NCBI GenBank assembly: GCA_020428005.1
Contig: JAGQNP010000006.1
Location: 1-35,255 of the forward strand
DNA from: Candidatus Saccharimonadota bacterium
GTDB taxonomy: Bacteria; Patescibacteriota; Saccharimonadia; Saccharimonadales; JACQNP01
DNA length: 35,255 bases
Direction: 5' to 3'
Each line of letters opens with the position of its first letter. Positions within the stretch are counted from its first letter, which is position 1. This document shows, piece by piece, positions 1-35,255 of this stretch. A program made the translations under genes and the position numbers. Below the pieces are notes generated by a model. It was given only the letters and a program-made list of their open reading frames with translations, did no database searches and had not been told where the DNA came from.

Positions 1-24
1 TATTAGTAATAGGAGTATGGTGTA

Positions 25-561
25 ATGGCAAAACCACACCAAAGGGTGTTTTCATTAGTTATCGCGCTTATTTTCTTAGCTACAACAATAGCGTTTAGTG
101 CTGCAATTGTTTGGCAAATTACTCGTGATAGCAGTTCGGACCCTGATATTTCTGTTCAAGATCAGCAGTTAGAACAAACACAGGAGGGTAAATTGGAAGG
201 TACAAAATTAGAAGGGTTTACGCCAGTAGCTAAAGTTGACAAACTCGAGGTTAAAGATATTCAGGAAGGAACAGGTGACGAAGTTAAACCTGGGGCCACA
301 GTCAAAGCGCACTATACAGGGGCTCTTGCTAAAGATGGAACTATTTTTCAAAGTTCTTATGATTTTGGCCAAGATCCGATTGAATTCGGCTTAGATCAAG
401 TAATTAAGGGTTGGACGGATGGTGTTCCAGGTATGAAAGTCGGTGGCAAAAGAATGCTTATTATTCCAGCTGAACAAGCCTATGGTGCCGCAGAACGTCC
501 TGGCATCCCTGCGAACTCGGACTTAGTATTCATTATTGATCTTGAGGGAGTGACGCAATAA
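25..561 (+). CDS. Membrane-anchored FKBP-type peptidyl-prolyl cis-trans isomerase
   Basis: A 178-aa protein. Residues 8-30 form a hydrophobic segment without an obvious cleavage site, so it is probably anchored in the membrane with its catalytic domain outside. A polar linker (about 31-72) with a KLEG repeat leads to an FKBP domain (about 73-177). Recognisable FKBP elements are HYTG (96-99), VIKGW (126-130), MKVGGKR (137-143), the AYG turn (152-154) and the closing DLVFIIDLEGV strand. The family catalyses X-Pro isomerisation and probably helps fold exported proteins. One odd point: the FKBP12 Asp37 position (FDSS) is Gln109 here (FQSS), although the aromatic pocket residues Y97, F108, F121, W130, Y153 and F169 are kept. 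AGGAG at 11-15 sits 9 nt before the ATG. It is the first gene of a run leading to grx, nudix and trxB. Family assignment is secure; activity is inferred. Confidence 0.93.
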   Translation: MAKPHQRVFSLVIALIFLATTIAFSAAIVWQITRDSSSDPDISVQDQQLEQTQEGKLEGTKLEGFTPVAKVDKLEVKDIQEGTGDEVKPGATVKAHYTGALAKDGTIFQSSYDFGQDPIEFGLDQVIKGWTDGVPGMKVGGKRMLIIPAEQAYGAAERPGIPANSDLVFIIDLEGVTQ

Positions 562-649
562 ACACAACATATGGGGGTATTGAAATAAACACAAACACTA
601 TATATACTAAATCCAGCATAAATAATATATAACCAAAAGGACAAAATAT

Positions 650-898
650 ATGGCAAAAAATATAACAATCTTCACGACTAACACATGCGCTTACTGCGTA
701 ATGGTGAAGAAGTGGCTACAAGTCAAGGGCTATAATTATGAAGAGGTTAATCTTGACAGTCACCCCGAGCGACAAAAAGAGGCATATGAAGCAAGCGGTC
801 AACTCGCAGTCCCAGTTACTGTTGTTACGAAGGAAGATGATAGTAAAGAAGTTATTGTTGGCTATAACTTAGCAAAACTTGCTCCAGCGGTTAACTGA
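650..898 (+). CDS. Glutaredoxin-like thiol-disulfide oxidoreductase
   Basis: An 82-aa single-domain thioredoxin-fold protein of the normal size for bacterial glutaredoxin/NrdH/YruB proteins. It has the beta-strand ITIFTT, the redox motif C13-A-Y-C16 and the cis-proline region V54-P55. It should reduce protein disulfides in the cytoplasm. No glutathione genes are seen here, so the electron donor may be the TrxB-like flavoprotein two genes downstream; this is inferred from proximity only. AAAGGA lies upstream of the ATG. The 88-nt gap after the FKBP gene shows no convincing terminator. It could equally be called an NrdH-redoxin-like protein. Confidence 0.9.
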   Translation: MAKNITIFTTNTCAYCVMVKKWLQVKGYNYEEVNLDSHPERQKEAYEASGQLAVPVTVVTKEDDSKEVIVGYNLAKLAPAVN

Positions 899-906
899 GA
901 TGCCTA

Positions 907-1371
907 ATGGGTCACATTCACGAGAAAATTGACTTCACAGTTGCACCAGTAATAATTCATCCTGATAAGGACAAAGTTCTATTAGTGCATCATCCACGAT
1001 ATAAAAAGTGGCTTTGCATTGGTGGCCATATAGAACTTGACGAGAATCCAGATCAAGCTCTAATGAGGGAGATCGAGGAAGAATGTGGGTTGGAAGTTAA
1101 AGTTCTTAGCGATAAACCTGATGTCAAGTGTGAAACTTCAGAGATTCTATGGCGACCGAGGTTTGTAGATATTCACGATGCGAATAGCCCTCATAGGCAT
1201 ATAGGAATGGTATACTTCTGCCTAGCAAAAACAGAAAACTTTATACTTTCTGATGAACACGAAGAGATGAGATGGTTTACGCTTATCGAACTCGAAGCGC
1301 TGGGTGATAAAGCCCCAAAACATGTATTATATTATTGTAGAGTTGCGTTAGACGAGGTAAAGAATGACTGA
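907..1371 (+). CDS. Nudix hydrolase
   Basis: A 154-aa protein with a complete Nudix box at residues 40-62: G40, five residues, E46, seven residues, then REIEEECGL (54-62). This matches GX5EX7REUXEEXGU. The box binds the metal and hydrolyses a nucleoside diphosphate linked to another moiety. The substrate cannot be read from sequence; candidates are oxidised nucleotides, ADP-ribose or diadenosine polyphosphates. The gene starts 8 nt after the glutaredoxin stop and its last 8 nt overlap the start of trxB, so it is surely co-transcribed and probably translationally coupled. Its place among redox genes would fit a nucleotide-sanitising role, which is inference. Confidence 0.92.
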   Translation: MGHIHEKIDFTVAPVIIHPDKDKVLLVHHPRYKKWLCIGGHIELDENPDQALMREIEEECGLEVKVLSDKPDVKCETSEILWRPRFVDIHDANSPHRHIGMVYFCLAKTENFILSDEHEEMRWFTLIELEALGDKAPKHVLYYCRVALDEVKND

Positions 1372-2287
1372 TAAAAAAGTTCACGAAGTTGTCATGATAG
1401 GAGCTGGTCCTGCCGCTTTAACGGCAGCAATTTATACAACACGTGAAGATATTGATACTGTTATATACGAAAAGGGAGTCATTGGAGGACTAGCTGCAAT
1501 TACGGATTGGGTTGATAATTATCCAGGATTTGCGGATGGGATAGCTGGTTTAGAGTTAGCAGAAAACCTCCAGAAGCAGGCTGAAAGGTTTGGTGCAAAG
1601 ATTGAACTTGGCGAGGTGTTGTCTGTCAAAGATGAAGGTAAATATAAAAAACTTGAAACAACTGATGGAGAAATATACGCCAAGGCTGTTTTAGTTGCAA
1701 CTGGTAGCGATTATAAGAAGTTGGGTATCCCTGGCGAGCAAGAATACTACGCTCGAGGAGTACATTATTGTGCAACTTGTGATGGAGCATTCTATCGCGA
1801 GAAAGATCTTGTTGTTGTTGGTGGAGGAAATTCTGCTGTGCAGGAGGCATTATTCTTAACTAAGTTTGCGTCAAAAATTGATTTGCTTGTACGTAGTGAG
1901 CTAAGAGCCTCAGAAGTGCTGATAAATGAGCTTAAGAAAAACGAAAAGATTACCATTCACTTGAATACAACAACAAATGAAATAGTTGGTAAAGATAATA
2001 AGGTTATAAAAGTTATCGGCACTAAGAACGCTAAAAATATAGAATTTCCTACCGATGGGGTATTTGTATTCATTGGTTTATTACCTAATACTAAGTTTCT
2101 CGAAGGGTCTGACATCGATCTCGATAAACAAGGATTGATAATAACAGACGATCATTTAATGACTAGTATGCCGGGCGTTTTTGCTGCAGGAGATGTTCGT
2201 TCGGGTGCAACTATGCAAATTGCAAGTGCGGCTGGCGAGGGTGCAACCGCTGCGCTAAGAATAAGAGAGCATCTAGAAAATTATTAA
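1364..2287 (+). CDS. trxB: Thioredoxin reductase-family flavoprotein
   Basis: A 307-aa protein, normal length for low-molecular-weight thioredoxin reductase. An N-terminal FAD Rossmann motif GAGPAA (13-18) is followed by the redox-active C136-A-T-C139, a second dinucleotide motif GGGNSA (153-158) and the C-terminal FAD motif with AAGDVR. It should pass electrons via FAD to thioredoxin or to the nearby glutaredoxin. The usual NADPH 2'-phosphate motif HRRxxxR is absent: the equivalent stretch reads LLVRSELRAS (174-183), without the His and with only one of the two paired Arg. Cofactor use may therefore be NADH or another donor. It overlaps the Nudix gene by 8 nt, and marR follows after 14 nt. 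Confidence 0.93.
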   Translation: MTDKKVHEVVMIGAGPAALTAAIYTTREDIDTVIYEKGVIGGLAAITDWVDNYPGFADGIAGLELAENLQKQAERFGAKIELGEVLSVKDEGKYKKLETTDGEIYAKAVLVATGSDYKKLGIPGEQEYYARGVHYCATCDGAFYREKDLVVVGGGNSAVQEALFLTKFASKIDLLVRSELRASEVLINELKKNEKITIHLNTTTNEIVGKDNKVIKVIGTKNAKNIEFPTDGVFVFIGLLPNTKFLEGSDIDLDKQGLIITDDHLMTSMPGVFAAGDVRSGATMQIASAAGEGATAALRIREHLENY

Positions 2288-2301
2288 AAAAGGATAGAGC
2301 A

Positions 2302-2808
2302 ATGGCCATCAAGGTTCCAATAAGGTTTCGAGGTGATAAATCAAAAACTGGACTCGAAGCGGAACGTATATTTAATATTGCTGAGTGGCAAAAGCTCCAA
2401 GATAGTGTCGCAAATGCACACAGAGTTATTATGGCTAAAGCGTTGGAAAATTTTGAACTTTTGCCAGTCGAGTGGTTATTTATGAAAAATCTATCTGAGG
2501 ACAAACTTGAAAATAATACACTAACCTACATATCTGAAGCTTTAAGCATGAATCTTCCACAGGCTACTTTGCTTTGTAGTAGAATGATAAAAAAAGGACT
2601 TATACGAAAAAAAACTTCTCAAAAGGACAGACGAGTTAAATATTTGCATTGTACACGTAAAGGACAAAAATTACTTTACGAAGGCGAGCAGTCTATACAG
2701 CATGCGATGAGGTACTGGCTATTCGATCTTACAGATATTGAAATAGAGCAGTACGTAAGAATATTGAAAAAAATAAACGGATTCGATATCCCTATAACGT
2801 TTAATTAA
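2302..2808 (+). CDS. MarR-family winged-helix transcriptional regulator
   Basis: A 168-aa protein. The central part (about 75-140) has a helix-turn-helix pattern followed by a wing with QKDRRVKYLHCTRKGQKLL, the DxR hairpin and TxKG signature of MarR proteins. The N-terminal and C-terminal helices would form the dimer interface. MarR proteins usually repress nearby genes and release DNA on binding a small ligand or on thiol oxidation. It is the last gene of the FKBP-grx-nudix-trxB run, with an AAAGGA ribosome site before the ATG. Control of this redox run is plausible but inferred; no operator was identified. Its 3' end overlaps the convergent flavoprotein gene by 8 nt. Confidence 0.82.
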   Translation: MAIKVPIRFRGDKSKTGLEAERIFNIAEWQKLQDSVANAHRVIMAKALENFELLPVEWLFMKNLSEDKLENNTLTYISEALSMNLPQATLLCSRMIKKGLIRKKTSQKDRRVKYLHCTRKGQKLLYEGEQSIQHAMRYWLFDLTDIEIEQYVRILKKINGFDIPITFN

Positions 2809-3481
2809 TTGGATATCCTGGAAAGTAGTCACATACAGTATTTTGTTCTGGGTATCCCCTACTAACAATTTGATCTCTAATGGTTTCAACCACTTCCTCT
2901 GGTCCTGAAATATAAACATATGCTTTTTGCTCTGCAGAAAGATCGATAACTGAATTTATGGAGAACTCCTTATTATCCGATACAATAGGATGATAGCTAC
3001 ATCCTACATAATTTGTAAAAATATCATCAAAAACTAAGTCACTTCTGTTCTTAACAATATGTATTAGAGTAATGCTTCTTAATTGCTTCTCATCGACCAA
3101 ATACTTCACCATACTTCTAAAGGGGGTTATACCAATGCCTGCTGCTACGAATACCAAAGGTATAACCTTGCTTTTTGGTAATACAAAATCACCCATTGCC
3201 TGACTAATATTGACAGCTGAGCCAATTTTATAATCAGAGAGCGCCTTCTTGTAGTCGCTAAGATTTTCATCAGTGATACGAGTTGTGATCGAAAGATAAT
3301 CTTCCGATGGTGATGACGAAAGAGTGAACCAGCGTTTGCCAAGGTCTTGACTACTCTTGGACAAGTTAATACTCAGTTCAATAAATTGCCCAGCTTGATA
3401 ATCCAGTGTGGTGTTTTTTTCGAAAAAATATGTCCAAATATTCGAAGACTCGTGTTTTTTTCTTATTAATTTAGCATTCAT
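2801..3481 (-). CDS. FAD-dependent ferredoxin/flavodoxin reductase-like oxidoreductase
   Basis: A 226-aa protein of the ferredoxin-NADP reductase superfamily. It has an FAD-binding barrel with R50-W-F-T-L-S-S, an NAD(P)-binding domain with AAGIGITPFRSM (113-124), and a C-terminal CDYFPGY tail typical of short soluble members. No iron-sulfur Cys cluster is fused to it. It should shuttle electrons between NAD(P)H and an unknown one-electron carrier or flavin. Its ATG overlaps the restored stop codon of the upstream phosphodiesterase gene (TAATG), so the two were built as one operon and probably coupled in translation. Confidence 0.88.
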   Translation of the reverse strand: MNAKLIRKKHESSNIWTYFFEKNTTLDYQAGQFIELSINLSKSSQDLGKRWFTLSSSPSEDYLSITTRITDENLSDYKKALSDYKIGSAVNISQAMGDFVLPKSKVIPLVFVAAGIGITPFRSMVKYLVDEKQLRSITLIHIVKNRSDLVFDDIFTNYVGCSYHPIVSDNKEFSINSVIDLSAEQKAYVYISGPEEVVETIRDQIVSRGYPEQNTVCDYFPGYPIN

Positions 3482-4163
3482 TAGTTTATCTTGTCGTATG
3501 TATGTTTTATGAATCTTTCTGGATAATCGGTGCAGATAGTAATATTGGGGTAAATGGTGCCCAGGATATTTCCGATTAACCTATTATTGATGGTGTATAC
3601 ATATAATGAGAGTCCGTAACGGCGACAAAGCAAATATGTTAATGGATTGAGCAGCCAGTAATTTAGACCTATTCCGTCAAGTTTCTGACTTTTTGCAAAT
3701 TGGATTATGTCTATTGGTTTAGTTCTTTCGAGTCCGAATATTCCGGTACCTTGGATCGTAGCAATTTTAGTTCATTGTGACGAAAAGAAGCTATCGCAAT
3801 ATCTCGATCTTTATGTTTTTTGAGAAGTTTTGTTAGTTCATCTACGCAACCATCGGATTTGATTTCTATTACTAGAGGCACCCCTTCTGTTGCATTAATA
3901 ACTTGCTTTAAGGTTGGAACCACTGATTGCGCATCAATTAGACATATTTTCTGAATATCCTTGAGACTGCTATTTTTTATTGAAATACTTTGATTACTAA
4001 TACGTCGCAAGTCATTATCGTGTACAACAACCAATTCACCATCGGCAGTTTTGTGAATATCTAATTCAATAAAATCAACCCCAAGCAGCTTGGCCATTTC
4101 AAAGCTATTGAGTGTGTTTTCTAGTGCCAGCCCGGCAGCACCGCGGTGCCCCATTACTTTCAT
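3481..4163 (-). pseudogene. Glycerophosphodiester phosphodiesterase gene with a 1-nt frameshift
   Basis: The 5' part encodes 150 aa with the GDPD catalytic set: H6-R7-G, E15-N-T17, E33-x-D35, H48-D49 and E100-x-K102. The family hydrolyses glycerophosphodiesters to glycerol-3-phosphate and an alcohol. This frame ends at 3711, at about two thirds of the normal length. The missing C-terminal part is intact in the -1 frame from about 3740 down to a TAA at 3481-3483, encoding IFGLERTKPIDIIQFAKSQK, then the LDGIGLNYWLLNP region, and ending in CTDYPERF. Restoring one base near 3736-3746 would give about 227 aa, normal for the family, ending exactly at the start codon of the next gene. No slippery heptamer is seen there. 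The cause is a sequencing error or a recent mutation. Confidence 0.85.
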
Positions 4164-4199
4164 ATACTCAAACTAGTGTACAATAAATGGTGAAAACAA
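4164..4199. promoter_or_regulatory. Overlapping divergent -10 elements for GDPD and ppa
   Basis: On the plus strand TACAAT at 4179-4184 is preceded by TG. On the minus strand TACACT (plus 4180-4175), also preceded by TG, lies 11 nt before the GDPD ATG. The two share the palindromic core TGTACA, so polymerase could bind only one at a time. The plus-strand start would fall near 4191, downstream of the in-frame ATG at 4187. This supports the ppa start at 4211. Confidence 0.6.
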
Positions 4200-4210
4200 A
4201 GGAGATATTA

Positions 4211-4741
4211 ATGGCAGATTACAATGTTATATTAAACACGGGTGATGTAAATGGGGGCGTGGTTAACACAGTTATCGAGATACCAAAATGGTCAACACTT
4301 AAGATAGAGTGGAATCGTGAATTGGCTGTGTTTCAGTTAGATAGAGTTGAGCCTAGTATTTTTGCTAAGCCAGTAAACTATGGATTTATTCCGCAGACTC
4401 TAGATGAGGATGGTGATGAGCTAGACACTCTAGTGATAACGAATGAACCAATACCTACTGGTGTTTTTCTTGAGGCAAGGATTATAGGGGTATTGAATTT
4501 TGAAGATGATGGTGAGATGGACCACAAAATCATATGCGTTCCAGAGGATGACCGCAACACAGGAGATCAGATAAACAGCATTGAGGAACTTCATGATCAA
4601 TGGAAGCTAAAGATCGAACATCACTTCAACCATTACAAAGACCTAAAAAAACCAGGTACCACTAAAGTATTAGGTTGGGGTGATACGGATGATGCCAAAA
4701 AGATAATAAAAGAGTGTCAGGATCGATGGAATAAAAAGTAA
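4211..4741 (+). CDS. ppa: Inorganic pyrophosphatase (family I)
   Basis: A 176-aa soluble pyrophosphatase, the usual family I length. It carries the signature DGDELD followed by TLVI, plus the family regions EWNRELAVFQLDR, YGFIP and the C-terminal HFNHYKDLKK. It hydrolyses PPi to two phosphates in the cytoplasm and pulls nucleotide polymerisation and sugar activation (for example GalU) forward. An in-frame ATG at 4187 exists. The ATG at 4211 is preferred because AAAGGAG (4198-4204) sits 6 nt upstream of it and because the -10 element at 4179-4184 would start transcription after 4187. It stands as a single gene, with gap having its own promoter. Confidence 0.94.
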   Translation: MADYNVILNTGDVNGGVVNTVIEIPKWSTLKIEWNRELAVFQLDRVEPSIFAKPVNYGFIPQTLDEDGDELDTLVITNEPIPTGVFLEARIIGVLNFEDDGEMDHKIICVPEDDRNTGDQINSIEELHDQWKLKIEHHFNHYKDLKKPGTTKVLGWGDTDDAKKIIKECQDRWNKK

Positions 4742-4746
4742 GATAC

Positions 4747-4775
4747 TTGCCTAGAAAATCTTATGCTTATAAAAT
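4747..4775 (+). promoter_or_regulatory. Probable promoter of the GAPDH carbon cluster
   Basis: TGCTTATAAAAT at 4764-4775 resembles an extended -10 element, with a weak TTGCCT at 4747-4752. It leaves a leader of roughly 35-40 nt with an AGGTGGGAG ribosome site (4806-4814). Unlike most first genes here, gap would therefore not be leaderless. Confidence 0.45.
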
Positions 4776-4815
4776 ACAAATATTCAAATAAATAGTAAAT
4801 TAGTTAGGTGGGAGC

Positions 4816-5829
4816 ATGAAAACTAGGATTGCAATTAATGGATTTGGACGAATTGGCAGGAACGCATTTAAAGTAGCGTTTGACAGAAGTGACATAGAAA
4901 TTGTCGCGATTAATGATTTAACCGATACTCGTACTTTAGCCCATCTATTAAAACATGACAGTAACTATGGTGCTTATCAGAAAGACGTTGAAGACACTGA
5001 CGAAGGGATTAGTGTCGAGGGCAAACATATTAAGGTTCTTGCCGAAAAAGACCCTTCAAAATTACCCTGGAAAGATTTAGATATTGACATTGTAATAGAA
5101 TCAACAGGTTTTTTTGTTGATCCAGCAAAAGCACGAGCACATATAGATGCAGGTGCCAAGCGAGTAATAATATCAGCGCCAGCAAAAGGAGAGGGTGCCA
5201 CAACGATTGTTCTAGGAGTCAACGAGGATCAATTGGAGGGGGCTAATGACATAATTAGTAACGCGAGTTGTACTACTAATTGTATTACTCCTGTTGCTGC
5301 AGTAATTGAGAGTAATTTTGGTATTGAGAAAGCTATGATGACCACAGTCCATAGTTATACTGCAAGTCAGTCTTTGCAGGATGGACCATCAAAGGACCTA
5401 CGTGAGTCACGAAATGCAGCTGAAAACATAGTTCCTACTACGACAGGGGCCTCCATTGCTGCCGGGGAAGCATTTCCAGCAATCAAGGGAATATTTGGTG
5501 GCCTCAGTGTTAGAGTACCAACCAGTGTGGTTTCACTAAGCGACTTTGTTATTATTACCAAGAAACAGGTGACTATTGATGAGGTCAATGATGCATTTAA
5601 AGCAGCTGCTAAGGAGCCTTTTTATCAGGGTATTCTAGATGTGACAGAAGAGGAACTTGTATCAAGTGATTTCATTGGAAACAGCCATTCAGCTATTGTC
5701 GACCTAAATCTGACGAATGTTGTCGGTAGCAATATGCTTAAAGTTGTGGCTTGGTATGATAATGAATGGGGATATAGTAACAGACTCGTTGAAGTTGTAG
5801 CTGACGTCGGTAGACTGATTCACAAATAG
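4816..5829 (+). CDS. gap: Glyceraldehyde-3-phosphate dehydrogenase
   Basis: A 337-aa enzyme of typical length. It has the NAD-binding GFGRIGR (9-15), the active site SNASCTTNCITP with catalytic C152 and general base H179, the IVPTTTGA loop (205-212) and WYDNEWGYSNR near the end. It oxidises and phosphorylates glyceraldehyde-3-phosphate to 1,3-bisphosphoglycerate. The NDLTD loop (33-37) resembles NAD-preferring enzymes. It is the first gene of a cluster continuing through rpiB, rpe, transketolase, aldolase and a PfkB kinase, so it receives the triose phosphate that those enzymes release. The AGGTGGGAG site upstream supports the ATG. Confidence 0.97.
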   Translation: MKTRIAINGFGRIGRNAFKVAFDRSDIEIVAINDLTDTRTLAHLLKHDSNYGAYQKDVEDTDEGISVEGKHIKVLAEKDPSKLPWKDLDIDIVIESTGFFVDPAKARAHIDAGAKRVIISAPAKGEGATTIVLGVNEDQLEGANDIISNASCTTNCITPVAAVIESNFGIEKAMMTTVHSYTASQSLQDGPSKDLRESRNAAENIVPTTTGASIAAGEAFPAIKGIFGGLSVRVPTSVVSLSDFVIITKKQVTIDEVNDAFKAAAKEPFYQGILDVTEEELVSSDFIGNSHSAIVDLNLTNVVGSNMLKVVAWYDNEWGYSNRLVEVVADVGRLIHK

Positions 5830-5837
5830 GTTACTAA

Positions 5838-6281
5838 GTGAAAATATTCATCGGCGCAGATCACCAAGGCTTTAGACTAAAAAACAAGCTTATAGAGTAT
5901 TTGAAAAAAGCAGGATACTCAGTCAAAGACAGTAGCAATCAGAGATTAAATCCTGAAGATGATTTTCCTGTTTTTGCAGCAAAAGTTACCAATAGTATAT
6001 TGACTTCAAATGACAGTGATGTAAGAGGCATATTGATTTGTGGAAGTGGACAGGGTATGAATATGGCAGCCAATAGATTTAGGGGTATTCGAGCATGTCT
6101 TGGCTATGATCGTGATTCAGTTCGCTTAGCACGCAATGATGATGATAGTAATGTACTTTGTCTTCCCGCCCACATACTTGACAGCGATGAAGCTAAAATA
6201 ATTGTCGAAACCTGGATAAACACACCTTTTGCCGGTGCTTCTCGTTACATAAGAAGAATCAACGAGCTAGATAAACTATGA
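5838..6281 (+). CDS. rpiB: Ribose-5-phosphate isomerase B family protein
   Basis: A 147-aa protein of the RpiB/LacAB family. The N-terminal GADHQG carries D8 and H9, and ICGSGQGMNMAANRFRGIRA carries the nucleophile-type C68 and the anion-binding loop. It should interconvert ribose-5-phosphate and ribulose-5-phosphate. The E. coli His in RQHND(T)NV, used for ring opening, is Asp101 here (RNDDDSN), so the mechanism or substrate may differ. The start is GTG at 5838 with AGG 7 nt before it, 8 nt after gap. It overlaps rpe by 4 nt (ATGA), which indicates translational coupling. The position between gap and rpe supports a pentose-phosphate role. Confidence 0.88.
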   Translation: MKIFIGADHQGFRLKNKLIEYLKKAGYSVKDSSNQRLNPEDDFPVFAAKVTNSILTSNDSDVRGILICGSGQGMNMAANRFRGIRACLGYDRDSVRLARNDDDSNVLCLPAHILDSDEAKIIVETWINTPFAGASRYIRRINELDKL

Positions 6282-6910
6282 CAGCCGTAATATGCCCTAC
6301 CGTTACTGCCTTTGATCTTCACGAATACAGACGACAATTAGATGTAGCAAGTGGTCTTTCCAGTAGAGTCCATATTGACTTAATGGATGGAGTTTTAGCT
6401 CCTTCGATTTCTCCAGAATTGTCTAGGATATGGCTGCCTTCAGAAGCTGTAGCAGATATTCATCTTATGTATAAGAAGCCAATGGAGCAAATAGATGATC
6501 TCTTGAGACTAAAACCATATATGGTTATTATTCATGCTGAGGCAGAAGTTCATCATATGCAGTTTGCAGGTGAGCTTCATAAAAATGGTATTAAAGCTGG
6601 ATTATCTATTTTGCAAGATACACCTGTAAAAAACATCAATCAAATAATGCATAGCTTTGATCACATTTTGGTTTTTAGTGGTAATCTGGGCCACCATGGG
6701 GGGGAAGCAGATCTCTCTTTACTAAATAAAGTCACTGAAATACGCAATGAATTTTCTGATGTAGAAGTTAGTTGGGACGGTGGCATTTCTGCCGATAATG
6801 CGAGGCAACTAGTTGATGGTGGCATAGATGTTTTGAATGTTGGTGGATTTATACAAAAAGCTCAGGATCCTACAAAAGCATATCAGCAAATATCCGATGC
6901 TTTGCTATAA
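6278..6910 (+). CDS. rpe: Ribulose-phosphate 3-epimerase-like TIM-barrel protein
   Basis: A 210-aa protein, near the usual length. The four metal ligands of the Rpe family can be placed: H32 and D34 in HIDLMDG, H62 in DIHLM, and D167 in WDGG. Motif IIHAEAE (84-90) also matches. The normal MSVNPGFGGQ loop, which closes over the phosphate, reads VFSGNLGHHGGE (132-143) instead, so the protein is divergent. It most likely epimerises ribulose-5-phosphate to xylulose-5-phosphate for the transketolase encoded next. Its stop codon lies inside the -10 element proposed for that transketolase gene. Confidence 0.8.
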   Translation: MTAVICPTVTAFDLHEYRRQLDVASGLSSRVHIDLMDGVLAPSISPELSRIWLPSEAVADIHLMYKKPMEQIDDLLRLKPYMVIIHAEAEVHHMQFAGELHKNGIKAGLSILQDTPVKNINQIMHSFDHILVFSGNLGHHGGEADLSLLNKVTEIRNEFSDVEVSWDGGISADNARQLVDGGIDVLNVGGFIQKAQDPTKAYQQISDALL

Positions 6911-6911
6911 T
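6903..6911 (+). promoter_or_regulatory. Extended -10 promoter of transketolase, inside the rpe 3' end
   Basis: TGCTATAAT matches the extended -10 consensus TGnTATAAT exactly. Its TATAAT includes the rpe stop codon TAA (6908-6910). The transketolase ATG follows 10 nt later, so a transcript from here would have a leader of only about 3-4 nt. No clear -35 element is seen. Confidence 0.6.
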
Positions 6912-6921
6912 CATAAGCGAT

Positions 6922-7785
6922 ATGGTTAAGAGTAAGACTTACTCGATCGAAGAACTCGAGCTGAAGGCCGACGACATTCGTCAAGACATCATAAGAATGC
7001 TTGAGCATGTTGGTAGTGGACATAGTGCTGGTCCACTTGGCCTGGCCGATATATTTACAGCTCTCTACTTCGGGATCTTAAAACACGATTTTACAAAACC
7101 AAATTGGGATCAAAGGGACATATTGCTTTTGAGTAACGGACACTGTGCGCCAGTACTTTATGCAACTATGGCAAATGCTGGTTATTTTGAGAAGAAGGAG
7201 CTACTTACACTTAGGCAATTTGGTTCCCGTTTGCAGGGTCATCCAGAAAGAACGAAGTTACCCGGTCTTGAGAGTACCAGCGGCCCGCTAGGTTGCGGAT
7301 TAAGTCAGGGTTGCGGTATGGCGCTTGCTATGAATATGAACAAAGACACACACCGCTGGGTTTACGTAGTAACTGGTGATGGTGAATTAGACGAAGGTAA
7401 TATTTGGGAAGCAGCTATGTTAGCTGGTAAGTATAAACTTGGCAACCTCATTGCAATTATAGATAGAAACAATATTCAAATAGATGGGCCAACAGAAGCA
7501 GTCATGCCGCTCGAAGACCTTAGTGATAAATGGGAATCTTTTGGATGGCATGTTATAGAAATTGATGGCAACAATATAGAAGCTGTAATAGACGCTTCTG
7601 CCATGGCGAGAGCGATAACTGAAAAACCAACAGCAATAATTGCACATACAGTACCAGGAAAAGGTGTTGACTTTATGGAATATGATTTTACATGGCACGG
7701 TAAACCCCCAGACCATGAGCAAGCCAAGAAAGCCCTAAATGAATTAAGGACTCTCAAGGGAAAGATTCGGAGCGAACATGAATAG
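6922..7785 (+). CDS. tkt: Transketolase, N-terminal (TPP-binding) subunit
   Basis: A 287-aa protein matching the N-terminal half of transketolase. It has GHSAGPLGLADI near the start, the TPP/Mg signature GDGELDEGNIWEAAM followed by IDRNN, and a histidine-containing HGKPPD near the end. The other half is a separate gene starting 8 nt before this one ends, as in archaeal and many CPR two-subunit transketolases. Together they move two-carbon units between ketose and aldose phosphates. No ribosome-binding site precedes the ATG; a perfect extended -10 element 10 nt upstream suggests nearly leaderless translation. Confidence 0.94.
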   Translation: MVKSKTYSIEELELKADDIRQDIIRMLEHVGSGHSAGPLGLADIFTALYFGILKHDFTKPNWDQRDILLLSNGHCAPVLYATMANAGYFEKKELLTLRQFGSRLQGHPERTKLPGLESTSGPLGCGLSQGCGMALAMNMNKDTHRWVYVVTGDGELDEGNIWEAAMLAGKYKLGNLIAIIDRNNIQIDGPTEAVMPLEDLSDKWESFGWHVIEIDGNNIEAVIDASAMARAITEKPTAIIAHTVPGKGVDFMEYDFTWHGKPPDHEQAKKALNELRTLKGKIRSEHE

Positions 7786-8755
7786 TCTGCATATTGTGGA
7801 AGATGTTCTAGCAAAAGATATAATGACAGAACCAAATCGAAAGGGATTTGGTAAGGGGCTATTAGATGCGGGCAAGGCAAATGATCAAGTGGTTGCTGCT
7901 TGCGCAGATCTAACAGAGTCAACACAGATGCACTTGTTTAGAGAACAGTTCCCAGAACGCTTTATTGAAATTGGTATTGCAGAACAAAATCTGGTAACAG
8001 TCGGATCAGGTCTTGCTGCTATGGGCAAAATACCATTTGTTAGTAGCTACGCAGCATTTAGTCCTGGAAGAAACTGGGAGCAAATTAGAACAACAATATG
8101 TTTGAACGACCAGCCAGTTAAGATTGTTGGTTCACACACAGGTTTGTATACGGGTATGGATGGCGCAACTCACCAGATGCTTGAAGACATTGCTCTAATG
8201 AGAGTTCTACCTAACATGGTGGTACTTGCCCCTGCTGATAGTCTAGAGGCGTACAGAATGACACTTGCTATGGCAGTCGATAAAAGGCCTAATTATATTC
8301 GTCTAGCAAGAGAGGCAATACCTATAATTACAACAGAAAAAACACCTTTTGAAATAGGTAAGGCTTACATTTACACCAAAGGTAACGACATAACATTTGT
8401 AAGTACCGGAACAATGACATATCAAGCTATGGTTGCTGCGGAGCTGTTATACAAAGACGGTATTGATGTTGAGGTTATTCACTGCCCAACAATAAAGCCT
8501 CTAGACGCAGTTACGATCTTGCAAAGTGCTAGAAAGACTAACAGGATTATAACTATAGAGGAAGCTCAAATAAGCGGTGGTCTTGGTGGTGCTGTAGCAG
8601 AGTTATTAAGCGAAGAATATCCTACTCTTATTAAGAGGATAGGTTTAAGAGATAGTTTTGGTGAATCAGGAAAGCCAGATCAGCTACTTGAACATTTCGG
8701 ACTAACTTCCAAGCATATTATGCTTGCAGCACATAAAATTATGGACAATAATTAG
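7778..8755 (+). CDS. tkt: Transketolase, C-terminal subunit
   Basis: A 325-aa protein matching the pyrimidine-binding and C-terminal domains of transketolase. ERFIEIGIAEQNLVTVGSGL carries the glutamate that activates the TPP aminopyrimidine. ATHQMLEDIALMR and the C-terminal domain with IITIEEAQISGGLGG follow. It overlaps the N-subunit gene by 8 nt, with CGGAG just before the ATG, so equal production by coupling is likely. An alternative ATG at 7823 would remove 15 residues before conserved sequence begins. Split genes of this kind are also used by DXP-synthase-like proteins, but the neighbours favour transketolase. Confidence 0.93.
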   Translation: MNSLHIVEDVLAKDIMTEPNRKGFGKGLLDAGKANDQVVAACADLTESTQMHLFREQFPERFIEIGIAEQNLVTVGSGLAAMGKIPFVSSYAAFSPGRNWEQIRTTICLNDQPVKIVGSHTGLYTGMDGATHQMLEDIALMRVLPNMVVLAPADSLEAYRMTLAMAVDKRPNYIRLAREAIPIITTEKTPFEIGKAYIYTKGNDITFVSTGTMTYQAMVAAELLYKDGIDVEVIHCPTIKPLDAVTILQSARKTNRIITIEEAQISGGLGGAVAELLSEEYPTLIKRIGLRDSFGESGKPDQLLEHFGLTSKHIMLAAHKIMDNN

Positions 8756-8775
8756 TAGATGAATATGGGTGGAAT

Positions 8776-9687
8776 ATGTCTTTGAGTTTAAAGCGGATGA
8801 GGATGAACTGTACGAGTGCGCGCAACGCAGTGTTTCGCTCTAGGCAGCAACATTTTGCATTAGGGGCATTCAACATAGATAACCAAGATACCTTAATTGC
8901 AATTGCACGTGCAGCTGCTGCCAAGAATGCACCACTAATGATTGAAGTTAGTCAGGGTGAAGTTGATGCTTTGGGTTTAGAAAATGTGCGTGATATGGTT
9001 GACAACTATTGCGAAGAATACGGTGTAGAAATGTATATTAACTTGGATCACAGCCCGACCGTTGCTGCCGCAATTGCGGGAATTGAAGCTGGATTTGAAT
9101 TTATTCATATTGATATTAGTCAGGCACGCAAGGATGCTACACTGGAAGAAATTATTACTGAGACTAAGCAAGTTGTTGAGTACGCTAGATTGACAGGAGC
9201 GTTGGTCGAGAGCGAGCCTCACTACTTTGGTGGATCATCGAATCTTCACAGTGAAAAAATTGACTATGATGAGATAAAAAAGACGTTTAGCACAGCAGAA
9301 GGTATGAGATCGTTCGTTGAGGCTACTGGTATCGACACTTATGCGGCTGCTATCGGTAACTTACATGGTAAATACCCCGTTCCAAAAAAACTCGATATCG
9401 AACTACTAAAAGAACTAAGAGAAGCATCTAATTGCAATATATCGCTGCACGGCGGAAGTGGCACCCCAGGTCACTATTTCCAAAAAGCCGTAAAGGTTGG
9501 CGTTAGTAAGATAAACATTAATAGTGATATGAGGGTAGCTTATCGCAATACTTTAGAAAAAGTACTACGGGAAAACCCAAATGAGTATGCAGTTGTTAAA
9601 ATAATGGGTCCAGTTATGGATGCTGTTCAGCGTGTAGTCGAAGAAAAACTAGAATTATTCAACGCAGTCGGCAAAGCTATAGTTTAG
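8776..9687 (+). CDS. fba: Class II fructose-bisphosphate aldolase family
   Basis: A 303-aa zinc aldolase of the FbaA/KbaY/GatY group. It has the N-terminal ALGAFNIDNQDT, zinc-ligand regions NLDHS and GNLHGKY, FIHIDISQ (family D-x-S) and the phosphate loop LHGGSG. It reversibly joins dihydroxyacetone phosphate with glyceraldehyde-3-phosphate, or with a related aldehyde. NLHG replaces the common TSHG, so it is a divergent member and tagatose- or sedoheptulose-bisphosphate activity cannot be excluded. GGTGGA lies 4 nt before the ATG. It is flanked by transketolase and a PfkB kinase, which could supply its substrate. Confidence 0.88.
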   Translation: MSLSLKRMRMNCTSARNAVFRSRQQHFALGAFNIDNQDTLIAIARAAAAKNAPLMIEVSQGEVDALGLENVRDMVDNYCEEYGVEMYINLDHSPTVAAAIAGIEAGFEFIHIDISQARKDATLEEIITETKQVVEYARLTGALVESEPHYFGGSSNLHSEKIDYDEIKKTFSTAEGMRSFVEATGIDTYAAAIGNLHGKYPVPKKLDIELLKELREASNCNISLHGGSGTPGHYFQKAVKVGVSKININSDMRVAYRNTLEKVLRENPNEYAVVKIMGPVMDAVQRVVEEKLELFNAVGKAIV

Positions 9688-9748
9688 ATATTTTGGAATA
9701 TGAAACACTTATGGCAAAATATAGGTAATTAATACGAAAGATGGTGGG

Positions 9749-10750
9749 ATGAGTAAAATAAAAGTATTTTGTATCGGTGATGTAGTAACTGATGCTTTTA
9801 TAAAACTTCTTGATGATCGTGCAGTTACATACGATAACGAAGAAGGCAAGTGGTTGGCAATGCCCTTTGGAACAAAAATACCTTTTGATAACGCAGAAGT
9901 TATTGAAGGAGTGGGAAATGCTGCCAATGCAGCTGTAAGCTTTGAAAAACTTGGCATCGAGAGTGGGCTAATTGCTAATGTTGGTAGCGATCAGTACGGC
10001 AGAGACATAATAAACTCCTTAAACAACAAGGGTGTTGACACAAGGTTTGTTCACATTAATCCCAAAAAGATAAGTAACTATCATTATGTGCTTTGGTACA
10101 AGGAAGAAAGAACAATTCTTATTAAGCACGAGGAGTATGATTATCATTGGCCGCGCTTTAGGTCGACTGATATTCCTGAATGGGTTTACTTTAGCTCAAT
10201 TAGTAAGAACGCTCTAGATAGCTATCATGATAAAATTGTTGATTGGCTTGACGAAAACCCAGAAGTTAAGTTGGCGTTCCAGCCAGGTACATTTCAGCTA
10301 GAGGCTGGACCTGATCGGCTACTCCCACTATATAAGCGTACAAACGTCTTAGTGCTTAACCGTGAGGAAGCGGTAGGACTTGTTGATGGAAATTATGATG
10401 ATGTTCATCAATTATTTGATAGATTACATCAACTAGGTCCTAAGATTGTATGCATAACCGATGGTCCTGCCGGGGCTTATGCCAGCGATGGCCAAAAGCG
10501 TTACAAAATGCCGCCTTATCCTGATCCTGCACCACCATATGAGAGAACCGGCGCTGGGGATGCTTTCACAAGCACTTTTGTTGCCGCCCTCATAAAAGGT
10601 AACAATGTGGAAGGTGCGCTTCAGTGGGGTCCTATAAATTCAATGAATGTGGTACAGAAGTCAGGAGCACAAGCAGGCTTGCTTACTGAAGATGAGATTG
10701 AGGGTCTTCTGGAAAAAGCTCCTGAATGGTACCGTCCTGAACACTTCTAA
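9749..10750 (+). CDS. PfkB-family carbohydrate kinase
   Basis: A 333-aa ribokinase-fold kinase. The N-terminal substrate region reads EGVGNAANAAVSFEKLG. A central FQPGTFQ is followed by VLNREEA, and the PfkB signature ERTGAGDAFTSTF holds the anion hole and catalytic Asp. It phosphorylates a sugar or sugar phosphate with ATP. The substrate is not readable; candidates are fructose-6-phosphate (PfkB-type), fructose, ribose or a nucleoside. Being last in the gap-to-fba cluster makes a fructose-6-phosphate kinase role attractive, which is inference. GGTGGG directly precedes the ATG. Its last 68 nt overlap the convergent phosphatidyltransferase gene. Confidence 0.87.
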   Translation: MSKIKVFCIGDVVTDAFIKLLDDRAVTYDNEEGKWLAMPFGTKIPFDNAEVIEGVGNAANAAVSFEKLGIESGLIANVGSDQYGRDIINSLNNKGVDTRFVHINPKKISNYHYVLWYKEERTILIKHEEYDYHWPRFRSTDIPEWVYFSSISKNALDSYHDKIVDWLDENPEVKLAFQPGTFQLEAGPDRLLPLYKRTNVLVLNREEAVGLVDGNYDDVHQLFDRLHQLGPKIVCITDGPAGAYASDGQKRYKMPPYPDPAPPYERTGAGDAFTSTFVAALIKGNNVEGALQWGPINSMNVVQKSGAQAGLLTEDEIEGLLEKAPEWYRPEHF

Positions 10751-11510
10751 GGTAATCTGGTAAGACTTTATCAGGACATAGTCGTGGGCTTCCAATAGTT
10801 TTTTCTCGACTGTCTCTTATTTCAGATCTCTCAATTTGAAGATAATTGTGTAGAGATAAACCGCTCTCTACGGACTTTTTTGCAGTATATAAAAATCCTA
10901 GCCCTATAGCCTTTCTGACAACAGGATTATTTGCGATTGGACTAAGCGCTGCCCCCACAACACCGTACTGTATTAACGCCTTTAGTTTTCCAGATTTCTG
11001 GGCTCGGGTGTCGATACCTTGAAAGTCAGCTATTATTCTGTCGGCTGTAGTTACTAAGTCTCTTGATATTGTCACAGTCGAAGCAGCTTCAACCATTCTT
11101 GCGTAAATAATATCACCGTTCTCTCTTTCTCTTGCTCCAATAGCTTCCATAGTAAGGTCAACTAGAGCCTTATCTGTCAGCTGGTCTCCATATGCATTAA
11201 ATGGCCGGCGCGCACTTTCATCCTTGCCTAATAATTTTCGTCCGAATCGCGAAAATTTACCATCAACGTCTGTAGCTGCTAATATGCCAAAGACTGAAGC
11301 CGTTCCCCAGGAGCGATATTCTTGGTTATTGCGAACGTAGCCGTACATGCCAATTGCTCCAGCACCCCTAATTGCTGTAAGTAAATTGCCCGTCTGTTCA
11401 CTAACTATCCCTAATGTGGATTTAATTTTTTCAGTCATGGGCTCAACAGGAGCAGTCTCTACCACATGAAGATCAGGCGTCATCTCTCCTTGCCTTAAAA
11501 AATTGCGCAT
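10683..11510 (-). CDS. Divergent CDP-alcohol phosphatidyltransferase (PgsA-like)
   Basis: About 275 aa if started at ATG 11510. Family marks in order: GNLLTAIR (41-48), corresponding to the usual PNLLTxLR; TDVDGKFSR (80-88), the DG..AR region; GDQLTDKALV (108-117), matching DPLADKLLV; SRDLVTTADR (149-158); and SGKLKALIQ (173-181), matching the GKxKTxxQ of PgsA. The family swaps CMP on CDP-diacylglycerol for an alcohol such as glycerol-3-phosphate. The motif is abnormal: DxDG instead of DxxDG, S-R instead of A-R, and about 8 extra residues before the third Asp. An in-frame TTG at 11546 could add 12 residues, but TACTAT at 11523-11518, exactly 7 nt before ATG 11510, favours the shorter form. 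Confidence 0.65.
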   Translation of the reverse strand: MRNFLRQGEMTPDLHVVETAPVEPMTEKIKSTLGIVSEQTGNLLTAIRGAGAIGMYGYVRNNQEYRSWGTASVFGILAATDVDGKFSRFGRKLLGKDESARRPFNAYGDQLTDKALVDLTMEAIGARERENGDIIYARMVEAASTVTISRDLVTTADRIIADFQGIDTRAQKSGKLKALIQYGVVGAALSPIANNPVVRKAIGLGFLYTAKKSVESGLSLHNYLQIERSEIRDSREKTIGSPRLCPDKVLPDYLRSVQDGTIQELFPEDPQSHLQ

Positions 11511-11517
11511 GGGGTTA

Positions 11518-11583
11518 ATAGTAGATTTAAATCTAGTTATTGGCAAGCATAAGCTTTACCAGATGCACCTCTGGTGATATTCT
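11518..11583. promoter_or_regulatory. Divergent promoter region with an AAGCATAAGCTT palindrome
   Basis: On the minus strand TACTAT (11523-11518) lies 7 nt before the phosphatidyltransferase ATG. On the plus strand TGATATTCT (11575-11583) lies 10 nt before the ATG at 11594. Between them AAGCATAAGCTT (11545-11556) has AAGC/GCTT arms with a 4-nt centre. A near-identical AAGCATACGCTT lies in the spoU/pilB divergent region. It is a candidate operator. Confidence 0.4.
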
Positions 11584-11593
11584 AATGGTGGAT

Positions 11594-12823
11594 ATGACAA
11601 AACAGTTGGCCCAACTGGTGGGGGTACAGGATCAGCTATTTGCTCTAATGATTGAGCAACTCGAGTCTGCGTCTGCTAGGCCTTCTATAGATATTAGATT
11701 ATCAACAGAAATAGTAGCTAAGGTTATATATCACGAACGTGCTTTGGGTCTTGACCCTGAGGATACTACTGGTGAAGAGCTTTACAATTCTCTACTTAGT
11801 TTAGTGGAACTTCACGATAGTTTTTTAGTAAAAAGACTTGGTGGTACTAACCCTGCCGACGTATCAGATATGTTGCCAAGAATCTATAAGCTGATATGTA
11901 ATCTGAAAATTCCTAAATCTGTATGGGTGTTGAAACATAGTGTAGCAAAAAAACTTATCAGAAGTTTGCCTCCAAAAAATGTAATGAAACAATTAGGTTA
12001 CAGATCTATAGATTCTATGATAAAGAGAGAATCTATAGATGAGATAATGATTGGCACTAGAGTTGTTGAGTCAAACACTTGGCATAAGAATTTTATCGAA
12101 AAGTACAAAAAACTTACACCTAGTGATTTTGAATCAAGGGAGGCTACATTTTTATTACTTGACGGTGAAAAATGGGGTAGCAAAACAATGTCTTACATAA
12201 AATCTCATCATCAGAACATCACACACCTTAAGGAGATGGGAACAATAGCTATATTACCGATTCCAATTAACACTTTACCAGGGATTACTATTGCACTCTT
12301 ACCTCGTCTATTATTTTATCTTAACGAATTGAGAACTTACAGTACGTACTTTAAGCATCAACAGGTTCATCCTGGTTTTGGTCTTATGTTAGTAAATACA
12401 TTATTAGACGACCCGTCCAGACATGTAAACATTGCTGGACAGCATCTGCACTGGAGGATTGTTCACAGACACTTCGGTTCTGGTAATGTAAAACATCCAG
12501 ATTTTTTTGAACCCCACATTCGCCCAGATGATCTTTTCTGGCGGAAAGCAGAAGACATTCTATATAAGATTGAGCCTGCATTGCACTTCTGGTATGAAAT
12601 GGATTATGTGGGAGTATATGCCAATCATGCACCAGTAAGTTTCAATCTTATGGATCTAACGGTAGACTATATAAACAAACGAAGTTATTCAAAGCGTACA
12701 TATTTTCATATTAGAGAAAGTCTATGGAATGAACTATTCGTAAGATATCTTCAACAGGAGAGTGTTTATTCCCAACTCCGTATGCAGATTAATCATCAAG
12801 TTATGGAGCCACTAGAACTATAG
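11594..12823 (+). CDS. Conserved-looking protein of unknown function
   Basis: I do not recognise this 409-aa protein. It looks mostly soluble and helical at the N-terminus, with a hydrophobic stretch near the middle (IAILPIPINTLPGITIALLP) that may be buried or membrane-associated. The C-terminal third is rich in His, Tyr and Trp, for example HWRIVHRHFG, EPALHFWYEMDYVGVYANH. No catalytic motif is evident. Composition and codon use look like its neighbours, so it is a real native gene. Possible starts are TTG 11540, ATG 11585 and ATG 11594. The last is preferred because TGATATTCT at 11575-11583 would start transcription near 11590. It is divergent from the phosphatidyltransferase. Confidence 0.7.
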   Translation: MTKQLAQLVGVQDQLFALMIEQLESASARPSIDIRLSTEIVAKVIYHERALGLDPEDTTGEELYNSLLSLVELHDSFLVKRLGGTNPADVSDMLPRIYKLICNLKIPKSVWVLKHSVAKKLIRSLPPKNVMKQLGYRSIDSMIKRESIDEIMIGTRVVESNTWHKNFIEKYKKLTPSDFESREATFLLLDGEKWGSKTMSYIKSHHQNITHLKEMGTIAILPIPINTLPGITIALLPRLLFYLNELRTYSTYFKHQQVHPGFGLMLVNTLLDDPSRHVNIAGQHLHWRIVHRHFGSGNVKHPDFFEPHIRPDDLFWRKAEDILYKIEPALHFWYEMDYVGVYANHAPVSFNLMDLTVDYINKRSYSKRTYFHIRESLWNELFVRYLQQESVYSQLRMQINHQVMEPLEL

Positions 12824-12832
12824 TTGGACTGC

Positions 12833-12840
12833 TGTATAAT
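12833..12840 (+). promoter_or_regulatory. -10 element upstream of the LOG-like gene
   Basis: TGTATAAT lies 12 nt after the stop of the 409-aa gene and 28 nt before the GTG start of the next. Unlike most promoters here, it leaves a leader of about 20 nt, containing two AGG triplets that may serve as a ribosome site. Confidence 0.5.
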
Positions 12841-12868
12841 ATAAGCGTTAGGATTTAGGCAATAAACA

Positions 12869-13507
12869 GTGAATTATTCGATTTGTGTATCAGGAGCAGC
12901 TGCGGGTAAAACCGTAGAGGCGGACAAAGAGCTAGCTGAAAGAGTTGGTGCGGCAATAGCGAAGGCTGGTCATATTATAACCACAGGGGCAACAGTTGGA
13001 CTACCGTATTATGCTGCTCGTTCTGCAAAAATGGAGGGTGGACTTAGTATTGGTTTCTCGCCGGCATCAACACCGAGAGAGCATATATATAAATACCGAC
13101 TGCCAATAGGAATCTTTGACTTTATAAACTACACTGGCATGAATTATGTCGGCAGGGATGCTCACCTCGTATTATCTAGTGACGCCGTCATTACGATAGG
13201 TGGTCGCATGGGAAGTTTGCATGAATTTACAACTGCCTTGGAGAGCAATACAATATGTGGTGTTCTTAGTGGTAGCGACGGTACCGCTGATATGATAGAT
13301 GATCTGATGGTAGCGTTGGAAGGTGTAAATAAACGAAACGTTATTTACGATGGCAATCCGGAAATTCTGGTAAAAAAAGTCATTGAACGCCTAGATATGG
13401 AGAATAAGGATATTGACACCAAAGTTCTAGCCTCCTGTTGGTATCTTAATGATGACTGCGATGAGTACGGCAGGCCAATTAGAAAATCCAAAGATAGAAA
13501 AGGTTAA
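12869..13507 (+). CDS. LOG/TIGR00725-like Rossmann-fold protein
   Basis: A 212-aa protein. The N-terminal strand YSICVSGAAAGK leads into a Rossmann-like fold, with ITTGATVGLPYYAA (37-50) and GGRMGSLHE (111-119) matching the family motif PGGxGTxxE. Relatives include cytokinin-riboside-monophosphate phosphoribohydrolases (LOG) and the TIGR00725/molybdenum-cofactor-carrier-like group. These cleave or bind nucleotides. The first Pro and the Thr of the motif are altered (I-G-G-R-M-G-S), so hydrolase activity is uncertain. GTG start. The stop lies 7 nt before the uvrB -10 element; no functional link to uvrB is evident. Confidence 0.72.
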   Translation: MNYSICVSGAAAGKTVEADKELAERVGAAIAKAGHIITTGATVGLPYYAARSAKMEGGLSIGFSPASTPREHIYKYRLPIGIFDFINYTGMNYVGRDAHLVLSSDAVITIGGRMGSLHEFTTALESNTICGVLSGSDGTADMIDDLMVALEGVNKRNVIYDGNPEILVKKVIERLDMENKDIDTKVLASCWYLNDDCDEYGRPIRKSKDRKG

Positions 13508-13511
13508 GTCT

Positions 13512-13520
13512 TGATACAAT
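13512..13520 (+). promoter_or_regulatory. Leaderless-type promoter of uvrB
   Basis: TGATACAAT is an extended -10 element (TGn plus TACAAT). The uvrB ATG begins after exactly 6 nt, so the expected transcription start is at or within a base of the A of ATG. No ribosome-binding sequence precedes the ATG. Confidence 0.65.
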
Positions 13521-13526
13521 ACGTAG

Positions 13527-15491
13527 ATGGCTACGTTTAATCTGAGAAGTAATTTTAAACCCACAGGCGATCAGCCGTCGGCGATTGCTTCTTTGATAGA
13601 TGGTTTATCATCTGGCGAAAAAGAGCAGACACTACTTGGTGTAACGGGTTCTGGCAAAACATTTACCATGGCTAATGTTATACAGAACAATCAAAAGCCC
13701 ACGCTAGTAATTTCTCACAACAAGACACTTGCCGCTCAGCTTTACTCTGAGTTTAGAAAATTCTTTCCAGACAATGCTGTGCACTATTTTGTCAGCTATT
13801 TTGATTATTATCAACCTGAAGCATACATACCCAGAAGTGACACTTATATTGAAAAAGATAGTCAGATAAATGAAGAAATTGACAGGTTGCGTCATGCTGC
13901 CACAGATGCTCTACTTTCAAGAAAAGATGTCATAATTATTGCCAGTGTCAGCTGTATTTATGGCATTGGTTCCGTTGAAGATTACGACAGTATGGCTGTC
14001 GTAATAACCGTGGGCGAAAGACGTGTAAGAGATAAGTTACTTCGCCAACTTACTGATATACAGTATCAGAGAAATGATATAGATTTTCATAGAGGTGTTT
14101 TTCGAGTTCGGGGTGATGTTATTGATATTTATCCTGCAGGTGAAGAAATGGCATATAGAGTTGAAATGTTTGGTGATGAAGTAGAAAGGATCGGTAGAAT
14201 CGATCCTTTGACTGGCGAAATCTTAGGGTCAATAAAAAAACTTAAAGTATTCCCAAGCAGTCATTATGTTACTCCCGCAGAAAAGTTGAAATCGGCTCTT
14301 GGACAGATTGAGCATGAACTTCATGAAAGGCTTCAGTTTTTTAAAAAAAACGATAAATTACTTGAAGCTCAAAGATTGCAGCAAAGAACTAGATTTGATC
14401 TGGAAATGCTCGAGGAGACAGGGTTCGTGAAAGGGATTGAAAACTATAGTCGATATCTCACTAATCGTGAGCCTGGCGAGCAACCAGCAACCTTACTCGA
14501 TTATTTCCCCGATGACTTCCTAATGTTTATTGACGAATCCCATATGACGATGCCGCAAATACGAGGTATGTACAATGGTGATAGGGCTCGCAAGGAAGTA
14601 TTGGTTGAGCATGGATTTCGCTTACCAAGTGCGCTAGATAATAGACCACTTACATTTACTGAGTTCGAGAGGCACATAAATCAGGTTGTGTATGTAAGCG
14701 CTACTCCTGCAGAATATGAGCTAAGTCGCTCTAGTAAACCGGTCCAACAGCTTATTCGACCAACGGGTTTACTCGATCCAGAAATAGAAGTTCGTCCTAT
14801 TAATGGCCAAATTGATGATTTAATTACTGAAATTTGCAAGACAGTTGATAAACGGCAGAGAGTAATAGTAACAACTTTGACAAAAAGAATGGCTGAAGAT
14901 TTAACCGAATATCTTCAAGATATTAATATAAAAGTTACTTATCTTCATAGCGATGTTGATACGCTTGATCGAACCGACATACTTCGCGATCTCAGGCTTG
15001 GCATATATGACGTTTTAGTTGGAATTAATTTGTTACGTGAGGGGTTAGATTTACCTGAGGTTAGCCTAGTAGCCATATTAGACGCCGATAAAGAGGGCTT
15101 CCTTAGAAGCGAACAAGCATTAATTCAGACTGTAGGAAGAGCAGCTCGCCATCAAGAGGGCAGGGTAGTGATGTATGCAGACAGTGTTACCGGCAGTATG
15201 AGGCGAACAATTGAAGAAACGAATAGGCGTAGAAAATTGCAAGAGAAATATAACAAAGAAAACGGAATCACACCAAAAGGGATAGCTAAGGATATTGAGA
15301 AAGGTTTACTACCAGACTTACCTGAAGAAGCAAAAAAAGCAAAACTGGACTTAAGGAAAATTCCCAAAGACGAATATAAAAACTTAATCAAAGACCTAAC
15401 TTCACAAATGGATATGGCAGCTGCAAATCTGGAATTTGAAAAAGCGGCAGAACTCAGGGACATCATTGAGGATGTAAAGTCTAAACTTTAG
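13527..15491 (+). CDS. uvrB: Excinuclease ABC subunit B
   Basis: A 654-aa protein of near-standard UvrB length. It has Walker A GVTGSGKT (38-45), the DNA-gripping beta-hairpin [20 protein letters not shown] (91-110), helicase DESH (336-339), SAT (391-393) and QTVGRAARH. The C-terminal UVR domain at about 617-652 ([11 protein letters not shown]) contacts UvrC. It loads onto damaged DNA with UvrA, verifies the lesion and recruits UvrC in nucleotide excision repair. uvrA and uvrC are not in this window. It appears to be transcribed from its own promoter overlapping the end of the preceding intergenic space. Confidence 0.98.
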
Positions 15492-15505
15492 TATATAGAA
15501 ACTGC

Positions 15506-15550
15506 CATAACTACGTTTCGTGATATCGACAGAAACACGCATAAGTTATG
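15506..15550. other. Two-tier inverted repeat between convergent genes
   Basis: Outer arms CATAACT (15506-15512) and AGTTATG (15544-15550) enclose inner arms GTTTC (15515-15519) and GAAAC (15532-15536). The structure fills the 54-nt gap between uvrB and the convergent hydrolase gene and runs into the latter's stop codon. There is no U-tract on either strand, so it is not a standard intrinsic terminator. It may still fold as an RNA 3'-end structure. Confidence 0.35.
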
Positions 15551-16664
15551 TTAGTAGTTTATGTGCTCGGTTGAATATGTGCTGTCCATTAAGGTTATCG
15601 GTACCGTTAACACAAATATCGAAATGTAATGATCTGTTTCTAGCGTGTATATAATTGAGTGTTTCTGGGTCGGCAATTGTTAGATGGCTTCCATCTAAAG
15701 GCGTAATACGAACATTTGGAAATTCTTTGAATATTTTATCCCACTCATCTGGCATTGATGCGAAATCATCATTGAAACACGTGATATGGATTATTTTATC
15801 GTAATTTATTAGTCTAGCTAAATCGCCAGCTTCTCCACTGAAAAGGGCTGGACCAATAGCAATTTGACTCGCAAGACCTTTGGGGTGTGGGTCTATTGTT
15901 GATGGATAGTGTACTAATCTTGATAAGCCAATTCTTCCAGCAAGTTTTAATAATGATGTTGGTTCACTTATGAGATGGCCAGATAATTTCAGTATATCTT
16001 TGGCTTCAAAACCACGAGGAAAACAAGGTGCCGTAAGATCTGCAAATATTACGTCTTGATCAAACATGGCATCCATTGCTAGTATGCCCATTCCTACCAT
16101 TGCACCTCTTGATTCGCCAATTAGTGTCCGCTTATGTTTATCTATGAAGCGTTCTTCTCCCTCAGCAATGTATCTACTAAAACTAAGTACCGCAGCTGCG
16201 GAAGAAGCGAGAGTTATTGCTTCCTCGGGTTTTTGCTTGGATTTTGTCCTAAAACTTCCCTCAGGGCCTACAAATATATAAGGAACCCCTTCTGCGACAA
16301 AACTTCTCAAAGTATGTTCATTGTGACCGTGACTGCTAGTAAACCACGCACTTGTTTGGAGTATGGGTATATCCGTTCTTTGATTTATAACTGGAATTCC
16401 GATGATAGCATCATATGAGTATCCTAGTTCTGTCGTGAAACCGAAGCGTTGTAGATATCCATTGGGAATTGACTCGTCACCTAAAGTTACGAAGGCATCA
16501 TTTATACGAGATCCAGATTCAAGTTCGCATATACGGTTGTATAAATTAGAAACACCCACTGTCTGATCGGTGGGTGTTTGTGCTGTGGATTCTTCAGTAA
16601 CTAAAGACAGTTGCCATTCATCGGGCATGGTTTCAATCGTTTCTCTACCTATAGGATTTGACAT
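15546..16664 (-). CDS. Alpha/beta-hydrolase fold protein, substrate unknown
   Basis: A 372-aa protein with a nucleophile elbow G183-E-S185-R-G187, a candidate acid in CFNDDF (D299/D300) and the catalytic His in DGSH327. This is the order expected of an alpha/beta hydrolase. The first 80 residues are extra relative to a minimal fold. No signal peptide is seen, so it is probably cytoplasmic. The substrate may be an ester or peptide; sequence alone does not tell. AGGAAA precedes the ATG. It is divergent from gatC across a 98-nt region full of inverted repeats. Confidence 0.72.
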   Translation of the reverse strand: MSNPIGRETIETMPDEWQLSLVTEESTAQTPTDQTVGVSNLYNRICELESGSRINDAFVTLGDESIPNGYLQRFGFTTELGYSYDAIIGIPVINQRTDIPILQTSAWFTSSHGHNEHTLRSFVAEGVPYIFVGPEGSFRTKSKQKPEEAITLASSAAAVLSFSRYIAEGEERFIDKHKRTLIGESRGAMVGMGILAMDAMFDQDVIFADLTAPCFPRGFEAKDILKLSGHLISEPTSLLKLAGRIGLSRLVHYPSTIDPHPKGLASQIAIGPALFSGEAGDLARLINYDKIIHITCFNDDFASMPDEWDKIFKEFPNVRITPLDGSHLTIADPETLNYIHARNRSLHFDICVNGTDNLNGQHIFNRAHKLLT

Positions 16665-16762
16665 TGTTTGTTTCCTATTACAATGCTTGTTCTTATAATA
16701 GAACTTTTCTAATGCAAAGCAAGCATTTTAGTGTCAATGCGGTGTATAATTAGACATTAGAA
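16665..16762. promoter_or_regulatory. Divergent hydrolase/gatC promoter region with nested inverted repeats
   Basis: TGTATAAT (16743-16750) lies 12 nt before the gatC ATG. For the minus strand there is a perfect TTGACA (plus 16738-16733) but no good -10 at the ideal distance. Repeats: GTTCT-TATAAT-AGAAC (16689-16704); AATGCTTG (16682-16689) pairing with CAAGCATT (16720-16727); and further AATGC copies at 16711 and 16736. This density suggests operator sites. Confidence 0.45.
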
Positions 16763-17053
16763 ATGGCAAAATTATCTAAAGAAGATGTATTAAAATTGGC
16801 TAGATTAGCAAAACTTCATCTATCAGATGATGAAGTAGAGGAGTTCAGAAAAGAAATAAGTTCTATCCTTGGTTATGTTGAGCAATTACGTGAAATTAAT
16901 CTAGAAAATGTAAAACCAACATATCAAGTGACTGGTTTGACTAATGTTATGAGGTCTGACGATATAATTAACTATGGACAAAACCAGATTGAATTACTAA
17001 AAAATGCACCTCAATCCGAATCTGGGCAAATTAAAGTCAGGAAAATATTGTAA
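16763..17053 (+). CDS. gatC: Asp-tRNA(Asn)/Glu-tRNA(Gln) amidotransferase subunit C
   Basis: A 96-aa GatC of normal length with the conserved start VLKLARLAKLHLSDDE and central LENVKPTYQV. GatC wraps around GatA and GatB and stabilises the amidotransferase that converts misacylated Glu-tRNA(Gln) or Asp-tRNA(Asn) to the amidated form. Its stop overlaps the gatA start (TAATG), so translation is coupled. There is no Shine-Dalgarno sequence before its ATG, but TGTATAAT 12 nt upstream implies a leader of about 6 nt. Confidence 0.95.
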   Translation: MAKLSKEDVLKLARLAKLHLSDDEVEEFRKEISSILGYVEQLREINLENVKPTYQVTGLTNVMRSDDIINYGQNQIELLKNAPQSESGQIKVRKIL

Positions 17054-18471
17054 TGGTAAATTGGGATCCAATAGAAAAGATTGTAGCCGGGGTGTCGTCT
17101 GGAGAGCTGAAAGCCATGGATTTGGTCGAAAGGGCACTTAAGGCCATAGACAGTGGTAGGGAGTTCAATGCAATCATTGCAAAAATTGACGATAGAGCAC
17201 GACGTAGAGCAAATAATATTGACAAAGAAGTAAGTAAAGGAAAATACGCCGGTAGACTTGCTGGTGTACCATTTATTGCAAAAGATAATTTTTTAGTTAT
17301 AGGGGCAGAAACTACAGCGGGCAGCAATATTTTGAGGGGTTTCAATGCACCTTATCAAGCAACCGCTATAGAGAAACTGGAGTCTGAAGGTGCTATTTGT
17401 GTAGCTAAGGCAAATCTTGATGCTTTTGCTCACGGTTCCAGCACCGAAAACAGTGACTTTATGATCACCAAGAATCCTCACGACAAGACAAAAGTTCCAG
17501 GTGGTTCGTCGGGGGGTTCTGCGGCATCGGTAGTCTTAGGTATGGCGCCTTTTGCCTTAGGTACAGATACTGGGGGTTCAATTAGACTACCGGCATCATT
17601 CACAGGGTCGGTGGGTTATAAGCCAACCTATGGTTTGGTATCTAGGTCGGGTGTTGTGGCAATGGCCAGCAGCACGGATGTTATTGGGCCAATAACTAAT
17701 AGTGTAGAAGATGCGGCTTTAGTATTAGAGTGTATGGCGGGTCGTGATAACCTAGATGGTACCACGATAGATCGAAGTAAGAAGCAATATACTGATTTGT
17801 CTATTGACCTCAATGGTAAAAAAGTTGGGGTTGTTTCTGAGTATATGGGAACTGGGGTTGAGCCAGATGTTAAAAATGCAATTTTATCTTCAATTGAAAA
17901 ATTAAAAAAAACTGGCGTCAAGTTTCAGGAAGTGAGTCTACCCTCATTGCCACTTGCACTAGCAAGCTACTATATAATCATGCCTGCTGAGGTTAGTAGT
18001 AACTTAAGCCGATATGATGGACAAAGATATGGATTTTCGCATCCAAAAGCAAAAAATCTTGAAGACAGTTACAACTGGTCTAGAAGCGAAGGATTTGGTA
18101 GGGAAGCAAAAAGACGGATCATGATAGGAACCTATGTATTAAGCAGTGGCTATTATGATGATTATTATAAAAAGGCACAGAAGGTTCGTACAAAGCTTAT
18201 AAATGAGTTCTCAGAAGCATTTAATAGTTTTGATTTTCTGATTGGGCCAACTGCACCCACAACCGCTTTCCCAATAGGGCATAAGGCAGCAGATCCACTC
18301 GAGATGTATTTAGCAGATATAATGACCGTTGCAGCTAATTTAACCGGAATTCCATCCATTAGTATACCTTTACCAGTTAGCGGGTTGCCTATTGGTATGC
18401 AGATAATGACGAAACAAAAAAACGATGTACAGCTACTAGCCTTTGCATCAAAAGTAGAAAAGGAGTTATAA
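17053..18471 (+). CDS. gatA: Asp-tRNA(Asn)/Glu-tRNA(Gln) amidotransferase subunit A
   Basis: A 472-aa amidase-signature enzyme of normal length. The Ser-cisSer-Lys triad is visible: K77 (IAKDN), S152 in PGGSSGGS and nucleophile S176 in DTGGSIR. It releases ammonia from glutamine or asparagine and passes it to the GatB kinase site. It overlaps gatC by 1 nt. A small membrane-protein gene, not gatB, follows after 2 nt. Confidence 0.97.
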   Translation: MVNWDPIEKIVAGVSSGELKAMDLVERALKAIDSGREFNAIIAKIDDRARRRANNIDKEVSKGKYAGRLAGVPFIAKDNFLVIGAETTAGSNILRGFNAPYQATAIEKLESEGAICVAKANLDAFAHGSSTENSDFMITKNPHDKTKVPGGSSGGSAASVVLGMAPFALGTDTGGSIRLPASFTGSVGYKPTYGLVSRSGVVAMASSTDVIGPITNSVEDAALVLECMAGRDNLDGTTIDRSKKQYTDLSIDLNGKKVGVVSEYMGTGVEPDVKNAILSSIEKLKKTGVKFQEVSLPSLPLALASYYIIMPAEVSSNLSRYDGQRYGFSHPKAKNLEDSYNWSRSEGFGREAKRRIMIGTYVLSSGYYDDYYKKAQKVRTKLINEFSEAFNSFDFLIGPTAPTTAFPIGHKAADPLEMYLADIMTVAANLTGIPSISIPLPVSGLPIGMQIMTKQKNDVQLLAFASKVEKEL

Positions 18472-18473
18472 GC

Positions 18474-18887
18474 GTGACCATAGAGTTAATTGTAGCTGCA
18501 ATAGGTGGACTTTTAGTACTATTATCAGTAGGGTTTTTTATTTATCGAAAGATGCCACACAGATTAAAAACAAACAAATTCACCCTAAAGTGGAAAAGAC
18601 TTCAGGAGTATTGCAAAGACAAAAACACATGGTCAAATGCCTTAATTGATGCGGATAAGCTTCTTGAAAAGGCATTACGAATGAGAAAATATAAAGGCAA
18701 GTCAGTTGGTGAAATGATGGTATCAGCTCAAAAGGTTTTTACCGATAATGATGGTATATGGTTTGCGCACAATCTATATAAAAAGGTTTTATCTGGGGAA
18801 GTAAAAAGGATTCGTGAGGAAGACATAAAGGAAGCTCTCGTAGCTTATCGCCAAGCTTTGCGAGATCTCGGGGCTTTGCGCCAATGA
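18474..18887 (+). CDS. Small membrane-anchored protein inserted between gatA and gatB
   Basis: A 137-aa protein. Residues 2-24 form one transmembrane helix (IELIVAAIGGLLVLLSVGFF). A basic, helical cytoplasmic domain follows, ending in an acid/base-rich helix. I know no named family or function for it. The GTG start lies 2 nt after gatA and the end overlaps gatB by 4 nt (ATGA), so it is tightly built into the amidotransferase operon. This could mean membrane tethering of GatCAB or simply a hitchhiking gene. Confidence 0.75.
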   Translation: MTIELIVAAIGGLLVLLSVGFFIYRKMPHRLKTNKFTLKWKRLQEYCKDKNTWSNALIDADKLLEKALRMRKYKGKSVGEMMVSAQKVFTDNDGIWFAHNLYKKVLSGEVKRIREEDIKEALVAYRQALRDLGALRQ

Positions 18888-20338
18888 AAATTAGTGATGT
18901 CATTACTGAATATACGCCGACGATTGGTATTGAATGCCATGTCCAGTTGAAAACACGAACAAAACTTTTTGCTGGCGTTGGTAACGATGCCCGCGAGGCG
19001 GAACCAAACACCTTGATAAGTCATATTTGCCTAGGAATGCCAGGAGCCTTACCTGTACTTAATAGTGAAGCTGTACACTTAGCTTCTAGGGCAGCATTCG
19101 CACTTAATACATCACCTCAAAAATTTAGTAAATTTGATCGCAAGCATTATTTTTACCCAGATTTACCAAAAGGGTACCAAATATCTCAATATGATGAGCC
19201 TATAATCTTGGGCGGATATGTGGAAATAAATATCAATGACAGGCTTAGGAAAATCAATATTACACGTGCGCATTTGGAAGAAGATGCTGGTAAAAGCACT
19301 CATCCAGCTGGTAAGGATTATAGCTTAGTCGATCTTAATCGAGCAGGCACACCCTTACTTGAAATTGTTAGTGAGCCAGAACTTCATACGGCTCAGGAAG
19401 CAAAAGTTTACTCCAAAGAGCTCTATTTGTTAATGCGATACGCTGATGTTAGTGATGCTAATCTGTATTATGGCAATATGCGTTTCGATGTTAATGTCTC
19501 TGTCAGTAAGTCGAAGGAGCTTGGTACACGTACCGAGACAAAAAACCTAAATAGTTTTCGGAGCGTTGAAAAAGCAGTTGATTACGAGATAAAAAGACAG
19601 GTCGAACTATTAGAAAAAGGGCAGAAAATTTTACAAGAAACCCGTGGCTGGGATGATGTTAAGCAAAAGACATTCAGCCAAAGGTCTAAAGAAGATGCGC
19701 ATGATTACAGATATTTTCCAGATCCTGATATACCACCGGTTGTACTTGACGATAAGTTTATAGCCAGAGTTAAAAATGAGATGCCGATTATGCCAAGCAA
19801 TCTTAGAAAAGAGTTTTTGCCATTAAATTTAGACAAATCTGCAATCGATACACTTATAGACAGTATAAATGCCGCTCAATTTTTACATAATGTGATTAGT
19901 AGGACATCAACTGAAAATGCAAAGCGTATAGCTGTTTGGCTAGCAGTTGAAGTACAGTCAATTGTGTCGACAGGTGAATCAACATGGGAAAAAGTAAAGT
20001 TAGACATCGATTCATTTATTAGGCTTTCAGAAATGGTGTCCAATAACGAATTAAGTTCAACTGCTGCCAAGTCCATTGTCGGTGAATTGATAATTAACGG
20101 TGGTGATCCAAAAAAGATCGCTAAGGATAAGAATTTACTACAATTATCAGATGCTTCAGAACTAGAAGAGATTGTAAACAAAGTTATTGGCGACAACTCA
20201 AATGCGGCGCAAGACGTGAAAAGCGGTGAGATGAAGGCAGTTGGCTTTTTAGTTGGTCAAGTAATGAAGGCTAGTGGGGGGAAGGCGAATCCTAACCTAG
20301 CAAAAGAATTGATAATGAAACAAATTGGTATTAACTAG
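18884..20338 (+). CDS. gatB: Asp-tRNA(Asn)/Glu-tRNA(Gln) amidotransferase subunit B
   Basis: A 484-aa GatB of standard length. It has the N-terminal IGIECHVQLKTRTKLF, the FDRKHYFYPDLPKGYQISQ motif and HLEEDAGKS of the catalytic cradle, and a C-terminal helical and YqeY-like tail that contacts tRNA. It phosphorylates the misacylated aminoacyl group and amidates it with ammonia from GatA. The ATG lies inside the end of the preceding membrane-protein gene. The 3' end overlaps the convergent HD-like gene by 8 nt. Confidence 0.97.
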   Translation: MKISDVITEYTPTIGIECHVQLKTRTKLFAGVGNDAREAEPNTLISHICLGMPGALPVLNSEAVHLASRAAFALNTSPQKFSKFDRKHYFYPDLPKGYQISQYDEPIILGGYVEININDRLRKINITRAHLEEDAGKSTHPAGKDYSLVDLNRAGTPLLEIVSEPELHTAQEAKVYSKELYLLMRYADVSDANLYYGNMRFDVNVSVSKSKELGTRTETKNLNSFRSVEKAVDYEIKRQVELLEKGQKILQETRGWDDVKQKTFSQRSKEDAHDYRYFPDPDIPPVVLDDKFIARVKNEMPIMPSNLRKEFLPLNLDKSAIDTLIDSINAAQFLHNVISRTSTENAKRIAVWLAVEVQSIVSTGESTWEKVKLDIDSFIRLSEMVSNNELSSTAAKSIVGELIINGGDPKKIAKDKNLLQLSDASELEEIVNKVIGDNSNAAQDVKSGEMKAVGFLVGQVMKASGGKANPNLAKELIMKQIGIN

Positions 20339-21041
20339 TTGTTCTTGTTCTTTGCATCCAAAGCTCTGTTGCAGACCTGATTGCCGACGTTCCCATACTT
20401 TGTATTGCTAGAATATTTTTCTCCATATCAGAAGGAAAAGTATCATTGGGCCCCAAAACTAACTCAGAACGCCTTAGGTATAGTCTAAGAAAATTACACG
20501 TGCTTTCGACAACTGATCGAGGATTTATTAAAAGTTGGTCGATCCTTTTATCCTCTAACTGTACACTAAAAAAGTTACGCAAAAATATCTCAAAGCTGTC
20601 ACCAGTATTACCAAGGTCAACTCGGCAAATAGCTTTTGCTTCCGGGGTTTCACAAGGATAATTTGGGTTTGTGCCTAATATACCGCTATAGATTTGCTCA
20701 GCCTCAGCTTCTCCTAGACCAAGTTCTATTATGCAGTCTCGAGTCTTCTCGGCAGCCATTTCCTCAGCGCAATCATAGCTATCCAGTAATGTAGGATCCT
20801 TTTTAGTGCTAGTTAGCCCCCAATCATGCCCTATATAAGCGGCACGTACAACAAACCAGTTATTCACATCAATGGCCATTCCAGATGACTGTATTTCATT
20901 TATACGTATCAAACCTTTTAGGATATGTCCATCCCAATTATGGTAATCCATGGGCGGGTCGTATCCATCTCGAAGCTCAATAGCCAGTTGCTCGAGAATC
21001 GGATAGCCACCTAAAATCTCTAGATCTTTCGGCATAGACAT
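20331..21041 (-). CDS. HD-superfamily-like protein, putative phosphohydrolase
   Basis: A 236-aa protein. The pattern YHNWDGHIL (33-41), then AAYIGHDWG with the H-D pair (about 73-74), then a helical segment ending in ILGTNPNY, recalls predicted metal-dependent HD phosphohydrolases. In those, YHNxxH and HD residues bind the metal. The final family His (TxxH) is not obvious and there is one extra residue in the first motif, so activity is doubtful. An ATG at 21035 is an alternative start. TAAAAT (21056-21051) lies 9 nt before the first ATG. The 3' end overlaps gatB. Confidence 0.55.
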   Translation of the reverse strand: MSMPKDLEILGGYPILEQLAIELRDGYDPPMDYHNWDGHILKGLIRINEIQSSGMAIDVNNWFVVRAAYIGHDWGLTSTKKDPTLLDSYDCAEEMAAEKTRDCIIELGLGEAEAEQIYSGILGTNPNYPCETPEAKAICRVDLGNTGDSFEIFLRNFFSVQLEDKRIDQLLINPRSVVESTCNFLRLYLRRSELVLGPNDTFPSDMEKNILAIQSMGTSAIRSATELWMQRTRTTS

Positions 21042-21050
21042 GGTGGCTTG

Positions 21051-21056
21051 ATTTTA
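21051..21056 (-). promoter_or_regulatory. Possible -10 element of the HD-like gene
   Basis: On the minus strand TAAAAT ends 9 nt before the ATG at 21041. There is no TG extension and no ribosome site, so it would give an almost leaderless transcript. This is the weakest of the set. Confidence 0.35.
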
Positions 21057-21091
21057 CTCTAATAATAAAAATCTGCAAGCAACATAAGCTG

Positions 21092-21100
21092 TGATACAAT
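21092..21100 (+). promoter_or_regulatory. Leaderless-type promoter of galU
   Basis: TGATACAAT, identical to the uvrB element. GTG 21102, ATG 21105 and ATG 21108 all follow in frame. Only 21108, 7 nt after the -10 element, would coincide with a normal transcription start, so it is the preferred start codon. Confidence 0.62.
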
Positions 21101-21107
21101 CGTGATG

Positions 21108-22001
21108 ATGAATATTAAGCCAGTACGAAAAGCAGTTATTGCAGCTGCAGGCTTTGGTACTCGATTTCTGCCACAAACAAAAGCGATGCCAAAAGAAATG
21201 CTACCATTGGTAGACAAACCAATTATTCAGTATATCGTTGAAGAATTAGTAGATGCTGGCATAGAAGACATAGTAATTGTTACAGGTTACCACAAGCGGT
21301 CAATTGAGGATCACTTTGACCACATGAGTGCCGAACTTAGACTAAACCTAAAACAAGGTGGCAAAATAAAACTGTTGGATGAAACTAAACATATATCCGA
21401 TCTAGCAAATTTTGCATACATAAGACAAAAAGGGCCATACGGAAGCACTACGCCAATAATGAATGCAGCTCACTTAATTGGTGATGAACCTTTTATATAC
21501 ACTTATGCTGACGATATCATTACTGCCAAACCGAACAGATACCTCCAAATGATTGATCTGTATAAGAAGCTAAAATCTCCTATATTGCCATGCATACCTC
21601 TCAACAAAGACGCTGACTATGATAGATATGGTGTTATCCAAGGAGATAACATTGAAGAAGGTATTATGAAGATGAGTGGACTGATTGAAAAACCAGGTAA
21701 AAATAATGCTCCGTCAAATTTCGGGAGTGTCGGAGGCTATCTATTGACCCCAGATATATTTGAATATATTGAAACGGCTAAGCGAAAGCTTAAAGAAGGT
21801 GACGAGTTTTATTTAACAACTTATGTGCTAGAGCCAATGATACGTGACGGAAAGGATCTCTATGCTTGCTTATTAAAGGAAAGCAAGTACTATGACACCG
21901 GTAACAAGCTGGAGTATCTAAAGACGGTTGTAGATTTTGCACTCAAGCACGATGATTTAAAAGACGAGTTCCGTGAGTTTTTAAAGACCACAGTACTGTA
22001 G
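21108..22001 (+). CDS. galU: UTP-glucose-1-phosphate uridylyltransferase
   Basis: A 297-aa nucleotidyltransferase of standard GalU length. The N-terminal signature AAAGFGTRFLPQTKAMPKEM (12-31) carries the nucleotide-binding glycine loop and catalytic Lys. Further matches are IEDIVIVTGYHKRSIEDHFD and PFIYTYADDI with the metal Asp. It makes UDP-glucose from UTP and glucose-1-phosphate for envelope glycans; pyrophosphate released is removed by Ppa. The start is placed at ATG 21108 (not GTG 21102) from the promoter position. It appears to be a single-gene transcript, with the next gene having its own promoter. Confidence 0.95.
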   Translation: MNIKPVRKAVIAAAGFGTRFLPQTKAMPKEMLPLVDKPIIQYIVEELVDAGIEDIVIVTGYHKRSIEDHFDHMSAELRLNLKQGGKIKLLDETKHISDLANFAYIRQKGPYGSTTPIMNAAHLIGDEPFIYTYADDIITAKPNRYLQMIDLYKKLKSPILPCIPLNKDADYDRYGVIQGDNIEEGIMKMSGLIEKPGKNNAPSNFGSVGGYLLTPDIFEYIETAKRKLKEGDEFYLTTYVLEPMIRDGKDLYACLLKESKYYDTGNKLEYLKTVVDFALKHDDLKDEFREFLKTTVL

Positions 22002-22022
22002 CTTGCACTTTTTCGTAGCTGT

Positions 22023-22030
22023 TGTATAAT
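22023..22030 (+). promoter_or_regulatory. Leaderless-type promoter of the ytxG-like gene
   Basis: TGTATAAT ends 6 nt before ATG 22037. A longer in-frame reading from TTG 22022 would begin inside this promoter and is rejected. Confidence 0.65.
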
Positions 22031-22036
22031 AATATT

Positions 22037-22282
22037 ATGAACGAAGCAGAGAAAATACTTGTTATTTTTTTGTCTGGGGCCTTGGCGGTTTTTTTGGTTG
22101 TAGGAATAATAAGTCTTATTTGGGTTATTAGAATATTGAAATCTGTTAAAAAAATAACTGATCGTGCAGATGAGGTTGGAGAGATAGTAGAGGATTCTAT
22201 AAGGTCACTGTCAAGCTTGAAATTTTTGGGCACGATTATCGAAATAGTAAATAGTGTTCGTTTTAATAGTAAGCGGAGGTGA
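22037..22282 (+). CDS. Small single-pass membrane protein, YtxG/DUF948-like
   Basis: An 81-aa protein with one transmembrane helix (about 7-29) followed by a helical stretch (IRILKSVKKITDRADEVGEI). This layout is like DUF948/YtxG proteins, which pair with YtxH in Firmicutes. The next gene is YtxH-like, which strengthens the call. Function is unknown; an envelope or stress-related role is inferred from that pairing. Its last codons contain the strong ribosome site of the next gene (GGAGGTGAT across the stop TGA). Confidence 0.6.
   Translation: MNEAEKILVIFLSGALAVFLVVGIISLIWVIRILKSVKKITDRADEVGEIVEDSIRSLSSLKFLGTIIEIVNSVRFNSKRR
22274..22282 (+). promoter_or_regulatory. Strong Shine-Dalgarno site of the ytxH-like gene
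   Basis: GGAGGTGAT pairs with nearly the whole anti-Shine-Dalgarno of a normal 16S rRNA. It lies 6 nt before the GTG start at 22289 and includes the stop codon of the preceding gene. It is the strongest such site in the window. Confidence 0.8.
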
Positions 22283-22288
22283 TTAATA

Positions 22289-22690
22289 GTGTCAAAGAGT
22301 ACTAAAAAATTTGCGGTTGGCGTAGTAATAGCTGCTGGGTTAGGTTATGTTGTCGGACTGCTAACTGCACCAAAAAGTGGCAAGGAAACAAGAAATGATA
22401 TCAAGACGGCGGCTGTCAAAACAAAACGTCAATTAGAGCTCAAGCTTAAGAAACTACATTCCGAAACTATAGATTTGATAAAAGCCGCTGATGAAAAGCT
22501 AGTAAACCTTAAAGGAAAAGCAAAAACAGATGCGAAGAAAATTATTGAAAAAGCTAGAAATGCTACCATAAAAGCAAAAGAAGTTATGAGTGCCTTCCAT
22601 GAGGGCGAGGCAGATGACATTGATCTCGATAAGGCTATTAAAGATTTGCAGTCGTCAGTATCTGGACTAAAGAATTTTATCAAAAAATAA
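22289..22690 (+). CDS. YtxH-like membrane protein
   Basis: A 133-aa protein. An N-terminal glycine-rich transmembrane helix (8-26) ends in LLTAPKSGKETRNDI, the YtxH signature xAPxSGxETR. A long Lys/Ala/Glu-rich helix, probably a coiled coil, follows to the C-terminus. YtxH proteins are membrane-bound and general-stress-associated in Bacillus; their activity is not known. The GTG start is set by the GGAGGTGAT site. It is co-transcribed with the YtxG-like gene. Confidence 0.78.
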   Translation: MSKSTKKFAVGVVIAAGLGYVVGLLTAPKSGKETRNDIKTAAVKTKRQLELKLKKLHSETIDLIKAADEKLVNLKGKAKTDAKKIIEKARNATIKAKEVMSAFHEGEADDIDLDKAIKDLQSSVSGLKNFIKK

Positions 22691-22733
22691 CCTCACGTTG
22701 TAATTAATAGAACTGTAATCACAGAGTTTCTCC

Positions 22734-22739
22734 TATAAA
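22734..22739 (+). promoter_or_regulatory. Probable -10 element of dnaE
   Basis: TATAAA lies 30 nt before ATG 22770, leaving a leader of about 23 nt with AGGAG at 22754-22758. No good -35 is seen. Confidence 0.4.
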
Positions 22740-22769
22740 ATGTAAGCATTCATAGGAGAATTGTTAGTA

Positions 22770-25700
22770 ATGACAAAAACATTGTCCTCTAAGGACTACG
22801 TTCACCTTCATAATCACACCCAATATAGTTTACTTGATGGATTGACAAAGATACCACAACTTATGGATTTTGTTGCTAATGCAGGAATGGATGCTGTAGC
22901 TATAACAGATCACGGCACTTTATCGGGTTCGCTGGAATTCTATAAGGAAGCAGCAAAGCACAAAGTAAAACCAATAATAGGGATGGAAACTTATGTCGCC
23001 CCAAGGACTATGGCTGATAAGGATCCTGCTAAAGACAAATCTTACTATCACTTGATTATTCTTGCTATGGATAATAATGGTTATAAAAACCTAATAAAAT
23101 TGAGCACAGAAGCAAACTTAAATGGATTTTATTATAAACCCAGGATCGATAAAGCACTTCTTAAAAAGTATAGCCAAGGTCTCATAATATTGAGCGGTTG
23201 TATAGGTGGGGAAATTGGTGATGCCTTAAAACAGGGTCAATATGAAGAAGCAAAGAAAATAGTGCAGTGGTATAAATCAATATTCGGTGACAGGTACTAT
23301 TTGGAAGTACAAGATCACGGTCATCCAGAGCATCCTAAGAGCTGGACTGAACAAGTCAAAATTACAGAATTAACATTCAGACTTGCAAAGGAATTGGATA
23401 TAGAATGTGTTTTAACCTGTGACGCGCACTATCTAAGTCATGAAGATCAAGATGCCCACGAAATTTTGCTTTGTGTGCAGACAGGATCCTTTTTGAATGA
23501 CGACAGCAGAATGACTTTGAAAAACTTCGATTTACACGTTACAGATCCCAAAGAGCTAATTAGTAGATGGGGAAAGGAGCACCCGGAGGTAATAAGTAAT
23601 TCAAGAGCAATAGCTGACAGGTGTAAAGTATCTATAGAGCTGGGCAAGATTTTAATACCTAAATTTGATGTGCCTAAAGGATACAGTGAAAAATCTTATC
23701 TTGAAGAACTAGTCTATCAGGGGCTGGCATGGAGATACTGTGGTATAGAAGAATCAAAGGCAAAAACTATGTTGCCCAAAGATGTGACAAAAATACTTCC
23801 TGATGATGTTGTAGATAGGGCAAGCTACGAACTTGGAATCATCGAACAGATGGGTTTCAATGGCTATTTTTTGATAATCGCTGATTTTATAAACTGGGGA
23901 AAAGATAATGGCATTGTTTTTGGGCCAGGTCGTGGATCAGCGGCCGGTTCAATAATATCGTATTCTCTCAAAATAACTGAGCTTGATCCGCTTAAGTATG
24001 ATTTGCTATTTGAGAGATTTCTAAATCCTGACCGTATCTCAATGCCAGATATTGATATTGATATTCAAGATTCTCGAAGAGATGAGGTAATACAATATTG
24101 CGTAGAGAAATATGGCGACGATAGAGTCGCAAATATTGTAACATTTGGTCGGATGGCTGCAAGAAATGCTGTACGTGACGTGTCAAGAGTCCTTCAGGTT
24201 CCATATGCAGAAGCAGATAGGTTAGCAAAAATGATTCCCCCTCCCGTCCAAGGTAGACATATCCCTCTTGAAAAATCCTTAAACGACGATCAAGCTCTAA
24301 AAGAAGAGTATGAGAACAATGAGCAATCAAAAAAGGTTTTCGATCTTGCAGTTCAGCTTGATGGCACTATACGAAGTCATGGAGTTCATGCAGCTGGTGT
24401 TGTTATTGCACCAGATAGAATAGTTGAATTTACGCCATTAGAAATGGCGCAAAAAGGCGTAGTAACTACCCAGTACCCGATGGGACCTATAGAAGACCTG
24501 GGTCTGTTAAAGATTGACTTTCTAGGACTATCTAACCTTACCATTATAAAAAACACTCTTAGGATTATTAAGAAGGTTAACAATAAAGAAATTGACATAA
24601 ATAAAATACCACTTGATGATGAAAAAACATATGAGTTACTCCGTAAGGGTGCTACAACTGGGGTATTCCAGCTCGAATCAGCTGGAATGAAGCGATATTT
24701 AAGAGAACTCAGGCCTACTATTTTTGAAGATATTATCGCCATGGGTGCTTTGTATCGTCCAGGCCCACTAACTGCCGGACTTACTGATAAGTTTATTGCT
24801 CGAAAAAATGGTAAAGAAAAAGTCTTATATGATCATGAGCTTATGGAACCTGCGCTTAGGGATACATATGGAGTCATGGTTTATCAAGAACAGTTTATGC
24901 AGATAGTTCGTGATATGTGCGGATTTACTGGTGGCGAGGCTGACACCCTTCGTAAAGCTGTTGGCAAAAAAATTCGTGAAATGATGATTACAATGAAAGA
25001 CAAAGTTATAGAGGGCGGGGTAAGCAATAATGTTCCTAAATCAATTGTTGAAAAATTTTGGAAAGATTTAGAAGGATTTGCTGACTATGCTTTCAATAAA
25101 TCACACGCTGCTTGTTATGGTTTTATATCTTATCAGACCGCCTATCTAAAAGCTCATTATCCAGAAGCCTTTATGGCTGCACTTATGACAAGCGACTACG
25201 ATAATATAGACAGACTAGCGATTGAGGTCACAGAGTGCAAGAATATGGGTATAGAGGTTTTGCCCCCAGATATTAATGAGTCATTCATTGAATTCGCTAT
25301 CGTTCCAGGCAAGGAACAAATAAGGTTTGGGCTATCAGCAATAAAGAATGTGGGTATTGGTGCCGTAGAAGAAATTTTAACGGCAAGGACTAAAGGTGAA
25401 TTTGCTACAATTGAAGATTTTTTTATGCGAATAAATCCCAGAATAGTTAACAGGAAAACTATGGAAAGTCTGATAAAATCGGGTTCTCTTGATAGATGTG
25501 GTAGCAGGGATTATCTCTTGCATAACCTTGATGTGCTAATAGCCTTTGCCAGTAAAGAACACAAGAAAAAGGTAAGTGGTCAGACTGATCTTTTTGGAGT
25601 TGATGATGATTCAACTGAAAATTTGCCCCAGATTAATCTAAGTAAGCCCATTGATAGTCTATCTAAACGTGACCAGCTCATATGGGAAAGAGAACTACTA

Positions 25701-26372
25701 GGTATTTATTTAAGTAGTCATCCTTTACAAGAATTTGAGTCAATATTGTCGGAAAAGGCAGTACCACTTGCTAAAATTGCCAAAGAACATGAAGGCAAGA
25801 CAGTAAGTGTAGGTGGAATAGTAACCAATACGCGTGAAATTGTGACCAAAAATGGTCAAAAAATGGCATTTATTTCAATTGAAGACCATAGTGGTGAGAT
25901 TGAATTAGTTGTCTTTCCTAAGGTTTACGACGAGTCATTAGAATTACTAGAGAAGGATAGAGTCATCTTAGTAAAGGGAAAAATTAGCACAAAAAACAAT
26001 GATGGTGGCATAAAAGTGATCGCTAATAGTATTAACGAAATAACACACGATCAAGCTATTAGATATAAAGGGACAGGCAAAAAAGTAAAAATTCCAGAAA
26101 AAGGTAAAATCCCAACCAAAAAAGTTATCAGAGAAGAAAAAGTTGCTAAAAAACGGTTATACATAAAGATTCCCAACACAAAAGATCATTCAACACTGAC
26201 GAGCCTTAGGGATATAATCGATAAGAATCCCGGAAACCTAGAGGTAGTGCTGGTTATTGGTAATAATAGCGACAGGCAAGTTATAAAGTTGCCGTTTGAA
26301 ATTTCAGAGGATGGACTTGTGATTGATAAAATAAAACAACTAATTTCATCTAATGATGTTATCGTTCAGTAA
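22770..26372 (+). CDS. dnaE: DNA polymerase III alpha subunit (DnaE1 type)
   Basis: A 1200-aa replicative polymerase. The N-terminal PHP domain has VHLHNHTQYS (11-20), AITDHGTLSG and IGMETYVAP. The polymerase core holds the catalytic Asp triad D427 and D429 (PDIDID) and D583 (KIDFLGL). A helix-hairpin-helix/OB-fold region (about 1010-1085) and a C-terminal clamp-loader-binding domain follow. It copies DNA at the fork. The PHP metal ligands visible here are intact, unlike E. coli DnaE, so a built-in 3'-5' exonuclease is possible. TTG 22761 is an alternative start but would be only 2 nt from the AGGAG site. ATG 22770 (11 nt away) is preferred. Confidence 0.97.
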   Translation: MTKTLSSKDYVHLHNHTQYSLLDGLTKIPQLMDFVANAGMDAVAITDHGTLSGSLEFYKEAAKHKVKPIIGMETYVAPRTMADKDPAKDKSYYHLIILAMDNNGYKNLIKLSTEANLNGFYYKPRIDKALLKKYSQGLIILSGCIGGEIGDALKQGQYEEAKKIVQWYKSIFGDRYYLEVQDHGHPEHPKSWTEQVKITELTFRLAKELDIECVLTCDAHYLSHEDQDAHEILLCVQTGSFLNDDSRMTLKNFDLHVTDPKELISRWGKEHPEVISNSRAIADRCKVSIELGKILIPKFDVPKGYSEKSYLEELVYQGLAWRYCGIEESKAKTMLPKDVTKILPDDVVDRASYELGIIEQMGFNGYFLIIADFINWGKDNGIVFGPGRGSAAGSIISYSLKITELDPLKYDLLFERFLNPDRISMPDIDIDIQDSRRDEVIQYCVEKYGDDRVANIVTFGRMAARNAVRDVSRVLQVPYAEADRLAKMIPPPVQGRHIPLEKSLNDDQALKEEYENNEQSKKVFDLAVQLDGTIRSHGVHAAGVVIAPDRIVEFTPLEMAQKGVVTTQYPMGPIEDLGLLKIDFLGLSNLTIIKNTLRIIKKVNNKEIDINKIPLDDEKTYELLRKGATTGVFQLESAGMKRYLRELRPTIFEDIIAMGALYRPGPLTAGLTDKFIARKNGKEKVLYDHELMEPALRDTYGVMVYQEQFMQIVRDMCGFTGGEADTLRKAVGKKIREMMITMKDKVIEGGVSNNVPKSIVEKFWKDLEGFADYAFNKSHAACYGFISYQTAYLKAHYPEAFMAALMTSDYDNIDRLAIEVTECKNMGIEVLPPDINESFIEFAIVPGKEQIRFGLSAIKNVGIGAVEEILTARTKGEFATIEDFFMRINPRIVNRKTMESLIKSGSLDRCGSRDYLLHNLDVLIAFASKEHKKKVSGQTDLFGVDDDSTENLPQINLSKPIDSLSKRDQLIWERELLGIYLSSHPLQEFESILSEKAVPLAKIAKEHEGKTVSVGGIVTNTREIVTKNGQKMAFISIEDHSGEIELVVFPKVYDESLELLEKDRVILVKGKISTKNNDGGIKVIANSINEITHDQAIRYKGTGKKVKIPEKGKIPTKKVIREEKVAKKRLYIKIPNTKDHSTLTSLRDIIDKNPGNLEVVLVIGNNSDRQVIKLPFEISEDGLVIDKIKQLISSNDVIVQ

Positions 26373-26379
26373 CACAAGT

Positions 26380-27402
26380 CTAAAATATTTGCCCAACCGT
26401 TCTAGATAGTGTAATCCCTAGTACTACCAGTGCGAAAATCGTTGAGTCAATAAGCGGGTGGTGTGTAATAAAATTCTGACTATCTTTAAGCAAGTGCTTA
26501 ATACGAACACTGTGCCTAACGATTAGTATCGTAATAAGTAGTCCAGTAATGAAACTAATTGCTCCAACAACTGCTGGTGATGCCCAGTTTGCTACAGCTT
26601 CTACTCTCGAAACTGGTTTAGCACTTGCGACAACAAATTGAGGTACTTCGGCAGTATATTCTGTCTCAGCGCTTGGTTTCACTTCCTCTTTTATACTATT
26701 GTTGCTTGTATCTGGCTTGGCCATTATTGGTTCCTGTGATGGTTGTGGTGCTGGCGATTGATCTTGCGGCACACTATTTGTTGGCTCCGTTGGAGTAGAT
26801 TCCTGAGTCGCAGCCAGAACATAGGGCTTCCCATACATAGCCACAACCACAGTTTCTTCTCCAGCATTATTATAGTCACTACTGTTAGCAAAGCCGAAGC
26901 CCACGTCTACAAAATCACCATCCAACATATTAGCTTTATGGGTTGGGCTATTCATCCAACCCTGAACAGCATCACTGCTTGTTGCAAATCCATATGCAAG
27001 GTTTTCACCAGCCTTTATATAACTATAGCCAGCCCCGTTCACGAATACCCAGGGCTCCTGCCCGTCAGGTGTGTTGTGCGACCAGTAGTTGCGCGCAACC
27101 ATATCATTCGCTTTTGCTTGAGCGGCACTACTTAGTTGATTATTTAGAGTGAGACCAGACTTGCCATTACTGGCTCTCTGTGAATTCGTTGAATTAAGTA
27201 GGCTTTGCTGGCTCATTTCAGTTGCATAAGCCAGAGTACCAGGGCTTTTAGGCGAATATCCGCTAATAAATACGCTCAAGAATAATATGAAGGTCATAGG
27301 TAGGTACGGTAGGTATGTATCATGAAAGCTTCTCGTTCTTTTTTGGTGATTTCCGAACCGCTTTTTATGTGAGGCATTTTTTGTTTGTATTGGCTTTTTC
27401 AC
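26380..27402 (-). CDS. Membrane-anchored CAP/SCP-domain protein (YkwD-like)
   Basis: About 340 aa from GTG 27402. A basic N-terminus and hydrophobic helix (about 34-49, MTFILFLSVFISGY) precede an extracellular CAP domain of about 130 residues. CAP marks are LLNSTNSQRASNG, YWSHNTPDG, AGENLAYG and WMNSPTHKANML, with the cavity His/Glu/His kept. A Pro/Gln/Ser-rich linker and two C-terminal hydrophobic helices follow. Bacterial CAP proteins are secreted, with unclear roles in cell-wall or host-surface interaction. TTG 27438 is a possible longer start overlapping spoU. GTG is preferred because TACAAT (27415-27410) lies exactly 7 nt upstream. Confidence 0.82.
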   Translation of the reverse strand: MKKPIQTKNASHKKRFGNHQKRTRSFHDTYLPYLPMTFILFLSVFISGYSPKSPGTLAYATEMSQQSLLNSTNSQRASNGKSGLTLNNQLSSAAQAKANDMVARNYWSHNTPDGQEPWVFVNGAGYSYIKAGENLAYGFATSSDAVQGWMNSPTHKANMLDGDFVDVGFGFANSSDYNNAGEETVVVAMYGKPYVLAATQESTPTEPTNSVPQDQSPAPQPSQEPIMAKPDTSNNSIKEEVKPSAETEYTAEVPQFVVASAKPVSRVEAVANWASPAVVGAISFITGLLITILIVRHSVRIKHLLKDSQNFITHHPLIDSTIFALVVLGITLSRTVGQIF

Positions 27403-27409
27403 AAACTTT

Positions 27410-27415
27410 ATTGTA
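27410..27415 (-). promoter_or_regulatory. Leaderless-type promoter of the CAP-protein gene
   Basis: On the minus strand AGTACAAT places TACAAT 7 nt before the GTG at 27402. Transcription should begin at the start codon itself. Confidence 0.5.
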
Positions 27416-27425
27416 CTAAAATGTG

Positions 27426-27932
27426 CTAGTCGTGGCAAAACCTTAAGCTGTAAAGTGTCATAGCTGCCGCAAGGGTTACATTATAAGATTCTTTTAAGCC
27501 AAGCATCGGAATTTCTACAACTACGTCTGATATATCTAATATAGCAGGATCAATTCCCTTAATCTCACTTCCTAAAATTAAGACTATTTTTTCCGGCGGT
27601 ACATAGTCAGTTAGTTTTATTGACTCTTTTGATTGCTCTAAAGCGCAAACTTGATAACCTTTTTCTTTCAAGTTTTCTAGCAAAACGTCAATTGCCCCAT
27701 CATAATGTGACCAATTTATGTTAAGTTCTGCCCCAAGTGCTGTTTTGTTTATTTGTTTGTTAATTTTTATGTACTCGTGAGGGAGTCTTTGGTCGTCTTT
27801 TTTCTGAGGATATGGAGTGTAGCCAGTTAAGTATAATTTTTGTATGCCGAGTCCATCTATAGTTCTCATTAAGGAACCAACATTGTGAATGCTTCTAATA
27901 TTGTGTGCTACAACAGCTATCTGTCGATACAT
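27426..27932 (-). CDS. SpoU/TrmH-family RNA 2'-O-methyltransferase
   Basis: A 168-aa SPOUT methyltransferase with all three SpoU motifs: motif 1 NIRSIHNVGSLMRT (12-25), motif 2 LILGSEIKGID (118-128) and motif 3 IPMLGLKESYNVTLAAAM (140-157). The trefoil knot formed by motifs 2 and 3 binds S-adenosylmethionine. There is no extra N-terminal RNA-binding domain. The target could be tRNA (TrmH/TrmL-like) or rRNA; it is not readable here. TGTTACACT lies 6 nt before the ATG. It is divergent from pilB. Confidence 0.88.
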   Translation of the reverse strand: MYRQIAVVAHNIRSIHNVGSLMRTIDGLGIQKLYLTGYTPYPQKKDDQRLPHEYIKINKQINKTALGAELNINWSHYDGAIDVLLENLKEKGYQVCALEQSKESIKLTDYVPPEKIVLILGSEIKGIDPAILDISDVVVEIPMLGLKESYNVTLAAAMTLYSLRFCHD

Positions 27933-27938
27933 GAAACA

Positions 27939-27947
27939 AGTGTAACA
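27939..27947 (-). promoter_or_regulatory. Leaderless-type promoter of the SpoU gene
   Basis: On the minus strand TGTTACACT (TGn plus TACACT) ends exactly 6 nt before ATG 27932. No ribosome-binding sequence is present. Confidence 0.6.
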
Positions 27948-27958
27948 TTAACTTTAAT

Positions 27959-27981
27959 CAAGCATACGCTTGTGCTTTAAT
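27959..27981 (+). promoter_or_regulatory. pilB promoter with a CAAGC-ATAC-GCTTG palindrome
   Basis: TGCTTTAAT (27973-27981) is an extended -10 element 8 nt before the pilB ATG. Directly upstream, CAAGCATACGCTTG (27959-27972) has perfect 5-bp arms. It is nearly identical to the palindrome at 11545-11556 and could be an operator. Confidence 0.5.
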
Positions 27982-27989
27982 ATGAAGGT

Positions 27990-29603
27990 ATGTCTCAAGA
28001 CGCAAGACGTGATGAAGAAATTAATACCGAAAGAAGGGCTCGAATACTCGGGCTCGAGTATTTTGATACATCACAGACTCCAGTTGACCAGAGGGAATTA
28101 TATAAGGATGTATTGACTAATGACGAGCTACAACTGTTGAGAACAATACCTATTAAATCAACAGAGCACAGCATATTGTTTGGAGTTACAAATACTACTT
28201 CGCAACAAACAATGACAGAACTTCGCAATAGATTTTTAGATCAAAAGGTAACTTTTGCACTAATTTCCGACAATGGCTATCGGGAATATATGCGGCTATA
28301 TAATCCCCCAAAACAAGTAGTCTATCATGATATAACAGTCGCGCAGGCTGGAAGTGAAGAGACAATTGCTAGTGTCTCAAGTGTTCTTGAGCAAGTTAAA
28401 GCTAATGATATGCTTGGGTATCTGGTCCAACAGGCCCATAAATTAAACTCTTCAGATATTCACATTGAAACACAGCGAGAATATGTACGTGTGCGTTTTA
28501 GAATTGATGGTGTACTTCACCCAGTAGCTAAGTTAAGCGTTGAAAAATACCGAATATTAATCTCTGCAATTGCTAGCTCGGGCGATGTTTCAACTTCATC
28601 ACAGGAAGCTCAACAGGGACACATATCTCAACATATTTCTATGGAAGATGGGTCTCAAGTTGACATTAATTTACGTTTGGAAACTGTCCCCACCGTTAAC
28701 GGTATGGATATTGTTATGCGTTTATTCAACATGGACTCCGATATGTATAATCTTGACAAACTGAAACTATCAACTGAAGAGCGAAAAATTGTCGACGATA
28801 TAATTATGAAGCCCAGTGGGCTTGTTATGGTTGTTGGGCCAACAGGCTCGGGGAAGACAACCACCTTATACTCAATACTGAATACTCTAAATACAGAAGA
28901 GCGCAAAATAATCACCATAGAAGACCCAGTTGAGTATCAGTTTCCTGGAATTACTCAGATACCTGTTACTAGTCAAGGAGTGCAGGATAGTACAGCTTTT
29001 GCTAATAAGTTGCGCGCAATACTCAGACTAGATCCGGATATAGTAATGGTTGGTGAGATACGTGATATGGACACTGCAAAGACCGCACTTCAGGCATCAT
29101 TGACTGGACACCTAGTACTTGCAACATTTCATGCTTCGTCATCTTCTGCTGCTTTGACCAGAATTATGGACGTTGTTGGCGAGAACCCCTTGTTTGTTTC
29201 CGCCATTAGGCTAGTAATGGCACAAAGATTGGTAAGGCTTTTGGATGAGGGCACCAAACAGCCTTATCAGCCAGATAATGCAACAAAAGCGAAACTCTGG
29301 GAAGTTATTAATACTCTGCCTGAGGGGGTTGAACGTCCGAATCTAGACAATATTACATTGTATAAACCTGGCAGTTCAGCTGAAAACCCATATGGTTTTG
29401 TTGGTCAAGTTCCACTCAGAGAGCAATTCATTATGCATGGGCCAATAAGAGAACTTCTTGAATCTGGACAAACCAACCTTTCTGCTCAACAGATTGAGGC
29501 GGCGGCTATAAAAAGTGGTATGCGTACCATGCTTCAAGACGGCATACTTAAGGTTTGTGCTGGTCATACGACTCTTGAAGAAGTATATAGAGTTGTCGGC
29601 TAG
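27990..29603 (+). CDS. pilB: Type IV pilus assembly ATPase (PilB/GspE family)
   Basis: A 537-aa secretion ATPase. The N-terminal domain (1-140) is followed by NSSDIHIE (153-160), Walker A GPTGSGKTT (283-291), the Asp box ITIEDPVEYQ (308-317), Walker B DPDIVMVGEIRD (348-359) and the His box HASSSS (381-386). It powers pilus extension from the cytoplasmic face. The tetracysteine zinc site usual in PilB/GspE is missing: the only Cys is near the C-terminus. Type IV pili are known in Saccharibacteria and are linked to attachment and twitching. No other pilus gene is in the window. Translation is probably leaderless. The 3' end overlaps the convergent malic-enzyme gene by 4 nt. Confidence 0.94.
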   Translation: MSQDARRDEEINTERRARILGLEYFDTSQTPVDQRELYKDVLTNDELQLLRTIPIKSTEHSILFGVTNTTSQQTMTELRNRFLDQKVTFALISDNGYREYMRLYNPPKQVVYHDITVAQAGSEETIASVSSVLEQVKANDMLGYLVQQAHKLNSSDIHIETQREYVRVRFRIDGVLHPVAKLSVEKYRILISAIASSGDVSTSSQEAQQGHISQHISMEDGSQVDINLRLETVPTVNGMDIVMRLFNMDSDMYNLDKLKLSTEERKIVDDIIMKPSGLVMVVGPTGSGKTTTLYSILNTLNTEERKIITIEDPVEYQFPGITQIPVTSQGVQDSTAFANKLRAILRLDPDIVMVGEIRDMDTAKTALQASLTGHLVLATFHASSSSAALTRIMDVVGENPLFVSAIRLVMAQRLVRLLDEGTKQPYQPDNATKAKLWEVINTLPEGVERPNLDNITLYKPGSSAENPYGFVGQVPLREQFIMHGPIRELLESGQTNLSAQQIEAAAIKSGMRTMLQDGILKVCAGHTTLEEVYRVVG

Positions 29604-30736
29604 ATAATTACTTTTGCTATTTCCGACACCAGTCTTTTGTCAAGTACGGATGGGATAATATATTCTGAACTTGGTTTATCAACTAAATTAGCGATTGCTT
29701 TTGCTGTGTCTATTTTGTGTCGATCTGTTATCTTAACAACCTTATTGTCTAAAGCGCCGCGGAAAATTCCCGGAAAAGCTAATGCATTATTTACTTGGTT
29801 GGGGAAATCTGATCTACCAGTCGCGATGACAGCTGCACCTGCCAAAATTGCTTCCTCAGGCATTATTTCGGGAACTGGATTTGCCATAGCAAATATGACA
29901 GGATTTTTTGACATACTTCTGACTAACTCTTTGTTTAATAATCCTGCCTTGGAAACCCCTATAAAAATATCAGCATCTTTCAGAGCAACCTCTAAACTTC
30001 CAGATTGATTTTTCGGATTGGTTATTTCTAACAATTTTTGCTTTTCAGGGTTGAGGTCGCCACGGTTCTTACTCACTATTCCCTTGCTATCAACCGCCAA
30101 TATTATTGGCTTCGCGTAGATATCCAATAACTTTATTATGGCGGTGCCAGCCGCTCCCGCACCAACAACTACCACTTTGCAGGAAGACAAGTCCTTACCA
30201 ACTATCTTCATTGCATTAATGAGGCCTGCTAAAACCACGATAGCGGTACCATGTTGGTCATCATGAAAAACCGGAATGCCTAATTTTTTCTTAAGTCGTT
30301 CCTCTACTTCGAAACAAATCGGTGCAGCAATATCCTCCAAGTTAATGCCACCAAAACTAGGCGAAATTGCTTCAACTGTTTTTACTATATCGTCAGCTGA
30401 ATGGACATCAATTACTATGGGTACGGCATCTATATTGGCAAAGTGTTTAAAAAGCATTGCTTTGCCTTCCATTACAGGTAGGGCACCGTATGGTCCAATA
30501 TCTCCAAGACCGAGTACAGCCGAGCCGTCACTGATTACTGCTACAGAATTATTTAACCACGTATAGTTACGAGTTTCTTCAGGATGTTTAGCTACATAAC
30601 TTGAAACTGCACCGACACCAGGTGTGTAGTAAGTGCTCAATTTATCTTGGGTGGACAGGCTATCCTTAAGCGAGAGGGCAATTTTACCTTTTAGTTCTTT
30701 GTGCTTTCTTAATGCTTCTTCATTAAAGTTTGTCAT
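29600..30736 (-). CDS. Malic enzyme, short bacterial type
   Basis: A 378-aa decarboxylating malate dehydrogenase without the phosphotransacetylase domain of MaeB. It has YYTPGVGAV (36-44) with catalytic Tyr, EGKAMLFK with catalytic K92, metal ligands E134-D135 (NLEDI) and D160 (HDDQHG), and the Rossmann motif VGAGAAGTA. It converts malate to pyruvate and CO2 with reduction of NAD(P). In a fermenter with few other carbon routes it would link C4 acids to pyruvate. TGTTATGAT lies 6 nt before the ATG. It is divergent from the small 76-aa gene. Confidence 0.95.
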   Translation of the reverse strand: MTNFNEEALRKHKELKGKIALSLKDSLSTQDKLSTYYTPGVGAVSSYVAKHPEETRNYTWLNNSVAVISDGSAVLGLGDIGPYGALPVMEGKAMLFKHFANIDAVPIVIDVHSADDIVKTVEAISPSFGGINLEDIAAPICFEVEERLKKKLGIPVFHDDQHGTAIVVLAGLINAMKIVGKDLSSCKVVVVGAGAAGTAIIKLLDIYAKPIILAVDSKGIVSKNRGDLNPEKQKLLEITNPKNQSGSLEVALKDADIFIGVSKAGLLNKELVRSMSKNPVIFAMANPVPEIMPEEAILAGAAVIATGRSDFPNQVNNALAFPGIFRGALDNKVVKITDRHKIDTAKAIANLVDKPSSEYIIPSVLDKRLVSEIAKVII

Positions 30737-30742
30737 AGATTT

Positions 30743-30763
30743 ATCATAACACTCATGTATAAT
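30743..30763. promoter_or_regulatory. Back-to-back promoters of malic enzyme and the 76-aa gene
   Basis: On the minus strand TGTTATGAT (30751-30743) ends 6 nt before the malic-enzyme ATG. On the plus strand TGTATAAT (30756-30763) serves the 76-aa gene with a leader of about 35 nt. The two -10 elements are only 4 nt apart and cannot be used at the same time. Confidence 0.6.
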
Positions 30764-30805
30764 AATTTTTTGTTGTTAAAAATGAAGATAGAGAGTTAGT
30801 CATTC

Positions 30806-31036
30806 ATGAGTAGTTACATCGAAAAAGAAGTTGAAGAATTGCTTTTTCTTGATACAACAGCCACACCCGATCAGGCAACTGAGGTCGTTATAGACTGTCA
30901 AGGAAGCGATTTGTCGCCTATTGACACAAAGAGGTATTCAGAGGCAATACCAGTTATTGGCAATCGGGTAATTCTTGAGTCAAATGAGCTAGATTCACCA
31001 TCGAGCAACATTATTCCTTTTCGTAGAACCAAATAA
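30806..31036 (+). CDS. Small acidic protein of unknown function
   Basis: A 76-aa protein, acidic in its first half (EKEVEELLFLD) and ending in a basic tail (IIPFRRTK). No motif or membrane segment is seen and I do not recognise it. It is supported as a gene by its own TGTATAAT promoter, an ATG with GA-rich sequence upstream, and codon use like its neighbours. It lies just upstream of rplS but is separated from it by another promoter. Confidence 0.55.
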   Translation: MSSYIEKEVEELLFLDTTATPDQATEVVIDCQGSDLSPIDTKRYSEAIPVIGNRVILESNELDSPSSNIIPFRRTK

Positions 31037-31042
31037 TGGTAG

Positions 31043-31071
31043 TTGCATCTCTGTTAAAAATAGTGTAGGAT
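31043..31071 (+). promoter_or_regulatory. Promoter of rplS with -35 and -10
   Basis: TTGCAT (31043-31048), a 17-nt spacer, then TG-TAGGAT (31064-31071). The rplS ATG follows 9 nt later, so the leader would be about 2-3 nt. It is one of the few promoters here with a plausible -35. Confidence 0.55.
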
Positions 31072-31080
31072 TATTTGGTC

Positions 31081-31641
31081 ATGGATTCAGTTATCCACAA
31101 GATTGAACAAAAGTATAAAAAGTCTCAGGTTGTCGATGTTCGACCCGGGGATACTGTTAAAGTTCATCAAAAAATTAAGGAAGGCAGTAAAGAAAGAATC
31201 CAGATTTTTCAGGGTATGGTTATTCGTGTTGATAAGAAAAATAGCCTATCGAGTAGAATAGTCGTTCGTCGTATATCTAGTGGTGTGGGTGTTGAAAAAA
31301 GCTTTCTCATGCATAGCCCACTTGTAGTTAAGGTTGAGGTTACGAAGAGGAGTAAAGTCCGCCGTAATTACCTTACGTATATGCGAGAACGTACAGGTAA
31401 GTCCGCGCGGTTAAGTAATGTTGACTTTGATCGTGAAGGTGTAAATGCTGTTCAGGACGAGGCAGCAGAAGCTGAAGAAGCCAAAATGCATGAAGAAGCT
31501 AAAAAGGCACACGCTGCTGAAGAAGCCAAAAAAGCAGAAGCTGAGGCTAAAGAATCAGCAAAAGTTGAGGAAATGCTAGCCAATCGTGAAAATTCAACCA
31601 GCGAAGATAAGCTAGACAAAGGCGAAAAATCCGAGCAGTAA
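31081..31641 (+). CDS. rplS: 50S ribosomal protein L19 with a long charged C-terminal extension
   Basis: A 186-aa protein. Residues 1-113 are a full L19, with RPGDTVKVHQKI, ERIQIFQGMVIR, SGVGVEKSF and SKVRRNYLTYMRERTGK. L19 sits at the subunit interface of the ribosome. About 70 further residues, dominated by Ala, Glu and Lys (EEAKKAHAAEEAKKAEAEAK), form a predicted long single helix or coiled coil ending in an acidic tail. Typical bacterial L19 is about 115 aa, so this is an addition. The reading could start at TTG 31075, but that lies within the expected discriminator; ATG 31081 is preferred. A terminator follows directly. Confidence 0.95.
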   Translation: MDSVIHKIEQKYKKSQVVDVRPGDTVKVHQKIKEGSKERIQIFQGMVIRVDKKNSLSSRIVVRRISSGVGVEKSFLMHSPLVVKVEVTKRSKVRRNYLTYMRERTGKSARLSNVDFDREGVNAVQDEAAEAEEAKMHEEAKKAHAAEEAKKAEAEAKESAKVEEMLANRENSTSEDKLDKGEKSEQ

Positions 31642-31662
31642 TTTTTTGTAAATATTACATAG

Positions 31663-31687
31663 CCACCTGAAATAAGGTGGTTTTTGT
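31663..31687 (+). terminator. Intrinsic terminator after rplS
   Basis: Stem CCACCT (31663-31668) and AGGTGG (31675-31680) with a 6-nt loop GAAATA, followed by TTTTT. It is the only textbook intrinsic terminator I found in the window. Its U-tract runs directly into the rnhB promoter. Confidence 0.85.
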
Positions 31688-31693
31688 TATTAT
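31685..31693 (+). promoter_or_regulatory. Leaderless-type promoter of rnhB
   Basis: TGTTATTAT (TGn plus TATTAT) ends 9 nt before the GTG start at 31703. Its first base is the last T of the preceding terminator tract. Confidence 0.5.
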
Positions 31694-31702
31694 TACTGCA
31701 TA

Positions 31703-32275
31703 GTGAAAAGTCAAATTGGGATTGATGAGGTTGGTAGAGGGGCTTGGGCTGGGCCTCTGTTGGTCGTGGCTTTAAGAAGTAATACCAAAATGCCCAAAGG
31801 CCTCAGAGACTCTAAACTTCTTTCTAAAAAACAACGTGAAGTATTCGCAAAGGAAGTAAGCAAAACTTGCGACATTGGAGAAGGATGGGTAGAACCGTTT
31901 GAAATTGATAACTTTGGGCTAACTGAGGCTATGAGGATAGGAGTAAAGAGAGCTTTATTGAACATTGGTGCAACTTATGGTGAAGAAATAATAATTGATG
32001 GTAACGTAAATTATTGTGGCGACAAATATATTCATTCAATGGCAGTCATTAATGCCGATGATAAACATCCAGTAGTTAGTGCCGCTAGTATTGTTGCTAA
32101 AGTTCAACGAGATAATAAAATGAATATTTTAGCCAGATCGTTTCCACAATTTGGATTTGAAGCTAATGTTGGTTATGGTACAAGGTTTCACATCAATGCA
32201 CTAAAACAATATGGTGTTACACAGATACACAGAAAAAGTTATAAACCCATAAAGGAATTACTAGATGTCAAGTAA
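31703..32275 (+). CDS. rnhB: Ribonuclease HII
   Basis: A 190-aa RNase HII. Catalytic residues can be placed: D8 and E9 (GIDEVGRG), D99 (IIIDGN) and D119 in NADDKHPVVSAASIVAKVQRD. It removes RNA from DNA-RNA hybrids, including single ribonucleotides in DNA. The GTG start fits the promoter 9 nt upstream. The gene overlaps yraN by 11 nt; the rplS-rnhB-yraN order is common in bacteria. Confidence 0.95.
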   Translation: MKSQIGIDEVGRGAWAGPLLVVALRSNTKMPKGLRDSKLLSKKQREVFAKEVSKTCDIGEGWVEPFEIDNFGLTEAMRIGVKRALLNIGATYGEEIIIDGNVNYCGDKYIHSMAVINADDKHPVVSAASIVAKVQRDNKMNILARSFPQFGFEANVGYGTRFHINALKQYGVTQIHRKSYKPIKELLDVK

Positions 32276-32612
32276 TTACCAGCATGGACATGATGCTGAA
32301 GAGTTTGCAGTGAAATATTTAGAAAAAAATGGGTATAGGACACTAGAAATTAATTGGAAAACTCGCTGGTGTGAGATTGATATTATTACAAGTAAGGACA
32401 ATTGTATATTCTTTATTGAGGTTAAATACCGTAGATCAAGTAATAATGGTACAGGACTGGACTACATAACACCGAAAAAACTAAAACAAATGACTTTCGC
32501 GGCAGAGATGTGGATTGCGTCGCATAATTGGCACGGTGAGTATCAGTTAGCTGCAATTGAAGTTGGCGGTAATGATTTTACGGTGTCAAATTTCGTTACA
32601 GACATATCGTAA
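32265..32612 (+). CDS. yraN: YraN/UPF0102 family nuclease-fold protein
   Basis: A 115-aa protein, the usual YraN length. It has GHDAEEFAVKYLEKNGY near the start and a restriction-nuclease-like active site: E37, D39 (CEIDI) and E52-V-K54 (FIEVKYR). The family is predicted to be Holliday-junction-resolvase-like, but its role is not settled. It overlaps rnhB by 11 nt and is surely in the same transcript. Confidence 0.9.
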   Translation: MSSNYQHGHDAEEFAVKYLEKNGYRTLEINWKTRWCEIDIITSKDNCIFFIEVKYRRSSNNGTGLDYITPKKLKQMTFAAEMWIASHNWHGEYQLAAIEVGGNDFTVSNFVTDIS

Positions 32613-32620
32613 AGTATTTT

Positions 32621-33376
32621 TTATCTATCAGAATTGCTCCATGATTGGGCCTCATCAAAAACTTCTTGTATGTGACCTGTCAGAACATCTCTTAGCATAC
32701 GAGCATTTGCCACCATGATTCTGTCTGATTTACGCTGGAGTTTGTTTTTTTCAATGTCAGGTATGTTATTTGGAACACCTGGAGCAGCCTCAATTTCAAT
32801 TGGTTCTCCGAATACAACCCTGTACGGTCCGTGCTTGCCAGCTTCATCTACTTCGGTTCCACCTATTCCTACAGGTACTACAGTCGCGCCAGCTTTAGCG
32901 GCAAGTCGAGGCACTCCCTTTGGTTTTTTTAAATCAATAATAGGTCCTGACATTCTGGTTCCTTCAGGAAAAATTAACAATATGCCATTATTCCTGAGAA
33001 CATTATCAATTTTTTCTTCTGTTTCTACAGGTATCGTAGTCGCTTCTTGATCTACAAATATTCCACCACCCCATTCAATAAATTTTTCCTTGATTCGAGC
33101 AAACTTACCTGTTCTAAGTTCGTCTTTTGCTATTGAGTACATCTGAGTTTGTTCTATGGTAGCATCGTAAACTGCCTGATGAACAGCAAATGTATCGTTA
33201 AAATGTCTATGATTTGGTGCAATTATAATTGGTCCAGAGATATCATTAATTACTTCACCACCTCGTTGCTCTAGTCCACCCATTTTCCAAATTATCGATG
33301 GCACGACTGTGTGCATGACAAAATCATAATATTTGGGTCTAGGAGCAAGCAGATGTGAAGGTTCTATTTCAGACAT
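32621..33376 (-). CDS. plsC: 1-acyl-glycerol-3-phosphate acyltransferase family (PlsC-like)
   Basis: A 251-aa acyltransferase. It has the catalytic H-x4-D motif in NHRHFND, the substrate motif FPEGTRMSG and a VVPVGIGGTE block. It should transfer an acyl group to lysophosphatidic acid or a related lipid at the membrane. Organisms of this group often lack full fatty-acid synthesis, so it may remodel lipids taken from a host; that is inference. TGTTAGGAT on the minus strand ends 6 nt before the ATG. The gene lies 40 nt after the aminopeptidase gene on the same strand. Confidence 0.87.
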   Translation of the reverse strand: MSEIEPSHLLAPRPKYYDFVMHTVVPSIIWKMGGLEQRGGEVINDISGPIIIAPNHRHFNDTFAVHQAVYDATIEQTQMYSIAKDELRTGKFARIKEKFIEWGGGIFVDQEATTIPVETEEKIDNVLRNNGILLIFPEGTRMSGPIIDLKKPKGVPRLAAKAGATVVPVGIGGTEVDEAGKHGPYRVVFGEPIEIEAAPGVPNNIPDIEKNKLQRKSDRIMVANARMLRDVLTGHIQEVFDEAQSWSNSDR

Positions 33377-33382
33377 AGCGAT

Positions 33383-33391
33383 ATCCTAACA
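33383..33391 (-). promoter_or_regulatory. Leaderless-type promoter of plsC
   Basis: On the minus strand TGTTAGGAT (TGn plus TAGGAT) ends 6 nt before ATG 33376. The same TAGGAT is used at rplS. The AGGA in it could also be read as a weak ribosome site, so this case is less clear than uvrB. Confidence 0.45.
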
Positions 33392-33416
33392 TTTAGCTCT
33401 TATGTAAACAAAAGCT

Positions 33417-35255
33417 TTATTTCATTGTAAAGAACTGTTTGATCGACTGGATGTCACGTTTTTTCCACTCTGATTGCCACTCGAGAGTCTCGACACCTTG
33501 CTTTATTGACCTGTCAAGAGCTGACGAGTTGTATTTTGCGAAAAATTTCTTATAAATTGGAATGAACTTATCATCACTAAAAGCATTTGCAGCGTATAAC
33601 GGGAATCTATAAAAGCTCAAATCGTTTCCAATAATCTTTTCAAGCCATTTCCAATTTTTTGTCATCCACTCCCAAGTTTCTCTTTTAGCAAACCGATTAG
33701 AGAAACTGTACACTACCCAATAACTTATGTCTTGCGGTCTAACATGATCAGTTTTGATAATTCCAAGTGCCTTTTTGTACAATCTTGGAGATTTAAAGCT
33801 AGACAAAGCTGCAGCTAAAACTGTTTTTTCTTCACTCAGGTTACTAGATTGGTACATATTGAATAATTTATCAAAGGTTTTGTTGTCATTTCGAAGTCGT
33901 ACCGCCGTTGCCAATATTAGTGAGCGTAGGTCGGGCTCTATATTGTCAATAGTTTTCGATTTATCAAATAATTCTAATGCTGTATTGACGGCCTCGCTTA
34001 CGTCGGCACCAGTGCTTAAACCTAAAATAGTTGGACGTAGTAAAGTATCAAAGTAATTTTCATTATCAAGTTGCTTCCAACCTAAACGTTTGTACTGTTT
34101 TGAAGTTAGAGAGGCTATGTATGATTTCATATCCTCACGCAATTGTTCATCATCCATAACAGTTCTAGTGGCTCCTATTCCGGTCGCAATAACATCCCAT
34201 ACTGCGTTATTGTCTTCGTCACCAAAGTAATCAAGGAATTTAAATACTTCTATAGTTGGCGTAAAGCCTGCTTTTGCTGATTCGAAAGCATCACTCAAAA
34301 TCCCAAGTCTATCAATCGGTGTTAGCTTGGCAGATTTTACTAGTTTGCCAAACTCAGCAAGCTGCTCAATATCATAGTCAACTCTATAAAACCCCGTTTG
34401 TGACTGGTTGAGCTTTAGACTAGTCATATGGCCATTAATACTGATTGATGTCTCGTCCATGATTTCGGGTAAATCTTTGACATTTGCCTGAAGTGATATT
34501 GGCCATAATGTTTTTGGGGATTTATCGTGCTTTGGGTTAATAAAGAATCGTTCTTGGCTGATCGTAGTTTTAGTATTACTAGTATCAATACTAATAATAG
34601 GGAAACCACTTTGAGTAGTCCAGCTATCCATGAACTGCCTTACGGGTTTTTTAGAGATGTGTTCCAGTGCTTCCCACAAGTCAACGGTGTCAGTGTTGCC
34701 GTACTCATGTTTCCTTAGATAATGCCTAAGTCCATCCCTAAAGTCTTTTGCGCCCAGATAGGCATGTAACATGTGCAACACACTGGCGCCCTTGCTATAG
34801 CTGATAGTATCAAAGATACTTCGAATTTCGTCGGGGTGGTGAATGGGTACTTCTATTGCATGAGTGTTTTCCAAGGCATCAAGCTTAAAAGCACGGTGTT
34901 GTTCATCAACAGCGAACTGTGTCCACATTTGCCATTCTGGAAAAATGTGATCGATTGCCATATATTCTATCCAGCTAGCGAATCCTTCGTTGAGCCAAAG
35001 ATCTGTCCACCATCGCATTGTAACGAGATTTCCAAACCACTGGTGAGCTAGTTCATGGGCGACTACCATTGCTACATACTGCTTTGTTGATACAGATGTA
35101 TTATTTGGGTCGACCAACATGCATTGTTCTCGGTAAGTTATGCAGCCCCAGTTTTCCATGGCACCACTTGCAAAATCAGGAAGTGCTATCATATCGCACT
35201 TTTCTAGAGGATAGGGTATGTCAAAGTATTCATTGTAAAAATTAAGGCACTGAAC
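33417..35255 (-). CDS. M1-family metallo-aminopeptidase, 5' end outside the window
   Basis: The last 612 residues of a gluzincin aminopeptidase. The frame is open to the window edge, so the N-terminal domain lies beyond 35255. Visible are the exopeptidase motif GAMEN, the zinc site HELAH with the third ligand Glu in WLNEGFA, and a long C-terminal ERAP1-like helical domain. It removes N-terminal residues from peptides and could feed amino acids to an auxotrophic cell. Location cannot be judged without the N-terminus. An internal Met at 35192 is not the start, since conserved sequence continues upstream of it. Confidence 0.94.
   Translation of the reverse strand, partial: VQCLNFYNEYFDIPYPLEKCDMIALPDFASGAMENWGCITYREQCMLVDPNNTSVSTKQYVAMVVAHELAHQWFGNLVTMRWWTDLWLNEGFASWIEYMAIDHIFPEWQMWTQFAVDEQHRAFKLDALENTHAIEVPIHHPDEIRSIFDTISYSKGASVLHMLHAYLGAKDFRDGLRHYLRKHEYGNTDTVDLWEALEHISKKPVRQFMDSWTTQSGFPIISIDTSNTKTTISQERFFINPKHDKSPKTLWPISLQANVKDLPEIMDETSISINGHMTSLKLNQSQTGFYRVDYDIEQLAEFGKLVKSAKLTPIDRLGILSDAFESAKAGFTPTIEVFKFLDYFGDEDNNAVWDVIATGIGATRTVMDDEQLREDMKSYIASLTSKQYKRLGWKQLDNENYFDTLLRPTILGLSTGADVSEAVNTALELFDKSKTIDNIEPDLRSLILATAVRLRNDNKTFDKLFNMYQSSNLSEEKTVLAAALSSFKSPRLYKKALGIIKTDHVRPQDISYWVVYSFSNRFAKRETWEWMTKNWKWLEKIIGNDLSFYRFPLYAANAFSDDKFIPIYKKFFAKYNSSALDRSIKQGVETLEWQSEWKKRDIQSIKQFFTMK

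Follow-up and report, generated by a model that had tools for sequence, protein, structure and literature searches.

The closest described counterparts of the locus analyzed here are the bacterial glycerophosphodiester phosphodiesterases (GDPDs; PF03009). The N-terminal part of our gene shares with them the HR, EN, ExD, HD and ExK residues, whose role in these enzymes is catalytic, whereas the gene as a whole differs from them in being frame-broken, with a 150-aa product that ends before the C-terminal third. A recent pseudogene or a single-indel artefact likewise combines one frame break with an otherwise intact gene and intact relatives; in our case, however, there is no homopolymer at the best-supported site and no other break in the tested sequence. 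The downstream gene has the reductase domain of flavohemoproteins and the Fre/LuxG flavin reductases among its best NCBIfam matches, but it has no match to a globin domain and is paired with a GDPD. In the limited literature collection that we consulted, nothing was found on glycerophosphodiester phosphodiesterase in Saccharibacteria.

A GDPD gene in two reading frames

The window, i.e., the whole stretch of DNA analyzed (35,255 nucleotides of a contig from a Candidatus Saccharimonadota bacterium), carries on its reverse strand a GDPD gene whose parts lie in different frames:

3711..4163, (-), GDPD N-terminal part, a 150-aa open frame of which about residues 1-141 are homologous (Pfam)
3481..3741, (-), GDPD C-terminal part, in the -1 frame, ending at TAA 3483-3481 (relatives' matches, conserved columns)
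3735..3756, (-), site of the frame change, with most support at 3738-3744 (profile scores of joins)

Frame 0 runs from ATG 4163 to TAG 3713-3711, and the -1 frame has no stop between 3771 and its TAA. The N-terminal part matches the Pfam GDPD profile with E=2.6e-25 and 90.4 bits, above the gathering cut-off of 23.6, but over profile positions 1-106 of 244 only, while the C-terminal piece alone has no Pfam match at 0.001. All ten residues of HR(G), EN, ExD, HD and ExK are present in the N-terminal part (residues 6-7, 15-16, 33/35, 48-49 and 100/102), at columns shared by at least 27 of the 29 relatives that were read in detail. This gene is the only GDPD match in its genome (1,045,205 bases).

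With a profile built from the 29 relatives, the N-terminal part alone reaches 173.5 bits and the C-terminal part alone 114.6, and the two frames joined reach 294.8 bits at 3741, the best of the possible switch points scored. The best 14 switch points listed (292.2-294.8 bits) all fall within 3735-3756, with the top five at 3738-3744; the site named in the initial annotation, 3736-3746, lies inside this profile-supported range. Inspection of the sequence at 3735-3756 found no run of three or more equal bases.

The gene is unbroken in relatives

We compared the gene with 98 genomes of the order, our genome being the only one of its family in the comparison. The N-terminal part (one query, E≤0.001) was matched in 73 of them. 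Leaving our own row aside, the matches fill 78 rows, some of which are weak (E up to 5.4e-4); in every one of these the open frame is at least 180 aa long and no stop interrupts the match, compared with 153 aa in our own row. The GDPD matches at G080:C1:311666-312046 and G081:C12:5230-5709 lie within far longer frames (586 and 623 aa) of another architecture.

The N half was matched at 34 of 34 relatives' loci (L002-L035), including five distant loci from the scan of the genome collection (L031-L035) that served for this match only. At E≤1, the C half was matched at every order-level locus except L030 (28 of 29, L002-L030), each time without a change of frame relative to the N half; it had no match at the five distant loci. 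The two halves thus find their matches in a common set of relatives, where a single frame covers both, as expected of a GDPD gene split by a single-base frame change, which is how the initial annotation had read the locus, and the split-GDPD signal is far beyond chance. Its statement that the C-terminal third is preserved is borne out by these matches and by the conserved columns described below. From match start to stop, the gene is a single unbroken protein of 217-250 aa at all 29 order-level loci, whereas our own frame 0 ends after 150 aa without a complete barrel in one polypeptide. Comparison with close relatives, which had been proposed as a check, therefore gives an unbroken gene in 29 of the 29 read in detail. 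The nearest relative (G004) has an intact 238-aa GDPD, 56-60% identical depending on part and method, which covers PF03009 over profile positions 1-243 of 244 and also matches solved GDPDs, e.g., PDB 4oec and 1o1z; when the comparison was extended to 392 genomes of the order, our own among them, no closer relative appeared at E≤1e-25.

Programmed -1 recoding, by ribosomal frameshifting or transcriptional slippage, would give a short and a full-length product from such a gene, in agreement with the -1 direction of the shift and the constraint on both parts. However, the 29 relatives' loci show no frame break, and neither do the other 78 match rows, judged by open-frame length. Moreover, there is no XXXYYYZ heptamer within 3711-3776, the interval within which shifting by -1 would restore the frame, which accords with the earlier remark that no slippery site is present; the sole in-frame heptamer of the gene (3978) sits upstream of -1-frame stops, and the longest run in the overlap, AAAA at 3768-3765, lies beyond the best switch range. 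In a fold test of pseudoknot-free structures, the RNA from 3740 to 3640 was no more stable than shuffled sequences (z=0.29). We consider programmed recoding very improbable, and give just as little credence to a real, fixed break from which an unrecognized non-canonical recoding would still make full-length GDPD and set the translation of the coupled flavin reductase. More improbable still are two separate genes encoding a split enzyme that assembles from two chains: the conservation of both parts would suit it, but the C-terminal frame has no ATG, GTG or TTG until TTG 3633, which leaves 50 aa only, none of the 29 relatives is split, and a frame this short is absent from the 78 other match rows. 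On the start-codon, heptamer and RNA-fold evidence, both programmed frameshifting and the split enzyme were rejected.

Age and origin of the frame change

Constraint past the lesion, a test for a pseudogene, is not relaxed, and the C half is as conserved as in the relatives. The mean identity of our gene to the relatives is 0.426 in the C half and 0.400 in the N half (difference +0.025); across the 29 relatives this C-minus-N difference ranges from -0.2 to +0.045, with 19 below our own value. Of the columns kept in at least 24 of the 29 relatives, 32 lie in the N half, of which our gene retains 27, and 16 lie in the C half, all of them retained. The normal constraint on the C half implies that the lesion is recent or not real, an unrelaxed C half being expected if the lesion is very recent. 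The choice offered in the initial annotation, a very recent mutation or an assembly or sequencing error, named the right pair of alternatives.

We suggest, with a probability of roughly 0.55, that the frame changed in the organism, as a very recent inactivation; an error of assembly or strain mixing is slightly less probable. On this reading, a single-base change at about 3735-3756 would have disrupted the frame of a normal GDPD gene, the first of a GDPD-flavin reductase pair. Alternatively, an assembly or consensus error, or a minority or strain-mixture variant, could have entered a fragmented assembly while the organism's GDPD is intact; we put this at somewhat under even odds. Gene-fragmenting errors are described, e.g., for long-read assemblies (PMC12007338). 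An error is in line with the single lesion and unrelaxed C half, with the preserved TAATG stop-start overlap, with the intact gene in 29 of 29 relatives read in detail, and with the state of the assembly (100 contigs, 95.71% complete, 1.63% contaminated). Indeed, the lack of a second lesion, the kept overlap and the intact relatives fit an error equally well.

What counts against an error is the rest of the genome, along with the absence of a homopolymer from the best-supported site. We scanned 236,410 bases of it (the window plus 20 stretches) by homology, using as queries 1185 open frames of at least 90 aa from stretches of two relatives together with the 29 GDPD loci; at E≤1e-10, 93 intervals amounting to 75,367 bases were covered on either strand. 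The scan sees the genes shared with the sampled parts of the two relatives and with the GDPD loci, and it recovered the GDPD break itself; besides this one, no sense-strand frame break was found in the 93 intervals. There were 33 split rows, of which 29 are GDPD itself, from 28 relatives (G009 twice, at L003 and L123). One row outside the window (L048:12731-13187) was dropped as antisense of two ribosomal-protein genes, named by ORF reading, and three in the window (L002_-_1_440, L018_+_1_611 and L021_-_1_601) were dropped as antisense-ORF queries, judged by coordinates. A codon-usage Viterbi scan for frame breaks over the same 236,410 bases was rejected, as it failed to detect the GDPD break, already known, and cut the window into too many genes (65); it called 11 other unvalidated breaks, four of them in the window. 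With GDPD as the sole sense-strand break, the assembly is not generally indel-riddled, and the scarcity of indels together with the lack of a homopolymer at the site slightly favors a real change. Note that one error per 75 kb would also be unremarkable.

The GDPD-flavin reductase pair

The genes around the GDPD are the following:

2801..3481, (-), flavin reductase, FNR-like NAD(P)H oxidoreductase, 226 aa, intact (Pfam NAD_binding_1, 1.4e-7)
4187..4741, (+), inorganic pyrophosphatase, divergent, with a likely true start near 4211 (Pfam Pyrophosphatase, 8.4e-51)
1364..2287, (+), thioredoxin-reductase-like gene (TIGR01292, 333.9 bits, just under the cut-off of 343.45)
2302..2808, (+), MarR/SlyA-like regulator (Pfam MarR 1.8e-4 and NCBIfam SlyA 2.3e-9, both below cut-off)

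The GDPD stop TAA 3483-3481 and the flavoprotein ATG 3481-3479 share one base (TAATG); the overlap of the restored stop with this ATG, described in the initial annotation, thus consists of base 3481, common to both. The best NCBIfam matches of the flavin reductase include Hmp, NADH oxidoreductase, Fre and LuxG, all far below their curated cut-offs. The MarR/SlyA-like regulator is convergent with the flavoprotein gene. Rfam has no match in the window at gathering scores; a promoter scan found 14 candidates against 9.4 expected (sd 2.8), and a terminator scan 2 against 1.4 expected. Elsewhere in the window, transketolase consists of two overlapping genes, with the N-terminal part at 6922-7785 and the C-terminal part at 7778-8755.

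The flavin reductase is matched in 79 of the 98 relatives. In 31 of the 73 GDPD-positive relatives, a reductase match lies directly downstream on the same strand, with less than 500 bases between match ends; in G009 and G048 the reductase is 1.1 and 1.5 kb from the GDPD. Among the 29 loci read, the reductase is the next start found in 21, overlapping by four bases in 11 and, like our own pair, by one base in two. In the nearest relative the GDPD is flanked as here by the pyrophosphatase and the flavin reductase (L002 ORFs; the pyrophosphatase by sequence likeness). A GDPD followed by a Fre/Hmp-like flavin reductase is therefore a recurrent, often overlapping pair across the order.

The pair is not always kept. 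No GDPD match was found in 25 of the 98 relatives (one query, E≤0.001), some of whose genomes are incomplete. Four of these, chosen for their close flavin reductase, were examined (G010, G020, G049 and G070; 93, 96, 85 and 98% complete, respectively). By ORFs and Pfam, all four keep the reductase, with a thioredoxin-reductase-like gene near the flavoprotein as in our window, and the two are separated in G049 by a 193-aa gene that has no Pfam match. By ORF reading, a pyrophosphatase (Pfam) starts about 100 bases or less from the reductase start in G010, G049 and G070, and a different gene starts about 230 bases from it in G020. A tblastn search with the 29 relatives' GDPDs found no GDPD remnant at these loci (best E 4.2 at L058, 0.31 at L067, 0.15 at L071 and 0.59 at L076), and recovered the controls L002 and L022. 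A glutaredoxin gene is present in L058, L067 and L076.

Discussion

Our results indicate that this is an ordinary frame-broken gene, and nothing in them points to a new mechanism. With a real break, ribosomes would stop at TAG 3711, and the resulting 150-aa product would lack the part after 'IASF', which by GDPD anatomy we take to correspond roughly to the last three barrel strands (beta 6-8). Judging from the sequence, the truncated GDPD would presumably be inactive. The break may also weaken translational coupling with the flavoprotein gene. The reductase has no Shine-Dalgarno-like motif at its start; since the motif was found at 10 of the 26 window starts listed (with the pyrophosphatase start taken one base off), this suggests at most that the reductase depends on coupling.

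The GDPD seems to be dispensable. The families of G049 and G070 have members that do match GDPD, and the gene has therefore been gained or lost within families, so that a loss here would not be exceptional. Moreover, the absence of GDPD where the reductase stays suggests that the reductase is independent of it.

For annotation, the 150-aa frame with its missing C-terminal third should not be recorded as a short GDPD. The GDPD-flavin reductase pair that emerged across the order is a mildly useful by-product of this analysis.
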